This document shows positions 1 through 64,000 of a stretch of DNA of 64,000 nt, one piece after another. The stretch lies in NCBI RefSeq assembly GCF_014397005.1, contig NZ_JACGWS010000002.1, positions 62,001 to 126,000 on the forward strand. Direction: 5' to 3'. The notes under the pieces were generated by a model. It did not search any database and was not told the DNA's origin. It saw only the letters and a list, made by a program, of their open reading frames with translations. The DNA comes from Kordia aestuariivivens. GTDB lineage: Bacteria; Bacteroidota; Bacteroidia; Flavobacteriales; Flavobacteriaceae. Within the stretch, counting starts at the first letter, position 1. Each line of letters begins with the position of its first letter. The translations under genes and the position numbers were made by a program.

Positions 1-425
1 CAATTAAAGATCAATACGATTATATATTAATTGATTGTGCACCATCGTTAGGATTGTTAACTTTAAATGCATTAACTGCTGCGGATTCTGTGATGATTCC
101 GATTCAGTGTGAGTATTTTGCATTGGAAGGTTTAGGAAAATTATTAAACACTATTAAAAGTGTTCAAAAAATACACAATGCTGATTTAGATATTGAAGGA
201 TTGTTATTAACAATGTATGATTCTCGTTTGCGTTTATCGAACCAAGTGGTAGAAGAAGTACAAAAACATTTTAATGATATGGTGTTCACAACCATTATTC
301 AACGAAATGTACGATTGAGCGAAGCACCAAGTTATGGCGAAAGTATTATTAAGTATGATGCAAGTAGTAAAGGTGCGAGTAATTATTTAAGTTTAGCACA
401 CGAAGTGATTAAGAAAAATAAATAG
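1..425 (+). CDS. parA: ParA/Soj chromosome partitioning ATPase, C-terminal part
   Basis: The gene enters from the left edge; the reading frame is open from base 3. The visible 140 or so residues begin just before the Walker B-like segment [18 protein letters not shown], followed by the conserved ParA stretch [20 protein letters not shown] and the C-terminal [13 protein letters not shown] typical of Soj/ParA. ParA is a MinD-type ATPase that binds DNA and moves ParB-bound origin regions at the pole or nucleoid. It lies 16 bases upstream of parB, on the same strand, as in most bacterial parAB pairs. The P-loop and start codon are outside the window, so integrity of the N-terminus cannot be judged. 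The Met near base 54 is internal, not a start. Confidence 0.93.
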
Positions 426-441
426 TGGCAAAGTAAGATTT

Positions 442-1347
442 ATGGCGAAGGCAACAAAAAAACAAGCGTTAGGAAGAGGATTATCTGCATTATTAAAAGA
501 TCCTGAAAATGATATCACGTCGGTTTCAGACAAGAATGCTGATAAAGTCGTTGGAAGTATTGTAGAACTTGCAATTGGTACGATTGAAGTAAATCCGTTT
601 CAACCGCGAACCAACTTTAATGAGGAAACATTGCGTGAATTAGCATCGTCTATAAAAGAATTAGGTGTAATTCAACCAATTACTGTACGTAAGTTAGGTT
701 TTGAAAAATTTCAATTAGTTTCTGGAGAACGTCGTTTTAGAGCTTCTAAATTAATAGGACTCGAAACCATTCCTGCGTATGTGCGTATTGCGAACGATCA
801 AGAATCGTTGGAAATGGCATTGGTAGAAAACATTCAACGTTCAGATTTAGATCCGATCGAAATTGCGTTATCATACCAACGATTGATTGACGAAATTAGC
901 TTGACGCAAGAGCAGATGAGTCAACGTGTTGGAAAGAAACGTTCTACGATTGCCAATTATTTACGTTTGTTAAAATTAGATCCTATCATTCAAACAGGAA
1001 TGCGCGATGGTTTCCTAAGTATGGGACACGGACGTACCTTGGTCAATATTGAAAATACAAACGACCAATTGGAAATCTACGAGATGATTCTCACCAAATC
1101 ATTATCTGTTCGTGATACAGAAGAATTGGTAAAGAATTATAAAAAAGATAAAACAATAGATACGCCAACGAAAGAGAAAGAAGAACTTCCAAAGTACATT
1201 AAAAAAGGAGTTCGTGATTTTTCTGAATATTTTGGTCATAAAGTAGAAGTGAAAGTTGGGAGTAATGGAAAAGGAAAAATTAGCATTCCGTTTCATTCAG
1301 AAGAAGACTTTGCTCGAATTAAAAAATTACTAAAGAGTGGGAAATAG
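442..1347 (+). CDS. parB: ParB/Spo0J chromosome partitioning protein
   Basis: 301 residues, usual length for the family. It carries the N-terminal ParA-contacting motif GRGLSALL (residues 11-18), the ParB/Srx CTP-binding fold with box II GERRFR (95-100) and ENIQRSDLDP (129-138), then a helix-turn-helix around 154-180 (LTQEQMSQRVGKKRSTIANY). A basic linker leads to a small C-terminal dimerisation domain. ParB clamps onto parS sites near the origin and is moved by ParA. It starts with ATG 16 bases after parA and its last 11 bases overlap the next gene, so parA, parB and the DUF5683 gene look co-transcribed. Confidence 0.96.
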   Translation: MAKATKKQALGRGLSALLKDPENDITSVSDKNADKVVGSIVELAIGTIEVNPFQPRTNFNEETLRELASSIKELGVIQPITVRKLGFEKFQLVSGERRFRASKLIGLETIPAYVRIANDQESLEMALVENIQRSDLDPIEIALSYQRLIDEISLTQEQMSQRVGKKRSTIANYLRLLKLDPIIQTGMRDGFLSMGHGRTLVNIENTNDQLEIYEMILTKSLSVRDTEELVKNYKKDKTIDTPTKEKEELPKYIKKGVRDFSEYFGHKVEVKVGSNGKGKISIPFHSEEDFARIKKLLKSGK

Positions 1348-1948
1348 AATCATTTTAGCACTATGTTTCTTGTGTTTTGCATGCCAATTATCGTGGTCGC
1401 AAGAAGACACAGAGAAGAAAGATGTGAAAGAAAAGACGAAAGAAGCATCTGTTTTAAAGGTAGTGGACACTGTAAATGCAAATGCAGAAAAGGTCGTAAT
1501 TGATCCGTTGTCACCATCAAAAGCAGCTTTCTATTCGGCAATCTTACCCGGATTGGGACAAGCGTATAATAAAAAGTATTGGAAAATTCCGTTAGTATAT
1601 GCCGCGTTAGGAACCGGAATTTACTTTTATGTAGATAACAACAACAAATACAATCGATACAGACGTGCGTATAAAAGGCGTTTGGCTGGTTTTACGGATG
1701 ATGAATTTCAAAATGTTGTAGCAGATGATAATGCATTAATTGATGCACAAGAATTCTATCAGCGAAATCGTGATTTATCCTTATTATTAACGGTTATTGC
1801 GTATGTGCTGAATATTGTTGACGCTAATGTAGATGCACACTTGTTACAATTTAACGTAAGTGACGATCTCTCGTTGCGTCCACATATTGATCAGAATGAA
1901 ATTGATTTCAATCGAAATCTTGGAGTAACGCTCAATTTCAAATTTTAG
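1337..1948 (+). CDS. DUF5683 family exported/membrane protein
   Basis: 203 residues beginning with GTG inside the 3' end of parB (11-base overlap), which suggests translational coupling. An N-terminal hydrophobic signal sequence (about residues 4-21, ending SWSQ) is followed by a charged linker and then the conserved core with AILPGLGQAYNKKYWKIPLVY (about 65-90) and a second hydrophobic helix LLLTVIAYVLNIVDANVDAHL (about 150-170). This matches the Bacteroidota DUF5683 family, whose function is not known. Its fixed place between parB and dapB is common in Flavobacteriia. Assignment to the family is confident; any role in the cell envelope is inference. Confidence 0.85.
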   Translation: MGNRIILALCFLCFACQLSWSQEDTEKKDVKEKTKEASVLKVVDTVNANAEKVVIDPLSPSKAAFYSAILPGLGQAYNKKYWKIPLVYAALGTGIYFYVDNNNKYNRYRRAYKRRLAGFTDDEFQNVVADDNALIDAQEFYQRNRDLSLLLTVIAYVLNIVDANVDAHLLQFNVSDDLSLRPHIDQNEIDFNRNLGVTLNFKF

Positions 1949-1980
1949 TCGTTGCACGATACATTCAAAAACAATAGCGT

Positions 1981-2682
1981 ATGAATATTGCATTGCTCGG
2001 TTATGGTAGAATGGGAAAGGAAATTGAAAAAGTAGCGCTTCAACGTGGACACACGATTGTTCATAAAATTTCAAGTGATATTGCATCGTACGACTTTACA
2101 AATGTTGATGTTGCCATAGATTTCAGTATTCCTTCAGCCGCTTTTCAAAACATAACACATTGTATCAAACAGCAAGTTCCTGTCATTTCAGGAACGACAG
2201 GTTGGTTGGAAAAGTACGATGAAGTTATTGCTTTGTGCGAAGCTGAAAAAGGTGCGTTTATTTATGCTTCCAACTTTAGTTTGGGTGTGAATATTTTCTT
2301 TGAGATGAATACTTATTTGGCGAAAATGATGTCGCAATTAGAAGATTACAACGTTGACATCGAAGAAATTCACCATACGAAAAAGCTTGATGCGCCAAGT
2401 GGAACGGCAATTACATTGGCAGAAGACATCATGCAACATACAGATTATACTAATTGGAAACTAGATAAAACAGAAGCTGCTGACGAAATTCCGATTGTTG
2501 CCAAACGCATTCCAGATGTTCCTGGAACACATGAAATTACCTATACATCTTCCATTGATACGATTGCTATAAAACATGAAGCACACAATCGACAAGGCTT
2601 TGCTTTGGGCGCTGTTGTGGCAGCCGAGTGGATTCAAAATAGCGTAGGCGTATACACGATGAAAGACGTGTTAAACATATAA
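1981..2682 (+). CDS. dapB: 4-hydroxy-tetrahydrodipicolinate reductase
   Basis: 233 residues. DapB reduces the DapA product with NAD(P)H in the diaminopimelate/lysine pathway, so it serves peptidoglycan and lysine synthesis. Seen in the sequence: the Rossmann motif LGYGRMGKEIEKVA (6-19), SGTTGW (70-75), and the active-site block EIHHTKKLDAPSGTA (129-143), with H131 and K135 in the places of the E. coli catalytic His159 and Lys163. It is a little shorter than the E. coli enzyme (273), as usual in Bacteroidota. It is 32 bases downstream of the DUF5683 gene and upstream of lepB. Confidence 0.95.
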   Translation: MNIALLGYGRMGKEIEKVALQRGHTIVHKISSDIASYDFTNVDVAIDFSIPSAAFQNITHCIKQQVPVISGTTGWLEKYDEVIALCEAEKGAFIYASNFSLGVNIFFEMNTYLAKMMSQLEDYNVDIEEIHHTKKLDAPSGTAITLAEDIMQHTDYTNWKLDKTEAADEIPIVAKRIPDVPGTHEITYTSSIDTIAIKHEAHNRQGFALGAVVAAEWIQNSVGVYTMKDVLNI

Positions 2683-2712
2683 TAAATAAAAAATATATAC
2701 TATTTCAACCTA

Positions 2713-2720
2713 TATATTTG
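2713..2720 (+). promoter_or_regulatory. Bacteroidota -7 box upstream of lepB
   Basis: TATATTTG fits the Bacteroidota sigma-A -7 consensus TAnnTTTG and lies about 57 bases before the lepB start in the dapB-lepB gap. No clear TTG -33 element at the expected spacing, so moderate confidence only. Confidence 0.45.
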
Positions 2721-2776
2721 TAAATAACCAACAGGATTCAGTATTTATGCACTACGGAATCACAAAATAACATCAA

Positions 2777-4339
2777 ATGACATTTACACAGGCATTTTTA
2801 ATATTTTTCTTAATCGTTCAAGTAATTCACTTTCTAGGAACTTGGAAACTCTATGTAAAAGCAGGAAGAAAAGCTTGGGAAGCTGCAGTTCCAATTTACA
2901 ATGCTTTTGTGTTGATGCGAATTATCAATCGACCAAAAGAATGGTATTGGGTTATTTTACTATTTATACCGATCATTCAGTTGATTGTATTTCCAGTAAT
3001 TTGGGTAGAAACCATTCGTGCTTTTGGACGTACCGAACGTATGGAAACGATTCTGGTAGTTGTAACTTTAGGACTCTACATTTACTATGTAAATTATATG
3101 TTAGATGTGGAATATGTGCATGAAAGAAGCTTAAAGCCAAGATCGTCAGCAGGCGAGTGGATTGCGTCTATATTATTCGCAGTTGTCGCAGCAACATTGG
3201 TGCATACGTATGTAATGCAACCTTTTGTAATTCCGTCTTCATCCTTAGAAAAAACACTATTAGTGGGCGATTTCTTATTTGTGAGTAAAGTACATTATGG
3301 TCCCAGAACACCAATGACTTCCGTGGCTTTGCCAATGGTACACGACGCGATTCCTTTTACAGGAATGAAATCGTACTTAAAAGAACCACAATTACCGTAT
3401 TTTAGATTTCCAGGATTTGAAAGTATTGAACGTAATGACATTGTGGTATTCAATTGGCCAGCAGATACCTTAACGGTGATTACTGATCCTAATAGTAAGG
3501 TTATTCACAAACCATTAGACAAGCGATCAAACTACGTCAAGCGTTGTGTTGGTTTGCCAGGTGATCAATTAGAAGTTCGTGATGGCTATGTATTTACAAA
3601 CGGAACACAAAATGTATTGCCAAATCGCGCAAAATTACAGTTTAAATATATTGTGTATACTAAAGGACAGGGATTTAATCCGCAATACATGCATGATCGT
3701 TATGACATTACAGACAGTTTTGGCTCATATTCAGATAATCCAAATGTGTACATATTTCCAGGGCTAACTGAAGCAACAGCTGAAGAATTAAAAAATCATC
3801 CGAATGTTGCTAGAGTTCAAAAATACATCGAACAAGCTGGACAAATAGATACTTCTGTTTTTCCTCACAATGATAATTACCAATGGAACAATAGCAATTT
3901 TGGACCAATTGATATTCCTGCTAGAGGAACAACGGTTCAATTAACCCTAGAAAATATTCCTTTATATAAAAGGGCAATTTCAGAATACGAAGGGAAGAAT
4001 TTAACCGTAGAAGACAATCAAATTAAAATTGATGATCGCGTAATTACTTCCTATACATTTGAACAAGATTACTATTGGATGATGGGAGACAACCGAGGAA
4101 ACTCGCAAGATTCTAGAAGTTGGGGATTTGTTCCTTTTGACCATGTATTAGGAAAACCTGTATTTGTTTGGATGAGTTGGGACACGAACGGAAAAGGCTT
4201 CAATAAAATACGTTGGAACCGATTATTTACAACGGTAAGTGGTGACGGTGCGCCAGTTTCATATTTTAAATACTTCCTTATTTTACTAGGAGGTTGGTTT
4301 GTGTTTAATTATTTTAGAAAGAAGAAGAAGAAAGCGTAG
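2777..4339 (+). CDS. lepB: Signal peptidase I with N-terminal membrane domain
   Basis: 520 residues, long for LepB. The protein opens with a DUF5684-like membrane region (hydrophobic segments near 5-22, 55-78 and 90-108), then the LepB membrane anchor (about 128-150). The catalytic serine is in PSSSLEKT (S156) and the general-base lysine in NYVKRCVGLPGD (K255). Box E is MMGDNRGNSQDSRSWGF near residue 435. A last hydrophobic segment ends in a poly-lysine tail. It removes signal peptides of Sec-exported proteins at the inner membrane. Large insertions between boxes D and E are known in Bacteroidota LepB. The PSSSL version of the usual PSGSM motif keeps the serine. Confidence 0.94.
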   Translation: MTFTQAFLIFFLIVQVIHFLGTWKLYVKAGRKAWEAAVPIYNAFVLMRIINRPKEWYWVILLFIPIIQLIVFPVIWVETIRAFGRTERMETILVVVTLGLYIYYVNYMLDVEYVHERSLKPRSSAGEWIASILFAVVAATLVHTYVMQPFVIPSSSLEKTLLVGDFLFVSKVHYGPRTPMTSVALPMVHDAIPFTGMKSYLKEPQLPYFRFPGFESIERNDIVVFNWPADTLTVITDPNSKVIHKPLDKRSNYVKRCVGLPGDQLEVRDGYVFTNGTQNVLPNRAKLQFKYIVYTKGQGFNPQYMHDRYDITDSFGSYSDNPNVYIFPGLTEATAEELKNHPNVARVQKYIEQAGQIDTSVFPHNDNYQWNNSNFGPIDIPARGTTVQLTLENIPLYKRAISEYEGKNLTVEDNQIKIDDRVITSYTFEQDYYWMMGDNRGNSQDSRSWGFVPFDHVLGKPVFVWMSWDTNGKGFNKIRWNRLFTTVSGDGAPVSYFKYFLILLGGWFVFNYFRKKKKKA

Positions 4340-4500
4340 TTTTCAGTTCGAGCATTATTGTAATTAAAATATATTTTGATTGAAAATACATAGCGAAGCT
4401 ACTGAGAACCTTTTAAAGCAGGAATTGACTTTTGATAATTTGAAAATGTAACGATTTGATAATGTTGTCAGGTTGCTACTCAATTACACAAAAGCAACTT

Positions 4501-4556
4501 TCATAACTCATAACTCATAACTCATAACTCATAACTCATAACTCATAACTCGTAAC
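4501..4556. repeat. Heptamer tandem repeat (TCATAAC)x8
   Basis: Seven perfect copies of TCATAAC and an eighth with one change (TCGTAAC) run up to 4 bases before the TTG start of the WbqC-like gene. A length of 7 means copy-number change would move the 5' leader spacing but not a reading frame. It lies where the ribosome-binding region of the downstream gene should be. Confidence 0.9.
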
Positions 4557-4559
4557 GGA

Positions 4560-5180
4560 TTGAAAACCTTGGTACATCCAACATATTTCCCAAGCATTGC
4601 GCATTATGTAGTCTTTGCAAAATCAACGAATATAGTCGTTGAAATGGAAGATAATTTCCAGAAGCAAACCTATCGCAATCGAACGTATATTTATGATGCG
4701 AACGGGAAACTCATGTTCAACATTCCTATACGACATCGTAAAGAAAAAAAACATCAAAAATACAAAGACATTCAAATTGCAAACGAAACTCCTTGGCAGC
4801 GATTGCATTGGAGATCGTTAGAATCGGCATATCGAACTTCACCTTTTTTTGAATATTATGAAGACGAATTAAAACCGCTTTTTGAAAAAGAATACACGTT
4901 TTTATTGGACTTAAATTTAGATACAATTCAACTTGTAAATGATTGCCTGCAATTGGAAGTTGAAACTACAAAAACCAAAGAATACCAACCAATTGTAACC
5001 GACATTCACGATTTTAGAAAACTTGCCACAGTAAAAAAAGAACCAGATTATGGTTTTGATACGTATACGCAAGTCTTTGAAGCAAAACATGGTTTCATTC
5101 CAAATCTTAGTATTTTGGATTTACTCTTCAATGAAGGAACCAATGCACTTTCGTATTTAGAAAAGCAAACTATTTTATAA
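4560..5180 (+). CDS. WbqC-like family protein
   Basis: 206 residues; start taken as TTG at 4560 because KTLVHPTYFPSIAHYV is the expected N-terminus of WbqC-like proteins and no ATG is available there. Conserved signs: HPTYFP near the start, QTYRNRTYI, IPIRH around residue 57, and WQRLHWRSLESAYRTSPFFEYYEDEL around 80-105. WbqC proteins are found in polysaccharide and other clusters and have no firm enzymatic assignment. The stop overlaps the next start (TAATG), so it is coupled to the DUF6122 gene. The tandem heptamer repeat directly upstream could affect its expression. Confidence 0.82.
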   Translation: MKTLVHPTYFPSIAHYVVFAKSTNIVVEMEDNFQKQTYRNRTYIYDANGKLMFNIPIRHRKEKKHQKYKDIQIANETPWQRLHWRSLESAYRTSPFFEYYEDELKPLFEKEYTFLLDLNLDTIQLVNDCLQLEVETTKTKEYQPIVTDIHDFRKLATVKKEPDYGFDTYTQVFEAKHGFIPNLSILDLLFNEGTNALSYLEKQTIL

Positions 5181-5488
5181 TGTTGCGAACCTGTATTCAT
5201 TACGGATTACACTTTATCTTTCCAGTATTGATTGCTCTTTTAATCTATCGAAAAAACTGGAAAATCACCTATTTTGTATTCATTCTTTGCATGCTGATCG
5301 ATCTCGATCACTTACTCGCAACGCCTATTTTTGATCCAAATCGTTGTAGCATTAACTTTCATCCATTACACACCTATTATGCAATTGCTGTCTACGCAGG
5401 ATTTTTACTGTTTAAAAAAACGCGCATATTAGGAATCGGATTGTTGCTGCATATTTTGGCGGATGCAGTCGATTGTTGGATGATGTAA
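5180..5488 (+). CDS. DUF6122 family membrane protein
   Basis: 102 residues, almost all hydrophobic, with helices near 5-22, 29-47, 67-82 and 84-99. Conserved polar positions are HYGLHF near the start, the DLDHLLA motif (about residues 42-48), FHPLHTY, and HILADAVDCWMM at the end; the HIS/ASP pattern resembles membrane metal-dependent hydrolases of the YdjM/LexA-regulated type, but a catalytic role is inference. It follows the WbqC gene with a one-base overlap. A poorly conserved low-complexity stretch (agactt/cttcgattg repeats) follows it. Confidence 0.75.
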   Translation: MLRTCIHYGLHFIFPVLIALLIYRKNWKITYFVFILCMLIDLDHLLATPIFDPNRCSINFHPLHTYYAIAVYAGFLLFKKTRILGIGLLLHILADAVDCWMM

Positions 5489-5594
5489 GGAGCTAGACTT
5501 CTTCGATTGTTGGACTTGCTTAGACTTTCTTCGATTGTTAGATTTTTTGACTTTTTAGATTTGATATAACAGGATTCATAGTATTCCTATTATC

Positions 5595-5617
5595 AGTTCG
5601 AGCGCAGTCGAGAACAC
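5595..5617. repeat. Short dispersed palindromic sequence
   Basis: GTTCGAGCGCAGTCGAGAAC is an imperfect palindrome of a kind often seen scattered between genes in Bacteroidota. It lies between convergent genes (DUF6122 and EEP nuclease). A decayed relative may be split over 4348-4410. Identification is from memory of similar sequences, not from a search. Confidence 0.4.
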
Positions 5618-5635
5618 TTTAAATTATTTAATGTT

Positions 5636-6670
5636 TCAATCTAAAGAAATCACACTCTTTATCGCAAAATGATCCGAATAATGTTCTGAGAAGGTATGAA
5701 ACGTATTTACGGTAAACGATTCGTCTGCGAGAATAAAATCGATTCGCATCGGGAAAAAAGGATAATCAAGTGTTTTACCAAATCCTTTCCCGGATTCCAC
5801 AAACGCATCTTTCATGTTGCCTTTAATGGTTTTATACACATTGGAGAATTGTGTATTATTAAAATCGCCCAAAATAATTTTCTTGTAATGACACTTCGTG
5901 CGATTGATTTCAAAGAGTTCTACTTGCGATTGCTGCATCTTAAATGTATTCGCCATACGTTTCAACAAACGCTCGGAATTCTTTTGAGAAAACTCTTCTT
6001 TTTGCGGATTGATGCGCAACGATTGTAAATGCAAATTGTATACGCGAATGGTATCGTTGTTTCTTAAAATGTCAATATAAATAGCATTGTTTGGTGTATT
6101 TGGAAATTCTACGGAACCTTTATGTAAAATCGGAAATTTAGAAAAAATAGCCTGTCCCGTTTTTTCATTCTTACTTTTTAAAGCAACATATTTATACGGA
6201 TAAAAGCTAAAAGCTGCTTCCTGATTGCGATGAAATTCCTGTAAAGCAATGATATCTGGTGATTCTGAACGAATTAAATCTACAATCTTTTTATCGATAT
6301 GATCTTCCTTGATCCAATCATAAATATTAAACAGTCGCACATTATAACTCATCACCGAAATTGCATTCTGCGATGGTTCTGTGGTGTTTCCTGAAAATTT
6401 ATACAATGAAGTTACATGCGAATAGCCAAGAATTAAAACAAAAAGTGATAGTAAGAAATGTTTTCGGACATTTAAAATCCAAAAGGCCATAAAGCAAAAA
6501 TTAATCACAATAAACACAGGAACTAACAAACTTAGCACAGACAGAATTGGGAAGCTTTTTGGAACTGCATACGGTAAAATATAGGACAAGAGAAGCAACG
6601 CTGCAAATACAGAGTTTAAGAAGAAGATGATTCTACCTAAAAAGCTTATTTTTTTCTTCTTCTCACTCAT
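5636..6670 (-). CDS. Endonuclease/exonuclease/phosphatase (EEP) family protein, membrane anchored
   Basis: 344 residues. Three N-terminal membrane helices (about 10-32, 42-66, 71-88) precede a full EEP domain: SVMSYNVRLFN (start of domain), DIIALQEFHRN with the metal-binding glutamate, the GDFNNTQF motif, and SEHYSDHFAIK with the catalytic SDH. These residues argue for a live Mg-dependent hydrolase facing either side of the inner membrane; the substrate cannot be read from sequence. It follows the two rhomboid genes in the same direction with 3 bases between, an arrangement common in Flavobacteriia. Confidence 0.9.
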   Translation of the reverse strand: MSEKKKKISFLGRIIFFLNSVFAALLLLSYILPYAVPKSFPILSVLSLLVPVFIVINFCFMAFWILNVRKHFLLSLFVLILGYSHVTSLYKFSGNTTEPSQNAISVMSYNVRLFNIYDWIKEDHIDKKIVDLIRSESPDIIALQEFHRNQEAAFSFYPYKYVALKSKNEKTGQAIFSKFPILHKGSVEFPNTPNNAIYIDILRNNDTIRVYNLHLQSLRINPQKEEFSQKNSERLLKRMANTFKMQQSQVELFEINRTKCHYKKIILGDFNNTQFSNVYKTIKGNMKDAFVESGKGFGKTLDYPFFPMRIDFILADESFTVNTFHTFSEHYSDHFAIKSVISLD

Positions 6671-6673
6671 ATA

Positions 6674-7561
6674 TTAATTATTCTTTCCTGCTTTAAACAA
6701 GAAATCTTTCTCTTGCTTGGTCAGACTTTCATAACCAGACTTACTTATTTTATCTAAAATGCCATCAATTTCACGTTGTTGCTGATTTGGTGATGACGTA
6801 GTCGTTTTTGTAGAACGTTTTTTTGTTTTGTTTTTGTATACAGTTTTTAATGGAGATTTCTTTTTGAATGTAAAATAATTCGTCAAGCTTTCCCAAAAGC
6901 GTTCAAAACCGATTCCAATATCATTTCCTTTTGTGAGTTGTTTTACATAGAAATATCCAATAAGCACGCCGCCAATATGAGCAAAATGTCCACCTGCATT
7001 ACTATACGGAATGTATGAAATATACGAAACGACTAACAAAGCCGCAATGATCCAATATTTAACAGGAAATACGCCAAACAGGTTCACAATAAGATTCGGT
7101 GAATAGGTTGCGCCAGCTGCCAAAATTGCTAATATAGCTGCCGATGCGCCCATTAAAAGAGCGGGTTCATCTGCAAAAGCTGGAAGTACGTTATACGCTA
7201 TTAGAAATAAAATTGCACCTGCAAAAATTCCATAAGTATAGACTGTGATGAATTGTTTTTCAGTAAAAAAGGTATTAAAAATTCGTGCAGTAAAATATAA
7301 TCCGATACAGTTGAAAATTAAGTGAAAAAAGTTGACATGCATAAACGCATACGTAATGATTGTCCAAGGTTTGTAAAATAACTCCGAACCATTAGGAAGC
7401 GTGAAATATTCCACAAAAAATGTTGAATGTGTCTTTGTCAATGAATGGTAAATTGTATTGTACAAAGCAACGATTGTAAAAATAACGATATTGATAAAAA
7501 TCAACTTTTCAGCTGCGTTAAATCCGCGATATAAAGTCGTTATGCGTGTTCTATAATCCAT
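6674..7561 (-). CDS. Rhomboid family intramembrane serine protease, second copy
   Basis: About 295 residues from ATG at 7561, which overlaps the stop of the upstream rhomboid (TAATG), so translation is coupled; a TTG nine bases further up is less likely. The rhomboid core has about six helices. The serine motif reads GASAAI rather than GASGAI, so the catalytic serine remains but the following glycine is replaced by alanine. The histidine motif is GGHFAHIGG. A basic cytosolic tail of about 90 residues ends in a short helical domain (DGILDKISKSGYESLTKQEKDF) seen in Bacteroidota rhomboids. Probably active, but the serine-loop change deserves testing. Confidence 0.9.
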   Translation of the reverse strand: MDYRTRITTLYRGFNAAEKLIFINIVIFTIVALYNTIYHSLTKTHSTFFVEYFTLPNGSELFYKPWTIITYAFMHVNFFHLIFNCIGLYFTARIFNTFFTEKQFITVYTYGIFAGAILFLIAYNVLPAFADEPALLMGASAAILAILAAGATYSPNLIVNLFGVFPVKYWIIAALLVVSYISYIPYSNAGGHFAHIGGVLIGYFYVKQLTKGNDIGIGFERFWESLTNYFTFKKKSPLKTVYKNKTKKRSTKTTTSSPNQQQREIDGILDKISKSGYESLTKQEKDFLFKAGKNN

Positions 7562-8331
7562 TAATTCCAACGATTTTTATTAAACTGAGTTTTGTTAAAA
7601 TACCACATTAAAAGGAAACCTGCTAATGCGCCACCTAAATGTGCAAAGTGCGCTATATTTCCTTCTCTAAAAATTCCTGTGCCTCCAAAAAAACCTGCCA
7701 AGAAATCATACGTAACTAAACCACCGACTAAATACATTGCTTTGATTGGAATTGGTGGAAATAATAACATGAGTTTCTCATTTGGATACGTCATTGCATA
7801 CGCAACCATAACTCCATAAATTGCGCCCGAAGCTCCAATAGCAGGAGTATTGTATGATTTTAGAAGCTTTAGCAATTGATCAGGAGTTAAAACGTTTTCC
7901 CATAAAGTAGAATAATAAAAACTTCCTTTGTTTAATACACTAAAAATATCAGCTTTATTATAACCAGCATCTACTAAAATACTGACATTGCTATATACAC
8001 CGTAATAATTTACGATGGTGTGTAACAATCCTGCACCAATTCCCGTAATAAAATAGAACGCTAAAAATTTTCCCGTGCCCCATTCCATTTCCAATCGTGA
8101 GCCAAACATCCACAACGCAAACATGTTGAATAATATGTGTGTTGGACTCGTAATAGAGTGCATAAACATGCTCGTTACAGGTTGCCAAAACCCAAAGTTT
8201 GGATTGTCTGTAAAAAAGAGTGCTAAATATCGTGAAATATCAATGCCTCTACCTGCCAATACTACGGTAGCTAGGCAAAGAATCACATTGACAATGATTA
8301 TATGTTTTACGGTATCTGTAATGCGCATCAT
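7561..8331 (-). CDS. Rhomboid family intramembrane serine protease, first copy
   Basis: 256 residues with six or so membrane helices. The catalytic serine is S168 in GASGAIYG (166-173) and the histidine is in AHFAHLGG (H231). The loop-1 region WQPVTSMFMHS and HILFNMFALWMFG around 50-77 match the rhomboid family. A long segment between helices (about 110-160) is typical of Bacteroidota members. The enzyme cleaves single-pass membrane proteins within the bilayer; its substrates here are unknown. It follows mutL by 3 bases and is overlapped by a second rhomboid gene, forming a tandem pair. Confidence 0.93.
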   Translation of the reverse strand: MMRITDTVKHIIIVNVILCLATVVLAGRGIDISRYLALFFTDNPNFGFWQPVTSMFMHSITSPTHILFNMFALWMFGSRLEMEWGTGKFLAFYFITGIGAGLLHTIVNYYGVYSNVSILVDAGYNKADIFSVLNKGSFYYSTLWENVLTPDQLLKLLKSYNTPAIGASGAIYGVMVAYAMTYPNEKLMLLFPPIPIKAMYLVGGLVTYDFLAGFFGGTGIFREGNIAHFAHLGGALAGFLLMWYFNKTQFNKNRWN

Positions 8332-8334
8332 AAT

Positions 8335-10200
8335 TTATATAAATTTTTTATCTAAATCATCTACGCTTAGTGTGATGAAAATTGTTTTTTGAAAAGGCGA
8401 AACCATCGGTTCTTTACAGGCAAAAAGATTGTTTACTAAGGCTTCTTGCTCTGCTACTTCTAATTTTTTCCCAGTGCGAATTGCCATGCTTTTCGCTAAT
8501 GATTTTACTAAAACGTCTGTTTGACTGAATCCTGTATCGGGAATTTCTCCTTGAAAGTCGTTTAGCATTTGCTCAATGATAATTTGCAATTCACTTTCAG
8601 AAATGTTTGATGGAATTCCAGAAAGTTCAATAGTATCATCTGTAATGTTTGCAAACATGAAACCGATGTTTTCTAGACTTTCTTTGACTTCTTTTAAAAG
8701 TGCAATTTCACTTGTCGTGAAGGTAAACGTTACCGGAAATAATAATTGTTGACTTACCGCTTCGCTTACGGTAATATTTTTTAATAATTGTTCGTACAAA
8801 ACGCGTTGATGCGCTCGGTGTTGATCAATAATTACAATTCCTGATTTGATAGAACTTACAATATATTTTCGATGTAATTGATAGGTTAGTGCGTCTCTTT
8901 GCTCATCATTCGTAAATAATGAACTTGTGACTTCTTCCGATTCAAATTCGATACTTTCGCCTGAAAATCGGGTCGTATCATTTCTTGAAGATTCCAATCC
9001 TACATACAAACTTTCCCAACCTTCGGTGGATTCTTTTTTAAAGTTTGAATACCTAGGTGCAGTTGCTGTATTTCTTGAAAATTTCTTTTCGTCTGCGAAC
9101 GGATTAAAGCTTGGATCTACTTGAATTTTAGGAATCGCACCTTGCTTATTTTTGTAATCGTATGGTGTATCTAAATTCGCATCGCGATCAAAATCGAGTA
9201 CAGGCGCAATATTAAATTGTCCCAAACTGTGTTTTACCGTCGCGCGTAACATCGCATATAGCGAATGTTCATCATCAAATTTTATTTCTGTTTTTGTGGG
9301 ATGAATGTTAATATCAATCGTTTCCGGGTTTACTTCTAAATAGATAAAATAACTCGGTTGCATCTTTTCTTTCAGTAAACCTTCAAACGCAGCATTGATC
9401 GCGTGATGTAGGTACGGACTTTTTATGAATCGATTATTCACAAAGAAAAATTGCTCGTTTCTACTTTTCTTAGCAAATTCGGGTTTCCCAACAAAACCAT
9501 TTATTTTTACAATATCTGTATCTTCCTCAATAGGAACGAGTTTTTCATTTGTTTTGCCACCTAAAATATTTACGATACGTTGTCTTTTATTACTTTGCGG
9601 AAGGTTGAATAATTCGTTTCCATTGTGATAGAGCACAAACCCAATATCTGCATGCGCTAGGGCAACACGTTGAAATTCGTCAATAATATGACGCAATTCT
9701 ACGGTATCGGATTTTAAAAAGTTTCGGCGTGCTGGAATGTTGTAAAACAGGTTTTTTACGGCAATTGAACTTCCTGTTGGTGTAGTCACAACTTCTTGCG
9801 CTGTAATTTGACTGCCTTCAATTTTAATGCGTGTTCCAAGTTCGGTATCTGCTTTTTTTGTTTGCAATTCCACATGCGCAATTGCGGCAATAGATGCCAA
9901 GGCTTCTCCACGGAACCCTTTGGTATGTAAATTAAATAAGTCTTCTGCTGCTTGAATTTTTGACGTAGCATGACGTTCAAATGAAAGTCGCGCATCAGTT
10001 TCGCTCATTCCAAATCCGTTGTCAATAACGTGTATAAGTGTTTTTCCAGCTTCCTTTACAATCAGTTTGATTTCGGTAGCTTGTGCATCAATTGCATTTT
10101 CAAGTAACTCTTTTACCACTGATGCAGGTCGCTGCACTACTTCACCTGCTGCAATTTGGTTTGCAACATGATCAGGTAAAAGCTTTATTATGTCTGCCAT
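8335..10200 (-). CDS. mutL: DNA mismatch repair protein MutL
   Basis: 621 residues. The GHKL ATPase core is intact: ELLENAIDA (31-39), DNGFGM (60-65), GFRGEALASI (95-104) and FYNIPARRNFLK (152-163). The C-terminal dimer domain begins about residue 430. There the metal-binding endonuclease motif that reads DQHA-x2-E-x4-E in nicking MutL is DQHRAHQRVLYE (459-470), so A and the first E are replaced, and the usual CPHGRP segment near the C-terminus is replaced by SPFQKT after the conserved ACK. MutL couples MutS mismatch recognition to strand incision. Whether this form still nicks is open. It is the first gene of the mutL-rhomboid-rhomboid-EEP block. Confidence 0.96.
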   Translation of the reverse strand: MADIIKLLPDHVANQIAAGEVVQRPASVVKELLENAIDAQATEIKLIVKEAGKTLIHVIDNGFGMSETDARLSFERHATSKIQAAEDLFNLHTKGFRGEALASIAAIAHVELQTKKADTELGTRIKIEGSQITAQEVVTTPTGSSIAVKNLFYNIPARRNFLKSDTVELRHIIDEFQRVALAHADIGFVLYHNGNELFNLPQSNKRQRIVNILGGKTNEKLVPIEEDTDIVKINGFVGKPEFAKKSRNEQFFFVNNRFIKSPYLHHAINAAFEGLLKEKMQPSYFIYLEVNPETIDINIHPTKTEIKFDDEHSLYAMLRATVKHSLGQFNIAPVLDFDRDANLDTPYDYKNKQGAIPKIQVDPSFNPFADEKKFSRNTATAPRYSNFKKESTEGWESLYVGLESSRNDTTRFSGESIEFESEEVTSSLFTNDEQRDALTYQLHRKYIVSSIKSGIVIIDQHRAHQRVLYEQLLKNITVSEAVSQQLLFPVTFTFTTSEIALLKEVKESLENIGFMFANITDDTIELSGIPSNISESELQIIIEQMLNDFQGEIPDTGFSQTDVLVKSLAKSMAIRTGKKLEVAEQEALVNNLFACKEPMVSPFQKTIFITLSVDDLDKKFI

Positions 10201-10203
10201 GTA

Positions 10204-10503
10204 TTATTTTCCTCTAGTAAATATTGATAGGTCAAAGTCAATAAAATACAAGAAAATCAAGGTGAGTATGGCAATGATTATAATCAATCGTATAGATACT
10301 TCACGGTTTCCTCGATGTCTATTGGCTTTACGTGCTTCTTTCCAATGTCCTCCAAAGTCGTTCACATTGAGAGCTTCTCTTTGCTTTATAAATCGTGACT
10401 CTATTTCATAAACGTTTCCTTTCTCTTTACCTTCATAGTAACGAGGTGTATAATTGAATCGTTTGTTCTTTCTTAATTTAAAAACATTTCCTTTTAAAAA
10501 CAT
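10204..10503 (-). CDS. Small single-pass membrane protein, conserved in flavobacteria
   Basis: 99 residues: a basic soluble part (RKNKRFNYTPRYYEGKEKG; GHWKEARKANRHRGNREVS) followed by one C-terminal membrane helix (about 71-88, IRLIIIIAILTLIFLYFI). Proteins like this upstream of flavobacterial mutL have sometimes been labelled riboflavin synthase subunit beta; nothing in the sequence supports that, and a true lumazine synthase gene lies at 39406. It is 3 bases upstream of mutL, so co-transcribed. Function unknown. Confidence 0.75.
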   Translation of the reverse strand: MFLKGNVFKLRKNKRFNYTPRYYEGKEKGNVYEIESRFIKQREALNVNDFGGHWKEARKANRHRGNREVSIRLIIIIAILTLIFLYFIDFDLSIFTRGK

Positions 10504-10593
10504 AGGCGTAGAATTATATCAAAGTTACCTAAAAACTAAACAAAAACCATTCCTAAAACTATAAAAATTGTTAAAATACTGTTGCTTAGAATT

Positions 10594-10624
10594 AAAAAAA
10601 GCTCCCAAATTGGAAGCTTTTTTC
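10594..10624. terminator. Rho-independent terminator after purA
   Basis: AAAAAAGCTC-CCAA and TTGG-AAGCTTTTTT form a stem with one internal mismatch, with T-runs on both strands. It is 5 bases past the purA stop on the minus strand. Confidence 0.75.
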
Positions 10625-10628
10625 TTGA

Positions 10629-11900
10629 TTATCTGTGTATTGTTTGTATTCTGTCAGGGCCAACAGAAACAATTTTAATCGGTATTTCGAGTTCCTTTTC
10701 TAGGAATTCAATGTAATCATTCAATTCTTTTGGAAATTGAGAAGGATCACTCATTTTTGTTAAATCTTCTTTCCAGCCTTTAAAATCGGTATAGATTGGC
10801 TCAATGTTTTCAGGTTCTATATTGTATGGGAAATGTGAAATTATTTCGCCTTTATATTTGTAAGCCGTACATACTTTTAAGGTTTTAAAACCAGAAAGCA
10901 CATCGCCTTTCATCATCATGAGTTGTGTAACACCATTTACTTGTGCTGTATATTTTAACGCGACTAAATCAAGCCATCCGCAACGTCTTGGGCGACCTGT
11001 TACAGCACCAAATTCACGTCCGATACGCGCCATTTCTGATCCAACTTCGTCAAATAATTCCGTTGGAAAAGGTCCAGAGCCTACACGTGTTGTATACGCT
11101 TTGAAGATTCCGAAAACATCTTTTATTTTATTAGGTGCAACTCCCAAACCTGTACATGCACCAGCAGCCGTAGTCGTAGAAGAAGTTACAAACGGATACG
11201 TTCCGAAGTCAATATCTAGTAACGAACCTTGTGCGCCTTCTGCTAAGATGGTTTTTCCGCTTTTTTGGGCTTGGTGTAAATATTCTTCACTATCAATGAA
11301 TTGTAACGCTTTTAAAACTTCTACAGCTTCAAAGAATTCTGCTTCCATTTCTTCTAAATCGTACTGAACATCTACGTTGTAGAAATTAATCATTGCTTCG
11401 TGCTTGTTGGTTAATGCACGATATTTTTCTTTCCAATTGTCCAATTCTAAATCGCCAACACGAATTCCGTTTCTTCCCGTTTTGTCCATGTATGTTGGGC
11501 CAATACCTTTCAGTGTAGAACCAATTTTTGCTTTTCCTTTGGAAGCTTCAGAAGCTGCATCTAACAAACGATGCGTTGGAAGAATTAAGTGTGCTTTTCT
11601 TGAAATGATTAGTTTCGTTTTGATGTCAATATTAAATTGCGCCAAACCGTCTAATTCTTTTTTGAAAACCACAGGATCGATTACGACACCGTTTCCAATT
11701 ACATTGGTAGCGGTTTCATGAAAAATTCCAGATGGAATGGTACGTAATACATGTTTAATTCCGTCAAATTCTAGGGTATGACCAGCATTTGGTCCACCTT
11801 GAAAACGTGCAATAATATCGTAGTTAGCGGTAAGTACGTCAACAATTTTTCCTTTGCCTTCGTCTCCCCATTGAAGTCCGAGTAGTAAATCTACTGCCAT
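10629..11900 (-). CDS. purA: Adenylosuccinate synthase
   Basis: 423 residues, normal length. The GTP-dependent enzyme joins IMP and aspartate in AMP synthesis. Seen: LLGLQWGDEGKGKIVD (7-22) with catalytic Asp, GPNAGHT (about 36-42) with the catalytic His, GAQGSLLDIDFGTYPFVTSS (about 218-238), the IMP-binding GRPRRCGWLDL and the C-terminal VSVGPDR. All key blocks are intact. It follows the fur-type regulator gene on the same strand with a 36-base gap. Confidence 0.97.
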   Translation of the reverse strand: MAVDLLLGLQWGDEGKGKIVDVLTANYDIIARFQGGPNAGHTLEFDGIKHVLRTIPSGIFHETATNVIGNGVVIDPVVFKKELDGLAQFNIDIKTKLIISRKAHLILPTHRLLDAASEASKGKAKIGSTLKGIGPTYMDKTGRNGIRVGDLELDNWKEKYRALTNKHEAMINFYNVDVQYDLEEMEAEFFEAVEVLKALQFIDSEEYLHQAQKSGKTILAEGAQGSLLDIDFGTYPFVTSSTTTAAGACTGLGVAPNKIKDVFGIFKAYTTRVGSGPFPTELFDEVGSEMARIGREFGAVTGRPRRCGWLDLVALKYTAQVNGVTQLMMMKGDVLSGFKTLKVCTAYKYKGEIISHFPYNIEPENIEPIYTDFKGWKEDLTKMSDPSQFPKELNDYIEFLEKELEIPIKIVSVGPDRIQTIHR

Positions 11901-11936
11901 TGTAATGATTGAGTTAGTGTGTTGTTGTTAGTTTTC

Positions 11937-12389
11937 TTAGTTGTTGTTTTTCTTTGTAGCGTAAAAGTATAATGAGTGATTGTGAATGTCAATATCAAAA
12001 ATGTCTTCTATCGTTTGCTTGATGCTTTGTATTCGTGGATCACAGAATTCCATCACTTCGCCAGAGTCGGTAAGGATGATATGATCGTGTTGTTTGTCAA
12101 AATATGATTTTTCGTAATGTGCCTGGTTTTGACCAAATTGGTGCTTACGAACCAGATTACTATCTAATAAAAGTTCAATAGTGTTGTACAGCGTAGCTCT
12201 ACTAACTCTATAATTTTTATTTTTCATTTTGATATATAGCGATTCAATATCGAAGTGTTCTTCGCTTTCATAGATTTCTTGTAGTATGGCAAAGCGTTCT
12301 GGAGTTTTTCGATGTCCGTTATCTTCTAAAAACTTTGTAAAAACGTTTTTTACAATATCTTGATTATTTTCCTCAATATGTTGTTGCAT
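11937..12389 (-). CDS. Fur-family transcriptional regulator (Fur/PerR type)
   Basis: About 150 residues from the ATG at 12389 (an upstream TTG would add eight residues). The winged-helix domain contains [22 protein letters not shown] and [21 protein letters not shown] (recognition helix), and the dimer domain has [27 protein letters not shown], the metal-site region of Fur proteins. The second structural CxxC pair is absent; only one Cys is seen in the C-terminal half, as in some Bacteroidota Fur/PerR proteins. It represses iron or peroxide genes; which of the two cannot be decided. Adjacent to purA, as in many Flavobacteriia. Confidence 0.88.
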
Positions 12390-12663
12390 CTTGGCTGAAG
12401 ATTTAAAAAACAAATTTACACTTATTTTTCAAATTTAGAGACATATTATCGGTTGGAATTCAAATAGTGAAGTAAAGTATATCGGATTTATTGTTGGATG
12501 TTAGGTTTTTGTTTGTTTTTTCGCTTTTAAAAATGTACTTTTAGTAAGTATGTTTCTGATTATCAGAAATGTGTGTTCTCCTAAAGTTCTATATAAAACA
12601 GTATCGCAACGTGCCTATAAAGGCATCAATACCAATGCGATTAATCTTAATGCTTTATATATA

Positions 12664-12936
12664 ATGAAAAAGAAAGAATTCAACAACAGACTTAGTTTAG
12701 GAAAAAGAGTAATTTCTAATCTTCAACAAAATAGCTTACATGGAGGGACAGATTCCATTGCAACTGTAACCTATGTTATCATCACAACCATTAAAATTGC
12801 GACAGCGTATATAACGAATCCGCGTATTTGCGTGGGTGATGTTACGAAAGAAACATGTCCTGATCCACAGCCTGTTGATACCACTCAAGTAACTACATTT
12901 CCTCCAACCTGCATGGATACGTGTCCATCGGTTTAA
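12664..12936 (+). CDS. Class I lanthipeptide-type precursor peptide 1 of 5
   Basis: 90 residues from the ATG at 12664, chosen because MKKKEF opens all five neighbours; the frame is open further upstream but that part is not conserved. Leader (1-27): KKEFNNRLSLGKRVISNLQQNSLHGG carries the Bacteroidota L-x-L-x-K-x-x-I-S-N-L motif and a Gly-Gly cleavage site. The core begins TDSIATVTYVIITTIKIATAY, a run of alternating beta-branched residues, then a Thr/Pro/Cys tail with four cysteines (RIC, ETC, PTC, DTC). Thr and Cys are what a LanB/LanC pair would dehydrate and cyclise, but no such enzymes are in the window. The product chemistry is inference. Confidence 0.85.
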   Translation: MKKKEFNNRLSLGKRVISNLQQNSLHGGTDSIATVTYVIITTIKIATAYITNPRICVGDVTKETCPDPQPVDTTQVTTFPPTCMDTCPSV

Positions 12937-12977
12937 CTGCAATGACTTTACAACTTAAAAACTTAAAAACCATACAG

Positions 12978-13223
12978 ATGAAAAAAAAAGAATTTCACTC
13001 AAAACTTAATCTTAGAAAGAATAAGATTTCAAATTTACAACAAAATAGCCTCCAAGGTGGAACCGATGGAGTAATTCAAACAGTTACGTATGTTATTGTG
13101 AAAACAGTTAGGATAACTATTGAACTTTATACAAAACCAGAAGTTTGTGATGAAGGTTCTACACGATGCACAACAATTCCACCAAGTTGCGTAGAAACGG
13201 CTTGTGTTTGCCCACCAAATTAA
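12978..13223 (+). CDS. Class I lanthipeptide-type precursor peptide 2 of 5
   Basis: 81 residues, start at MKKKEFHSKL by alignment with its neighbours. Leader L-x-L-R-K-N-K-I-S-N-L then LQGG. The core resembles peptide 1 (TVTYVIVKTVRITIELY in place of TVTYVIITTIKI) and continues with TKPEVC, shared with peptide 4, and a tail with five cysteines in all. It follows peptide 1 by 41 bases with no terminator visible between them, so the array is likely one transcript. Confidence 0.85.
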   Translation: MKKKEFHSKLNLRKNKISNLQQNSLQGGTDGVIQTVTYVIVKTVRITIELYTKPEVCDEGSTRCTTIPPSCVETACVCPPN

Positions 13224-13248
13224 AAATCTACTTTAAATAACATTTAGA

Positions 13249-13473
13249 ATGAAGAAAAAAGAATTTAATTCAAAACTACAATTAGGGAAAAATGTAATCT
13301 CTAATTTACAAGCATCTGCTATCAACGGAGGAACAGATATTCCACTACCAGTGACTACTATTATTATTACAATTAAAACACAATATAGATTGTGTACGCA
13401 TATCGCAACATGTAATTGTAGTATGCACTGTGTTACTGAAGATGACGCTTGTAAAACAGAACGAGATTGTTAG
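13249..13473 (+). CDS. Class I lanthipeptide-type precursor peptide 3 of 5
   Basis: 74 residues. Leader KKEFNSKLQLGKNVISNLQASAINGG. The core starts TDIPLPVTTIIITIKTQ and ends with six cysteines in the pattern C-x5-C-x-C-x3-C-x6-C-x5-C (CTHIATCNCSMHC is the centre). The IATC-x-CSM-x-C block is shared with peptide 5, making these two the closest pair. Starts 25 bases after peptide 2. Confidence 0.86.
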   Translation: MKKKEFNSKLQLGKNVISNLQASAINGGTDIPLPVTTIIITIKTQYRLCTHIATCNCSMHCVTEDDACKTERDC

Positions 13474-13504
13474 TTGACTTACTGAAAAAATATAAAAATT
13501 GACC

Positions 13505-13726
13505 ATGAAGAAAAAAGATTTCAAACAAAAATTACAATTAAAAAAGCGAGTTATTTCCAATTTAGATTGTAAAAAAGTAAAAGGAGGAACTGACCCAATT
13601 GCAATGACGGTAGCGGTTACTATTAGACCTACAACTTTTGTGACCAAACCAGAAGTATGCGAAACACACGGTGATGTGTGTACGCTGTATTGTGAAACAA
13701 AAGAGATTTGTAGTTATACCATTTAA
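13505..13726 (+). CDS. Class I lanthipeptide-type precursor peptide 4 of 5
   Basis: 73 residues, start at the second of two nearby starts so that the sequence opens MKKKDFKQKLQLKKRVISNL like its neighbours. KGG cleavage site, then TDPIAMTVAVTIRPTTFV, TKPEVC (as in peptide 2) and four cysteines. The hydrophobic beta-branched stretch followed by a Cys-rich tail is as in the others. It is followed by a 136-base inverted-repeat element that separates it from peptide 5. Confidence 0.85.
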   Translation: MKKKDFKQKLQLKKRVISNLDCKKVKGGTDPIAMTVAVTIRPTTFVTKPEVCETHGDVCTLYCETKEICSYTI

Positions 13727-13728
13727 CA

Positions 13729-13864
13729 TTTGAATTTACTGTAATAAAATGCCCTTTTTTCCTTTCTTCTTTACTGAAAAAAGAAACCGTAGCTAAGGCT
13801 ATGCTTTAGTTTTTTAATTTGAATAAAGAAAAAAATCATCATTTTCTTTTACAGTAAATTCAAA
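13729..13864. repeat. Inverted-repeat element between precursor genes (MITE-like)
   Basis: A perfect 15-base inverted repeat, TTTGAATTTACTGTA at 13729-13743 and its complement at 13850-13864, encloses 106 bases of purine/pyrimidine-rich DNA that can pair further (CTTTCTTCTTTA against TAAAGAAAAAAA). No open frame. It begins 2 bases after the stop of peptide 4. Either a miniature transposable element or a long regulatory hairpin that would cut off peptide 5. Confidence 0.7.
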
Positions 13865-13893
13865 CTATAAAGGATATTAAAAATTAATAAATT

Positions 13894-14112
13894 ATGAAAA
13901 AAAAAGAATTTAATCCAAAATTAAAACTTGGGAAAAAAGTAATTTCTAGTTTAGAAACTTTTAATCTTCAAGGTGGAACCGATGTTCCTAGCGAAGTGCC
14001 TACAGAACCAATGCCAACGGTTAAAACGAAACGAACTAAACACGATGCATGTACTATTATTGCAACATGTTACTGTTCTATGACGTGTCCTGAAGTATGT
14101 GATGAGTGTTAA
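13894..14112 (+). CDS. Class I lanthipeptide-type precursor peptide 5 of 5
   Basis: 72 residues. Leader KKEFNPKLKLGKKVISSLETFNLQGG. Its core differs at the front from the rest (TDVPSEVPTEPMPTVKTKRTKHD, polar and charged instead of beta-branched) but the end, with six cysteines and IATCYCSMTC, is closely like peptide 3. The inverted-repeat element lies just upstream, so it may have its own transcription or depend on read-through. Confidence 0.85.
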   Translation: MKKKEFNPKLKLGKKVISSLETFNLQGGTDVPSEVPTEPMPTVKTKRTKHDACTIIATCYCSMTCPEVCDEC

Positions 14113-14136
14113 TTAGTCACTAAATTAGTGTAAAGG

Positions 14137-14178
14137 AAGCTGTCTGAAATATCGTTTGTTATTTTTTAGACAGCTTTT
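14137..14178. terminator. Terminator between the precursor array and the RelA/SpoT gene
   Basis: AAGCTGTCT and AGACAGCTT pair around a 22-base loop, followed by TTTTC on the plus strand. It ends the precursor array and lies just past the stop of the convergent rsh gene. Confidence 0.6.
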
Positions 14179-14191
14179 CTTATTTATGATT

Positions 14192-16405
14192 TTATTTACG
14201 AACTATTTTTTCGATTCCGTTGATCTTTTTTAATTTGGTCATCAATCGCTTTAAAATGCTGTTATTCTTTACAACGACTGTCACTCTTCCCATAAAAATA
14301 CCGTCATTTGTTTCAAAACTGATGTTCCGGATATTTACGTGCATGTTATTAGAAATAATCTTTGTCACTTCGTTCACTAAGCCCATATTGTCAATTCCTG
14401 TGAATTCTAACAGTGCAGTAAATTCTTCCTGAGAAGAATCAATCCACTTTGCTAGCATGATTCTATAGGCGTAATTTGCTTGCAAACTCACCGCATTTGG
14501 ACAATCTTTTTTGTGTACTTTAATTCCTTCATTTACAGTAACAAAACCAAAAACAGGATCGCCAGGAATTGGATTGCAACAATTTGCTAATATATAATTG
14601 AGTTTTTCTTCTTCCTTCCCAAAAACAATTAAATCATATCGATTGGAAACTTCAGGTTGATTGATTTCTTCATGTGGAATTGATGGAGCTCTTCTAATTT
14701 TATTTTTGAAAAATTTGAAGATACTATTTCCGCGTTGCGCCACGAATTCTTTCAATTTTTGATTGTCAATTGTGCCAATACCAACACGATAGAATAAATC
14801 TAAACTTGTTTTTAGCTTAAAATGATTCACCAATTCATTGATAGCTTGTTCATCCATCGGAATTTTTAATTGCTTCAACTTTCTGCGTAAAATTTCCTTT
14901 CCTTCTTCTGCAATACTCTTTTTTTCTTCTCTTAAAGACGATTTTATTTTAGAACGCGCTCTCGAAGTTGTTGCATAATCTAGCCAGTTTGCGTTCGGTT
15001 TTGACTTATCAGACGTAATTACTTCCACTTGATCGCCACTTTTCAATTCGTGACTTAGCGGGACTAATTTTCCGTTTACTTTCGCGCCGCGTGTATGATA
15101 TCCAACTTGTGTATGTATGCTAAACGCGAAATCTAACGGTGTAGCACCTTTTGGCAACGATTTTAAATCGCCCGTAGGTGTAAACACAAAAATTTCTTTA
15201 GCATATAAATTCAGTTTAAACTGTTCTACAAAATCAACTGCATTTATTTCCGGATTTTCTAGTGCTTCTTGTAACCTGTTTAACCAAGGTTCTAAACCGT
15301 GTTCTTTTTGTTCCCCTTGTTTGTATTTAAAATGTGCCGCATATCCTTTTTCTGCAATTTCATGCATCCGATGCGAGCGAATTTGTACTTCAACCCAACG
15401 CCCTTTTGGTCCCATCACAGTAATGTGCAAGGCTTCGTATCCAGTAGATTTTGGCGAAGAAATCCAATCGCGCAAACGCACAGGATTGGGATGAAAATGA
15501 TCTGTTACAATGGAATAAATTTTCCACGCGACGAATTTTTCATTTTCTAAATCTTCCGTTTCATAAATAATCCGAATTGCAAATTTGTCATATACTTCGT
15601 CAAAAGTTACACCTTGCTTCACCATTTTTCTACGAATGGAAAAGATTGATTTAAAACGACCTTTTATTTCATAGCTTAAGTCTTCTTTGTCTAAAGAGTT
15701 TTTAATCACCGAAGCAAAGTTGTCAATATATTCTTGTTGTTCTTCTTTGCTTTCTTCAATTTTATTTTGAATGTCATTAAAAACTTCTGGTTCTGTATAT
15801 TTTAAACTTAAATCTTCCAATTCAGTTTTAATATTGTACAATCCAATACGATGCGCTAATGGTGCGTAAATGTAGAGTGTTTCAGAAGCAATTTTGACTT
15901 GTTTGTGCGCAGGCATAGAACCCATCGTTTGCATATTGTGCAGTCGATCGGCAATTTTAATGATAATTACACGTACATCATCATTGATGGTCAATAGCAT
16001 TTTTCGGAAATTTTCCGCTTGCATTGAAACATCTTTATCTTTCTTTAGATGTGAAATTTTGGTGAGTCCGTCTACAATTTTTGCAACGGTAATTCCGAAC
16101 ATACGTTCGATATCTTCTAAAGTATACTCTGTATCTTCTACGACATCGTGTAATAGGGCAGAAGCAATGGAAGTTGCGTCCATTCCAATTTCAGAAGCTA
16201 CTATTTTAGCAACAGCAATTGGATGAAAAATGTACGCTTCACCGCTTTTTCGTCGCTGATCTTTATGCGCATCAACAGCGATATCAAATGCTTTTCGGAT
16301 GATTTTTTTATCATCATCGGAAAGTACTTGATAACTGATACGTAACAGTTCTTTATACTGTTTGGCAATCGCTGCATTTTCTTTTTCAATATCAACTTCT
16401 GTCAT
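14192..16405 (-). CDS. RelA/SpoT homologue, bifunctional (p)ppGpp synthetase/hydrolase
   Basis: 737 residues, full length. Order of domains: HD hydrolase (ALLHDVVEDT near residue 90, with AHKDQRRKSGEAYIFHPIAVA before it), synthetase (YEIKGRFKSIFSIRRKMVKQ, YDKFAIRIIYE, GYEALHITV), TGS domain (IFVFTPTGDLKSLPKGATPLDFAFSIH near 390), conserved CC domain (NCCNPIPGDPVFGFVT) and a C-terminal ACT domain. The HD residues needed for hydrolysis are present, so it is a Rel-type enzyme for making and removing the alarmone in the stringent response. Convergent with the peptide array. Confidence 0.95.
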   Translation of the reverse strand: MTEVDIEKENAAIAKQYKELLRISYQVLSDDDKKIIRKAFDIAVDAHKDQRRKSGEAYIFHPIAVAKIVASEIGMDATSIASALLHDVVEDTEYTLEDIERMFGITVAKIVDGLTKISHLKKDKDVSMQAENFRKMLLTINDDVRVIIIKIADRLHNMQTMGSMPAHKQVKIASETLYIYAPLAHRIGLYNIKTELEDLSLKYTEPEVFNDIQNKIEESKEEQQEYIDNFASVIKNSLDKEDLSYEIKGRFKSIFSIRRKMVKQGVTFDEVYDKFAIRIIYETEDLENEKFVAWKIYSIVTDHFHPNPVRLRDWISSPKSTGYEALHITVMGPKGRWVEVQIRSHRMHEIAEKGYAAHFKYKQGEQKEHGLEPWLNRLQEALENPEINAVDFVEQFKLNLYAKEIFVFTPTGDLKSLPKGATPLDFAFSIHTQVGYHTRGAKVNGKLVPLSHELKSGDQVEVITSDKSKPNANWLDYATTSRARSKIKSSLREEKKSIAEEGKEILRRKLKQLKIPMDEQAINELVNHFKLKTSLDLFYRVGIGTIDNQKLKEFVAQRGNSIFKFFKNKIRRAPSIPHEEINQPEVSNRYDLIVFGKEEEKLNYILANCCNPIPGDPVFGFVTVNEGIKVHKKDCPNAVSLQANYAYRIMLAKWIDSSQEEFTALLEFTGIDNMGLVNEVTKIISNNMHVNIRNISFETNDGIFMGRVTVVVKNNSILKRLMTKLKKINGIEKIVRK

Positions 16406-16580
16406 AGAATTAAAATTAAGCTAAAGAAATGTAACAAGCAAGGTATGTTTTATGAATTTAGAAAAGAAAGTAAATTTCCTGCAATGTATTGGTTTCCCAT
16501 ACATTTTTTATGTGTTAATTGTATTTTGATTATCAATAAGTTACGTAGATTAAAAACATAAATTATAAATAATTACTACC

Positions 16581-16769
16581 ATGAAAACTATTTTAAATAT
16601 TAAAGAAGTTCAAGTTTTAACTAAAAAAGAACAAGGTAACATTTTGGGCGGCGGATTTGGACCGTGTTCACAAACCTCAGATTGTGGACCAGCCAATTGT
16701 TGGGTTTGTGTGCCATTTACCTTTGGTGGTAGATGTTTACTTTTGAATAGTTGTCCTTCTTTTGATTAG
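16581..16769 (+). CDS. Six-cysteine double-glycine peptide (bacteriocin-like)
   Basis: 62 residues. Leader MKTILNIKEVQVLTKKEQGNILGG ends in a GG site and has the E-V-x-x-L-x-x-x-E-Q pattern of GG-leader peptides, distinct from the K-K-K-E-F leaders of the array at 12.7 kb. The 38-residue mature part is Gly/Pro/Cys-rich with six cysteines (CSQTSDCGPANCWVC, then GGRC and NSC), which could form three disulfides in a knot-like fold. Start is ATG with an AT-rich leader. No transporter or immunity gene is next to it. Bacteriocin activity is inference. Confidence 0.72.
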   Translation: MKTILNIKEVQVLTKKEQGNILGGGFGPCSQTSDCGPANCWVCVPFTFGGRCLLLNSCPSFD

Positions 16770-16773
16770 TATT

Positions 16774-17580
16774 TTAAGTGAAATTACGCTGTCGCTTGGC
16801 TTCAAAGATGAGAATAGCTGCGGCAACAGACACATTCATAGAATCAATTTTTCCTTGCATCGGAATGATGATGTTTTGGGTAGAGTTTTCTAACCATTCA
16901 CTGCTTAAACCAATCGCTTCTGTTCCCACAACAATAGCGGTTGCGTTTTTGAAGTCTTGTACATGATAATTCTCAGAAGCTGTCAATGCTGCACAATAGA
17001 TTGCAATTTCTTTTTTTTGCAGAAATGAAATGATTTCGGCAGAACTTCCCATCGCAATTTGTGTCGTAAATACACAACCAACACTCGATCGTACAATATT
17101 TGGATTGTATAAATCAGTTTTCGGATTTGCAATAAAAACCGCATCTACATTTGCAGCATCTGCGGTGCGAAGTAGCGCGCCAATATTCCCTGGTTTTTCA
17201 GGAGCTTCTGCGACTAAAATTAAAGGTTTTTTGTTGTGAAATGTAATCGTTTCGAGCGAATGTTCTTTCGTTTCAACAATAGCCAAGATGCCTTCTGTAC
17301 TTCCGCGATAGGCTATCTTTTGATACACATCTTTCGAGATTTCGATGCATTCGGGTGAATTTTTGGTGTTTTTCAACAATTCTTGCACACGTTCGTGCGA
17401 ACAAATTTCTGGGTAAAACAACAACGTGTCTATGGTGTAATTTCCATCTAGCGCAAGCGTTAACTCACGAAAACCTTCTAAAATACATTTGCCATCTTTC
17501 TTTCGACTTCGTGATTTCTCTTGAAGTTGCAGCATATATTTCACCATAGCATTTTGCGTGCTAGAAATCTCTTTGTTCAT
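16774..17580 (-). CDS. TrmH-family RNA 2'-O-methyltransferase
   Basis: 268 residues. An N-terminal substrate-binding region (ISSTQNAMVKYMLQLQEKSRSRKKDGKCILEGFREL) precedes a SpoU/TrmH knotted domain with motif 1 EKPGNIGALLRTADAANVDAVF, motif 2 IVVGTEAIGLSSEW and motif 3 IIPMQGKIDSMNVSVAAAIL. It transfers a methyl from SAM to a ribose of rRNA or tRNA; the exact site cannot be read. It is convergent with the six-cysteine peptide, 4 bases apart. Confidence 0.92.
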   Translation of the reverse strand: MNKEISSTQNAMVKYMLQLQEKSRSRKKDGKCILEGFRELTLALDGNYTIDTLLFYPEICSHERVQELLKNTKNSPECIEISKDVYQKIAYRGSTEGILAIVETKEHSLETITFHNKKPLILVAEAPEKPGNIGALLRTADAANVDAVFIANPKTDLYNPNIVRSSVGCVFTTQIAMGSSAEIISFLQKKEIAIYCAALTASENYHVQDFKNATAIVVGTEAIGLSSEWLENSTQNIIIPMQGKIDSMNVSVAAAILIFEAKRQRNFT

Positions 17581-17656
17581 GCTGCAAATATAGAAATATT
17601 AGCTATACTAGCGTACACAAGTGTGTATGTTGTTGCGTTTTTATGAACCATCACTA

Positions 17657-17664
17657 TATTTTTG
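17657..17664 (+). promoter_or_regulatory. -7 box upstream of the T9SS cargo gene
   Basis: TATTTTTG matches TAnnTTTG, 62 bases before the start at 17727; a TTG at 17633-17635 lies 21 bases upstream of it. Confidence 0.5.
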
Positions 17665-17726
17665 TAAGAAGTTTTTTTGTAGGAAGTATTTAAAGTATTT
17701 TTGATAAATTTTAAAACCGATTACTT

Positions 17727-18599
17727 ATGAAAAAATTACTACTCTTTGTGCTTATTCTTTCTACCAAAATTATAAGCGCCCAAGTCGCAAATCAACCTGG
17801 AAATCTTGAATTGTGTGATGACAATAATGATGGTGTTGAATGTTTTGATTTTACTTTTCTAATTCCTCAAATTTTAGGAAGTCAAAATCCTAGTGACTAC
17901 ACAGTTACCTTTCATGCTACACAATTTGATGCTGACAGTGATTTTAATCCATTGCCAATTCCTTATTGCAGTTCGAGCACTGCAGAAACAATTTTTGTAC
18001 GTTTGGAAGATAATGCAAGTGGAGGAGCAATGTTTGATACGACAAGTTTTGACATCTTGCTAAATCCATTGCCAGTTGTAACGCTACCAGAAGATTCAAT
18101 AAGATGTGTAGATGCTACAGGAATGTTATTAAACCCTTTTGATATAGGAACTGATTTTGGACCAGGATATAGTTACTTTTGGACGCTTCCAGGTGGATCT
18201 AATGCTTCATCACCTTTTGTTACTGTGAATATTCCAGGAAACTATACGGTCACAGTAACGGATCAAAATAACTCAAGCAATTGTAGTTATTCTGATTCGG
18301 TTACATTTACCGAGGAACCTTTGCCTTGTGCATTATCTGTTGAAGAAGTAACTACGAGTACAATTGTAATGTACCCAAATCCTGTTCAGAATGAATTGAT
18401 CCTAAAAATGGAAGCAAACACACAAGTTGAGCGTTTAGAAATGTATTCTGTGAATGGAAAATTAATCCATCAACAAAATGTAATTTCAGGAAATGATGAA
18501 GTTTCTATTGACGTTCGCAATTTCACAGCCGGATTCTATATTTTAAAGATTCAAACGAAAGAAAAAGGAACATTGACCAAACGATTTATCATTGAGTAA
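17727..18599 (+). CDS. Secreted protein with type IX secretion C-terminal sorting domain
   Basis: 290 residues. Signal peptide (MKKLLLFVLILSTKIISAQ). The N-terminal part is a cysteine-containing domain with an acidic LCDDNNDGVECFDFTFL segment seen in flavobacterial T9SS proteins, followed by a PKD/Ig-like stretch (YSYFWTLPGGSNASSPFVTV..GNYTVTVTD). The last 75 or so residues are the type A T9SS signal: MYPNPVQNELIL, VNGKLI, and FTAGFYILKIQTKEG ending in KRFIIE. It should be exported across the outer membrane and anchored or released. Natural partner unknown. Promoter box 62 bases upstream. Confidence 0.9.
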   Translation: MKKLLLFVLILSTKIISAQVANQPGNLELCDDNNDGVECFDFTFLIPQILGSQNPSDYTVTFHATQFDADSDFNPLPIPYCSSSTAETIFVRLEDNASGGAMFDTTSFDILLNPLPVVTLPEDSIRCVDATGMLLNPFDIGTDFGPGYSYFWTLPGGSNASSPFVTVNIPGNYTVTVTDQNNSSNCSYSDSVTFTEEPLPCALSVEEVTTSTIVMYPNPVQNELILKMEANTQVERLEMYSVNGKLIHQQNVISGNDEVSIDVRNFTAGFYILKIQTKEKGTLTKRFIIE

Positions 18600-18743
18600 A
18601 TAGATTAATTTATATAAACAATCCAGTAGTAGCAATGACAAACAGCATAAACTATTAAACTAATAGAAAATATATAAATAACTTATTTCCTTGTGTTTTG
18701 AAGATAGTTTATTTCAGGAAAGCAATAAAAACTAGCCACAAAA

Positions 18744-18868
18744 ATGGCTATAAGTAATTGCTTGTTCTCGCCTACTTATGAAAATCTTTGCGAATTTTCT
18801 ATTCGGTTTTAATTTGCTAAATTAGTTGCTGAAATACGTAACGAAATCATACAGAAAAACGTTAGCCA
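18744..18868. repeat. Cassette-like intergenic repeat, copy 1
   Basis: About 125 bases beginning TGGCTATAAGTAATTGC and ending CGTTAGCCA; the ends are inverted (TGGCTA/TAGCCA). The interior aligns over most of its length with copy 2 at 19669-19795 (TAATTGCT-GTTCT, ATTTTCTAT-GG-TTT, TTAGTT). It lies just before the hypothetical gene at 18882. Confidence 0.7.
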
Positions 18869-18881
18869 AAATTAAAAACGA

Positions 18882-19646
18882 ATGATATTTAAAGGACATT
18901 TTGATCCGCTATTAGCACCTCTTGATTTTAATAAACTAACGATTTATACAAAATCAGATGAACAAAAAGATATTAGAAAAGAATACTTTTACAAAGACAA
19001 AAAAGTTTCTAAAATTATTGATTATAGAAATGGCATAATATCCGAATATGAACATTTGAATAATGATTCTGTTATTAAATTTTATCTATTTGAAGATTCG
19101 ATAGATAAAAGGGAATTTGATTCAATTAAAAAATTCACTTATTCGAATAGTAAAAAAACAAGAGAAGTTCTTATAAATATTGAAAACGAAAAAGAAGTAA
19201 AAATTTACACTGGAGAGTTCGAATACTTAGAAGATGATTTGTCCTTCGAGCGTTACGCTTATAATGATGGAGAAGAATATAGAATAAAGCACGAATGGAA
19301 CAAAGCAAAGTCCATTAATAACATTATACATCTTGATGAACCAGACAAAGTAAAATATACTTTGAATGAAAATGGCTACTTGATTGAATGTCTATATTTT
19401 AAATATGAAGGAAGTGTAAAGAAAACACTTTATGAATATAAAGATGATAAGCTCTTTAAATTAATTGAATATCCACATCTTGAATATAAAAAAACATTAT
19501 TAGGGAAAATCAAAATTACTGGTGAGGCTCAGTTTATGGATGAAACAGAAAGTTATTACTTTGAAAATGGTCTACTGCAAAAAGAACTTGTTAAAGATTT
19601 TGAAACTAAAGAAATCGTGAATATTTTATATTACGACTATGAATAA
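18882..19646 (+). CDS. Hypothetical protein, accessory
   Basis: 254 residues; not recognised. No signal peptide or membrane helix. Rich in Lys, Glu, Tyr and Asp with repeated short beta-strand-like units (KEYFYKDKKVSKIIDYRNG, LYEYKDDKLFKLIEY, YYFENGLLQKELV), reminiscent of MORN/YD-type repeat proteins. It lies right after repeat copy 1 and before copy 2, so the gene plus repeat looks like one insertable unit. AT-rich codon use compared with the housekeeping genes agrees with an accessory origin. Confidence 0.6.
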   Translation: MIFKGHFDPLLAPLDFNKLTIYTKSDEQKDIRKEYFYKDKKVSKIIDYRNGIISEYEHLNNDSVIKFYLFEDSIDKREFDSIKKFTYSNSKKTREVLINIENEKEVKIYTGEFEYLEDDLSFERYAYNDGEEYRIKHEWNKAKSINNIIHLDEPDKVKYTLNENGYLIECLYFKYEGSVKKTLYEYKDDKLFKLIEYPHLEYKKTLLGKIKITGEAQFMDETESYYFENGLLQKELVKDFETKEIVNILYYDYE

Positions 19647-19668
19647 TAACTTAGACTTGTGCAACAGG

Positions 19669-19795
19669 CACAACGTGTATAGTTAATTGCTGGTTCTATG
19701 TGTACTCGGAAAATTCTAGCAGATTTTGCTATGGGTTTATTTTCTTTTATTAACTTAGTTCTTGCCAACGCAACTAGCCATATACGAATACGTTT
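19669..19795. repeat. Cassette-like intergenic repeat, copy 2
   Basis: About 127 bases. GTATAGTTAATTGC near the left end is an imperfect inverted copy of GCAACTAGCCATATAC near the right end, giving a long imperfect hairpin like an attC site. Homologous to the repeat at 18744-18868. It separates the hypothetical genes at 18882 and 19823. Confidence 0.7.
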
Positions 19796-19822
19796 TAGTG
19801 CATTAAAAAAACCAACCTGAAA

Positions 19823-20275
19823 TTGACAGAACAAATCCTATTAAAAGACTCAATTGAATTTAACGGAACTATACCTGAATTGAAAAAAAAGATAAAGCTG
19901 AATAAAGAACGTGAATTTGAATTGGAATGGATTGACCAAAACGACTTTAAATTCTTATCTAATTTTTCATTAGGAACACTAATTGTAGATGGATTTCCTG
20001 GAGCAACAGAAGGAATTAAAGGTTATGGGAAATTAACTGAGACTGAAAATGGAAATACACGAATTGAACTGAAAACAAAAATGCGAATTGAATTATATTT
20101 CGCTCTTTTCGTTTTTGTGTTTATTTTCTTCTGTGGCTATATGGCTGGAGAAGATTTTCCAATTTGGATTTATTTATTGCTTCCTGTTTCTCTATTATGG
20201 TTTTGGTTTATTTTCAGAATGCAAGAAAAACGACTATTTGAAAAAATTAAAAACTATATCAACCGAATAGAATAA
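19823..20275 (+). CDS. Hypothetical two-helix membrane protein, accessory
   Basis: 150 residues from a TTG start (no ATG nearby in frame that would keep the conserved-looking N-terminus). Soluble N-terminal 85 residues (beta-rich, with FLSNFSLGTLIVDGFPG) followed by two membrane helices (about 90-108 and 112-132) and a basic end. Not recognised. It follows repeat copy 2 and is the second unit of the accessory stretch. Confidence 0.55.
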   Translation: MTEQILLKDSIEFNGTIPELKKKIKLNKEREFELEWIDQNDFKFLSNFSLGTLIVDGFPGATEGIKGYGKLTETENGNTRIELKTKMRIELYFALFVFVFIFFCGYMAGEDFPIWIYLLLPVSLLWFWFIFRMQEKRLFEKIKNYINRIE

Positions 20276-20529
20276 CGCATTACAACAAAGGTAACCATTC
20301 CACAAGCCCGTAATTGTATAAAAGGCAACTAATTCTTGGCTTATGTAAGGATGTCTTTCTTTTATATCTTCTAGCAAATAAAATAAAAACCAAAAATGTT
20401 CTCAAAGTTATAAAAGGCTTTTTGCAAAATTCACTTCGAACTCAATTCATTCAGCATAACTATTCCACAATCCATGTAATGAATAGAAAAGTAATCCGAC
20501 TCAGCAAGAAATCTAAAACTAACAACCAA

Positions 20530-21336
20530 ATGAAAAAAGGTATTTTAGCAATATTAGGAATGTTCTTAATCATTGCTTGTAAAGATGATCAGAAAAAGGC
20601 GAAAACTCCCGAAACTACAACGAAAGAAGAAGTAAAAGTTGCCACAAAAACATATCCAGAGAATTTACAAAAAGTATTTGATGCGCATGGCGGAATTGAC
20701 ACTTGGAATGAAGCACAAACCTTGGTGTATGAAATGGTTAAGCCAGAAGCAACAGAAAAGCACATCACAGATTTGCATTCGCGGAAAACGCGTTTGGAAG
20801 GAAAAAATTTCACCATTGGTTATGATGGAAAAGATGTTTGGCTGGCACAAAAAGACACCACAGCTTTTAAAAGCAACGCACGTTTTTATCATAACTTATA
20901 TTTCTATTTTTATGCAATGCCTTTTGTTTTAGGTGACGATGGAATTATATATAGCGAAGTGGAAAGTCTTTCGTATGAAGGTGTTTCATATCCTGGGTAT
21001 AAAATTTCGTATGGCGATAATGTAGGCGATTCTCCAGAAGATAATTACTTTATCTACTATAATCCTGAAACGTTTCAAATGGAATGGTTAGGCTATACCG
21101 TAACCTATTTCAACGGAAAACCAAGTACAAGGGTAAGTTACATTCGTTACAGTGATTGGCAAAATGTAAATGGCGTTTTATTGCCAAAAACATTGACATG
21201 GCACAAAAGTGAAGATAATAAGGTGCTGGAAGTTCGAAACTCAGTAGAATTTACCAATGTAAGTTTAAACAAAAAAACGATGGACAACAAAATGTACGAG
21301 AAGCCAGCTGATGGCGTTGTTGTTCCAAAAGGATAA
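20530..21336 (+). CDS. DUF6503 family lipoprotein
   Basis: 268 residues from the ATG at 20530, which starts a clear lipoprotein signal MKKGILAILGMFLIIAC with the lipobox IIAC; the frame is open 216 bases further up but that part is not protein-like. The body opens VFDAHGGIDTWNEAQTLVYEM and carries EYFIYYNPETF-like strands typical of DUF6503 (a LolA/LolB-like fold is plausible but inferred). Anchored to a membrane on the periplasmic side. Followed by a strong terminator at 21361. Confidence 0.82.
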   Translation: MKKGILAILGMFLIIACKDDQKKAKTPETTTKEEVKVATKTYPENLQKVFDAHGGIDTWNEAQTLVYEMVKPEATEKHITDLHSRKTRLEGKNFTIGYDGKDVWLAQKDTTAFKSNARFYHNLYFYFYAMPFVLGDDGIIYSEVESLSYEGVSYPGYKISYGDNVGDSPEDNYFIYYNPETFQMEWLGYTVTYFNGKPSTRVSYIRYSDWQNVNGVLLPKTLTWHKSEDNKVLEVRNSVEFTNVSLNKKTMDNKMYEKPADGVVVPKG

Positions 21337-21360
21337 TTGAAAAAAGGAAACTAGTGTACA

Positions 21361-21393
21361 AAAAATGCCTCTTCGTTATGAAGAGGCATTTTT
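21361..21393. terminator. Bidirectional terminator
   Basis: AAAAATGCCTCTTC and GAAGAGGCATTTTT form a perfect 14-base stem with a 5-base loop and T-runs either way; it lies between the convergent genes ending at 21336 and 21415. Confidence 0.9.
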
Positions 21394-21414
21394 GTGTTAA
21401 GTATGTAAATATTT

Positions 21415-21825
21415 TTAATTCGGTCCTTTATAGGATTCGTTCAAGTGTAATTGATTTGCATCAAATCCAGTAAACATAATAGTATTCAAAATATTACGCA
21501 GTTGAAAACGTATTGGACTTACATTCGGAAGTATGGAGTGCTCACTTGAAAAGTTTCGAACAGTATATACTGTACTATGTTCAAACGGGAATCCTCTTCT
21601 GATCTCTTTATCTACATAAGCACCAATATTCGATAAATTAGGCAAAGACTCTAAAACATTTGTATAATCAGTTGCAATATCATTAGATAATTCTGAAAAG
21701 GTTGGTAATTTAAACTCTTCAATATTTTCATCTAAAGTCTGAACATCTTTTGATGTTTCTTGCGCTGACAGTTGTACTGTAACGCCTAAGAATAGTACCA
21801 GAATGAATCGTTTTATATAGTGCAT
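21415..21825 (-). CDS. Small exported protein of unknown function
   Basis: 136 residues. Signal peptide MHYIKRFILVLFLGVTVQLSAQ. The mature part has TFSELSNDIATDYTNVLESLPNLSNIGAYVDKEIRRGFPFEHSTVYTVRNF; not recognised. No cysteine in the mature part, no membrane helix. It follows the amidohydrolase gene at 21875 on the same strand with a 49-base gap. Confidence 0.65.
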   Translation of the reverse strand: MHYIKRFILVLFLGVTVQLSAQETSKDVQTLDENIEEFKLPTFSELSNDIATDYTNVLESLPNLSNIGAYVDKEIRRGFPFEHSTVYTVRNFSSEHSILPNVSPIRFQLRNILNTIMFTGFDANQLHLNESYKGPN

Positions 21826-21874
21826 AGCTTTATCTTTTATAAGTGTATACGTAGCATGTTGTTCTATAAAGTTA

Positions 21875-23173
21875 CTACTTTCCGTCGTATTTATCCATAT
21901 AACGCTTCCATAATCTTGTTTGATGCGTCTCTAAACTCAACGTTCGCCCTTGAATGAACGCATGTGTTAAAATATTTCCACGCATGTCTAACGCGTCTCC
22001 TTCACTGATAAATAGTGTCGCATCTTTCCCAGCTTCAAGTGTTCCTAAACGATCGTCAACGCCTAAAATTTTAGCTGTGTTTGATGTAATTAATTGCAAC
22101 GCTTTTTCTTTATCCATGCCATGTGCCGCAACAGTTCCTGCTAAAAATGGTAAATTACGCGTATTCATACGTTCCATCTGTCCGCTATTTTCCAATCCAA
22201 CCAAAACGCCAGCATCTGTTAAGATTTTTGCTTTTTTGTATGACAAATCATAATCTTCGTCGTCCATATTAGGAACAGAATGTGTTCTGTGTAAAAGAAC
22301 CGGAATATTGTTTTGACTTAATGTTGTCGCTACTTTGTGTGCATGATATCCGCCAACAATCACTAATTTTAGTTTGTTTTGCTTGGCGAAATCAATCGCA
22401 TCTAAAATTCCTTTTTCAGTATTCACGTGAACGAACAGTGTTTGCGAACCGTTCATTAAACTTTCCATAGCTTCAAAAGGCAAGTGTTTTGGGCTTTTAG
22501 AACCTTTCAAATAGCTTAAAACTTCATTGAATCCATCTTTAATAGTTTGAACTTGCTTTGCATAGTTTTTATTTGGAGTTAAACCTCTTGGTTCTCCAAG
22601 CCACCAACGACCACGCGAAAAATTGTTTGGCCAGTTCATATGAATTCCATCATCCACTTTTACGGCTGCATCTTCCCAATTCCAAGCATCTAGTTGTACT
22701 ATAGACGAAGTTCCAGAAACGCGTCCGCCACGTGGCGTAATTTGTGCCGTTAAAATTCCGTTTGGTCTACAACTTTCTACAACTTTCGATTCTGTGTTAT
22801 AAGCAATCAAACTACGAATATGCGGATTAAAACTTCCAGTTTCACTTTGATCACGTGTTGCTCTTACCGCATCAACTTCCACCAAACCGAGTGTTGAGTT
22901 TGGTGCAATAAATCCAGGATATACATGTTTTCCTTTCGCGTCAATTACAGTTCCCGAAGTTTGTGTCGTTGCAGAAGCACCAACGCGCACTATTTTTCCA
23001 TTTTCAAATACTACGGTAGCATTTTCAATAACTTGTCCATTTCCAATGTGTGCTGTAGCACCAACAATAGAAATTGCTTGCGACTGTTTAGGTGCAGGCG
23101 TTTGTTGTGCAAAACTTAAACCGCTGAACAAAACAGTTAAGCATAATGTGTATATATAAATATGTTTCTTCAT
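21875..23173 (-). CDS. Secreted amidohydrolase-family protein lacking the first metal-binding HxH
   Basis: 432 residues with signal peptide (MKKHIYIYTLCLTVLFSGLSFAQ). The amidohydrolase beta-sandwich and barrel are recognisable (VIDAKGKHVYPGFIAPNSTLGLVE; LTDAGVLVGLENSG; ALQLITSNTAKILGVDDRLGTLEAGKDATL). Where active members have D-x-H-x-H after PGFI, this one has APNST, so the usual binuclear metal site is not complete. It lies directly downstream of a larger two-unit homologue (23185), 11 bases apart, and shares the change. Possibly a non-catalytic partner of the larger protein; that is inference. Confidence 0.86.
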   Translation of the reverse strand: MKKHIYIYTLCLTVLFSGLSFAQQTPAPKQSQAISIVGATAHIGNGQVIENATVVFENGKIVRVGASATTQTSGTVIDAKGKHVYPGFIAPNSTLGLVEVDAVRATRDQSETGSFNPHIRSLIAYNTESKVVESCRPNGILTAQITPRGGRVSGTSSIVQLDAWNWEDAAVKVDDGIHMNWPNNFSRGRWWLGEPRGLTPNKNYAKQVQTIKDGFNEVLSYLKGSKSPKHLPFEAMESLMNGSQTLFVHVNTEKGILDAIDFAKQNKLKLVIVGGYHAHKVATTLSQNNIPVLLHRTHSVPNMDDEDYDLSYKKAKILTDAGVLVGLENSGQMERMNTRNLPFLAGTVAAHGMDKEKALQLITSNTAKILGVDDRLGTLEAGKDATLFISEGDALDMRGNILTHAFIQGRTLSLETHQTRLWKRYMDKYDGK

Positions 23174-23184
23174 GTCAGTTTCGT

Positions 23185-26166
23185 TTAAAATTCAACAGTA
23201 TCACAATGATGATGTACTTTATCTTTTTTCTTCACAGCTTGTGTTTTCATGCCTTTGTTTTTCTCTAACAACATCATGTTCATCAATTCTGTACGTTCGT
23301 TTTTAATCTTTCTACGCAATTGAGTGTCGCGTTCTAAATCAAAATAAACAGTTCCTTCAATCATGGTCGTTTGCGCTTTCGCGTAAATTGACATTGGGTG
23401 AGCTGTCCATAAAACCAAATCTGCTTGTTTTCCAGTTTTCACACTTCCAACTTTATCATCAATATGTAATAATTTAGCAGGATTCAGCGTGACAAACTTC
23501 CAAGCTTCTTCTTCCGAAACGCCACCATATTTTACAGCTTTTGCCGCTTCTTGATTCAATCTACGAGACATTTCGCCATCATCTGAGTTAAATGCTACCA
23601 CAACACCTTGACTGTGCATGATTGCTCCGTTATACGGAATTGCATCATTTACTTCAAACTTATATGCCCACCAATCCGAGAAGGTAGAACCTCCAGCGCC
23701 ATGTGCTTTCATTTTGTCCGCTACTTTGTAACCTTCTAAAATGTGTGTGAAGGTGTTAATGTTGAAACCGAATTCATCCGCAACTTTCATTAACATATTA
23801 ATTTCACTTTGTACATACGAGTGACAAGACACAAAACGTTTTTTATTTAGAATTTCTAAAATCGTTTCCATTTCAATATCATAACGATACGTTCCCGTTT
23901 TTTTCTTTGCTTCGTATTCTCTTGCTCTTTGGAAATAGTCGGTGAACACTTGCTCAACTCCCATACGTGTTTGTGGGAAACGTGTTGTTTCAGTATCGCC
24001 CCAATTACTCTGCTTTACGTTTTCTCCTAGTGCAAACTTGATAAATCCGTCCGTATCTTTAAAAAGCATATCATCTGCAGAGCGTCCCCATTTTAATCGT
24101 AAAATAGCAGAACGTCCGCCAATTGGATTTGCAGATCCGTGTAGTAACTGAATCGTTGTGACACCACCAGCTAAGTTTCTGTAAATATCTACATCTTCTG
24201 GGTTTACTACATCTTCCATATTTACTTCCGCTGTAGAATTGTGTCCAGCTTCATTAATGGCAAATGCGCCAATATGTGAATGTTCATCAATCACTCCCGA
24301 TGTCAAGTGTTTTCCTGTTGCATCAATCACTCTGGCATTTCCTGCGCTGAGGTTTTTACCAATGCGACTTATTTTACCATCTTTTACTAACACGTCTGTA
24401 TTTTGAAGAATTCCATCTTTTTCATTTGTCCAAACCGTAGCATTTCTAAATAGAATGGTTTCTTGTTGTGGCAAAGCTGCCGAACCGTAGGCTCCATTTG
24501 GATAAGAAAGCGGGAACATTTTTGGCGCTTCCATCTTTTTATCTTTTCCTTTTTTGTCTCCTTTTTTATCTTTTGAGCCAGAAACTTCTTTCTGTGTTGC
24601 GTTGAATGAAGATTCAGAACCATTTGCTAATATTGCTTTTCCAGCGAAAAAAGTTGCATTACGCACTGGCGATGTCAAACGAATAAATTCTGTTTTTGTC
24701 GTGTCAGCAGTTGTAAATTGTAATTGTAACCAGTTGTCTTTAAAAGAAATTTTAGATCCTAATTTCAAAGAATCTTTCATCACAGTTGATTTCAACTTTT
24801 CTGGCGTTCCAGCAATAGTAACATCATATACATTTCCAGCGACATTAAACGCGTATTTTCCGCGAAGGTCTTTGTGTGATTTGTCTTTGAATACATTTTG
24901 ATTTCCTTGTACCCAGTTTTCGTAGATGACTGTTTTCTTGTCAAAAATATCTCCAGAAGTAATTAAGAAGTTTGCCTGACGACCATTTTGTAAGCTTCCA
25001 ACTTTATCTTCTTGTTGTAAGATACGTGCCGGAACTGTTGTCAATGCTTCTAAAGCCTTTGTCTTATCTAAACCATACGTAATTGCTTTTTGCAAGTTAC
25101 CCATGAACTCTTTTGGCGATTTTAAATCGTGTGTTGTGAAACTGAATACAATTCCCTTATCTGCCAATGCTTTCGGATTAGAAGGTGCTTGATTCCAATG
25201 TTTCATCGCTTCTAATTCTACAACGCCTGCTGCATACGGATCAGAAACATCATACGCCTTTGGAAAGTTGATCGGAATAATGAACGAAGCATTTGTTGCT
25301 TTCATGGCATTAATGTTTTCATATTCGGTTCCGTCACCGATGAGTACATATTGAATTCCGAATTCGTCACCAATTGCATCAGTTTTGATACTATTATGCT
25401 TGTTTCCAGAATGAAATATTTGAACTAAGTTTTTATTGTTAGCTAAAGCTTCTAAGGCTAAATCTCTACGTTTTGCTTTTCCTTTTGCATACCAATCTGC
25501 ATCGTGATACATTTGACGAATCAAAGCCATGCTTCCCATTAATGAAGTAGGGTAAGCTTGACGTGTTGAGTTGCTACGTTGATACGATAAGTATTGCGCA
25601 GAACGATTGTCTAAGATGCGCATGCTATTATCTCCGTTAGAGTTTAGTGCGACTAACATTCCGTTTCCACGAACAATTCCGTCATGCATGTGCGTGTTTA
25701 CAGTTCCAAAACCAGCTTTTAATAAGTCAGTTGCTTTTTTATTGTCATACGTAAATGTTGTCATTGGATCTGTATCTGGGCGAATGTGATCGTTCCAGTA
25801 ATATCCTTGACGTTTGGCATCATATTGTGGTGGTGAGTTTCTGTCGAAACTTCTTTTTGGTGCTTTAATTCCAAAGTTTGCATACGGATCAATAAATGAA
25901 GGATACACACTTTTTCCTGTTAAGTCTACAACGGTAGCACTTTTAGGAATTGAAACATTAGCTCCAGCTTGTAACACTTTTCCATCTTGTATGAGAAGTG
26001 TTCCGTTTTCTATCACTTGTGTTGGCGTGACATAAATTTTTGCGTTGGTAAATGCTGTTATGGTGTGTTCTTCTGTTTTAACGCCATCATTCTTAGGAAA
26101 GTAATCCTGAGCAAAAGTGGGAAGGCTAAACAAAAGTAATAACAGCAGCAAATACGATTTTTTCAT
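23185..26166 (-). CDS. Secreted tandem amidohydrolase-family protein
   Basis: About 993 residues; start at the second of two ATGs so that the signal peptide reads MKKSYLLLLLLLFSLPTFAQ (the first ATG, 26178, adds four residues). Two amidohydrolase units. In the first (about 40-480) the metal motif after YPSFID is PYANFG, without histidines. The second (about 600-960) keeps DEHSHIGAF, a later CHSYVQSE and FNSDDGEMSRR, so it can be catalytic. A lysine-rich linker (KDKKGDKKGKDKKME) lies between them. Family members act on dipeptides, imidazolones or similar; the substrate is unknown. Coupled to the 432-residue homologue downstream. Confidence 0.9.
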   Translation of the reverse strand: MKKSYLLLLLLLFSLPTFAQDYFPKNDGVKTEEHTITAFTNAKIYVTPTQVIENGTLLIQDGKVLQAGANVSIPKSATVVDLTGKSVYPSFIDPYANFGIKAPKRSFDRNSPPQYDAKRQGYYWNDHIRPDTDPMTTFTYDNKKATDLLKAGFGTVNTHMHDGIVRGNGMLVALNSNGDNSMRILDNRSAQYLSYQRSNSTRQAYPTSLMGSMALIRQMYHDADWYAKGKAKRRDLALEALANNKNLVQIFHSGNKHNSIKTDAIGDEFGIQYVLIGDGTEYENINAMKATNASFIIPINFPKAYDVSDPYAAGVVELEAMKHWNQAPSNPKALADKGIVFSFTTHDLKSPKEFMGNLQKAITYGLDKTKALEALTTVPARILQQEDKVGSLQNGRQANFLITSGDIFDKKTVIYENWVQGNQNVFKDKSHKDLRGKYAFNVAGNVYDVTIAGTPEKLKSTVMKDSLKLGSKISFKDNWLQLQFTTADTTKTEFIRLTSPVRNATFFAGKAILANGSESSFNATQKEVSGSKDKKGDKKGKDKKMEAPKMFPLSYPNGAYGSAALPQQETILFRNATVWTNEKDGILQNTDVLVKDGKISRIGKNLSAGNARVIDATGKHLTSGVIDEHSHIGAFAINEAGHNSTAEVNMEDVVNPEDVDIYRNLAGGVTTIQLLHGSANPIGGRSAILRLKWGRSADDMLFKDTDGFIKFALGENVKQSNWGDTETTRFPQTRMGVEQVFTDYFQRAREYEAKKKTGTYRYDIEMETILEILNKKRFVSCHSYVQSEINMLMKVADEFGFNINTFTHILEGYKVADKMKAHGAGGSTFSDWWAYKFEVNDAIPYNGAIMHSQGVVVAFNSDDGEMSRRLNQEAAKAVKYGGVSEEEAWKFVTLNPAKLLHIDDKVGSVKTGKQADLVLWTAHPMSIYAKAQTTMIEGTVYFDLERDTQLRRKIKNERTELMNMMLLEKNKGMKTQAVKKKDKVHHHCDTVEF

Positions 26167-26258
26167 TGCTTTTTGCATTAAAATTGGGTTGATTAGTTTA
26201 AGTCCTAAAGATAAGGTATGAATGTACTTTGTAGACTGTTTTAAGAGTTTTTTAACGT

Positions 26259-27041
26259 TTATTTATGAATTGAAATCGGCGTGTTTTGAATCCATTTTTG
26301 GACTAATTTTCGATTTGTGGTAATTTCGGCAAAGACATAAATATCACTTTGAAAACATGGAGATGTTTCCGCTTTTTCAATCATAACTTTATCATCGTAA
26401 TAGCTTGAATGTAGAAAGTAGAGTTTTTTGTTTTTTAGCAAAACATACCCAACATGATTGCTCAATCCGACAAAGTAAATGCCGTCTTTGTAGATTTTGT
26501 TCAGCTTTTTTTGAAGATTTTGGAAAGATATATTTCGATATATTTTCAATTCAGCGCGTGGTTGAAGCGTAATGGCTTCGTTCATGCCGCCTTCTTGCGC
26601 CATTTTGTAACGATTGAGTTGAAAACCTAAGTGTTTTAAGGTTGTGGACACAAAATAGCCACAAGCAATTTCTCCATCATTTGGAATGTTTGTATGTCCG
26701 TTAAAATCCCATGGCGTTCCATACCAATGTGGCACGATTTCGTTGAGTAATTTATTGTATAAATAACTAGAAGCTGAATCAATTGCTGTTGAATTGTTTT
26801 GTTGAAATTGTCTTGCGAAATAAGCTCTGTCTTGTTGTAGCGATTGTTTGATCGTGTTGTAATTTCCTTTTGGTGTAAAGTTGATGCCTAGCCGTAAAGA
26901 ATCTAGTGTAGCAGGATCAATAGGAATTATAGTTGCTACATCGGGCGTTATTTTCGTAGCAACAGCGGTTGAACTTTTGCTGTGTTCTTTCGCGCAAGCG
27001 CAACAAAGAAAGCATAAAAGAAGAAAATAGATTCTTGTCAT
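26259..27041 (-). CDS. Lipoprotein with cysteine-peptidase-like (NlpC/P60 or CHAP-like) features
   Basis: 260 residues from the ATG at 27041, which gives the lipoprotein signal MTRIYFLLLCFLCCAC (lipobox CCAC). The body has a Cys-containing EIACGYFVSTTLKHLGF, then GLSNHVGYVLLKNKKLYFLHSSYYDD, an order (Cys, then His) that recalls papain-like NlpC/P60 folds; GTPWDFNGHT is also typical. The catalytic call is inference. The first 90 or so bases of this gene with its leader occur again as a decayed copy at 27646-27734. Confidence 0.68.
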   Translation of the reverse strand: MTRIYFLLLCFLCCACAKEHSKSSTAVATKITPDVATIIPIDPATLDSLRLGINFTPKGNYNTIKQSLQQDRAYFARQFQQNNSTAIDSASSYLYNKLLNEIVPHWYGTPWDFNGHTNIPNDGEIACGYFVSTTLKHLGFQLNRYKMAQEGGMNEAITLQPRAELKIYRNISFQNLQKKLNKIYKDGIYFVGLSNHVGYVLLKNKKLYFLHSSYYDDKVMIEKAETSPCFQSDIYVFAEITTNRKLVQKWIQNTPISIHK

Positions 27042-27074
27042 GTAGATAAAACGAGAAAATGTATGTTTTCGTAC
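26981..27074. repeat. Duplicated segment, left copy (5' end of the lipoprotein gene)
   Basis: Shares TTCT-TCGCGCAAGCG, AGCATAAAAGAAGA and a final AAAATGTATGTTTTCGTAC with 27646-27734 in the same orientation, with scattered changes and a small gap. Confidence 0.75.
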
Positions 27075-27237
27075 AGCTTGTATTTTTTTGGTAGTGATAT
27101 ATGTATTTGTTAGCGCCTTGCATTTTAAGAAAAAAGCCAAATTAGACAAACAAATCAGAAGAAATTATATTCAATACCTAGCTGATGTTTTTATAGAGAA
27201 TAAAATAGAAGCGAACCGAAGTTCGCTTCTTGAAATA

Positions 27238-27372
27238 CTAGTGTACATGACAGCATCTGCTACCGTAGTAACATGAATAACTACCACCTTTTATTGAATT
27301 CCGTTTTTTAGAGTCTAAAGAAGAAACCAATTCTTTTTTAAGCTTAAAGCTTTTAAGATTCTTTTTTTTCAT
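27238..27372 (-). CDS. 44-residue GG-leader precursor peptide
   Basis: Too short for ordinary gene calling but a clear precursor: MKKKNLKSFKLKKELVSSLD then SKKRNSIKGG and a 14-residue core SYSCYYGSRCCHVH. The leader follows the L-x-x-F-x-L-K-K-x-x-V-S-S-L pattern and the first seven residues are almost those of the precursor at 31333 (MKKKNLKSLKL). The core has three Cys, three Ser and no Thr or acidic residue, unlike the array at 12.7 kb. It lies between the two copies of the duplicated segment. Modification and function unknown. Confidence 0.75.
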   Translation of the reverse strand: MKKKNLKSFKLKKELVSSLDSKKRNSIKGGSYSCYYGSRCCHVH

Positions 27373-27645
27373 AATAAATGTTTTAAATTAATAATGAAAC
27401 AAAACTAGCATTAGTATTAATGAATAAAAAGAGAAGCATTGTTCGTTTTATAAAGTGCTTATGTTCAATTTATAAAGTGGATAGTACTTAATTACAATGA
27501 ATTGATCCGTAGTAGATATGATAATATGTTGCAGATTCATAGTGTGATTAATACAAGCTTATTTATTTAATATCGCTTCTAAATTTAATTTTCTGGTAAT
27601 TGTTCTATGATTTGGTAGCTGCTAAAATTGAGGAAGTTTCTCAGG
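27373..27645. other. Gene-free AT-rich stretch upstream of the 44-residue peptide
   Basis: No open frame of coding character on either strand. It holds two close copies of TTTATAAAGTG (around 27450 and 27470), which could be operator-like or chance. The promoter of the 27238 peptide gene must be here but no perfect TAnnTTTG was found. Confidence 0.4.
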
Positions 27646-27734
27646 TGTGTTCATTCTCGCGCAAGCGAAATAAAAAAAGCATAAAAGAAGATTTTTATCA
27701 TAAAGCTAGAGCGGAAAAATGTATGTTTTCGTAC
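27646..27734 (-). pseudogene. Decayed copy of the 5' end of the lipoprotein gene
   Basis: On the minus strand this copy reads MIKIFFYAFFISLARE and then stop, aligning with the signal peptide MTRIYFLLLCFLCCACAKE of the gene at 26259. It ends exactly where the stop codon of the DUF3810 gene begins (27735). Only the leader and signal region is left; the rest of the duplicate is missing. An open frame on the plus strand across this stretch has no coding character. Confidence 0.6.
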
Positions 27735-28808
27735 TTACGGAATCAGCGGATGTTTTTTATCATAATTCACCAACAGCGAAACCACATAACTGTAACTCAA
27801 AATTCCACCAGATTGATTGTTCGCTTTGAGGAATTGATCAAATGTAAATTTGAACATCGGTTTTAGCGGATTTTTATGCGCCGTCCAAAACGCACGAACT
27901 TCATCGTAATTTTTCTGAATTCCTGGATGCAATGTGACTTTTAAACGTTCGTATTCCTCAGGATTTCTTCGGTATACTTCTTTTAAACAATGCCACGTCA
28001 TAAAGTTGTACGCGCCATATTTAAAGTAAATATCATCATTGTGCAAAGCTGCCATACAACCAATAAAATTAGCTTCGTTTTCTGCCGAATAGCCAATTTG
28101 GTGTGCTTTTTCGTGACTTGCGGTTACTGGAAATTTGTACACAGGAATTTTAGCATTGATCTGCGCTTCATTCGTAAACGGATTGAGATATCCACTAAAG
28201 CCCATTGTGGTTAAAAATCCACTATAAATAGATTTTTTTAAGCTGCGATGTGTGAATTTGAATTGTGGTTCTTCTGCACTGAAATTGTCATAACCGTTCA
28301 CTGTCTTTTTGAAAATTTCGCTGGTTTTGTACGGAACTTCTACTTTTACCGTATCATTTTGTGTAATTTGAAATTGTACCGCATTTGCTTTCGCGATGAC
28401 TCTTTCAGTAAAACTTACCAATTCTTCGGTGGAATATTTACGATCGAGTGCTAACGATTTATATAATGGCAATCGGTAATAATTCATTCCCCAAAGTAAG
28501 TGGAAAGCAAAGTACGTAACCGTAATTACAATATAAACATCAAGTAGCACACGTTTGTATTCTTTTCGAAACAAGCGAAAGTTTTTATAAATGTAGCGAA
28601 TGATTAAAATTCCAGCAATTGTATAAAATATATCGCCCATTGAGAATGGAATCCAGCCAAAAATGACTCTGAAAATCTTAGAAATTATAGGATATAATCC
28701 GTTGCTATAATAAGTTTCTATAAACTCAGGATAGCTTGCAAGTATCTTAATTGCAATGAATTGGATAGGGAAAGATAGTGCAATCAGTAGTTTTGTTCTC
28801 TTGGTCAT
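27735..28808 (-). CDS. DUF3810 family membrane protein with HExxH motif
   Basis: 357 residues from ATG at 28808 (a TTG two codons up is possible). Three N-terminal helices (about 6-24, 45-65, 85-110) and a large extracytoplasmic domain. SHEKAHQIGYSAENEANFIG (near 235) contains HEKAH followed by a distal glutamate in NEAN, the zincin pattern, so it is probably a membrane metallopeptidase. Known as DUF3810 in Bacteroidota; substrate unknown. The stop codon adjoins the decayed lipoprotein fragment. Confidence 0.87.
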   Translation of the reverse strand: MTKRTKLLIALSFPIQFIAIKILASYPEFIETYYSNGLYPIISKIFRVIFGWIPFSMGDIFYTIAGILIIRYIYKNFRLFRKEYKRVLLDVYIVITVTYFAFHLLWGMNYYRLPLYKSLALDRKYSTEELVSFTERVIAKANAVQFQITQNDTVKVEVPYKTSEIFKKTVNGYDNFSAEEPQFKFTHRSLKKSIYSGFLTTMGFSGYLNPFTNEAQINAKIPVYKFPVTASHEKAHQIGYSAENEANFIGCMAALHNDDIYFKYGAYNFMTWHCLKEVYRRNPEEYERLKVTLHPGIQKNYDEVRAFWTAHKNPLKPMFKFTFDQFLKANNQSGGILSYSYVVSLLVNYDKKHPLIP

Positions 28809-28972
28809 AAGCAATACATTTGAACACCATTTGGGAAGATGTTACATAGCTAATGTAAAAAAACTAAATCATTATTTCTAAAATGAACGTAATTTTTTCG
28901 TCAGTGCCAAAATAGTTTCAGAATGTATTTGTAAAAAACAGGCAATTTTAGGAGCAAACATTTACCTTTGCA

Positions 28973-28980
28973 ACTTGTAT
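28973..28980 (+). promoter_or_regulatory. -7 box upstream of pepD
   Basis: TACCTTTG matches TAnnTTTG, 22 bases before the pepD start codon; -33 element not clear. Confidence 0.5.
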
Positions 28981-29002
28981 TCAATCATAATAAAAAAATA
29001 GC

Positions 29003-30466
29003 ATGAGTCAAGAAGTAAGAACTTTAGAGCCTAACGGACTTTGGAATAAATTTGCAGATTTAAACGCAGTACCACGACCTTCGAAAAAAGAAGAACGTGT
29101 GATTGCTTTTATGAAGAAATTCGGAGAAGATTTAGGCTTAGAAACAGTTATTGATGAAGTTGGAAATGTAATTGTCAAAAAACCAGCAACTTCAGGAATG
29201 GAAGACCGAAAAGCCATTGTAATGCAATCGCATTTAGATATGGTACATCAAAAGAATTCCGATACTGAATTTGATTTTGATACACAAGGTATTGAAATGG
29301 TTGTAGATGGCGATTGGGTACGCGCAAAAGGAACAACACTTGGTGCAGATAATGGACTTGGCGTTGCAACGATTATGGCAATTTTAGAAAGTAAAACGAT
29401 CGCGCATCCTGCGCTAGAAGCATTGTTTACGATTGATGAAGAAACTGGAATGACAGGAGCAATGGGCTTGAAAGGTGGATTGCTTGAAGGTGAAATTTTA
29501 TTGAATCTTGATACGGAAGAAGATGACGAAATCGGAATCGGTTGCGCAGGCGGAATTGATGTCACAGCAACTCGTTCGTATGTTGAAGAACCTACACCAG
29601 AAGATGTAATTGCGTATAAAATTGAGATTAGTGGATTGCAAGGTGGACACAGTGGAATGGACATTCATAAAGGATTTGGAAACGCAAATGTGTTGATGAA
29701 TCGTTTGTTGTTTGATGGATTTGAAAACTTCGGATTGCGCATTTCGGAAGTTAATGGTGGAAGTTTGCGAAACGCGATTCCTAGAGAAAGTTTTGCACTC
29801 GTTGTGATTGATAAAGTACATCAAGAAGCTTTTGAGTTTGAAATGCAACTGCAAATTGATACAATTAAAAAAGAATTTGCTACTGTTGAAGCAGATTTAG
29901 ACATTACATATACAGTTACAGAAACACCAAGTGAAGTCGTAGAATTGGGCGTGCAAGAAGGAATTACACGTTCGTTATATGCTGCACACAATGGTGTATA
30001 TCGTTTGAGTCCAGATATAGAAGATTTAGTAGAAACCTCAAATAATGTGGCACGTGTGATTATTAAAGACGGTGAAATCAAAGTTGGATGTTTGACGCGT
30101 TCTTCTGTAGAAAGTGGAAAAATGGATTTGGCAACGAAGTTGAGAGCTGCTTTTGAACTTTCGGGTTGCGAAGTTGAATTTTCAGGTTCGTATCCAGGTT
30201 GGGAACCAAACATGAATGCTTCTATTTTGCCAGTAATGGTTGATTTGTATAAGAAATTAAACAATAACTCAGCGCCACATGTAGCGGCTTGTCACGCAGG
30301 TTTGGAATGTGGAATATTAGGAACTAATTATCCAGACATGGAAATGATTAGTTTTGGACCTACTATTCGTGGAGCGCATTCACCAGACGAACGCGCAAGT
30401 ATTTCTTCTACACAAAAATATTGGAACTACGTATTGGAAGTTTTGAAGAACATTCCGAAGAAATAA
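29003..30466 (+). CDS. pepD: Aminoacyl-histidine dipeptidase (M20 family)
   Basis: 487 residues, usual length of PepD. Metal-site motifs are intact: MQSHLDMVHQ (about 73-82), GADNGLGVA (113-121) with the bridging Asp, DEETGMTGAMGL (about 142-153) with the catalytic Glu pair, and a C-terminal HAGLECG near 430. The M20 lid domain lies between. It is a cytosolic zinc dipeptidase that cleaves Xaa-His dipeptides such as carnosine. Single gene between promoter and terminator. Confidence 0.95.
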   Translation: MSQEVRTLEPNGLWNKFADLNAVPRPSKKEERVIAFMKKFGEDLGLETVIDEVGNVIVKKPATSGMEDRKAIVMQSHLDMVHQKNSDTEFDFDTQGIEMVVDGDWVRAKGTTLGADNGLGVATIMAILESKTIAHPALEALFTIDEETGMTGAMGLKGGLLEGEILLNLDTEEDDEIGIGCAGGIDVTATRSYVEEPTPEDVIAYKIEISGLQGGHSGMDIHKGFGNANVLMNRLLFDGFENFGLRISEVNGGSLRNAIPRESFALVVIDKVHQEAFEFEMQLQIDTIKKEFATVEADLDITYTVTETPSEVVELGVQEGITRSLYAAHNGVYRLSPDIEDLVETSNNVARVIIKDGEIKVGCLTRSSVESGKMDLATKLRAAFELSGCEVEFSGSYPGWEPNMNASILPVMVDLYKKLNNNSAPHVAACHAGLECGILGTNYPDMEMISFGPTIRGAHSPDERASISSTQKYWNYVLEVLKNIPKK

Positions 30467-30487
30467 TTTTAGAAAAAGTATAAAACT

Positions 30488-30516
30488 AAAAAAGCTCCTC
30501 AATTGAGGAGCTTTTT
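30488..30516. terminator. Bidirectional terminator between pepD and a precursor gene
   Basis: AAAAAGCTCCTCAA/TTGAGGAGCTTTTT is a perfect 14-base palindromic stem with almost no loop. Confidence 0.85.
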
Positions 30517-30531
30517 GCTTTTCTGATGTGA

Positions 30532-30750
30532 TTATCCGCAAACAACACTGCATTGACCACAGTTTGAATGTGACTGATTTGTTATTGGAGTTGGTTCTTG
30601 TGGTACTGGCTCACAGATGAGTTGACTCACGCACCATTTTTCCATGGTTACCATTGAGTGTGTTGTTGGTGCACCACCTTGTACTAGACTAGCTTCTAAA
30701 GAAGAAACTGTTTGCTTTTTTAATCCTAAAGTTTTCATTTGTTTTTTCAT
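30532..30750 (-). CDS. GG-leader precursor peptide, five cysteines
   Basis: 72 residues. Leader MKKQMKTLGLKKQTVSSLEASLVQGG follows L-x-L-K-K-x-x-V-S-S-L with a GG site. The core APTTHSMVTMEKWCVSQLIC then a Pro/Gln spacer and NCGQCSVVCG has five cysteines, with two Thr and several Ser for possible dehydration. First of a block of three precursor genes on the minus strand, each closed by its own hairpin. Chemistry inferred from the leader only. Confidence 0.82.
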   Translation of the reverse strand: MKKQMKTLGLKKQTVSSLEASLVQGGAPTTHSMVTMEKWCVSQLICEPVPQEPTPITNQSHSNCGQCSVVCG

Positions 30751-30845
30751 GATATGTGTTTTTTGTTTCGTTGCAAATATCTTTCAAGTGGCAAAAACTC
30801 AAAACAGGAAAACAGATATATTGTATACGGTGTTTTACCTCATGT

Positions 30846-30877
30846 AAAAGCCCCTTTTTTGGAAAAAGAGGCTTTTA
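30846..30877 (-). terminator. Terminator after the precursor at 30896
   Basis: AAAAGCCCCTTTTT pairs with AAAAAGAGGCTTTT; a T-run follows on the minus strand. Confidence 0.65.
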
Positions 30878-30895
30878 ACTTACAGATTGTATTTT

Positions 30896-31132
30896 CTAGC
30901 AAATATATGTTGGTGGTTGTGTTGTTGGACAACAAACCGATGCTACTGTTATGATAGGATCGCATGCAATAAGAATAGATTTACAATTTATTTGAACTGA
31001 AATACAGGTGTTTTGTATTGTTCGTATTGGAACTGTAATTGTAAAAGTAAAATTACCACCTTGTACTTGTTTCTCCGTAAGTGACGAAATTTTTTGTTTG
31101 CGTAGTTGTAAAGAAATTTTTTGTTTTTTCAT
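30896..31132 (-). CDS. GG-leader precursor peptide, six cysteines, beta-branched core
   Basis: 78 residues from the ATG at 31132; a nine-residue upstream extension is possible but MKKQKISLQLRKQKISSL matches the family start. GG site after EKQVQ. The core NFTFTITVPIRTIQNTC begins with alternating Phe/Thr/Ile like peptides 1, 2 and 4 of the distant array and goes on with six cysteines in all (TC, NC, AC, VCC, IC). This links the two groups of precursors despite 17 kb between them. Confidence 0.82.
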   Translation of the reverse strand: MKKQKISLQLRKQKISSLTEKQVQGGNFTFTITVPIRTIQNTCISVQINCKSILIACDPIITVASVCCPTTQPPTYIC

Positions 31133-31257
31133 GATATTTATTTTTTTGGTTATATTCAAATATCCTGATAAACAATGTTTTATGAAAGAGTAGAAAAACG
31201 TTTCTTGTAAGGTGTTTTTCCTAAAGTTAAGTACGGTGCTACAATAAAGGGTATAAA

Positions 31258-31293
31258 AAAATCGATCATTACAAACTCTGTAATGACCGATTT
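31258..31293 (-). terminator. Terminator after the precursor at 31333
   Basis: AAATCGATCATTACA pairs with TGTAATGACCGATTT around a 5-base loop; a seven-base T-run follows on the minus strand. Confidence 0.75.
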
Positions 31294-31332
31294 ATATTTA
31301 AGCTTTAAGTTTAATTTAATTTCACTTCATCT

Positions 31333-31596
31333 CTACTGTGGATAATGAACTACCGTATCTGGGGATTCGTTAGATGGCAAACAAGAAATAATTCCAGAGC
31401 CATTAGGGCAATTATCATTCCAATTAAGAGAAAAATCACATTGATCTCCAGTTGCAGTACATGCTGCATTCAATGAATCATCTATATTTGGACATACTCC
31501 ACAAGAATCAGATCCACCAATAATTTTATGCATTCCTGATAATGATGAAATTGACTTCTTATTCAATTTCAAGCTTTTTAAATTCTTCTTTTTCAT
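31333..31596 (-). CDS. GG-leader precursor peptide, six cysteines, Asn/Asp-rich core
   Basis: 87 residues. Leader MKKKNLKSLKLNKKSISSLSGMHKIIGG. The core SDSCGVCPNIDDSLNAAC-TATGDQC carries six cysteines and many Asn, Asp and Ser residues; it lacks the beta-branched stretch of other family members. The leader is nearest to that of the 44-residue peptide at 27238. It is followed downstream by its own terminator. Confidence 0.82.
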   Translation of the reverse strand: MKKKNLKSLKLNKKSISSLSGMHKIIGGSDSCGVCPNIDDSLNAACTATGDQCDFSLNWNDNCPNGSGIISCLPSNESPDTVVHYPQ

Positions 31597-31658
31597 AATT
31601 AATGTTTAATGTTAAAAAGTAGAACGGTATTTTTTTAATAAAATTCTTCTTGTTAAAA

Positions 31659-32882
31659 TTATTTTATTAATTCGATATCAAAAATGACATCAGCATTAGG
31701 TGGAATCATACCACCTGCGCCTCTTTCTCCCCATGCTAAATGAGAAGGAATAAACAAACGGACTTTGTCACCAACTCTCATGTTTAAAAGTCCTTCTTTA
31801 AAACCTGCTATTAAATCAGTATCATTACTATAGTCAGTAACCATAGGTTTATCGTAACCATTTCCTTTTAGTTTGCGTTCATTTATTTGGCCAAATTCTT
31901 CTGATAGTTTAAATGAAGTAGCATCAAGCAAAGTTCCATTTTCAAGATATCCAGCATATTCAACACTTACTTTCTCTCCGATATTTGGCTTTTTTCCATC
32001 ACCTTTTTTTATGTATAATATACCTAAGCCTGAAGGTAGTTTAGTCGCTTTACCCTTTTGACCTTTAATTTCTTGGATGAATTTTTTAGTTGCCTTTTCT
32101 TTATTAGCTAAAAGTTCTTGAGCTCTTGCTTTAGCCTTTTCCATGGCCTTAACTTTTTCAGCATACTGATTAGAGAATACTTTTACTTCATCAAATGCTT
32201 TTGCTTCACTACCAACACGGATAATTTTCACTGAAATCATTTTAACGTCCTCAAGCGGTCTGTTTTTTGTGTTTGGATCTGTTGAAACTGTCACATTTGC
32301 AATAGCATCTACTGTTTCCATTTTTGCAACGTCAATTGCTTTTTGCAATGCTATAGTATCTGATATTTCAGCACGTAACTCTTTTTCTTTTACAGGATCA
32401 ATCACAACGTTTCCAAAAACGACATATCTTCCATTTAAAGAAGGATACGGAACATGTGTAATGTAAAATTGACTTCCATTTGTATTTGGACCTGAATTTG
32501 CCATTGCCAACGTTCCGGCTTGGTCGTGATTTAATGTTGGAATAAGTTCACTGTCAAACTTATAACCAGGATTGCCCATTCCAGTTCCTAATGGATCTCC
32601 AGTTTGAATCATAAAGTTTTTCATGACTCTGTGGAAAATAAGACCATCATAAAATGGTTTTCCTTTTAAGCTATCTACCAATTGTGGATGCGTTCCTTTT
32701 GCCAAACCAATGAAGTTTGCCGAAGTAACAGGTGTTTCCTTATAATTTAATTCTACTAAAATTGGACCTTTGCTAGTTTGTATATCTGCATAAATTCCGT
32801 CAGCTAATCCAACATATTCGCTGCTTTTGCAGGCAGTAAATCCTAAAGCAATGATTGCCATTAGTAATGTGATTTTTTTCAT
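31659..32882 (-). CDS. Lipoprotein peptidyl-prolyl isomerase, cyclophilin-FKBP fusion
   Basis: 407 residues from ATG at 32882 (an ATG four codons earlier is possible). Signal MKKITLLMAIIALGFTAC with lipobox FTAC. Cyclophilin domain about 30-190 with LIFHRVMKNFMIQTGDP, MANSGPNTNGSQFYIT and NGRYVVFGNV; a coiled linker rich in Lys, Ala and Glu (about 235-275); then an FKBP domain with VSVEYAGYLENGTLLDAT, LLNMRVGDKVRLFIPSHLAWGERGAGG and a final VIFDIEL. Both are prolyl isomerase folds for protein folding in the periplasm. It adjoins gldI, the same kind of enzyme, 14 bases apart. Confidence 0.93.
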   Translation of the reverse strand: MKKITLLMAIIALGFTACKSSEYVGLADGIYADIQTSKGPILVELNYKETPVTSANFIGLAKGTHPQLVDSLKGKPFYDGLIFHRVMKNFMIQTGDPLGTGMGNPGYKFDSELIPTLNHDQAGTLAMANSGPNTNGSQFYITHVPYPSLNGRYVVFGNVVIDPVKEKELRAEISDTIALQKAIDVAKMETVDAIANVTVSTDPNTKNRPLEDVKMISVKIIRVGSEAKAFDEVKVFSNQYAEKVKAMEKAKARAQELLANKEKATKKFIQEIKGQKGKATKLPSGLGILYIKKGDGKKPNIGEKVSVEYAGYLENGTLLDATSFKLSEEFGQINERKLKGNGYDKPMVTDYSNDTDLIAGFKEGLLNMRVGDKVRLFIPSHLAWGERGAGGMIPPNADVIFDIELIK

Positions 32883-32896
32883 GAGTACGTTCATTT

Positions 32897-33460
32897 TTAA
32901 TTTTCTGTTTCTAGGTTTTTGTTGTCTTTTTTAATATTAAGTAGGGTTATTGTTGATTGAATCGGAACGTTGGTTCCAATTTTTTTGTTATCTCCATGAT
33001 ATCCATACGCAATGTGTGAAGGAAAAAGGAAAGTTACTGTTTCTCCTTTTTTCATCAATTGTAAGCCATAACGCAGTCCAGGAATGGTTTGTTGTTTGTC
33101 TACGACATATTCTTGAATACCAATTTCTTCATTAGAATAAATAGTAGCGCCCGCAATTCTTGAAGCATTGAACGCATAAACTAAAGTATCTCCTTTTTTG
33201 GGAAGATACGTTTCTAGGGTAGTTTTTTCATTGTAGAAATACCAAAAACCATTTGGAGACGCTAAATAAGTGTTTACCGTATCTAGATCCATGTATTTTT
33301 GAATAGCAGCTTCTTCTTTGGCAATCAAGGCTTTGTTTCGTTTTACGGATTCCTTTAAAAAAGTACCAGAACGAATACTCACAGGTTTCCGCGCTTCTTT
33401 TTGAGCACATGAAACCACAGCGATGAAAACAATACCAATAAGGATGACTTTTTTAAACAT
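32897..33460 (-). CDS. gldI: Gliding motility lipoprotein GldI, FKBP-type
   Basis: 187 residues. Signal MFKKVILIGIVFIAVVSC with lipobox VVSC. The FKBP domain covers the last 120 residues (LPKKGDTLVYAFNASRIAGATIY; GLRYGLQLMKKGETVTFLFPSHIAYGYHG; IQSTITLLNI). GldI in Flavobacterium johnsoniae is needed for gliding and type IX secretion, where it probably helps fold other Gld lipoproteins. The F. johnsoniae neighbours (DHH phosphoesterase and another prolyl isomerase) are present here, supporting the call. Confidence 0.9.
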   Translation of the reverse strand: MFKKVILIGIVFIAVVSCAQKEARKPVSIRSGTFLKESVKRNKALIAKEEAAIQKYMDLDTVNTYLASPNGFWYFYNEKTTLETYLPKKGDTLVYAFNASRIAGATIYSNEEIGIQEYVVDKQQTIPGLRYGLQLMKKGETVTFLFPSHIAYGYHGDNKKIGTNVPIQSTITLLNIKKDNKNLETEN

Positions 33461-33464
33461 ATTT

Positions 33465-34478
33465 TTAGTTTAATGCTGATTTGTATTGGCTTAAAAGTTT
33501 AGTGAATTTTGCAATTGTATCTTCCATTGAATCATCACTTCTTCCGCCAGCTGCATTTGTATGCCCGCCACCATTAAAGTGTGCACGCGCAAATTCATTT
33601 ACTGAAAAATCACCTTTAGATCGTAGTGACATTTTTACATACGGTTCTTGTAGGTTTTCTATAAAAATTGCAGCAAATTTAATACCTTTTAATGATAATC
33701 CATAATTTACTAAGCCTTCGGTGTCACCTTTCTTAAAATCGTAGCGTTGTAACTCTTCTTTACTTATTGTGATATATACCGTATTGTATTCTTCTAAAAC
33801 GACTAAATTTTTCAATGCACAGCCCATTAATTGTAATCGACTTAAGCTATTGGTGTCATAAATAGCATTGTGAATGGCAGCATTTTCAGCACCTTTATCA
33901 ATTAGGTTTGCAATAATTCGGTGTGTAGTACTTGTCGTAGCTTTGAATCGGAATGATCCTGTATCTGTCATGATTCCGGTGTACATACACGAAGCCATTT
34001 CAGCAGTGATACTATCCTCATCGCCTAAAAAAGCAATAAAATTATACACCATTTCACAGGTAGAACTCATGCTTGTATCAGAATACATGAATTTTGCATA
34101 GTCAGATGGTTGCTGATGATGATCAATCATAATAAAAGTAGCTTCGGAAGCTGCAACTGAGTGCTCCATATCGCCAATTCTACTCAAATCATTAAAATCT
34201 AACGTAAAGATAACATTGGCGTTTTCCAACAAAGCTTCTGCTTGTTCACGTTGACTGTCAAACTTTACAATTTCACTTTCACCAGGCATCCATTTTAAAA
34301 AATTAGGATAATCATTTGGTGCAACAATTACAGCGTTATGTTCTTTGTTTTTTAAGTAGTGCCATAGTGCGAGCGTTGAACCAACAGCATCTCCATCAGG
34401 GTTTTTATGTGGAATAATAACAATATTCTTTAGTGTTTTTAACAACGTTTGTATGCCTTGTATTTCAGCTTCGTTCAT
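33465..34478 (-). CDS. DHH family phosphoesterase (NrnA-like nanoRNase/pAp phosphatase)
   Basis: 337 residues from ATG at 34478 (a TTG 30 bases up is possible). DHH domain: IIPHKNPDGDAVGSTLAL with DxD-type metal site, FTLDFNDLSRIG, and IMIDHHQQP (the DHH motif) near residue 115. DHHA1 domain at the end with FNGGGHTNAAGG. These are the two domains of NrnA, which degrades short RNAs and 3',5'-phosphoadenosine phosphate. It lies 4 bases upstream of gldI, in one transcription unit. Confidence 0.9.
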   Translation of the reverse strand: MNEAEIQGIQTLLKTLKNIVIIPHKNPDGDAVGSTLALWHYLKNKEHNAVIVAPNDYPNFLKWMPGESEIVKFDSQREQAEALLENANVIFTLDFNDLSRIGDMEHSVAASEATFIMIDHHQQPSDYAKFMYSDTSMSSTCEMVYNFIAFLGDEDSITAEMASCMYTGIMTDTGSFRFKATTSTTHRIIANLIDKGAENAAIHNAIYDTNSLSRLQLMGCALKNLVVLEEYNTVYITISKEELQRYDFKKGDTEGLVNYGLSLKGIKFAAIFIENLQEPYVKMSLRSKGDFSVNEFARAHFNGGGHTNAAGGRSDDSMEDTIAKFTKLLSQYKSALN

Positions 34479-34573
34479 GCGTATGTATTCTGTAATTTGA
34501 CTCTTCAACGTATGAAAATAATGAAGATTTTAGCACTTCTTATTTCATAGCTGGCTAATATACTAAAATACAG

Positions 34574-34603
34574 TTGCAAATAAATTGTATTTGTGTACTT
34601 TTG
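34574..34603 (+). promoter_or_regulatory. Promoter of ndk, TTG-N19-TAnnTTTG
   Basis: TTG at 34574-34576, 19 bases, then TACTTTTG at 34596-34603: the best match in the window to the Bacteroidota consensus. The start codon is 60 bases downstream. Confidence 0.75.
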
Positions 34604-34663
34604 CACCGAAAATCAAGTATGATTTTTACAAAATAAGAACTATAATAATTTATACATACCGTA

Positions 34664-35083
34664 ATGGCTGGAAAAAGAACTTTTACCATGATCAAGCCTG
34701 ATGCTGTTGAAAACGGACACATCGGAGCAATTTTAGAAAAAATTACTGCCTCAGGATTCAACATTGTTGCATTGAAGTTAACGCAATTAAGTAAGCGTGA
34801 CGCAGAAGAATTTTACGCTGTACACAACGAAAGACCTTTCTTTGGTGAGTTAGTAGAATTCATGACAAGAGGACCAATTGTAGCTGCAATTTTAGAAAAA
34901 GAAAATGCAGTTAGTGACTTTAGAACCTTAATTGGTGCTACAAATCCTTCAGAAGCAGCAGAAGGAACAATCAGAAATTTATATGCAACTTCTATCGGAG
35001 AAAATGCAGTTCACGGTTCTGATAGCGATGAAAACGCAGCTATTGAAGGTGCTTTTCACTTTTCAGGAAGAGAGATTTTCTAA
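34664..35083 (+). CDS. ndk: Nucleoside diphosphate kinase
   Basis: 139 residues, normal length. [17 protein letters not shown] near the start binds the nucleotide, and [12 protein letters not shown] holds the phosphorylated H117; R88 and the PxxA-type [13 protein letters not shown] are also present. Balances NTP and dNTP pools by phosphate transfer. A single-gene unit with its own promoter and terminator, divergent from the nrnA-gldI operon. Confidence 0.97.
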
Positions 35084-35113
35084 GTAAAAAAACAAAAAAT
35101 ATTTTATAAAGAG

Positions 35114-35143
35114 AAGCTTCAATCGTTTGGTTGAGGCTTTTTT
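35114..35143 (+). terminator. Terminator of ndk
   Basis: AAGCTTCAA and TTGAGGCTT pair (one G-T) and are followed by a T-run, 31 bases past the stop. Confidence 0.8.
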
Positions 35144-35352
35144 GTTTTAGACTTTTTTTAGACACGCTGGCGCTTTTGGATTATTAGCATACGTTTTACG
35201 CTTAGTTAATACAATTAATGTTAGTATGCATCTAATGAAAATAATTGTTAGACAAAATATTAATATTTATAATATTATAAGACCAGATTTATTTTATCAA
35301 ATGTTTACCTGAATAACTGCATTGGAAACATAAAGTGAGGTAAAAATGGATT
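35144..35352. other. Intergenic DNA, nothing recognised
   Basis: AT-rich, between convergent ndk and the S8 protease gene (with the two terminators the gap is 376 bases). No open frame or repeat beyond short palindromic AT tracts was seen. Confidence 0.6.
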
Positions 35353-35392
35353 AAAAAAATCTCAGATAAGATAGTTGTCTTATCTGAGATTT
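35353..35392 (-). terminator. Terminator of the S8 protease gene
   Basis: AAATCTCAGATAAGA pairs perfectly with its complement around a 6-base loop; a seven-base T-run follows on the minus strand. Confidence 0.9.
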
Positions 35393-35459
35393 CATCCATT
35401 CAAAACTGTAATGTTTTTTTAGGAGGTATCAAGCGAAAGAATAAAATTTAATAAGCTTA

Positions 35460-36728
35460 TTATCTTTTAGCATTCGGGGCACTAAACCCATTTTTAGATG
35501 TATTTCCGTTTGTACCAACTGAATTGTTTCCTCGAACTACGAGTATTCCAGCTACATGTGGAGACGCCATAGAAGTTCCTGAAATTCTGTTGTATCCACC
35601 GTTTAACCAAGTTGACCATACATCTGTACCTGGAGCCCATCTATCTACAGAAGCACCATAACATGAGCTACCGCTTGGAGTGATATTACGTCTAAGATTA
35701 CCAACCATCCAAGTACGGCTAGTTTGCAAACGTTGTGGAGAATAGAATAAAGTATTGTCATTACTATTACCAGCTGCTATAGCACCAGAAATTTTATTAC
35801 CTAATGTTGTAAACGCATTGTCTATGGCAGTGCTAGTTTGTCGATTCTCGAAACCAACAGAATAATTATATACGTCTCCTGCTAAAGAGGTGTTATATGT
35901 ATAATCAACTCCAGCAAGAATACCGTCAAGAGAACCACTTCCATCATCTCCAAGAATTTTAACAGCTACTAATGTTGATCCGTACGCAACACCTATAACA
36001 CCAGAACCATTAGCTTTAGCTCCAATTGTTCCTGCGACATGTGTACCATGACCATCTCTGTCAATCCAATCTGTTTCATTCAAAGTAGAAAAATTTTTTG
36101 AATATTGACTGTTTATAGTTAGGTCTGGATGTGGAGCAATCCCTGTATCCATAACAAATACATATCTATCAGTATCTGTATTATCTCCTCTTCCAGTATA
36201 ATCAACGCCCCACGGTAAAAAATCTCCGCTTGGCAAGGTAGTATCTGATTTTCCGTTTATTCCATTATTTGATGGTAACTTTACTCCTTGAGGATTTTTT
36301 GGTTTTGGTAAATCACTGATAACTTTGCGATTAGGTTCGATAAAATCGATGCTTTCATCATCTAATAAGATTTTTACATCTTCACTTGATAGGTTTTTGG
36401 CATGAAAACCTTGAACTGCACCAGTGTAAACAAATCCTAAATTATCTTCACCTTTACCAATTAGCTTAAGAGTAGCTAATGATTTTGTTCTGTAGTAATT
36501 CTGAATTTTTATCAATTCAGGAGTTTTTCCTCTTTTTGTTGGAGAATAATTCATCTTACCTGAATTTGCACTTTTTTTGTATACGATGATATATTCATCT
36601 TGTATAACTTCCGTTTGGTCAGATCTTTTTTCTAAAAGATCATCATCGATTGTTGTAACACTATCCGTTGAACAGGATGTAATGAATACTAGTAATAATA
36701 CGTAAATTAATTTGAAATTCTTTTTCAT
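35460..36728 (-). CDS. Subtilisin-like S8 serine protease, lipoprotein with I9 propeptide
   Basis: 422 residues from ATG at 36728. Lipoprotein signal ending FITSC, an acidic linker, then an inhibitor I9 propeptide (EYIIVYKKSANSG... VQGFHAKNLSSEDVKILLDDESIDFIEPNRKV). Protease domain with Asp194 (FVMDTGIAPHPDLT), His227 (GHGTHVAGTIGA), oxyanion Asn321 (AAGNSND) and Ser386 (SGTSMASPHVAG). The triad is intact. It closes only about 35 residues after the serine and has no T9SS domain, so it is likely anchored through its lipid. PRNI-like single gene with its own terminator. Confidence 0.94.
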   Translation of the reverse strand: MKKNFKLIYVLLLVFITSCSTDSVTTIDDDLLEKRSDQTEVIQDEYIIVYKKSANSGKMNYSPTKRGKTPELIKIQNYYRTKSLATLKLIGKGEDNLGFVYTGAVQGFHAKNLSSEDVKILLDDESIDFIEPNRKVISDLPKPKNPQGVKLPSNNGINGKSDTTLPSGDFLPWGVDYTGRGDNTDTDRYVFVMDTGIAPHPDLTINSQYSKNFSTLNETDWIDRDGHGTHVAGTIGAKANGSGVIGVAYGSTLVAVKILGDDGSGSLDGILAGVDYTYNTSLAGDVYNYSVGFENRQTSTAIDNAFTTLGNKISGAIAAGNSNDNTLFYSPQRLQTSRTWMVGNLRRNITPSGSSCYGASVDRWAPGTDVWSTWLNGGYNRISGTSMASPHVAGILVVRGNNSVGTNGNTSKNGFSAPNAKR

Positions 36729-37093
36729 GGTATTTGGTTTATTGGTTAGGGACAATACTACAATATATTTTTTTTGGAAGGAAAAGGTTAAACTTACTTT
36801 TTTAAATGTTTTTACTTATTTTTTTTAAGGTTTTTGCTTATTTTTTAATGTGAAAAATAAACTAACTTTAGGGGAAAGTAGAGTTTGTGAAACTTAAATT
36901 ATAGCAATGCTATAACATTAAGAATTAGTTTTTTTCTGAAATGAGTCGACAGTAAAATGTAGATTTTTGAACAATAAGGAGACAAAAAAATGTGAGCTTT
37001 TGGATTTTTAGTATCGCTTCGCTTTTAGTAGATTCGTTTTTGTCTTAGCAGGAATAATAAATCTAAGAGCATAAGTGAGTCTAGAAAATAAAT
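36729..37093. other. Intergenic DNA upstream of the S8 protease gene
   Basis: 365 bases without a gene. Contains runs of T, a short palindrome TATAGC-AAT-GCTATA around 36899-36913 and a TTTTGG/AGTATCGCTTCGCTTTTAG stretch. The protease promoter should be here but no perfect -7 box was seen. Confidence 0.5.
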
Positions 37094-37390
37094 CTATCGT
37101 AAAATAATATGCTTAATCAAATCTTTGCCCAAACTTTCATTAAGTAATCGGATGATTTTTTCTTTTCCATAGCTCAATTCTTCTCGCAATACCGCAGAAG
37201 ATAGTGATACATGAAGCGTATCGTTTTTTAAAATAACATTTGTAGTATATGTATTTACACCATTTCCCATCAATTTTGCCCACGCATCACGCGCATCAAT
37301 TTTGTCCAAACCATCTTCTAATCGGTGTTCGGAAACAAAATCTTTCAGTACTTCGCTAATGGCTCTATGTTCAGTGTGTCTTTTTTTCAA
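37094..37390 (-). CDS. DUF721 domain protein (DciA-like)
   Basis: 98 residues from a TTG start, six bases after recF. The single domain spans nearly the whole protein: AISEVLKDFVSEHRLEDGLDKIDARDAWAKLMG then TTNVILKNDTLHVSLSSAVLREELSYGKEKIIRLLNE. DUF721/DciA proteins load replicative helicase in many bacteria that lack DnaC. The position behind recF is common in Bacteroidota. Confidence 0.87.
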   Translation of the reverse strand: MKKRHTEHRAISEVLKDFVSEHRLEDGLDKIDARDAWAKLMGNGVNTYTTNVILKNDTLHVSLSSAVLREELSYGKEKIIRLLNESLGKDLIKHIILR

Positions 37391-37396
37391 AATAAA

Positions 37397-38476
37397 TTAC
37401 AATTTAAAAATCTCGTACGATTGATGAATCTCTTTTACTATTGCTTCTGTTCTGTCTACATGCGTGTCGCTGATAAACAATTGTCCGAAATCATCATGAT
37501 TTACCAATGACATAATTTGTGCAACGCGTTCTTCATCCAATTTATCAAAAATATCATCCAATAATAGGATAGGAGTTATATTTGCTAATTGTTTAATAAT
37601 ATCAAACTGTGCTAACTTTAATGCAATTAGAAACGATTTTTGCTGTCCTTGACTCCCAAACTTCTTGATTGGATAGGTTTCTATCGCAAATAATAAATCA
37701 TCTTTGTGTGCGCCAACACTAGTATATTGCAAAACTTTGTCTCTAGCTAAGCTTTCTTCTAGCAAAGATCGAAAATCTTTTTCATGTAGCTGACTTTTGT
37801 AACTGATATTAACAATTTCTTTTTGATTGGAAATTGCGTTGTAACGCGAAATAAAAATTGGTACAAACGCTTCTACAAACTTTTTACGTTCTGCATAAAT
37901 TTTAGTGCCTAAATCGTGTAATTGATCGTTATATATACTAAGTGTGTCACCATCAAATGTACTATTCAGCGCAAAATACTTCAACAATGAATTTCGTTGC
38001 GAAAGCACTTTATTATAATTGATGAGGTTTTGTAAGTATTGTTTGTTCGATTGCGAAATAACACCGTCCATAAACTTTCGACGTGTATCGCTTCCTTCAA
38101 TAATTAAATCGCGATCTGCGGGTGAAATTATCACTAATGGAATAAATCCGATGTGTTCCGATAGCTTATCATACGGTTTTCCATTGCGTTTCACGATTTT
38201 CTTTTGTCCTTTCTTTAAAGAACAAATAATATTTTCGTCTCTTTCACCTTTTTCATACAAACCATCAACCACAAAGAAATCTTCTCCATGCTTAATATTT
38301 TGACTCGCAACAGGATTAAAATAGCTTTTTCCGAACGATAAATGGTAAATAGCGTCTAACACATTGGTTTTCCCAACGCCGTTATTCCCAACGAGGCAAT
38401 TTATTTTTGGATTGAAATCAAAAGAATTTGTGTCAAAATTCTTATAATTGATCAGAGATAACTTCTTTAGAAACAT
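37397..38476 (-). CDS. recF: DNA replication and repair protein RecF
   Basis: 359 residues from ATG at 38476 (the frame is open further but [14 protein letters not shown] is the family start). Walker A GNNGVGKT (30-37), signature region [15 protein letters not shown] and Walker [15 protein letters not shown] are intact. RecF loads RecA at gapped DNA with RecO and RecR. It forms a unit with the DUF721 gene. Confidence 0.95.
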
Positions 38477-38559
38477 GAAAATAGTAGCGTCATTACAATA
38501 AAAATGCAAATTATTGAAAAATATCAAATAAATAAGCTTTTAGTTCTACTTAAAAATTT

Positions 38560-38567
38560 TATTTTTG
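38560..38567 (+). promoter_or_regulatory. -7 box upstream of the TPR gene
   Basis: TATTTTTG matches TAnnTTTG, 21 bases before the start of the gene at 38589. Confidence 0.55.
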
Positions 38568-38588
38568 CGCACATTAATAATACAATTT

Positions 38589-39401
38589 ATGGCAACTTAC
38601 AAGAAAAGAGGATATAAAGTAAAGACTAAAGAAGAGAAGGGGAAAGAAGTTTCTGCTGAAGATATTGATAGTACAACAGCAGAAGTCTTTAATACTTTAG
38701 ATGAAACTGCGTCCAAAACGGAAGAATGGGTAGCAGCTAACCAAAAATATATCTTTATCGGTATTGGTGCGATTGCTGTTGTGCTTTTAGGATACTTAGT
38801 GTATAGCAAAGTATTTTCAGCACCAAAAGAAGCAGAAGCTGCAAACGAAGTGTTTCAAGCAAATTCATACTTCAACCAAGCAATTAATGTCAATGTAAAC
38901 GATGAGGTATTGAACGGACTCGCAACAAGAGATTCTTTATTTACGTTAGCATTGAATGGTGGAGACGGAAAATTTGGTTATTTGAATATTATTTCTAACT
39001 ATTCAGGAACAAATGCTGCAAACTTAGCAAACTATAGTGCTGGAATTGCATATTTGAACTTAAACAAATATGAATTAGCAATCAAACATTTACAAGCGTT
39101 TGATTCGTCTGATATTATCATCGGAGCGAAAGCTAAAGGAGCTATTGGAGATGCATTTGCTCAATTAGGACAACAAGCTGAAGCATTAGAATACTACGAA
39201 AAAGCATTTAAGCACAGTAAAAATGATGCAACAACACCTATCTTTTTATTAAAAGCCGGAATGACAGCTTTAGATTTAGGAAATGGTAGTAAAGCATTAG
39301 AATATTTCAACAGAATTGAAAGTGAGTATACTAGCTTTAAGAGTACTGCTGATGGAAAAATGTTAGATGCATATATTGGAAAAGCTGAAGCTTTGAAATA
39401 A
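38589..39401 (+). CDS. Membrane-anchored TPR protein (YfgM-like)
   Basis: 270 residues from ATG at 38589. A basic cytosolic N-terminus (MATYKKRGYKVKTKEEKGK), a membrane helix (about 52-69, IFIGIGAIAVVLLGYLVY) and then five or so TPR-like helical pairs (LANYSAGIAYLNLNKYELAIKHL; IGDAFAQLGQQAEALEYYEKAF). This build resembles YfgM, a periplasmic chaperone linked to SecYEG; here that is inference. It lies just before ribH, 4 bases apart, an arrangement frequent in Flavobacteriia. Confidence 0.85.
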   Translation: MATYKKRGYKVKTKEEKGKEVSAEDIDSTTAEVFNTLDETASKTEEWVAANQKYIFIGIGAIAVVLLGYLVYSKVFSAPKEAEAANEVFQANSYFNQAINVNVNDEVLNGLATRDSLFTLALNGGDGKFGYLNIISNYSGTNAANLANYSAGIAYLNLNKYELAIKHLQAFDSSDIIIGAKAKGAIGDAFAQLGQQAEALEYYEKAFKHSKNDATTPIFLLKAGMTALDLGNGSKALEYFNRIESEYTSFKSTADGKMLDAYIGKAEALK

Positions 39402-39405
39402 AATT

Positions 39406-39891
39406 ATGGCAACAGTAAATAAAAATTTATCTATATACGATAAAGCTACAATCCCAAATGCGAAAGACTTTCGATTTGGGATTGTTGTTTCTGAGTGGAA
39501 CGAAAATATCACTGAAGGACTTTGTAAAGGCGCAATTGCTGCCTTAACAGAGAATGGCGTAACGGAAGCTAATATCATTCGCTGGGACGTTCCTGGAAGT
39601 TACGAATTGGTCTATGGAGCAAAACGTATGCTACAAACGCAAAATGTTGACGCTATTATTGCTATTGGAAGTGTAATACAAGGAGAAACGAAACATTTTG
39701 ATTTTGTTTGTAGCGCAACTGCACACGGAATTAAAGACTTAAATGTAAACCACAATACTCCTGTAATTTTTTGTGTGTTGACAGATAATACCTTGCAACA
39801 AGCAATTGATCGTTCAGGTGGAATTCACGGTAATAAAGGAGTTGAAGCGGCAGTAGCTGCGATTAAAATGGCCGCATTGCGAAAACTTTAA
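39406..39891 (+). CDS. ribH: 6,7-dimethyl-8-ribityllumazine synthase
   Basis: 161 residues. Catalyses the next-to-last step of riboflavin synthesis and forms icosahedral or pentameric shells. Seen: FGIVVSEWNENITEGLCKGAI near the N-terminus, WDVPGSYELVYGAKRM, AIGSVIQGETKHFDFVCSA with the catalytic His, and PVIFCVLTDNTLQQAIDRSGGIHGNKGVEAA. Co-transcribed with the TPR gene; strong terminator follows. Confidence 0.96.
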   Translation: MATVNKNLSIYDKATIPNAKDFRFGIVVSEWNENITEGLCKGAIAALTENGVTEANIIRWDVPGSYELVYGAKRMLQTQNVDAIIAIGSVIQGETKHFDFVCSATAHGIKDLNVNHNTPVIFCVLTDNTLQQAIDRSGGIHGNKGVEAAVAAIKMAALRKL

Positions 39892-39912
39892 TCACGATTC
39901 TTTATAAAATAT

Positions 39913-39947
39913 AAAAACCGTTTCGGAATATTTCTGAAACGGTTTTT
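39913..39947 (+). terminator. Terminator of ribH
   Basis: AAAAACCGTTTCGGAA and TTCTGAAACGGTTTTT form a long stem with one G-T pair, followed by a T-rich tail. Confidence 0.9.
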
Positions 39948-39961
39948 CTATTTTTATCTTT

Positions 39962-39986
39962 GTCACTCCTGCGAAGGCAGGAATCT
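39962..39986. repeat. Dispersed palindromic repeat, TCCTGCGAAGGCAGGA type
   Basis: TCCTGC-GAAG-GCAGGA is a perfect short hairpin; the surrounding GTCACTCCTG...GAATCT resembles the widely scattered CGTCATTCCCGCGAAGGCGGGAATCT-like repeat of many bacteria, with A/T changes. Between the ribH terminator and rsmD. Confidence 0.55.
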
Positions 39987-40050
39987 ATTGTGGTAAAAGT
40001 GAAGTTGTATGTGGATTCCACATCAAGTGCGAAACGGAATCACAATACAC

Positions 40051-40617
40051 TTATTCTTCTTCGTCAGTTGTTTCTGTTTCAGGAAGCTGAAAAAAGCTAA
40101 ATACGGAACCGCCATAACTTTTAGAGAAACTAAAGTTTGGAACATGTTCTAATTTAGTTTCTTTAGCGTGTTCTATAATTAAAAAACCATCTTCTAAAAG
40201 CAATGCTCTTTCAAAAACGATCGTTGCGATTCGTTCAAATTGTTCTTGTGTAAACGCATACGGAGGATCTGCAAATACGACATCCGATGTTAAGTGTGTA
40301 CGTTCTAAAAACTTATATACATCACTTTTAATCGCTGTAATATCGAGTTCTAAAGTTTCTGAGGTCTTTTTTATATAACTAACACAGCCATAATCGCCAT
40401 CAACGGCAGTAATGACTTCTGTACCGCGTGAAGCAAATTCATAACTGATATTTCCAGTTCCTGAAAATAAATCGAGTACGCTAATTTCGTGAAAGTAAAA
40501 ATGATTATTTAGAATATTAAAAAGCGATTCTTTTGCTAAATCGGTTGTTGGTCGAACAGGCAGCTTTTTAGGAGCTGTCAATCTTCTTCCTTTATGTTTT
40601 CCTGAAATAATTCGCAT
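40051..40617 (-). CDS. rsmD: RsmD-family 16S rRNA guanine-N2 methyltransferase
   Basis: 188 residues. Motifs: MRIISGKHKGRRLTAPK at the N-terminus, RPTTDLAKESLFNIL, SAM-binding VLDLFSGTGNISYEFASRG, and catalytic VFADPPYAF. Methylates G966 (E. coli numbering) of 16S rRNA. It abuts the DUF3822 gene with no gap, the normal Bacteroidota neighbour. Confidence 0.93.
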   Translation of the reverse strand: MRIISGKHKGRRLTAPKKLPVRPTTDLAKESLFNILNNHFYFHEISVLDLFSGTGNISYEFASRGTEVITAVDGDYGCVSYIKKTSETLELDITAIKSDVYKFLERTHLTSDVVFADPPYAFTQEQFERIATIVFERALLLEDGFLIIEHAKETKLEHVPNFSFSKSYGGSVFSFFQLPETETTDEEE

Positions 40618-41454
40618 CTAAAAGTTTGTTAATAAGGTGAAATCGCGATGACTTGCGGGTTTTTCTACATTTGTAGTAAAATTGAAGCTGTAATTTTTCT
40701 CTAGAAAATCAACATTGCGAATGTACGTATAGGCAACAGTATATAACACATCTTCTTTTGAAATATCACCTAGAAAATAGAGTTGAAGCGTATTTGTGTT
40801 CAATTCTAACTGTTCTAAAGTAAATAATAAGTAGTAAATAAAATCTTCGGAAGAACTGTATTCAAAGGAATTGTATAACAGTAATTTTTTGTTTTGAATG
40901 ATGATAATTTCAAACTGTTCCTTTTGTACATGCACATATACGGTAGGTTCTTCGCTATTGTTTGATAGTTGAAAAATATTCTCAATCAGTATCGTTGCGA
41001 AATGTCGATACGTAAACGCGCCATATTTTTCAAAAAACAAGTTGTTGATATTTACATACGGAATGTATACATTGACCATGTCATTGTTTGAAATCACGTC
41101 AAAAGTCATGTAATCGTTTGCTAAAATCTTGTTGTTGTATTTTAGATAATCTGCAAGGTTTTTATCAGAGAATAAAGGTTTTGGTACAAACGTCGATAAG
41201 GTATTGATATGACTTACAGTAACAGCTTGAAAAGACTGTTCAAGGATTTCAGCGTGCTGTTCAAAAATGGTATTAATTTCGGTTTCTAATTGTAACGGAT
41301 TTGTTACGGTATTGAATTGAAAATGACGAATATCCGTAATTTCATTCTCAATGGTATCTAGGATACAAAAAGAAAGTCCATTCAGAGATACCTGAATGGA
41401 CAACTTTTGAAAATCTAATTGATTTGTATGTTTATTTTTTGTCTTCAATTTCAT
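40618..41454 (-). CDS. DUF3822 family protein
   Basis: 278 residues from ATG at 41454; a GTG 27 bases further up is possible. ASKHA-like (actin/hexokinase-type) fold is suspected for this family: VSLNGLSFCIL near the start, VYIPYVNINNLFFEKYGAF in the middle, VYVHVQKEQFEIIIIQNKKLLLYNSF and a final ILPLYFLGDISK-like segment. The function is unknown. It overlaps the upstream gene by 23 bases and ends just before rsmD. Confidence 0.82.
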   Translation of the reverse strand: MKLKTKNKHTNQLDFQKLSIQVSLNGLSFCILDTIENEITDIRHFQFNTVTNPLQLETEINTIFEQHAEILEQSFQAVTVSHINTLSTFVPKPLFSDKNLADYLKYNNKILANDYMTFDVISNNDMVNVYIPYVNINNLFFEKYGAFTYRHFATILIENIFQLSNNSEEPTVYVHVQKEQFEIIIIQNKKLLLYNSFEYSSSEDFIYYLLFTLEQLELNTNTLQLYFLGDISKEDVLYTVAYTYIRNVDFLEKNYSFNFTTNVEKPASHRDFTLLTNF

Positions 41455-42289
41455 AGCTTGTTGGCCAATTTCCACTATCACTCACCTTTTCAAGGGATCC
41501 AACGAAAATTTCTTTTCCATCAACTTCATCTACAGAAACGATTCTTTGTTCTTGTCTTAATAAATCTTTATTTAAGTCATGTAAAATAATGTCTTTGTCT
41601 ACAGATACTTTAAAAACAGGCGCTGTATACCCATTAATGATTAATGAGCCAACCTTCATTTTAAAAGTCTCTTTATCATTTTTAGCATGCGGTACATATT
41701 TCATTTTCTTATAACGATCAGTGCCTTTAAACAGTGAATCTCTTACTGGTTTAAAACTAAGTGTATCAATAATAACTTCTTCTTGAAGCTTATCAATCTT
41801 GTATACTTTGTCGAATACAATATAACTCGTATCTCTTTTTTCTACAATTGCATACTGAGCAGTATCAATAAAACGCTCTAGTGCTGAAAAATCTTTTGCA
41901 TAATCTCCAGTAATCGTTTTATGTGCTAGTTGTGAATCTCTAATATCTTTTAAATTATCAATGACATTAGCGTAACGCTCTGTTTTAATTTGCTTAAATT
42001 TAACAGGTGCCATAATTGACATATATATCTTATAACCGAAGAATACAGATGCTAATAAAAACACTATAGAAAATACAGGTCTTACTTTTCGTGGAATTAA
42101 CTTTTCAATCAAAAACAAAAGTCCGATAGCTACAACTAACGCTACGACTAGAATAATTGGTGTTTTCAGTGCTTCGAATGAACCTTTTTCAACTACGTTA
42201 CTATCTTGAGCTAATACTAAAGCTGGAAGAAGTAAGAAAGCAGTTATTAATGATAAGACTAAATTGAATTTTTGTTTTGCGTGTTTCAT
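41432..42289 (-). CDS. Exported/membrane protein of unknown function, flavobacterial
   Basis: 285 residues. N-terminal signal-like helix (about 10-27, ending VLAQ), then two helices close together (about 44-62, PIILVVALVVAIGLLFLIEK; 70-90, VRPVFSIVFLLASVFFGYKIYM). The rest is a soluble domain with an acidic, Lys-rich character (YANVIDNLKDIRDSQLAHKTITGDYAKDFSALERFID). Not recognised beyond its usual place upstream of DUF3822 and rsmD in Flavobacteriia. Overlaps the next gene by 23 bases. Confidence 0.7.
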   Translation of the reverse strand: MKHAKQKFNLVLSLITAFLLLPALVLAQDSNVVEKGSFEALKTPIILVVALVVAIGLLFLIEKLIPRKVRPVFSIVFLLASVFFGYKIYMSIMAPVKFKQIKTERYANVIDNLKDIRDSQLAHKTITGDYAKDFSALERFIDTAQYAIVEKRDTSYIVFDKVYKIDKLQEEVIIDTLSFKPVRDSLFKGTDRYKKMKYVPHAKNDKETFKMKVGSLIINGYTAPVFKVSVDKDIILHDLNKDLLRQEQRIVSVDEVDGKEIFVGSLEKVSDSGNWPTSYEIEDKK

Positions 42290-42477
42290 CTCTATTAAGA
42301 ATAGTTTTGTTTAAGAACATCAATATACGCAAATCTACAATTTTTTTTTAATCGTAAAAGTATTTCACTAAAAAAAGCATGTTATATTTATAAAAAACCA
42401 AATGTTCCGCATTCATTCAATTTACTTTTCTATTTTCGCTATGCAATACACAGCAAAAAGAGGATAATTACTACATT

Positions 42478-43902
42478 ATGGACGCAACTGCATTTTATAA
42501 AATACTAAAAAGTAAATTTCCACACGAAGTTACTTTCAAGCAAGATGTAGTTTTACACAAGCTTTCGGAGTTTATTTATGGCGATGATAAAGATGCATTG
42601 TTTCTGCTAAAAGGATATGCAGGGACAGGAAAAACAACGACTATTGGTACGTTAGTCACACATTTATGGCATACAAAAAAAAAGTCAGTACTATTAGCTC
42701 CAACAGGTCGTGCGGCAAAAGTAATTAGCAACTATTCCAAAAAGCAAGCACACACAATTCACCGAAAAATTTACTTTCCCAAGAAAGATAAAAGTGGTGG
42801 TGTAAGCTTTGTATTGCAACCTAACAAGCATCGTGACACATTATTTATTGTGGATGAAGCATCTATGATTCCCGATTCGCCAAGTGATTCCAAACTGTTT
42901 GAAAATGGTTCTTTGCTCGATGATTTAATGATGTATGTCTATGCTGGACATAATTGTAAATTAATTTTAATTGGAGATACCGCGCAGTTACCACCAGTAA
43001 AACTCGATTTAAGTCCAGCCTTGGATGAACGTACGTTGGAACTAAATTATGACAAAAATGTTACCGTCATTGAACTAGATGAAGTTGTACGTCAAGATTC
43101 AGATTCTGGAATTTTAGTAAACGCAACCAATTTACGCGAACAATTGCATGATGAATTCTACTCGGAATTCAAATTTCAACTGTCGTCTTTTCCAGATATC
43201 GTACGTTTAATTGATGGCTACGAAATTCAAGATGCAATTAGCGATTCATATTCCGATAACGGAAAAGAAGAAATGGCAATCATTGTGCGTTCTAACAAAA
43301 GAGCAAACGTATACAATCAACAAATTAGAAATCGAATCTTATTCAATGAAAATGAATTATCTGCTGGAGATTATTTAATGGTTGTCAAAAATAATTACTT
43401 CTGGTTGCCAGCAACTTCCGAAGCAGGATTTATTGCCAATGGAGATATTATTGAAGTATTAGAAATTTTCTCAATCAAAGAATTATATGGTTTCCGATTT
43501 GCGGAAGTAAACATACGTATGGTCGATTATCCAAATCAGCAACCTTTGGAAACCGTTTTGTTGCTAGACACGATTCATGCAGAAACACCAGCGTTATCCT
43601 ACGAAGATGGAAACAAATTATATCAAGAAGTTATGGCCGATTACGCAAGTGAAACTTCAAAATATAAAAAATTTCTAAAAGTAAAAGGGAATAAGTTTTT
43701 CAACGCATTGCAAGTAAAATTCAGCTATGCAATTACCTGTCACAAATCGCAAGGTGGACAATGGAAAACGGTTTTTATTGAGCAACCATACTTGCCAAAT
43801 GGCGTTGGAAAAGAATACATGCGTTGGTTATACACCGCAATGACACGAGCCCAAGAGCGTTTATATCTTATTGGTTTTTCAGACGATTTCTTCATTGAAT
43901 AG
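42478..43902 (+). CDS. RecD-like superfamily 1 DNA helicase
   Basis: 474 residues. Walker A YAGTGKTT (47-54), motif Ib APTGRAAKVI, Walker B LFIVDEASMI, GDTAQLPPV (motif III), the motif V/UvrD_C_2 block FSYAITCHKSQGGQWKTV and a final YTAMTRAQERLYLIG (motif VI). All motifs of an ATP-dependent 5'-3' helicase are there; the long N-terminal extension of RecD2 is absent. Single gene; probably works in DNA repair or recombination. Confidence 0.92.
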   Translation: MDATAFYKILKSKFPHEVTFKQDVVLHKLSEFIYGDDKDALFLLKGYAGTGKTTTIGTLVTHLWHTKKKSVLLAPTGRAAKVISNYSKKQAHTIHRKIYFPKKDKSGGVSFVLQPNKHRDTLFIVDEASMIPDSPSDSKLFENGSLLDDLMMYVYAGHNCKLILIGDTAQLPPVKLDLSPALDERTLELNYDKNVTVIELDEVVRQDSDSGILVNATNLREQLHDEFYSEFKFQLSSFPDIVRLIDGYEIQDAISDSYSDNGKEEMAIIVRSNKRANVYNQQIRNRILFNENELSAGDYLMVVKNNYFWLPATSEAGFIANGDIIEVLEIFSIKELYGFRFAEVNIRMVDYPNQQPLETVLLLDTIHAETPALSYEDGNKLYQEVMADYASETSKYKKFLKVKGNKFFNALQVKFSYAITCHKSQGGQWKTVFIEQPYLPNGVGKEYMRWLYTAMTRAQERLYLIGFSDDFFIE

Positions 43903-43994
43903 CAAAAAAATATGTGTTGTTATAAAAAGAAAATACGCGACTAAAAATATTTTCTTTATTTTTAAAAACTTAACAATCACTAATTCTTTATTGT

Positions 43995-44888
43995 ATGAAC
44001 AATTTATACTACAAGCCTTCGGGCAAATTTAACCCTATTAGTTTTTTATATCTCGCGTTAGCCATTGGTATTGCTGCGCCATTATTAGCTTTCATTTATA
44101 CATACGCAATTTTATACATTCCATTTGTGTATCTAAACTTTCTATGCATAGCAGGAATTGCTTTCGGATTAGGATTCGTCGCAAACTTTGTGATTGGATT
44201 AGGAAAAGTGAGGAACAAAATACTAGCCATTGTATTTGGTTTGATTGTTGGATTGGCAGGCATATACGCAAGTTGGATTGTTTGGGTTGCTTATCATGTA
44301 AATTCATCTGCATTTGTAGAATTAACATTCCTAGATATACTAAAAAATCCTAATGCTTTATGGAGTATGATTTGGGAAATAAACGAAGTAGGAACTTGGA
44401 CAATTGGTAGAAGTGGCGGAAGCGTTAGTGGTATGTTCCTAACTGTAGTTTGGGTTATAGAAGCACTTGCCATGATAGCATTTCCTGTATTTTTTGCTTA
44501 TACCAAAGCATGCGAGCCTTATATAGAAAATGATGATAATTGGGCAGAACAAACAGCTATTGGACCTTTTGAATACATTCCAAATGCTGGAATACTAGAA
44601 AAACAACTAGAGGCTAAAAACAACGAAGAATTAATGGCAATGTTACCCGCAGAAAATGCAGGACAAGGTTCACATTCGGTATTGACAGTATATCACGGAA
44701 AAAATAGAAGTCAATCGAAAGAATTCTATTTATCTGTTAAAAACATGCAGCATAAACTTGACAAAGAAGGAAAGTCAGATTTTACTGAAAGAGAACTCAT
44801 TAGCTTTATTCATATTAGCAAAGATACGGGACAACAACTCTTTGCAAAAATTGCAGCTGATGCAGCAGTGACCGAAATAAAAGATTAA
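43995..44888 (+). CDS. Membrane protein of unknown function, four helices plus soluble tail
   Basis: 297 residues. Helices about 17-36, 40-68, 78-98 and 148-170; the sequence after about 185 is soluble and includes WAEQTAIGPFEYIPNAGILEKQLEAKNNEELMAMLPAENAGQ. Not recognised. The gene stands alone between the helicase gene and kdsB on the same strand. Confidence 0.65.
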   Translation: MNNLYYKPSGKFNPISFLYLALAIGIAAPLLAFIYTYAILYIPFVYLNFLCIAGIAFGLGFVANFVIGLGKVRNKILAIVFGLIVGLAGIYASWIVWVAYHVNSSAFVELTFLDILKNPNALWSMIWEINEVGTWTIGRSGGSVSGMFLTVVWVIEALAMIAFPVFFAYTKACEPYIENDDNWAEQTAIGPFEYIPNAGILEKQLEAKNNEELMAMLPAENAGQGSHSVLTVYHGKNRSQSKEFYLSVKNMQHKLDKEGKSDFTERELISFIHISKDTGQQLFAKIAADAAVTEIKD

Positions 44889-44912
44889 TTTACATTCTTA
44901 TCATTAAAATTG

Positions 44913-44920
44913 TATTTTTG
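44913..44920 (+). promoter_or_regulatory. -7 box upstream of kdsB
   Basis: TATTTTTG matches TAnnTTTG, 20 bases before the kdsB start. Confidence 0.5.
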
Positions 44921-44940
44921 AGATTATAAAAACAGCGCAT

Positions 44941-45669
44941 TTGAAAATTATAGCAATGATTCCAGCACGATATGCAGCTTCTCGATTTCCAGGGAAGTTG
45001 ATGCAAGACTTGCATGGAAAAACCGTGATCACCCGAACGTATGAAGCAACTGTTGCTACTGGACTTTTTGAAGAAGTGTATGTAGTGACGGATAGCGATA
45101 TCATTCGTGAAGAAATCGCTCGCAATGGTGGAAACGTTATTATGAGTCAAAAAGAACACGAATCGGGAAGTGATCGCATCGCGGAAGCGGTACAAAATGT
45201 TGCAGCAGATATTGTGATCAATGTGCAAGGCGATGAACCGTTTACAGAAAAAGAAAGTTTGGAAAAAGTAATCAATGTGTTTTATGATGATCCAAACAAA
45301 GAAATCGATTTGGCTTCGCTAATGGTGCAAATTAAAGATTGGGACGAAATCAAAAACCCAAACACCGTAAAAGTTATTGTTGATCAACGCAACTTTGCGT
45401 TATACTTTTCGCGTTCGCCAATTCCATTTCCAAGAGATGAAAATGCAGGCGCAAAATATTACAAGCACAAAGGAATCTATGCGTTTCGCAAACAAGCATT
45501 ACTTGATTTTCACGAACTGCCAATGAAAACTTTGGAAGCAACGGAGAAGATAGAATGCATTCGCTATTTAGAATATGGTAAAAAAATAAAAATGGTAGAA
45601 ACGTCTATAGAAGGCGTAGAAATTGATACACCTGAAGATTTAGAACGCGCGAAAAAAGTATGGAAATAA
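44941..45669 (+). CDS. kdsB: CMP-Kdo (or CMP-8-amino-Kdo) synthetase
   Basis: 242 residues, TTG start giving the expected [29 protein letters not shown]. Further motifs: [36 protein letters not shown] and [15 protein letters not shown]. Joins CTP and Kdo for transfer to lipid A. In Shewanella a close relative prefers 8-amino-8-deoxy-Kdo made by KdnA and KdnB; since a KdnB-like gene is nearby (47028), that substrate is possible here. First gene of an operon with overlaps: kdsB-HAD (10 bases) and HAD-CAT (1 base). Confidence 0.93.
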
Positions 45670-46358
45670 AGTATAATACCGTAAAAGTAATCGCTTTTGA
45701 TGCCGATGATACACTTTGGGTAAACGAAACCTACTTTAGAGAAGTAGAACATAAGTTTGCACAATTGTTATCAGCATACGAGACCGAAAATACGATTGAT
45801 CAAGAGTTGTTTAAAATGGAAATGAAAAACCTTTCAATCTACGGTTACGGAATCAAAGGGTTTATGTTGTCTATGGTTGAAAGTGCAATTGAACTTTCTA
45901 ACGGGAAAATTTCAAACAAAGTACTCTCTGAAATTATCGAATTGGGCAAAGAAATGATTGCAATGCCCGTAGAATTGTTGGATGGTATTGAAGAAGTTTT
46001 AGAACAATTAAGCAAAAAATACAGACTATTAGTCTTAACAAAAGGCGATTTGCTCGATCAGGAACGAAAGCTTGAAAAATCTGGCTTGACCAAATATTTT
46101 CATCATGTAGAAGTGATGAGCGATAAAAAAGAAAAAAATTACCAAGATTTGTTAGACCATTTAGAAATAAATGTGAACGAATTTTTAATGATTGGAAACT
46201 CGTTAAAGTCAGACGTATTACCAATTATAAACATAGGAGGAAAGGCAATTCATGTACCATTTCATACGACTTGGCAACACGAAACAGTTTTGCCAGATGA
46301 AGAAACAAACGAATATCATGTAGTGAAAAGCATTGTTGAAGTGTTAAATTATATATAG
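45660..46358 (+). CDS. HAD-superfamily hydrolase (YjjG/phosphoglycolate type)
   Basis: 232 residues. HAD motif [11 protein letters not shown] (Asp nucleophile), a helical cap (about 20-100), motif II LVLTKGD and motif [14 protein letters not shown]. Lengths and cap fit HAD subfamily IA. Substrate not readable. It is not a KdsC-type (capless) Kdo-8-phosphate phosphatase, although kdsB precedes it with a 10-base overlap. Confidence 0.88.
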
Positions 46359-46981
46359 TGAAGAAATTAAACGTACAGACGTGGAATCGTAAAAAGCACT
46401 TTGAGTTTTTCAATACATTTCAAGATCCGTTTTTCGCAGTAACCGCGTCAATGGATGTGACTAAAGCGTACGATTTTGCAAAAGCATCCGGAAATAGTTT
46501 CTTTGCAGTCTATTTGCACGATTGTATGAAAGCAGTAAACGCAATTGAACCATTTCGGTATCGCATTGAAAATGAAAATGAAGTAGTGATTCACGAAGCA
46601 ATTCACGCATCAGCGACGATCATGCGACCAGACAAAACCTTTGGGTTTTCGTTTATTGACTATGATGCTGACTTTGAAATATTTAAACAGAATGTTGAAG
46701 CAGAAAAAGAACGAATAATAAATTCGGATGATTTGTTTCCGCCCAAAAACAGTGAAGATTGTGTGTTCTGTTCCGCATTGCCTTGGGTGAATTTTACAGG
46801 ACACAAAGAGCCGTTTCACGGGAAAAAAGAATCGGTTCCTAGAATAGCTTTCGGTAAAATGGAAGCCACAAATAACAAAAAAATACTATCGGTTTCAGTA
46901 TCGGTAAATCATGCATTGATGGATGGCTATCATGTAGGACTGTTTACCGAAAAGTTTCAAGAAAATTTGCTGAAACACTAA
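46358..46981 (+). CDS. Chloramphenicol-acetyltransferase-like protein
   Basis: 207 residues, GTG start overlapping the HAD stop by one base. The CAT fold is clear: WNRKKHFEFFNTFQDPFFAVTASMDVT at the N-terminus, then SALPWVNFTGHKEP and the catalytic VNHALMDGYHVG (His and Asp-Gly). CAT family members acetylate chloramphenicol, but chromosomal Bacteroidota members often have unknown acceptor. Resistance cannot be inferred from the sequence alone. Confidence 0.85.
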   Translation: MKKLNVQTWNRKKHFEFFNTFQDPFFAVTASMDVTKAYDFAKASGNSFFAVYLHDCMKAVNAIEPFRYRIENENEVVIHEAIHASATIMRPDKTFGFSFIDYDADFEIFKQNVEAEKERIINSDDLFPPKNSEDCVFCSALPWVNFTGHKEPFHGKKESVPRIAFGKMEATNNKKILSVSVSVNHALMDGYHVGLFTEKFQENLLKH

Positions 46982-47027
46982 AAAACCTAGTGTAATATTT
47001 ATATTTACATCATTAAACTAACTAACT

Positions 47028-48110
47028 ATGCAGTATAAAAACTTTCCAATGGTTCCCAGAGTAATCTTCGGAAGAGGAAGTTTTAACCAGATACAAGAAA
47101 TTTTGTCACCAAAACGCGTGAATACCAAAGCGCCGTTTATCTTTTTGGTGGATGATGTTTTTGAAGATAATCCTTGGCTAATAGATAGAATTCCAATTCG
47201 TTTTTTAGATCAAATTATTTTCGTGTCTGCGGAAGAAGAACCTAAAACTTCACAAGTAGACGCTTTGGTTGAAGAACTAAAATCGCGATTTACACAAAAT
47301 CCATCAGGAATTATCGGAATTGGAGGCGGAACGTTATTGGATATGGCAAAAGCTGTTGCAATAATGCTTACCAATGAAGGAAGTGCTGCCGATTACCAAG
47401 GTTGGGATTTGGTCAGTACTGAAGCTGTATACCATGTTGGAATTCCAACTATCTCAGGAACTGGCGCGGAAGTTTCACGAACAACAGTTTTAACAGGTCC
47501 AGAAAAAAAGTTGGGAATCAACTCAGATTTTACACCATTTGATCAAGTTGTATTAGATCCAGAATTGACGCGTGGCGTGCCACAAAACCAATGGTTTTAC
47601 ACTGGAATGGATTGTTATATACATTGTATAGAATCGCTCACAGGAACTTATTTGAATGCATTTAGCCAGAGTTATGGTGAAAAAGCACTGGAACTGTGTA
47701 GAAACATTTTCTTAGAAAAAAATGTACGTGATGAAGATTCAGAAGACAAATTGATGATGGCTTCTTGGCATGGCGGAATGAGCATTGCCTATTCGCAAGT
47801 TGGTGTTGCACATGCAATGAGTTACGGACTTTCGTACTTACTCGGAACGAAACACGGAATTGGTAATTGCATTGTTTTCAATCACTTAGAAGAATTCTAT
47901 CCGCAAGGAGTTTCTGAATTCAAAAAAATGGTTCGTAAACACGATATTGACATTCCAACAGGAATTTGTAAAGACTTAACAGACAAAGAATTCGACAAAA
48001 TGATTGACATTGCGTTGATGTTAGTTCCACTTTGGGAAAATGCTTTGGGCAAAAACTGGAAGGAAATCATCACGCGTGAGAAGCTGAAGAATATGTATAA
48101 GAAGATGTAG
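47028..48110 (+). CDS. kdnB: Iron-containing alcohol dehydrogenase, KdnB-like Kdo 8-oxidase
   Basis: 360 residues. NAD-binding GIIGIGGGTLLDMAKAVA (about 96-113), PTISGTGAEVSRT, and the metal ligands in GMDCYIHCIES (Asp, His), GVAHAMSY (His) and GTKHGIGN (His). N-terminus MQYKNFPMVPRVIFGRGSF resembles Shewanella KdnB, which oxidises the C8 hydroxyl of Kdo so that KdnA can aminate it. KdnA is not in the window. Nearness to kdsB supports the call; a plain alcohol dehydrogenase is the alternative. Confidence 0.75.
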   Translation: MQYKNFPMVPRVIFGRGSFNQIQEILSPKRVNTKAPFIFLVDDVFEDNPWLIDRIPIRFLDQIIFVSAEEEPKTSQVDALVEELKSRFTQNPSGIIGIGGGTLLDMAKAVAIMLTNEGSAADYQGWDLVSTEAVYHVGIPTISGTGAEVSRTTVLTGPEKKLGINSDFTPFDQVVLDPELTRGVPQNQWFYTGMDCYIHCIESLTGTYLNAFSQSYGEKALELCRNIFLEKNVRDEDSEDKLMMASWHGGMSIAYSQVGVAHAMSYGLSYLLGTKHGIGNCIVFNHLEEFYPQGVSEFKKMVRKHDIDIPTGICKDLTDKEFDKMIDIALMLVPLWENALGKNWKEIITREKLKNMYKKM

Positions 48111-48192
48111 CTTTGACTTTGCTCAGCTGCCGTTTTAGATGTGAGTTGTTAGTATTGAGTATTGAGAATTTTTTGCTAAATGTTTTTTGATT

Positions 48193-48221
48193 CGTCTTTG
48201 CGAGTGAAACGAAGCAATCTG
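48193..48221. repeat. Dispersed repeat, CGTCTTTGCGAG-CGAAGCAATCTG type
   Basis: Like the CGTCATTGCGAGG-n-CGAAGCAATC repeat found scattered in many bacterial genomes. Lies in the gap between kdnB and the acyltransferase gene. Known from memory, not searched. Confidence 0.5.
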
Positions 48222-48348
48222 TTTTTTAATATTGCTAGAAGCTACCAAAACACAATCTTCTCTTAATTAGACAGTACAATACTTAAAACTTCAGTAAATT
48301 AGCAAAGCCATTACAAAAAGAACAATCAACACTTAAAAAACTCCCTAA

Positions 48349-48906
48349 ATGATGCGAGCTATTTACAAATTCATTTACTTCAAACTCATGGGTTGGAAAA
48401 TTAAAGGCAATTTTTCTGATGAAGTAAAAAAGTGTATCGTAGCCGTTGTTCCGCATACGAGTTGGCACGATTTCTTTATTGGATTGATGATTAGAAGCAT
48501 CACAAAAAAAGAAATCAATTATGTAGGGAAAAAGGAATTGTTCAAGTTTCCGTTTGGTGCTTACTTTCGTTGGACAGGCGGCGCGCCGATTGACAGAACT
48601 CCAGGTCAAAATAAAGTGCAAGCAATGGCAAGTGTATTTGAAGGAAAAGAAGAATTTAGATTAACGTTAGCGCCCGAAGGAACTCGCGGACGCGTTGAAG
48701 AACTCCGCACAGGATTCTACTATATTGCAAAAGAAGCAAAGGTGCCAATTACTCTAGTGGCGTTTGATTTTGGCAAAAAAGAAGTCAAAATTGACGAACC
48801 TTTTTACCCAACAGATGATATGGAAGCTGACTTTGAATACATTCACAAATTTTTTGAAGGTGTTGTTGGAAAAGTTCCTGAAAAAAGTTTTCGTTACAAT
48901 GTGTAA
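48349..48906 (+). CDS. 1-acyl-sn-glycerol-3-phosphate acyltransferase family (PlsC-like)
   Basis: 185 residues, short for PlsC but typical of Bacteroidota. Acyltransferase box 1 is VPHTSWHDFFIG (H-x4-D), box 3 is APEGTRGRVEELRTGF, and box 4 VPITLVAFDF. GGAPIDRTPGQN lies between. Transfers acyl groups to lysophosphatidate or a similar lipid; substrate choice not readable. The stop overlaps the cupin gene start by 8 bases. Confidence 0.88.
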   Translation: MMRAIYKFIYFKLMGWKIKGNFSDEVKKCIVAVVPHTSWHDFFIGLMIRSITKKEINYVGKKELFKFPFGAYFRWTGGAPIDRTPGQNKVQAMASVFEGKEEFRLTLAPEGTRGRVEELRTGFYYIAKEAKVPITLVAFDFGKKEVKIDEPFYPTDDMEADFEYIHKFFEGVVGKVPEKSFRYNV

Positions 48907-49660
48907 ATTACATTACATATTCGTTTTCTTCCTTTGTATGCAATTTGCAATTGCACAAGATATTTCAAAAGATACTGTCATAAAGCCTTTTGAGATTAAT
49001 AAACGCTTCTTGTCAGGTATAAATATCCCAAAAGTAAAATTAAAAGCACATCCAGAAAGAGCATATTTCCAAAGAACTATCTACAAAGGTTCAGATTTAA
49101 GTGTATTTATTTTATCTAGTGAAACAGCTACAAATACAATCAAAGATTTTTCAGTAGATGAGTTTGTCTACTATTTAAAAGGTAAAGCAGAAATTAAGTT
49201 GGAGAATAATGAAAAACGATCTTTCCTTTCGGGAGATTATATCTGTGTTCCAAAAGGTTTTTCAGGAGAATGGACAAATAATGAAGGAAACAAGTATCAT
49301 TTAGAACTTTCTGTTATTTCAAACAAAAGAGCTGATAAAGAGGCGGTTTCTATACCAAGTATTCCTTTTTTGTTAGATCGAGAAGTGCTTTCAGGGATCA
49401 AAAATGAAACGACACTTTTTTCTGGTGTGGAATTGAACATAGAGATTGTTTCAGAAATCCCAGGGCATAAAGAAATTTCACCAACAACTAAAGATCAATT
49501 TATACATGTTTTAGATGGGATGATCGTAATTTCCGCTAATAATGACTCATTGGAAATTTTCCATCGTGGAGATTTTTTTGTTTTACCAAAAGGGTTTTCA
49601 GGAATATTGAAAACGGAAGCACAAGATACGTGTAGAATGTTAGTCGTGACAGCTAAATAA
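48899..49660 (+). CDS. Secreted double-cupin protein
   Basis: 253 residues from ATG at 48899 (overlap with the acyltransferase gene). Signal peptide MCKLHYIFVFFLCMQFAIAQ. Two cupin units: DEFVYYLKGKAEIKLENN...GDYICVPKGFSGEW and KDQFIHVLDGMIVISANN...GDFFVLPKGFSG. The second has a near-copy of the first motif, showing internal duplication. No complete His metal set is evident. Extracytoplasmic; ligand unknown. Confidence 0.8.
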   Translation: MCKLHYIFVFFLCMQFAIAQDISKDTVIKPFEINKRFLSGINIPKVKLKAHPERAYFQRTIYKGSDLSVFILSSETATNTIKDFSVDEFVYYLKGKAEIKLENNEKRSFLSGDYICVPKGFSGEWTNNEGNKYHLELSVISNKRADKEAVSIPSIPFLLDREVLSGIKNETTLFSGVELNIEIVSEIPGHKEISPTTKDQFIHVLDGMIVISANNDSLEIFHRGDFFVLPKGFSGILKTEAQDTCRMLVVTAK

Positions 49661-49696
49661 GCTTCTAACTAAAAATGTGCCCAACGGGAATCATGA

Positions 49697-50848
49697 TTAT
49701 TTTTGTGCATGAGTTATATTTTTTGTTTCGGGAGTTTTTGTTCTTTTTATATTCGACAATTCATAGTGCGCAATAGCTTTTTGTTTTAAAGGGTTTTCTT
49801 CCCAATCAGACCATTCATTTGTATACGGATCATATCCGCATTTTAAAGGTTTCGAATATAAATTTGCTGGTTCTTCGGTATATGCGCGGCAATCGGTACA
49901 GACATATCGAAACTCACAATCTTGGCATACAAGCACGAAATCTTTCTTAAGGTTCCAAATCGAAGTAAACTCTTCATTTTTGATAACTTCCGATAAATTA
50001 GTTTCTTTAATATTTCCAAAAGATGTCGCCATTGACGGACAATTTTTAATTGAACCATTGGCATCAATAGATACTTTTCGATTCAAACAAGTATTGTGAA
50101 AATGTGCTTCCATATAATGACTTTTCACAGCATTAAAATATTGTTTCTCTACAAGCCCACAACAGGTTTCGTCGGTTAATACTTGCGTCGTGTGATAAAT
50201 GGAAGATAAGCTTTTAATCACGTCGTATTCGTCATTCTTGTCCGCAGCATGCACAATAATATTCGAGATTTTTGTGTGATTATGCATGAGTTTAATCAAC
50301 GCATTCAATGGCAACTCATCACTATCTTTTACATAAATTTCTAAATATTCAATACAAGTCAGTTTTACACTATTTGCTAAATATTCCAATTGTTCAATGC
50401 TTAACGAAATGTACGAACGAATTTGTACGGCTTCGCACTGCAATTCATTCAATTGTGAAATTGTACGTTCGTAAATGGCTTTCGTAACTTCAAAATCTTT
50501 AATGTCAATAATACTATTTGTTATGATTGATGGATTTTTCCAGTCAATTTTGATTTCAGGAAAATTAGTTCGGATTTTATCATTTGCCAAAAAACCATAT
50601 TCGTTTTCTAAAATATACGATACATAACTTTCTACAATTCCTTTATTTTCGACTCCGTAAATTTTAAACAATGTTTTTATGGAATACAGTTTTGCATTCT
50701 CCATAAAATTGATCATATCGTTCGGAATTAAGTCAAACTTTCCACGTTGACTATCGGTCAATAAAGCTCTGCCATGTCCTTTTGTAATCAAACAAGAAGC
50801 AAATAGCATCAGGTATTTATCGTTGGTATCTTGGTTTAGTGAAAACAT
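49697..50848 (-). CDS. gwsS: Grasp-with-spasm system SPASM-domain peptide maturase
   Basis: 383 residues. The SPASM domain covers about 270-345: CLNRKVSIDANGSIKNC, then CQDCEFRYVCTDC (C-x2-C-x5-C-x2-C) and KPLKC. The N-terminal 260 residues have the length and helical look of a partial TIM barrel but show no C-x3-C-x2-C for a radical-SAM cluster. Partner of the ATP-grasp protein at 51048; in silico work by Haft and others named such pairs grasp-with-spasm, RiPP maturation systems of Bacteroidota. The gene symbol follows usage in that system and is tentative. Start overlaps the 71-aa gene by 13 bases; the last 33 bases are nearly shared with the gene at 53143. Confidence 0.82.
   Translation of the reverse strand: MFSLNQDTNDKYLMLFASCLITKGHGRALLTDSQRGKFDLIPNDMINFMENAKLYSIKTLFKIYGVENKGIVESYVSYILENEYGFLANDKIRTNFPEIKIDWKNPSIITNSIIDIKDFEVTKAIYERTISQLNELQCEAVQIRSYISLSIEQLEYLANSVKLTCIEYLEIYVKDSDELPLNALIKLMHNHTKISNIIVHAADKNDEYDVIKSLSSIYHTTQVLTDETCCGLVEKQYFNAVKSHYMEAHFHNTCLNRKVSIDANGSIKNCPSMATSFGNIKETNLSEVIKNEEFTSIWNLKKDFVLVCQDCEFRYVCTDCRAYTEEPANLYSKPLKCGYDPYTNEWSDWEENPLKQKAIAHYELSNIKRTKTPETKNITHAQK
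49715..49747. repeat. 33-base repeat, copy A (3' end of the SPASM gene)
   Basis: Identical to 53144-53176 at 31 of 33 positions (TATATTTTTTGTTTCGG then a G/A difference). The two genes that contain it read it in different frames. Confidence 0.85.
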
Positions 50849-51051
50849 CTCAAAATAGGTTTATGATATTTGGTGTCAACAGGATGAGAATCGGTTTGAT
50901 ACGTTGGTAATTCTATAATTTTAATGTGTCCAGCATTATCTACCAAGTTGCTTTGTCCTATTAATTCGGATAGAAAAAATACGGCTTCAAACAACTCAGG
51001 AGTTTCGTCCATCTGTTGCGTTAACGCTTCAATAATTTGTTCGTCTTTCAT
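50836..51051 (-). CDS. Small protein of the grasp-with-spasm operon
   Basis: 71 residues: MKDEQIIEALTQQMDETPEL (helical) then FEAVFFLSELIGQSNLVDN and a loop-rich end rich in His/Asp (TDSHPVDTKYHKPILRCFH). It overlaps ATP-grasp by four bases (ATGA) and the SPASM gene by 13, so all three are translationally coupled. No cysteine pair or GG site, so it does not look like a second precursor. Could be a leader-binding or scaffold subunit; this is inference from position. Confidence 0.6.
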   Translation of the reverse strand: MKDEQIIEALTQQMDETPELFEAVFFLSELIGQSNLVDNAGHIKIIELPTYQTDSHPVDTKYHKPILRCFH

Positions 51052-52007
51052 GATGTTAAATAGTTAGCAATTTTTTCATCTAAAAAATAATTACACGGTT
51101 TAGAAACCATATCGTATTGTCCTATTGGGTTGATTTCTAGAAAACTATATTCATTTTCCGTCGTGTAAATAATATCTAAAGAAGCAGAGTTTAACTTAAA
51201 TTTTTCCAGTAATGCTCTCAGTTTTGTTTCTAGCGAAGTTGGCAATTGATATGGAACGCATCTATTGGGCGATTTCATATTATAATTTCTAAAATCGACT
51301 TTTGTTTTATCGTCATTCTGTGAAAATATCGCCATCGAATAGAAGGTATCCACTAAGAAAAATGTGCGAATTTCAAATTCTTTTGCTACTAAATTTTGAA
51401 ACAAACTCACATTGAACGAATCGGGTAATATATCAATATTTTCTAGTGTAATTTTCTTGGTCATCAAATCGGCAAACACATCTCCTTTAATATTAGGATC
51501 TAAATTATTAACAGCTTTTGTGATGATTTCTGTATGCGTGATGATAAACTCTTTTAAAACCGCTTTCGAGTTTGTAATTAGAGTTTTAGGTGTTGTGATA
51601 TTTAATGTTTTACACGCTTCTAAAACGGCTAATTTGTTAATATTTGATGAGGTTTGATATTGATTTAACGATCTGTCTGCCAACGAATTTTCAATCGTGT
51701 TTGTAATATCGCGTTCGGCTTCTTTACTAAAATAATTCAAATATCCATGAAAGGTTTTATCGTTGACATTCCTAAGTTTACGTCTGCTAAATGTGTCCCA
51801 TCGACCTCTGCGATACCAATATTTTGAAACATTTCCGAGCGAAATTGTATTTCCGTCATGCGCGAATTCAATTGCGTTTCCGATCACTTTCAAATCTTTC
51901 AAAAATGTAGTGTCATTGAGACGTAAAAAATCGGCATTGCTGTGTTTCAACCATTTTACCACTTGCGTCGTAGAATAATCGTCTCCATTCGATTTAATCA
52001 AAATCAT
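51048..52007 (-). CDS. gwsG: Grasp-with-spasm system ATP-grasp peptide ligase
   Basis: 319 residues from ATG at 52007 (MILIKSNGDDYSTTQVVKWL is the family start; an earlier ATG at 52055 would put a terminator hairpin inside the coding region). N-terminal preATP-grasp, then ATP-binding and metal motifs in the C-terminal third, with FLEINPIGQYDMVS holding the Glu-x-Asn magnesium ligands. Such enzymes make omega-ester or omega-amide bonds between Ser/Thr/Lys and Asp/Glu side chains of the precursor (graspetides). Coupled to the 71-aa gene by ATGA. The symbol is tentative. Confidence 0.85.
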   Translation of the reverse strand: MILIKSNGDDYSTTQVVKWLKHSNADFLRLNDTTFLKDLKVIGNAIEFAHDGNTISLGNVSKYWYRRGRWDTFSRRKLRNVNDKTFHGYLNYFSKEAERDITNTIENSLADRSLNQYQTSSNINKLAVLEACKTLNITTPKTLITNSKAVLKEFIITHTEIITKAVNNLDPNIKGDVFADLMTKKITLENIDILPDSFNVSLFQNLVAKEFEIRTFFLVDTFYSMAIFSQNDDKTKVDFRNYNMKSPNRCVPYQLPTSLETKLRALLEKFKLNSASLDIIYTTENEYSFLEINPIGQYDMVSKPCNYFLDEKIANYLTS

Positions 52008-52023
52008 ACTAAAAAAAGGTTTT

Positions 52024-52050
52024 AAAAAGGGAGAATTACACAATTCTCCC
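52024..52050 (-). terminator. Intrinsic terminator/attenuator between precursor and enzymes
   Basis: GGGAGAATT-GTGT-AATTCTCCC (minus strand) is a perfect 9-base stem with a 4-base loop, followed by TTTTT. It is 18 bases past the precursor stop and 17 bases before the ATP-grasp start, so most transcripts could stop after the precursor. Confidence 0.8.
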
Positions 52051-52067
52051 TTCATGATATTTATATC

Positions 52068-52298
52068 TTATAGCATTGATGGATCTCTGTCATTAGGCTC
52101 AAGACTGTGATCGAATCGTATATCGCTATGATGATCTGCCATTGCTGGATGTGGCGGACAACTTGTTAAGTATGTTCTACTTGTTCTATACGAAGAAGAT
52201 GCACCATCAGACAAGTCAGTTGCTCCCACAATGCTTCCTGTGTTTTTTAGCTCTTTCGCTTTGAATTTTCCGTTTTTTAAACTTTCTAGTTTTTTCAT
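52068..52298 (-). CDS. Grasp-with-spasm system precursor peptide
   Basis: 76 residues. Leader MKKLESLKNGKFKAKELKNTGSIVGA resembles other Bacteroidota leaders but has no GG; the likely cleavage is near IVGA. The core contains a run of Ser/Thr (SSSYRTSRTYLTSC), a single Cys, and an acidic tail HHSDIRFDHSLEPNDRD that offers Asp/Glu partners for ester links. Promoter not clearly seen upstream. First gene of the operon, closed by an attenuator hairpin. Confidence 0.8.
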   Translation of the reverse strand: MKKLESLKNGKFKAKELKNTGSIVGATDLSDGASSSYRTSRTYLTSCPPHPAMADHHSDIRFDHSLEPNDRDPSML

Positions 52299-52531
52299 AA
52301 TTGAAATTGATTTATAATAACGCCTACTCTGATTATAAAAGGTTTTTCAGCTAACACCTCCGAATGCTGCGCAGCAAAACGTTTTTTTATTTCTAAAGAA
52401 AAAAGGTATCGGTTGTTGAATTTGTAAATTACACAGATACAGGAAGTTAGCGGTACTGCAAAATGTAGTATTTTTTTGTAGTACGTATTATTAAAATACA
52501 GGAGTTATATATAGAAAAGAAAAAAAGAGTA

Positions 52532-53137
52532 CTATCGATGATCCCAAGAACGTTCATCATCTTTATTACTTGGCGATAAACCTAAGATTTCATTTTTGGT
52601 ATTTACACCCAACCCTAGAACGGTTCTGTTGGCATAATTAAAATACGAAACGACTTGATTTACTTCTAAAATTTCGCCATCATCGTAGCTAAATTCGCGA
52701 AGCGTATCAATATCACCACGCGTCAAATCTGCGGCAGCGAACGTTAACTTTTTAGCATACGTTACCAATGCCATTTCTTTTTCAGATAAAAGAGTAGCTA
52801 AAGAATCATTTTCAATATGTTTTCGGATAGCAGCTGCCTTTTTATCATTTTGTAAAAAGCGCTTCATGCCTGCAAAATGATGCTCGTAGCAATAATCACA
52901 TTTGTTGATGAAACTTGTGTACGTGCCTAACAATTCCAGAAACCAATTTGGAAACGTATTATCCGAATGATGCAAGGTGTTTTTATACAAACTCATGTGT
53001 CCTGTTAGTGTGTGCGGGCGCAAACTGTGAATGCCCAAAACGTTATCAATTTGGTTGTTTGGGCCTTTAATTTTGGTGTAAATTGATTTGAGTTTCCCCG
53101 TAGCTTTTTCAAACGGAATCATCTGTATCCAACTCAT
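52532..53137 (-). CDS. AhpD-like/carboxymuconolactone decarboxylase family protein (peroxidase-related)
   Basis: 201 residues. The family motif CDYCYEHHFAGMKRFL (about 78-93) has the C-x2-C...H arrangement of AhpD-type redox sites, after ELLGTYTSFINK. The remainder is helical and typical of peroxidase-related members; the second half, VNQVVSYFNYANRTVLGLG, is also family-like. Cytosolic. It follows the secreted protein gene at 53143 by 5 bases. Confidence 0.87.
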   Translation of the reverse strand: MSWIQMIPFEKATGKLKSIYTKIKGPNNQIDNVLGIHSLRPHTLTGHMSLYKNTLHHSDNTFPNWFLELLGTYTSFINKCDYCYEHHFAGMKRFLQNDKKAAAIRKHIENDSLATLLSEKEMALVTYAKKLTFAAADLTRGDIDTLREFSYDDGEILEVNQVVSYFNYANRTVLGLGVNTKNEILGLSPSNKDDERSWDHR

Positions 53138-53142
53138 GCGTG

Positions 53143-53646
53143 CTATATTTTTTGTTTCGGAAGTTTTTGTTCTTTCTGTTTTTCTTTCTCTTGTCCAATT
53201 GCGCCCGGAAATGACAAGTTTGTACTCGAATAAATAGTTCCAAATGTATAATTTGCATTGTAAACTTGTGCAACGGCATCTGTAATTTGCGCTTCAGAAA
53301 GCTCTTTTAAAGGATGAATAAACACTGACCAAAGTATACCATCAGAAATTGCATATTTCACATCTAAAGCGGTGTGAAAGTTCGCGGTTAGGCAATTCTT
53401 TAATATTTTTTCATCAACATTTGAAACCTCTGTAATTGGAGAAATGATCCGCATTCGATTGTTTTTTTCATCTGTGAGACAAATAAAAATTTTGTCGTTC
53501 ACAGCAAAACGCCAATTTCCCGCTTGTCCTTGAATGGTATCTGCTTGTTTGGTTAGCAATTCACCTAACGTAGTATTGTTCATGTTTTGAGCGTTTACAG
53601 CACCAAAACTTAGGAGTACGATAACGAGTATTGATATTTTTTTCAT
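53143..53646 (-). CDS. Exported protein, possibly YbjN/T3SS-chaperone-like fold
   Basis: 167 residues from ATG at 53646 (signal peptide MKKISILVIVLLSFGAVNAQ; a further 17 residues upstream are unlikely). The mature part, GNWRFAVNDKIFICLTDEKNNRMRIISPI ... LKNCLTANFHTALDVKYAISDGILWSVFIHPL, has the look of the small alpha/beta YbjN/CesT fold, by eye only. No metal or cysteine pair. Basic C-terminal end (EKEKQKEQKLPKQKI). Probably co-transcribed with the AhpD-like gene. Confidence 0.65.
   Translation of the reverse strand: MKKISILVIVLLSFGAVNAQNMNNTTLGELLTKQADTIQGQAGNWRFAVNDKIFICLTDEKNNRMRIISPITEVSNVDEKILKNCLTANFHTALDVKYAISDGILWSVFIHPLKELSEAQITDAVAQVYNANYTFGTIYSSTNLSFPGAIGQEKEKQKEQKLPKQKI
53144..53176. 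repeat. 33-base repeat, copy B (3' end of the exported protein gene)
   Basis: 31 of 33 bases identical with 49715-49747, same orientation, 3.4 kb apart. Confidence 0.85.
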
Positions 53647-53716
53647 CCGATTGATTTTTTTAGCTAAAATATCAGTCGAACAAAACTGTAAAAACAAACA
53701 AATTGAAGCGATTGAT

Positions 53717-55846
53717 TTATTCGTCTATTAAAATTTCTAACAACTGAATCGCCGCTTCGCTGATTTTTGTTCCAGGACCAAAAACGGCAACAGCGCCAGC
53801 ATCAAACAAAAATTGATAATCTTGATGTGGAATTACACCACCAACAATCACCATAATATCATCACGTCCGTATTTTTTTAATTCTGCAATGACTTGCGGA
53901 ACCAAAGTTTTGTGTCCAGCCGCTAAAGAAGAAACGCCTAAAATGTGAACATCATTTTCCATAGCTTGTTTGGCTGCTTCCGCGGGTGTTTGAAATAATG
54001 GTCCAATATCTACATCAAAACCAACATCTGCATATCCAGTTGCGACAACTTTAGCGCCTCTATCGTGTCCGTCTTGTCCCATCTTTGCAATCATGATTCG
54101 TGGTTGGCGACCTTCTTTTTCGGCAAATTGAGCTGCCAATTCTTTTGCTTTTTTAAACGAACTATCGTCTTTTATTTCTTTGCTATACACGCCTGAAAAT
54201 GATTTGATTTGTGCTTTGTATCTTCCAAAAACAACTTCCAATGCATCTGAGATTTCTCCTAATGTTGCTCTTTTACGCGCAGCATCAACTGCTAAAGCTA
54301 GTAAGTTCTCATTCTCAGATTTTGCTGCTGCTGTCAATTTCCCCAACGCTTCCGTAACTTCAGCTGCGTTTCGGTTCTCTTTCAATGTAGCCAAACGCGC
54401 CAACTGTGCCGTTCGAACTGTTTGATTGTCTACTTCTAAAATATGTAAAGGATCTTCTTTTTCGAGTCTGTATTTATTTACACCAACAATGACATCTTGC
54501 CCAGAATCAATGCGCGCTTGTTTTCTAGCCGCAGCTTCTTCAATTCGCATCTTCGGAATTCCAGCTTCAATCGCTTTGGTCATTCCGCCTAATTCTTCCA
54601 CTTCTTCAATGAGCTTCATCGCTTTATTCGCGATTTCATCCGTGAGTTTTTCAACATAGTAACTTCCTGCCCAAGGATCTACCGTTTTCGTAATTTTGGT
54701 TTCTTCTTGTAAGTATATTTGTGTGTTTCGTGCAATTCGCGCAGAGAAGTCCGTAGGCAAGGCAATTGCTTCGTCCAATGCATTTGTATGTAAACTTTGC
54801 GTTCCACCAAATGCTGCTGCTGCTGCTTCTATACAGGTGCGTGCTACATTGTTAAACGGATCTTGTTCTGTGAGACTCCAGCCGCTTGTTTGGCAATGTG
54901 TGCGTAATGATAATGATTTTTGATTTTTTGGGTTGAATTGCTTTACGAGTTTTGCCCACAACATTCTGGCAGCTCTCATTTTAGCAATTTCCATAAAATG
55001 ATTCATTCCAATTGCCCAGAAAAATGAGAGGCGAGGAGCAAAGGTGTCAATGTCCATTCCTGCGTCAAGTCCTTTTCGGATGTATTCTAAACCGTCGGCT
55101 AATGTGTACGCGAGTTCAATGTCGCACGTGGCACCAGCTTCTTGCATGTGATATCCTGAAATACTGATACTGTTGAATTTCGGCATGTGTTCCGAAGCAT
55201 ATTCAAAAATATCTGAGATAATTTTCATCGATGGCGTTGGCGGATAAATGTACGTATTTCGCACCATGAACTCTTTTAAAATATCATTCTGAATTGTTCC
55301 TGCTAAGTGTTCAGGTTTTACACCTTGTTCTTCTGCAGCCACGATATAAAACGCCATAATTGGCAATACCGCGCCATTCATCGTCATGGAAACCGACATT
55401 TTATCGAGGGGAATTTGATCGAATAGAATTTTCATGTCTTCTACAGAATCAATAGCAACTCCGGCTTTTCCAACATCACCAACCACACGTTCATGATCGC
55501 TGTCATACCCACGATGCGTTGCTAAATCAAACGCAACCGATAATCCTTTTTGCCCTGCGGCTAAATTTCGTCTGTAAAACGCATTGCTTTCTTCCGCAGT
55601 AGAAAATCCTGCATATTGGCGAATTGTCCAAGGTCTGCGAACATACATTGTAGAATATGGTCCGCGAAGATTTGGCGCCAAACCAGCTACAAAATCAAGA
55701 TGTTTCATGTCTTGCACATCTTCTTTTGAATACGATGATTTGATTTCAATGTCTTCCGCCATTTTGAATGCGCTTTGTCCATTTTCTTTTGAAATCGCTT
55801 TCGCTGAATTGTCTAATGTGATATGTTGAAGATTCTTTCTACTCAT
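53717..55846 (-). CDS. scpA: Methylmalonyl-CoA mutase, large subunit
   Basis: 709 residues, full length. Substrate barrel with [43 protein letters not shown] and [16 protein letters not shown]-terminal cobalamin-binding domain with [16 protein letters not shown] (DxHxxG) and GVIPHQDY. Converts succinyl-CoA and methylmalonyl-CoA with B12. Forms an operon with a small subunit 0.6 kb upstream and the lipoprotein gene between. Key for propionate metabolism. Confidence 0.95.
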
Positions 55847-55847
55847 T

Positions 55848-56474
55848 TTACAATCTTATTTTTTGAACGTACGAATCAAAATCGTTTGCTCTTCCGGAGT
55901 TGAACGTCAATATAAATGTTTTTCCTTTTCTGTTTACTAGATAAAAATAGGTATAGCCTTGCATATTTTCACCCGTTGATTCATCTTTTCCTTTTAGCAT
56001 AAAGATGGCTCTGAAAATACGATCGTTTCCTTTTTTAATAATTCCAGCTTTCTTAAAAGAACTTTGAAATCCTAAAATTCCAGCAAGTGCTTTATGGTCA
56101 CTATTTAAGTATGATAAAATTTCTTGCGAAACTTCTTGATTTATAGGAATGTAAGGTAAGGTTTTAAATGCAATGTCTAATTTGCGATCTTCACTTGCCA
56201 TCATATAGAAATTGCCAGCACTTCCGTATTTTAAATTCAAATACCGTTCGTATTCAATTTCTTTAAGTTCTTCATTTTCAATCTTTTTAATGAACGCTAT
56301 GTATTCACTATTGGTGAACAATTTTACATTTTCTGGTACAAATAGATAAATATTTTCAGCGTCTAATTGAATATATTTTCCAGGTACGTTTTTAATAGGT
56401 ACACTTTTGTCTTTGTTTCCATCACATTGAATAAAAAATAAACTTAGTATAATTATGTAAAATATTCTATTCAT
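55848..56474 (-). CDS. Lipoprotein of unknown function between the mutase genes
   Basis: 208 residues. Signal with lipobox-like FFIQC (Cys 17): [17 protein letters not shown]. The mature part ([47 protein letters not shown]) has no recognised domain. Its start overlaps the small-subunit stop by 8 bases and its end is 1 base before scpA, so it is firmly inside the mutase operon. Unrelated function by appearance. Confidence 0.65.
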
Positions 56475-57828
56475 GTTTGAGTCGTTCTTTTTCGAGTTTC
56501 GTTGCCAAACGTCTCAATTTAATTGGAATGATTACTACTTTTTTTACTTCGCTTGTTGCAAACGGTTCTAGTTCCAAATCGTGTTTCATGCGATCTTCCG
56601 GGTTTGGATGTTTGTTTGTTCCGAGTAAAATTTCTTTTCCTTCATCAAATAATGCTTGTTCTTTTGCGGCACTTTCTTTTATTTTTCGGAAAATGGTTTC
56701 TGCTTTTAATTGCTTTATAAAACCACCATTTGCTTCAATGTCTTTAAAAAGAGTTAATGCTTTTTCAGCTAATTGCTGTGTGATGCTTTCTATGTAATAT
56801 GCACCTTCTGTCGGATTGTTTGTTTTGTCAAAGTAACTTTCATCTTTTAAGATTCGGAGTTGATTTCGCGCAATGCGATCGCCAAATTCATTTTCATGAT
56901 GATATAATGCATCGTACGGTAAGTTGTAGACGAAATCTGCGCCGCCTAATACCGCACTCATACATTCCGTCGTTGTTCGCAACATGTTTACATTGTAATC
57001 ATACAAGGTTTTGTTGCGCTTTGAAGGTGAAGCAATGATGATACAATCTTGGTTTACATTGTATTCTTTGGCTAAAATACTCCACAAGTGACGTAACGCT
57101 TTTAGTTTGGCTATTTCAAAGAAATAATGTCCGCCAACCGTAACGTTGAACGTAATTTTATTCGTGATTTTTGAACCAAAATGATTCAAGTATTCGTTTG
57201 CGTGTGAAAGCGCGTAGGCGAGTTGTTGTACCATGGTTGCGCCCGCATTTTGATACGTATCTACATGAATCGTCAACGTACTGCTGAATGTTTCAAGCTG
57301 CACTATTTTTTCTAGTGCTTCATGATCTTTTGCAAGATTTTCAAACCAATTTCCTGTGGAAGCCAAGTTTCCAATGACATCTACACCAATCGTAATATTT
57401 GCACTGTGTGCTTTCGCGAAAGCGATAACTTCAGTACAATATTTAAGAGACAAAAACTCCATTTCTACATGAATAGGAATGTTTTGTGTTGCTACATTTG
57501 CTAGGGTTTTCGCTATTGAAATGGTTTCATTAGCAATGACTAATACTAAACTTTCAGCGCCTCTTGCTAAGATATCTTTGATGTTGTTATTGGCTTCGTT
57601 TGCATTTGTGACGCGCATACGTTGCGTTATTTTCCAAGCGGTGGTTTGCGTTGCAATTGGCAGAGTATTGCCATACGTTTCACTGTGATAAAAAGGTTTG
57701 ATGTCAATACCTTCTTGTGTAGCTGTGATTAGGGTTTGATTGTAATCAGCACCTTTTAAGTCTACTTGTATTTTTTGTTTCCATTGCGCAGCAGAAACAG
57801 TGTCAAATTCATCAAATAAGTTACTCAT
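56467..57828 (-). CDS. Methylmalonyl-CoA mutase, small subunit
   Basis: 453 residues: the TIM-barrel part only (FDTVSAAQWKQKIQVDLKGADYNQTL; IKPFYHSETYGNTLPI; TTECMSAVLGGADFVYNLPYDALYHHENEFGDRIARNQLRIL). There is no cobalamin-binding domain. Non-catalytic partner of the large subunit; short forms like this are usual in Bacteroidota. Overlaps the FtsB-like gene by 8 bases and the lipoprotein gene by 8. Confidence 0.9.
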   Translation of the reverse strand: MSNLFDEFDTVSAAQWKQKIQVDLKGADYNQTLITATQEGIDIKPFYHSETYGNTLPIATQTTAWKITQRMRVTNANEANNNIKDILARGAESLVLVIANETISIAKTLANVATQNIPIHVEMEFLSLKYCTEVIAFAKAHSANITIGVDVIGNLASTGNWFENLAKDHEALEKIVQLETFSSTLTIHVDTYQNAGATMVQQLAYALSHANEYLNHFGSKITNKITFNVTVGGHYFFEIAKLKALRHLWSILAKEYNVNQDCIIIASPSKRNKTLYDYNVNMLRTTTECMSAVLGGADFVYNLPYDALYHHENEFGDRIARNQLRILKDESYFDKTNNPTEGAYYIESITQQLAEKALTLFKDIEANGGFIKQLKAETIFRKIKESAAKEQALFDEGKEILLGTNKHPNPEDRMKHDLELEPFATSEVKKVVIIPIKLRRLATKLEKERLKHE

Positions 57829-58126
57829 TCTTTGTTGTTTTTAGGCTATCTGCGTACTCGATGATATAAATTTCTTCATTTTCTTTTTTCATGAAATAGT
57901 TTTCGCGCGCAAATTTTTCCAATTCATCCATACTAGAAAATGTATGAATGATTTTACGGTCTTTATCGATTTCACTTTGAAGATTCGCTTTTTGCTTTTC
58001 TAATAACTCTATCTGTTTATTCAATTCACGATGTGTTAACCACGAATTTGTATCAATGAATAACATCCATATCAAAAAAGCGGTTAATACAATGATGTAT
58101 ATATTTTTGAATGTATTTAGAATCAT
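57821..58126 (-). CDS. FtsB/DivIC-like septum initiator
   Basis: 101 residues. One membrane helix (about 8-26), then a coiled coil (RELNKQIELLEKQKANLQSEIDKDRKII), and the conserved ELEKFARENYFMKKENEEIYIIE at the end. Cell division protein that bridges FtsL/FtsQ. It starts the operon that runs into the mutase genes, with 50 bases to udk upstream. Confidence 0.88.
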   Translation of the reverse strand: MILNTFKNIYIIVLTAFLIWMLFIDTNSWLTHRELNKQIELLEKQKANLQSEIDKDRKIIHTFSSMDELEKFARENYFMKKENEEIYIIEYADSLKTTKNE

Positions 58127-58176
58127 TTGTTGGCGATTGTGCGAGTTGTTATAAGATACTATAAATGTACTAAATA

Positions 58177-58785
58177 TTAGGTTAATCGTTCGCTAATAAT
58201 TGTACGTACAATATCAACTGCAACAGTATTGTAGCGATTGTTTGGGATAATGATATCTGCAAACTCTTTTGTAGGCTCAATAAACTGCATGTGCATTGGC
58301 TTCAATGTGTTTTGATAGCGCGCTAAAACTTCGTCAATATCGCGTCCACGTTGCGTAATATCGCGTTTGATTCTTCGGATTAAGCGTTCGTCTGAATCTG
58401 CATGTACAAATATTTTGATATCAAACATTTCGCGAATTTCTGGATTCGTTAAGATCAAAATACCTTCTACAATCATTACTTTTCGCGGAAGTGTGTGAAT
58501 GGTATCGCCTGTACGATTGTGTTTTACAAACGAATACACAGGTTGATCAATAGCGTTTCCTTTTTTTAATTCAGTCAAATGTTCGCATAGTAAATCAAAG
58601 TCAATAGATCGTGGATGATCAAAATTGATTTTCGTACGTTGTTCGTAACCAAGGTGCGAAGTATCGTTATAATAGGAATCTTGCGAAATAACTCCGACTT
58701 CGTTTTCGGGCAATTGTTTTATAATTTCATTTACTACGGTTGTTTTTCCGCTTCCTGTACCGCCGCCAATACCAATGATGAGCAT
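58177..58785 (-). CDS. udk: Uridine kinase
   Basis: 202 residues, usual length. Walker A GGGTGSGKTT (7-16), SQDSYYND, NFDHPRSIDFDLL, and Y-PVYSFVKHNR; RDITQRGRDIDEVL near the end. Phosphorylates uridine and cytidine in pyrimidine salvage. Neighbour of the divIC-mutase operon. Confidence 0.95.
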   Translation of the reverse strand: MLIIGIGGGTGSGKTTVVNEIIKQLPENEVGVISQDSYYNDTSHLGYEQRTKINFDHPRSIDFDLLCEHLTELKKGNAIDQPVYSFVKHNRTGDTIHTLPRKVMIVEGILILTNPEIREMFDIKIFVHADSDERLIRRIKRDITQRGRDIDEVLARYQNTLKPMHMQFIEPTKEFADIIIPNNRYNTVAVDIVRTIISERLT

Positions 58786-58887
58786 ATTTGTCTGTTTTTT
58801 TTAGATGGTGCAAAATTAAGTAAATTATTCATGGGAATTATTTTTTAAAAATAAATAGTTTTTGCTTTTGTGTTTCGATAAAAGCGC

Positions 58888-58895
58888 TATATTTG
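58888..58895 (+). promoter_or_regulatory. -7 box upstream of tRNA-Pro
   Basis: TATATTTG matches TAnnTTTG; TTTG at 58867-58870 lies 17 bases upstream as a -33 candidate. The tRNA begins 65 bases on. Confidence 0.6.
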
Positions 58896-58960
58896 CAATC
58901 CAAATTTTAGGGCATAGTTTTGAATTCTTAACGAATAAAAGCTATAACAAAACACTTTTT

Positions 58961-59035
58961 CGGGGTGTAGCGTAGCCCGGTTATCGCGCCGCGTTTGGGA
59001 CGCGGAGGTCGCAGGTTCGAATCCTGCCACCCCGA
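58961..59035 (+). tRNA. tRNA-Pro (anticodon TGG)
   Basis: Acceptor stem CGGGGTG/CACCCCG, anticodon stem CCGCG/CGCGG around loop TTTGGGA (anticodon TGG at 58996-58998), T arm GCAGG-TTCGAAT-CCTGC, discriminator A. CCA is not encoded. The last part of the T arm and acceptor is repeated 160 bases downstream. Confidence 0.97.
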
Positions 59036-59037
59036 CA

Positions 59038-59069
59038 AAAAAAGCTTTGCATTTCGCAAGGCTTTTTTT
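59038..59069 (+). terminator. Terminator of tRNA-Pro
   Basis: AAAGCTTTGC-ATTTC-GCAAGGCTTT stem with one G-T pair, followed by T-run. Confidence 0.85.
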
Positions 59070-59179
59070 ATGCAGTATGTTGAGCTTGCTCAAAAAATAC
59101 TGTAAAAAAAAAGAATTGTGGGAACGAAGTGAACCAACGCTTTATTTGCAACGTTCCTTTTGTCAGGATCACTGTTTGT

Positions 59180-59229
59180 AATCCTGCCACCCCGACAAAA
59201 AAAGCTTTGCATTTCGCAAGGCTTTTTTT
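59180..59229. repeat. Second copy of the tRNA-Pro 3' end plus terminator
   Basis: 50 bases identical to 59020-59069 (the T-arm 3' half, acceptor 3' strand and terminator). The 5' part of the tRNA is absent, so this is not a working tRNA. CAGGAT/ATCCTG just upstream may form a small hairpin. Looks like an attachment-site remnant. Confidence 0.85.
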
Positions 59230-59324
59230 TATGCGATATAGTGAAGGAATTAAAATTCATCTTCAAAAAAACTATATATTTAGCCTAATAATGAATCCTC
59301 TTAATTTATAAAACATTTCATCTC

Positions 59325-60224
59325 ATGAAAATTAAATCACTTCTATGCGCATTGGTCATACTTGTTTTTTTTGCGTGTAAAACTAAAGAAAAGAAAACTG
59401 ATGAATCAATTGAAAATACAGAAATAGTCATAGAATCTGAAGAAGTAGTGGCGGAAGAACCAACTACTGTTTTAGAAAAAGTAGGCACTATAAAAATGGA
59501 CTATGGTATTATAGAATCGCTTTTGGATACATCTGAAAAGTTGCAAGCTATATTGGAAGAAGATGGAGGAGAAACCCAACTAGAAGGTTATTTTAAAAAT
59601 AGTAAACCTGTAAAAATTATTCGGACTCAAGTAAGTGGTCATTGGGTTGGCAAGACTTCGTATTATTTTATGAAAGGAAAGTTGTTTTTTGTGTTTCAAC
59701 AGGAAACCAGCGAAGCTTCTTTACGCGGACCTTATACCGATAAAGAAGTTCGGTTTTATGTTTATGATGGTGAACTGATTAGAGTTTTAGAGAAAGAAAA
59801 AACGGTTGCTGAAATTGAAAAAATGGAGCTGTCAAAAGTGCCAAATGTAGATGTAACCGAGACATGGAAAACAAAAACGAATGTCGTTTCAGGTTTTTTG
59901 AAAGCTGCAAAAGAGAGTAGTACAAAACTTTTGGAAACTAAAAAAGTTGGTTTGGATAATGGGCGTTGGATTAGTACGGATGATGCGAATGCTGGAATTG
60001 AAATTAAAGATGGAAAATTTAGTATGTACTACAAAGGAACAGAAACTGGTGCTGAAAGTATTTTTGATTATGAGTTGACGGAACATGAAGGTGTTGAATA
60101 TTTGACATTAAAAAATGACACTGGAGAAGAGTTAAAATATTCAATCTTAGAATATTCTGAAGATACTTTCATTATTAGTTATTTGGCACGCGGAAATACA
60201 CTTACGTATACAAAGGAAAAGTAG
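59325..60224 (+). CDS. Lipoprotein of unknown function
   Basis: 299 residues. Signal MKIKSLLCALVILVFFAC with lipobox FFAC, then an acidic linker. Two sub-domains: a front half with KLFFVFQQETSEASLRGPYTDKEVRFYVYDGELIRVLE and a back half with beta-strand-rich GRWISTDDANAGIEIKDGKFSMYYKG. Not recognised. It lies just past the tRNA-Pro repeat. Confidence 0.7.
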   Translation: MKIKSLLCALVILVFFACKTKEKKTDESIENTEIVIESEEVVAEEPTTVLEKVGTIKMDYGIIESLLDTSEKLQAILEEDGGETQLEGYFKNSKPVKIIRTQVSGHWVGKTSYYFMKGKLFFVFQQETSEASLRGPYTDKEVRFYVYDGELIRVLEKEKTVAEIEKMELSKVPNVDVTETWKTKTNVVSGFLKAAKESSTKLLETKKVGLDNGRWISTDDANAGIEIKDGKFSMYYKGTETGAESIFDYELTEHEGVEYLTLKNDTGEELKYSILEYSEDTFIISYLARGNTLTYTKEK

Positions 60225-60548
60225 CACAAAATCTATTTAGAAATATGATTCATGGAGGAGTACAATTGATAAAAAAGAATGGTAGTCATGAAATCAATTT
60301 CATAAGTCGAAATATTATTTTGTATACAAGCGCATTACTATGATTGTGTATAAAATTAATAGTTAAGTATTTGATATTTAAGTTGGTGGTTCTTGAGAAT
60401 CAGTTTATGTAATGTACTTTGTATTCAAATAATTCATGTATATATAAACTACGTAAAAACCCCTAATTTTAAAACGCGTATTTGTGCTACTTTCAAATAC
60501 GCGTTTTATATTGTATGTTTGATAAAACTGTTTAAAAATCATATTATT
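60225..60548. other. Intergenic region with a strong stem-loop
   Basis: 324 bases with no gene of coding character. Holds the stem-loop described next; otherwise AT-rich. Confidence 0.6.
60471..60507. promoter_or_regulatory. Stem-loop upstream of the unknown three-gene operon
   Basis: AAAACGCGTATTTG and its exact complement CAAATACGCGTTTT form a 14-base stem with a 9-base loop, 41 bases before the start at 60549. Only a weak T-tail, so it may be a 5'-UTR structure rather than a plain terminator. Confidence 0.7.
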
Positions 60549-61355
60549 ATGCCAACCTCGAACCCAACACCATCACCAAATCCAAATCCGAAGTCAACAG
60601 CAGCACTTCCAGGCAATGCTTCCGGAACAACGAAGGTTGCTCCAATAGCTATTGAAAGAGGAGTTTCCCATGAACTCATGGTACAAATAAAGGACGAATT
60701 AGAAAATATGCTCTCTTTTGCCATGCGAAACGGAAAAGTGATCAATACCGAATTAAACCCTTTGATTGAAAGTAACAAATTAGATGATTTGATTACGGCA
60801 CATAATATTCTGACTAAGAATATTGCACCAGCAACGCCAAAATCTATTAAATACTTAAAAAAATTAAACACCCAAGAAAATAGTAGAGCAGTATTTAGTA
60901 AGTTACCGATCATTCGAAATTTAATTATACTCGCATTATTCTTCTTAGCGCTATTTATTGGAACTTCATTGTCAGATCAAGTAGATAAAGAGTCGTTGGC
61001 AAAAGGTGTATTAGCAAATGACGGTACTTCTTTATTGCTCAATTTACTATTCATCTGTGCAACATCAGGTTTAGGAGTTGTTTTTTACTTATTGAAAAGC
61101 GTCAGTGAAGGTATTCAAAAAGGAACGTTAATGCCAGAACAATCAGTGTATTATGTAGGATTGATTGTATTGGGAATTATGTCTGGATTAATTCTATCAG
61201 AAATTGTATCAACCTACAACAATGGAGAAAGTTTAACTATTTTTAATAGTTGCGTATTAGCACTTGTTGGAGGATTTTCTTCGGATGCAATCTTTAGTAT
61301 ATTACAAGGAATTATCAATAAAATAAAAGATATTTTTACATCATCAGACGATTAA
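60549..61355 (+). CDS. Unknown four-helix membrane protein with Pro/Asn-rich N-terminus
   Basis: 268 residues from ATG at 60549 (a longer frame exists upstream but lies over the stem-loop). N-terminus PTSNPTPSPNPNPKST is low complexity; a soluble helical part follows (MVQIKDELENMLSFAMRNGKVINTELNPLIE), then four membrane helices (about 123-142, 158-178, 200-220 and 232-252). Not recognised. First of a three-gene unit with a lipoprotein and a small cytosolic protein. Confidence 0.65.
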   Translation: MPTSNPTPSPNPNPKSTAALPGNASGTTKVAPIAIERGVSHELMVQIKDELENMLSFAMRNGKVINTELNPLIESNKLDDLITAHNILTKNIAPATPKSIKYLKKLNTQENSRAVFSKLPIIRNLIILALFFLALFIGTSLSDQVDKESLAKGVLANDGTSLLLNLLFICATSGLGVVFYLLKSVSEGIQKGTLMPEQSVYYVGLIVLGIMSGLILSEIVSTYNNGESLTIFNSCVLALVGGFSSDAIFSILQGIINKIKDIFTSSDD

Positions 61356-61468
61356 AACTAAAATTTTTAAATTAAACGATACTAAAAAGCGCCATCATTG
61401 TGAGTTGCTAACAACCACTATGATTATTGGCGAATTCTAACAGAATTAATAAAATAAACTATATACAG

Positions 61469-62071
61469 ATGAAATTAATTATAAAAAGTGTACTCTTTGT
61501 AAGTATCTTTATTGGTGTTGTATCGTGTGCTTCCATTCCAGCATCTACGGCAACATTGTCAGAAGAAGTTATTTCTGAAGCAGGTGCAATGCACAAATTA
61601 AATATTGCTTTGGTAAATCAGTTATTTGACGAGCGAAAAGACAAAGTGAATGACTTTATCAACAATGAATACATTCCGACATTTGTTAAAAATTTCTCAG
61701 CAAAAATTCCTGCAAGCGTAGATGTAAAAGCAGAATTACCAAACATTTTAAAAAGTGTGATGCCAGTAATTAGCAGAAAACGCGATTCGCTTCAAGGTTT
61801 ACTAGACACACAACGTAATGAAGTTATTACTTCTTTGAATGAAAGTTATACCAATTACCAACGTGCCACAGCTACATTACAAAACTTAATTACTTCCGCA
61901 GTAAAATTAAAGCAATCTGAAGCAAATACGTTGGCGCAAATAGAACGCTTAACAGGTACAAATATTAATGTTGGTAAAATAGAAGGTCACTTAGACAGTT
62001 TACTTATTAAAACTGGAAATGGATTTGATAAGTTATTAAATGTAGAATCAGCAATTAAAGGAAACAACTAA
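61469..62071 (+). CDS. Unknown lipoprotein, helical
   Basis: 200 residues from ATG at 61469 (upstream frame is open but MKLIIKSVLFVSIFIGVVSC is the lipoprotein signal, lipobox VVSC). The mature part is nearly all helix with coiled-coil signs (KKDKVNDFINNEYIPTFVKN; ISRKRDSLQGLLDTQRNEVI; LKQSEANTLAQIERL). No known domain. 113 bases after the membrane protein gene, 12 before the small protein gene. Confidence 0.7.
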   Translation: MKLIIKSVLFVSIFIGVVSCASIPASTATLSEEVISEAGAMHKLNIALVNQLFDERKDKVNDFINNEYIPTFVKNFSAKIPASVDVKAELPNILKSVMPVISRKRDSLQGLLDTQRNEVITSLNESYTNYQRATATLQNLITSAVKLKQSEANTLAQIERLTGTNINVGKIEGHLDSLLIKTGNGFDKLLNVESAIKGNN

Positions 62072-62083
62072 AATAGAAAACGT

Positions 62084-62356
62084 ATGAACGAAGAAGTAAA
62101 TTGGGATAACCTAGCCAACGAAGCTGCATCACTAACCGATGCAGAATTCAATAAAACCATTGCAAGTTTAACGCGTATGAGCATCTCAGAGATTGATACT
62201 TTTATTAAGCAAAGTGAAATTACCAATGCGAATGCTATCAAAGTACTAAAAGAAATCAATGACGCAGCAGCATCAAATACTGCCAAAGCGGACGCAATTG
62301 CCAATATTGACAATGGTGTGAGTTTCTTAGTAACTTTAGCAAACAGAATTGTTTAA
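62084..62356 (+). CDS. Small helical cytosolic protein
   Basis: 90 residues, acidic, no signal or membrane helix. Helices EEVNWDNLANEAASLTDAEFNKTIASLT and NANAIKVLKEINDAAASN. Not recognised. Third member of the unit; 12 bases after the lipoprotein gene, followed by a terminator. Confidence 0.65.
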   Translation: MNEEVNWDNLANEAASLTDAEFNKTIASLTRMSISEIDTFIKQSEITNANAIKVLKEINDAAASNTAKADAIANIDNGVSFLVTLANRIV

Positions 62357-62383
62357 AGCATAAAAAAACTAACTTATAGTAAC

Positions 62384-62420
62384 AAAGCAATAGCATATTT
62401 TATATGTTGTTGCTTTTTTT
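62384..62420 (+). terminator. Terminator of the three-gene unit
   Basis: AAAGCAATAGCATA pairs with TATGTTGTTGCTTT with two weak pairs, followed by a T-run. Confidence 0.7.
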
Positions 62421-62513
62421 AGTTAAGATGAGTTCAAGATGAATTCAATAAGATATCAAACACTTAGAGAATATTTGTTAATAAATTTTATGTAAGGAAT
62501 TCATATAAAAACC

Positions 62514-62521
62514 TACTTTTG
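62514..62521 (+). promoter_or_regulatory. -7 box upstream of trxB
   Basis: TACTTTTG matches TAnnTTTG, 32 bases before the trxB start; no clear -33 element. Confidence 0.55.
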
Positions 62522-62553
62522 TTAAAAAGTATTTAATAGTTAGAAAAAAGAAT

Positions 62554-63525
62554 ATGTCAGATACAAACACAGCATTAGAATGCTTAATTATAGGAAGTGG
62601 ACCTGCGGGATATACAGCAGCTATTTATGCAGCAAGAGCTGATATGCACCCTGTAATGTACACAGGAATGGAACCAGGAGGACAATTAACAACTACTACG
62701 GAAGTTGATAACTTTCCAGGATATCCACAAGGAACCGACGGAACTGCCATGATGGAAGATTTAAAAGCGCAGGCAACTCGTTTTGGAACTGATGTCCGTT
62801 TTGGATATGCAACACGTGTAGATTTTTCAAAAGAAGTAGGAGGAATTCATAAAGTATACATTGATGATGGAAATGGGGAACAAGAATTTTTAGCAAAATC
62901 TGTTATTATTTCTACAGGAGCTTCCGCAAAATATTTAGGATTAGAAAGTGAAGAACGTTTAAAAGGTGGTGGTGTTTCTGCATGTGCTACGTGTGACGGA
63001 TTCTTTTACAAAGGACAAGATGTAGTTGTAGTTGGTGGTGGAGATACCGCAGCAGAAGAAGCAACTTATTTGGCAAAACTTTGTAAAAAAGTAACCATGT
63101 TCGTTCGTAGAGATGAAATGAGAGCCAGTAAAGCAATGCAACATCGTGTGAATAATACTGAAAACTTACATGTATTGTACAATACGGAATTAGATGAGGT
63201 TTTAGGAAACATGGTAGTAGAAGGTGTTCGTGCAGTAAATAATAAAACAAACGAAAAACATGAAATTCCTGTTACAGGAGTTTTCATTGCTATTGGTCAC
63301 AAACCAAATACAGACATGTTTAAAGGAATTTTAGACATGGATGATACAGGATATTTAATTACAGGAGCAAAATCTACAAAAACAAACATTCCAGGTGTTT
63401 TTGCAGCTGGTGATGTACAAGATAAAGAATACAGACAAGCTATTACAGCCGCAGGAACAGGATGTATGGCTGCGCTTGATGCAGAACGTTATTTAGCTGC
63501 TATTGAAGATGTTGTTGAAGCTTAA
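62554..63525 (+). CDS. trxB: Thioredoxin-disulfide reductase
   Basis: 323 residues. FAD-binding IIGSGPAGYTAAIYAAR (11-27), redox CATCDGFFY (CxxC, about 147-155), NADPH-binding VVVVGGGDTAAEEATYLA and a C-terminal GVFAAGDVQDKEYRQ. Standard cytosolic flavoprotein that reduces thioredoxin with NADPH. Single gene with its own promoter and terminator. Confidence 0.97.
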   Translation: MSDTNTALECLIIGSGPAGYTAAIYAARADMHPVMYTGMEPGGQLTTTTEVDNFPGYPQGTDGTAMMEDLKAQATRFGTDVRFGYATRVDFSKEVGGIHKVYIDDGNGEQEFLAKSVIISTGASAKYLGLESEERLKGGGVSACATCDGFFYKGQDVVVVGGGDTAAEEATYLAKLCKKVTMFVRRDEMRASKAMQHRVNNTENLHVLYNTELDEVLGNMVVEGVRAVNNKTNEKHEIPVTGVFIAIGHKPNTDMFKGILDMDDTGYLITGAKSTKTNIPGVFAAGDVQDKEYRQAITAAGTGCMAALDAERYLAAIEDVVEA

Positions 63526-63549
63526 AAAGCTTTTAAAAAATAGATCATA

Positions 63550-63583
63550 AAAAAGCCTCAAAGTAATTTACTTTGAGGCTTTT
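63550..63583. terminator. Bidirectional terminator between trxB and the GIN-domain gene
   Basis: AAAAAGCCTCAAAGTA and its complement form a long perfect stem with very short loop. Confidence 0.9.
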
Positions 63584-63616
63584 TGCTACTGGTTGATTTA
63601 TGATTTAGGTGGTTTT

Positions 63617-64000
63617 TTATTTTTTGTGAACACTGCCACCAGAAACGGATTTGTTTTTAGAAACAGATTCTGGATTTCCGTAATAATGAACATCACCACC
63701 ACTAGAAGTATTTGCAATGAGTTTACCAGAAACACTTACCGTAACATCTGCGCCACTACTTGCCGAAGCATCACAATCTTTTACCGATAATTCTCTAGCC
63801 TGAATGTCACTTCCGCTAGTTGCACTTGCTGTTAAAGAATCTGCAGTTCCCGCAATTTTAATATCTGCTCCGCTTGAAGTTGAACAATTTACATTTTCAG
63901 CTTCAACTTCAATTTTTATGTCTGCGCCGCTATTGCTTTTTACTTCAAGATTATCGACAACTAAAGTTTGCGTAGAATATACGTCTGCGCCACTTGTGCT
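63617..64000 (-). CDS. DUF2807 (GIN domain) protein, C-terminal part
   Basis: The last 127 codons of a gene that runs past the right edge; stop TAA at 63617. The sequence is a set of short beta repeats with the unit S-S-G-A-D-hydrophobic (STSGADVYS, SNSGADIKI, TSSGADIKI, ATSGSDIQA, ASSGADVTV, TSSGGDVHY), the pattern of GIN/DUF2807 beta-solenoid or adhesin-like domains. The start and any signal peptide are outside the window. Confidence 0.8.
   Translation of the reverse strand, partial: STSGADVYSTQTLVVDNLEVKSNSGADIKIEVEAENVNCSTSSGADIKIAGTADSLTASATSGSDIQARELSVKDCDASASSGADVTVSVSGKLIANTSSGGDVHYYGNPESVSKNKSVSGGSVHKK

Follow-up and report, generated by a model that had tools for sequence, protein, structure and literature searches.

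The question raised by this locus is what two further proteins, a SPASM-domain protein and a small one of 71 residues, do beside an ATP-grasp ligase in the maturation of a ribosomal peptide. The four ORFs lie on the minus strand of the window (the whole stretch of 64,000 nucleotides of Kordia aestuariivivens DNA that was analysed) at 49697-52298, in the order precursor, ATP-grasp ligase, 71-aa protein and SPASM protein. An earlier note had claimed a grasp-with-spasm RiPP operon here, and both large proteins score above the curated cut-offs of the corresponding models: the ATP-grasp with 269.5 bits against TIGR04192 (cut-off 230) and the SPASM protein with 355.1 bits against TIGR04193 (cut-off 175). 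The gene order and the two overlaps given in that note are exact, with 4 bases (ATGA, 51048-51051) shared by the ATP-grasp and small genes and 13 bases (50836-50848) by the small and SPASM genes. Judged by its sequence, the locus is a grasp-with-spasm graspetide operon of a marine flavobacterium. Two uncultured Kordia loci and one Dokdonia MAG carry orthologous operons with all four genes.

Table 1. Features of the operon, in order of transcription.
Feature	Position	Strand	Evidence
Precursor peptide, 76 aa	52068..52298	-	Orthologues in L058, L059 and L060 with leader and core kept
Hairpin, 11 pairs, loop of 4, T-rich tail	52027..52052	-	Between precursor and ATP-grasp gene
ATP-grasp ligase (GwsG type), 319 aa from likely start	51048..52007	-	TIGR04192; PDB relatives; DFR motif
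71-aa small partner protein, C-terminal motif YHKPILR	50836..51051	-	Held-out profile; orthologues; dN/dS
SPASM protein, 383 aa	49697..50848	-	TIGR04193; PF13186; AF2 model; fold matches; Cys conservation

Analysis of 395 genomes of the family showed that all 21 TIGR04192 matches above cut-off are followed, 189-249 bases downstream, by a TIGR04193-type match, which in three cases scores below the TIGR04193 cut-off. Conversely, an ATP-grasp match, in six cases below cut-off, lies upstream of all 27 TIGR04193 matches taken in (27 of 35 rows, 8 partial or low-scoring rows being left out). The operon shares its ATP-grasp and SPASM families, its gene order and its MKKL-type leader with branch 5 (grasp-with-spasm) of the ATP-grasps as described in the available text of PMC8939145, where 190 such loci are counted, numerous in Bacteroidota. 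Equated through the SPASM partner, this is probably graspetide group 14 of PMC13097080, as far as the accessible part of that paper goes. The window's operon differs from the described type in that its small protein has no LPL signature, its leader ends in VGA and not GG, and it contains no C39 transporter. Neither a characterised product nor the phrase "grasp-with-spasm" was found in the literature searched, and the main text of PMC12710340, which came from the RRE literature search, contains neither "SPASM" nor "graspetide". The system itself is known; what is new is a testable reading of its mechanism, together with the missing radical SAM motif, the joint loss of cluster ligands and a tail residue, and the Thr/Ser-Asp pattern of the core.

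The precursor leader is MKKLESLKNGKFKAKELKNTGSIVGA, with G-A where GG is expected, and the core, which begins at about T27, carries the candidate donors T39, T42 and T45 and the candidate acceptors D55, D59 and D63, followed by a variable C-terminal tail. A short upstream precursor with a conserved leader was present in four of four orthologous operons, and the three Thr/Ser and three Asp of the core, as well as Cys47, are kept in all four. From this conservation, up to three crosslinks are predicted. No credible match to the precursor was found in the family library.

The hairpin downstream of the precursor gene is possibly a leaky terminator or attenuator; it would let more of the peptide be made than of its enzymes. 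Similar hairpins stand at the equivalent place in L059 and L060, and a longer one in L058. The argument rests on these orthologues, the terminator scan having listed the site on the plus strand, which is not that of the operon, and having returned one site against a mean of 2.7 in shuffled sequences, i.e. fewer than in the shuffles. C39-peptidase ABC transporters, 58 and 52% identical to that of L060, are encoded elsewhere in the genome, and one of them would remove the leader and export the product.

A search of the PDB with the ATP-grasp family profile retrieved AMdnB (7m4s, 9e-54) and an ATP grasp ligase (5ig9, 1e-52). The window's enzyme has the motif DFR; among 134 ATP-grasp stretches, which include partial ones, no more than 117 showed D[FYW]R. 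The longest possible start of this ORF, 52055, is probably spurious, because its extra 16 codons lie inside the hairpin, the TIGR04192 match starts at residue 18, and the alignment consensus and the L059 and L060 ORFs begin at the equivalent of 52007, the likely start.

The reading that we favour, and consider slightly better than an even bet, is that of a partner-dependent graspetide operon: the ATP-grasp is the sole catalyst, leader capture falls to the SPASM protein, and the small protein is the link between the SPASM protein and the ATP-grasp. The two additional proteins resemble helpers presenting the peptide to a single ring-forming enzyme more than they resemble further catalysts. The RRE-like domain of the SPASM protein, known from a predicted model, would bind the MKKLESL...KF leader, and the ATP-grasp would form up to three ester links (-54 Da) between T39/T42/T45 and D55/D59/D63, which may be nested round the CPPHP turn. 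The SPASM part with its two Fe-S clusters would be a scaffold and not a radical enzyme. The small protein would act as an adaptor that the pathway cannot do without: the KPIS[KR]-type tail at its C-terminus would dock on the SPASM protein, and the helix at its N-terminus would dock on the ATP-grasp, possibly at the site of the microviridin PFFARFL leader helix.

Partner dependence has a parallel in rosaritide, whose synthetase MirB, according to the available portion of PMC13097080, needs the partner MirC, with an N-terminal domain that is weakly RRE-like. An ATP-grasp with a partner is common to both systems, and the three linkages of rosaritide, up to -54 Da, are only predicted here. MirC differs in having a SurA-like domain in place of SPASM, the host is a Micromonospora, and a separate small protein is not named for MirB/MirC in that portion of the paper.

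The earlier note was right as to the grasp-with-spasm identity and mistaken in calling the 71-aa partner unassigned: the slot is already known from the LPL proteins of Makarova et al. 2022 (PMC8939145), which, in the text available, form a set of 116 proteins, encoded in every case immediately ahead of the SPASM gene and with no conserved GG motif. The note mentions neither the missing radical SAM motif of the SPASM protein nor its RRE-like domain. Absence of the ORF from other such operons, which the note named as evidence against its reading, was looked for and did not refute it: we found a small ORF directly before the SPASM gene in 106 of 106 main-set loci (L075, a fragment, and four duplicate loci left out) and in 28 of 30 loci of a second set (L171, L175 and L192 left out as duplicates), the two misses being L194, which is incomplete, and L200, where no small ORF was found. 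The ORFs in the slot code for 46-83 aa, and most have a KPIS[KR]-like tail; at loci with more than one open frame, we chose the small ORF whose tail was best, a rule that favours the motif and was not applied in an earlier listing of the slot.

The 71-aa protein was matched by a held-out small-protein profile with E=1.3e-4 among 5690 ORFs, the first unrelated ORF scoring 0.37; 99 of the 103 small proteins had trained this profile, so their own scores are no test. Its orthologues are 77, 68 and 48% identical, and the dN/dS values of the gene against L058, L059 and L060 (0.14, 0.17 and 0.15, rough since dS is above 1) indicate purifying selection of the same order as on the enzymes. The profile match and this selection rule out a chance ORF. 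Pfam scans of the 103 small proteins and a solved-structure search with their profile yielded nothing credible. The AF2 model of the 71-aa protein alone (pLDDT 70.4, pTM 0.27) had no Foldseek match at E 10 or less, and its low confidence fits a docking peptide.

The N-terminal part of the 71-aa protein contains no hydrophobic-Pro-hydrophobic match to the LPL signature, for which reason we class it, by sequence, as an LPL-slot homologue and not as an LPL member. An LP motif is present in 74 of the 103 small proteins. It resembles the P-hydrophobic motif of microviridin/chryseoviridin-type leaders (PFFARFL/PFFASFLEK), which is part of the precursor and is thought to activate the ATP-grasp, whereas here it would act in trans from a separate protein. 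The LP-motif residues match the order of PFFASFLEK, from a Bacteroidota microviridin-type leader, better than 2000 of 2000 permutations, a test that overstates independence because the 74 motifs are related to each other. No microviridin-like motif is visible in the window's 71-aa protein, and the leader-mimic step is therefore least supported in this operon.

A precedent for such an activity exists, since a leader can activate a RiPP enzyme when it is supplied in trans and also when it forms a fusion with that enzyme (PMC13003496, in the part available). A bolder version of the proposal, which we offer as tentative and somewhat improbable, is that leader recognition is split over three polypeptides: SPASM would be a non-catalytic Fe-S scaffold with an RRE, and the LPL-slot protein, tethered by its KPIS[KR] tail, would be a leader-activator helix in trans that switches on the ATP-grasp for any peptide delivered by the RRE. 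If true, this would explain how a wild diversity of cores is processed by near-identical ATP-grasps.

The C-terminal tail is the best conserved part of the small proteins, with Thr/Ser and Lys kept near the C-terminus. L136, a single MAG contig, encodes the small protein and the SPASM protein as one in-frame fusion (profile E 1.8e-6 for the small part). The basic tail residue, counted by profile column, occurs in 120 of the 124 loci that keep all four first-cluster Cys and in none of the 10 that do not (Fisher p 2.7e-12, kinship ignored); a regular-expression count of the tail gave 4 of 10 cluster-lost loci against 122 of 124 others, those four matches lying upstream of the motif. The joint loss amounts to 2 changes on the SPASM tree, with 1 supported independent pair of 2, and to 7 changes on the ATP-grasp tree (all 134), with 2 supported independent pairs of 7. 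Given so few supported pairs on both trees, the co-loss is without phylogenetic significance, and a link between ligand loss and tail loss beyond kinship is unproven.

The position of the small gene just ahead of the SPASM gene in almost every locus, the fusion, and the conserved tail that is lost together with the SPASM ligands would also suit a subunit whose sole role is to stabilise or fold the SPASM protein, with no contact to the ATP-grasp. The likeness of the LP motif to the microviridin-type leader, whose helix activates ATP-grasps (PMC8939145, available text), argues against this, and we regard such a subunit as a serious, if somewhat unlikely, alternative.

The AF2 model of the SPASM protein (pLDDT 93.7, pTM 0.89) comprises an RRE-like domain (residues ~10-100), a radical-SAM-like barrel (~104-250) and the SPASM domain, also detected by PF13186 (28.9 bits, gathering cut-off 21.5). 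Residues 10-100 matched TruD 4bs9 (Z 8.1, rmsd 3.2, 88 aligned), the heterocyclase 4v1v (Z 7.6) and MccB (Z up to 7.6), whose matched N-terminal domains we take to be RREs; these RRE-only matches (Z 7.1-8.1 over 79-88 residues) are borderline, near the background stated for the comparison tool. Nearly the whole chain, N-terminal domain included, matched 5wgg, presumably CteB (Z 11.8, rmsd 6.6, 283 aligned), and TigE 8vpo (Z 11.9, rmsd 7.2, 305 aligned), both with a high rmsd. An RRE-like fold is thus predicted for the N-terminus from the model. No RRE-type family was among the 25 listed of the 78 Pfam families matching any of 100 SPASM proteins, in 86 of which SPASM was found, beside scattered weak matches; a solved-structure sequence search with the SPASM profile gave four weak, unrelated-looking matches.

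The barrel and SPASM fold are common to the radical SAM/SPASM RiPP maturases 5wgg, SuiB, PqqE and TigE, which differ in their AdoMet cluster motif: CX3CX2C was found in 0 of 134 SPASM proteins, the window's included (0 of 100 in alignment A3, where six of 106 rows, L072, L074, L098, L112, L126 and L136, were left out). This discards a canonical radical SAM enzyme. Near the first barrel strand, 36 of the 134 have at least two Cys within a stretch of 45 residues, none with this spacing, and in the model helix 119-135 directly follows strand 111-116, where radical SAM enzymes have the cluster loop. The SPASM domain has eight conserved Cys (230, 254, 270, 308, 311, 317, 320 and 337), each kept in 97-100 of the 100 aligned proteins. 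All eight are present in 124 of 134, which could equally mean that the Fe-S clusters do chemistry.

The SPASM protein may accordingly be viewed as a second catalyst, whose two Fe-S clusters carry out a redox step, e.g. on core Cys47, with the small protein as a PqqD-like chaperone. This is close to the proposal of PMC8939145, in whose available text the SPASM protein is called a radical SAM enzyme and a PqqD-like role is suggested for LPL, and both the eight kept Cys and the presence of Cys47 in all four orthologous precursors speak for it. We consider it unlikely: the AdoMet motif is missing, an RRE-like fold is already predicted within the SPASM protein, and ten loci that lack the ligands of one cluster still have the ATP-grasp and the small gene. 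That the small protein is a second substrate or follower peptide, as its size, its encoding in the operon and its conserved C-terminal Thr/Ser and Lys might suggest, is very improbable in view of its single copy and fixed place, the GG motif not being conserved (PMC8939145, available text), the L136 fusion and its enzyme-like purifying selection.

The reading with the ATP-grasp as sole catalyst defines the four genes as a minimal set and predicts a mass shift. Should the SPASM protein be no radical enzyme, expression experiments aimed at radical chemistry will fail, as will, on the same reading, those that omit the ORF of 46-83 aa between the two large genes. A leader activator acting in trans would, if true, be a useful tool for leader-free peptide cyclisation.

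All four ORFs and both overlaps described in the earlier note were found exactly at their positions in the window. Both large proteins pass the family cut-offs: the ATP-grasp protein reaches 269.5 bits with TIGR04192, where 230 are required, and the SPASM protein 355.1 bits with TIGR04193, where 175 are. A PDB search with the ATP-grasp profile returned the microviridin-type ligases 7m4s (9e-54), 5ig9 (1e-52), 7mgv and 5ig8; the DFR motif is present in the window protein, and D[FYW]R occurs in 117 of 134 ATP-grasp stretches of the family, some of them partial. By computation, the operon is a further member of an already known system. Among the matches listed, the SPASM gene has its best named relatives in uncultured Kordia (two sequences, 79 and 72% identity), which makes a Kordia the probable source. 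The genome carrying the operon (5.46 Mb) contains three more grasp-with-spasm loci, L005, L006 and L007 (contigs C9, C34 and C3); L005 has two different GG precursors. A peroxidase-related gene adjoins the operon also in L059, one of the nearest orthologous operons (L058-L060).

Features of the window and of loci named in the text
Feature	Location	Remark
Precursor	52298-52068	- strand
ATP-grasp protein	to 51048	- strand
Small protein (71 aa)	51051-50836	- strand
SPASM protein	50848-49697	- strand
Peroxidase-related enzyme	52532-53137	upstream flank; TIGR01926 90.1 bits (cut-off 81.8)
Two-domain cupin protein	48896-49660	downstream flank, converging on operon
Perfect hairpin, T-rich tail	52027-52052	operon strand, between precursor and ATP-grasp genes
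Fused small partner-SPASM protein	L136:5692-6999	in frame; 435 codons, ~40-residue linker
ORF beginning with small-partner sequence	L128:4821-5948	375 aa
Reduced SPASM type	L007, L027, L028, L029, L066:7173-8189, L135:2266-3279, L172-L174, L176	mainly Cys of one cluster kept
C39-peptidase ABC transporter + HlyD cassettes	own genome, L169 (C16), L170 (C1)	

In the sections of PMC8939145 drawn on here, the system is ATP-grasp branch 5 (190 loci), and a small protein named LPL (116 proteins) lies directly upstream of the SPASM gene in almost all branch 5 loci. A PqqD-like role or a contact with the ATP-grasp protein was proposed there, the contact because LPL resembles the leader motif. Graspetide group 14 of PMC13097080 is probably the same system; that paper characterises other graspetide groups, and PMC9576775 reports graspetides for groups 2, 7, 8, 19 and one unnumbered group. 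No characterised grasp-with-spasm member was found in the literature searched.

The earlier note had called for orthologues of the 71-residue protein beside other such pairs, and these were found. The SPASM-protein profile gave 80 named loci among the matches listed (545 stretches encode a relative), and 23 further loci came from the same genome and its family. After four duplicates and one fragment had been dropped, the main set held 106 SPASM genes including the window, with a small ORF in the slot of all 106: 103 were read out directly, two were detected by profile (second locus of L066, L128) and one was fused (L136). In a second set, gathered with the SPASM protein of L029 as query, the small ORF was present in 28 of 30 loci. 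A held-out profile, for which the window and its three closest relatives had been set aside, found the window protein at E 1.3e-4 among 5690 ORFs, the first unrelated ORF having E 0.37. The small partner is near-universal.

The best-conserved part of the small proteins is the C-terminus, (F/Y)YKPIS[KR], above the hydrophobic-Pro-hydrophobic (LP) motif: 97 of 103 fit a permissive KPIS[KR]-like pattern, and in 124 loci the first tail Lys is K in 109, the last position K/R in 120 and the LP Pro P in 101. The window tail reads YHKPILR. L136 belongs to a MAG labelled Thermoanaerobaculum, by label outside Bacteroidota. In L128 the small-partner sequence is followed by a hydrophobic signal-peptide-like stretch, possibly a fusion to a secreted protein.

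The LP motif occurs in the N-terminal part of 74 of 103 small proteins. Compared with PFFASFLEK of the Bacteroidota microviridin-type leader, the post-Pro residues scored above 2000 of 2000 within-motif permutations, and LP motifs outscored like motifs of SPASM/ATP-grasp proteins (p 2.7e-6) and of neighbouring ORFs (p 1.1e-4), p-values that are too small because the 74 motifs are related. The resemblance, already suggested in the cited part of PMC8939145, is here put to a number. No LP motif was found in the window small protein, the model of which has a helix at 18-32 instead. PMC13003496 mentions that leaders supplied in trans can activate RiPP enzymes.

The SPASM protein is labelled a radical SAM enzyme in the PMC8939145 sections. 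The motif CX3CX2C was looked for in 134 SPASM proteins and found in none. The AlphaFold model of the window protein is confident (pLDDT 93.7, pTM 0.89). Only two chains matched it in Foldseek at E <=0.001, 5why and 5wgg, of a sactipeptide maturase that we take to be CteB; in a second structural comparison the model from residue ~104 matched SuiB, PqqE, anSME and ChlB (Z ~10-12). Residues 10-100 align with the N-terminal domains of TruD, heterocyclases 4v1v/4v1u/4v1t and MccB (Z 7.1-8.1, 79-88 aligned; two further MccB rows with rmsd 14 were left out), which are presumably RREs. Because of these RRE-like matches, a PqqD-like function would most simply be assigned to this modelled domain rather than to the small protein.

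In the SPASM protein, eight Cys are each kept in 97-100 of 100 aligned sequences. By comparison with anSME, we assume that Cys 308, 311, 317 and 337 hold one cluster and Cys 254, 270 and 320 the other (here the first cluster), the fourth ligand of which is probably Cys 230. In 10 of 134 loci at least three of the four Cys 230/254/270/320 are missing, and in nine of these ten Cys 308, 311, 317 and 337 are all retained (same alignment). The SPASM proteins of L027-L029 score below the TIGR04193 cut-off; L172 is nearly a copy of L173. The basic residue at the tail end is absent from the small protein in 10/10 reduced loci vs 4/124 others. This joint loss points to a contact between the tail and the first-cluster side of the SPASM protein, through a test that is weak because few independent pairs remain once relatedness is counted (SPASM tree: 2 changes, at most 2 independent pairs; ATP-grasp tree: 7 changes, 2 supported pairs). 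In the own-genome paralogue L007, the SPASM protein lacks the first-cluster ligands and the small protein ends FYKPAFL. Small-protein tails are shortened or changed in the reduced-type loci.

The leader MKKLESL...KFK.KELKN.G..VGAT is common to the precursors of the window, L058, L059 and L060, all orthologous, and so are the core residues T39, T/S42, T45, C47, PPHP, D55, D59 and D63. From three hydroxyl donors (spacing three) and three Asp (spacing four) round a turn, we predict a product with up to three ester links. Of the 91 loci whose upstream sequence was long enough, 68 gave a candidate leader-type ORF in a pattern scan, some of these spurious. Downstream of the SPASM gene, L060 encodes a C39 ABC transporter and a HlyD-type protein, which the window, L058 and L059 lack there; of 104 locus records, duplicate and incomplete ones counted, 48 contain a C39 transporter, 41 HlyD and 56 a member of the L005-like lipoprotein family. 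Two close C39 transporters lie away from the operon in the same genome, and their cassettes (L169, L170) are candidate exporters acting in trans. Three GG leader-type peptides lie near the L169 cassette.

The hairpin also accounts for the N-terminal extension of the ATP-grasp ORF, which is probably false. In this position L059 and L060 carry equally paired hairpins that differ in sequence and whose stems are likewise followed by a T-rich stretch; the hairpin of L058 is longer. A simple terminator scan did not list the window hairpin on the operon strand. The hairpin fits partial termination favouring the precursor over the enzymes. Rough dN/dS values (dS >1) against L058/L059 were 0.10/0.14 (precursor), 0.11/0.10 (ATP-grasp), 0.14/0.17 (small protein) and 0.05/0.10 (SPASM), and against L060 0.13 (ATP-grasp), 0.15 (small protein) and 0.23 (SPASM), the precursor being saturated.

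System membership, the missing radical motif, the predicted fold and the near-universal small partner are computational findings. The best supported mechanism is partner-dependent ester formation, in which a single ATP-grasp enzyme would make the ester links, the SPASM/RRE protein, to which we infer leader binding, would serve as scaffold, and the small protein would be an obligate adaptor.
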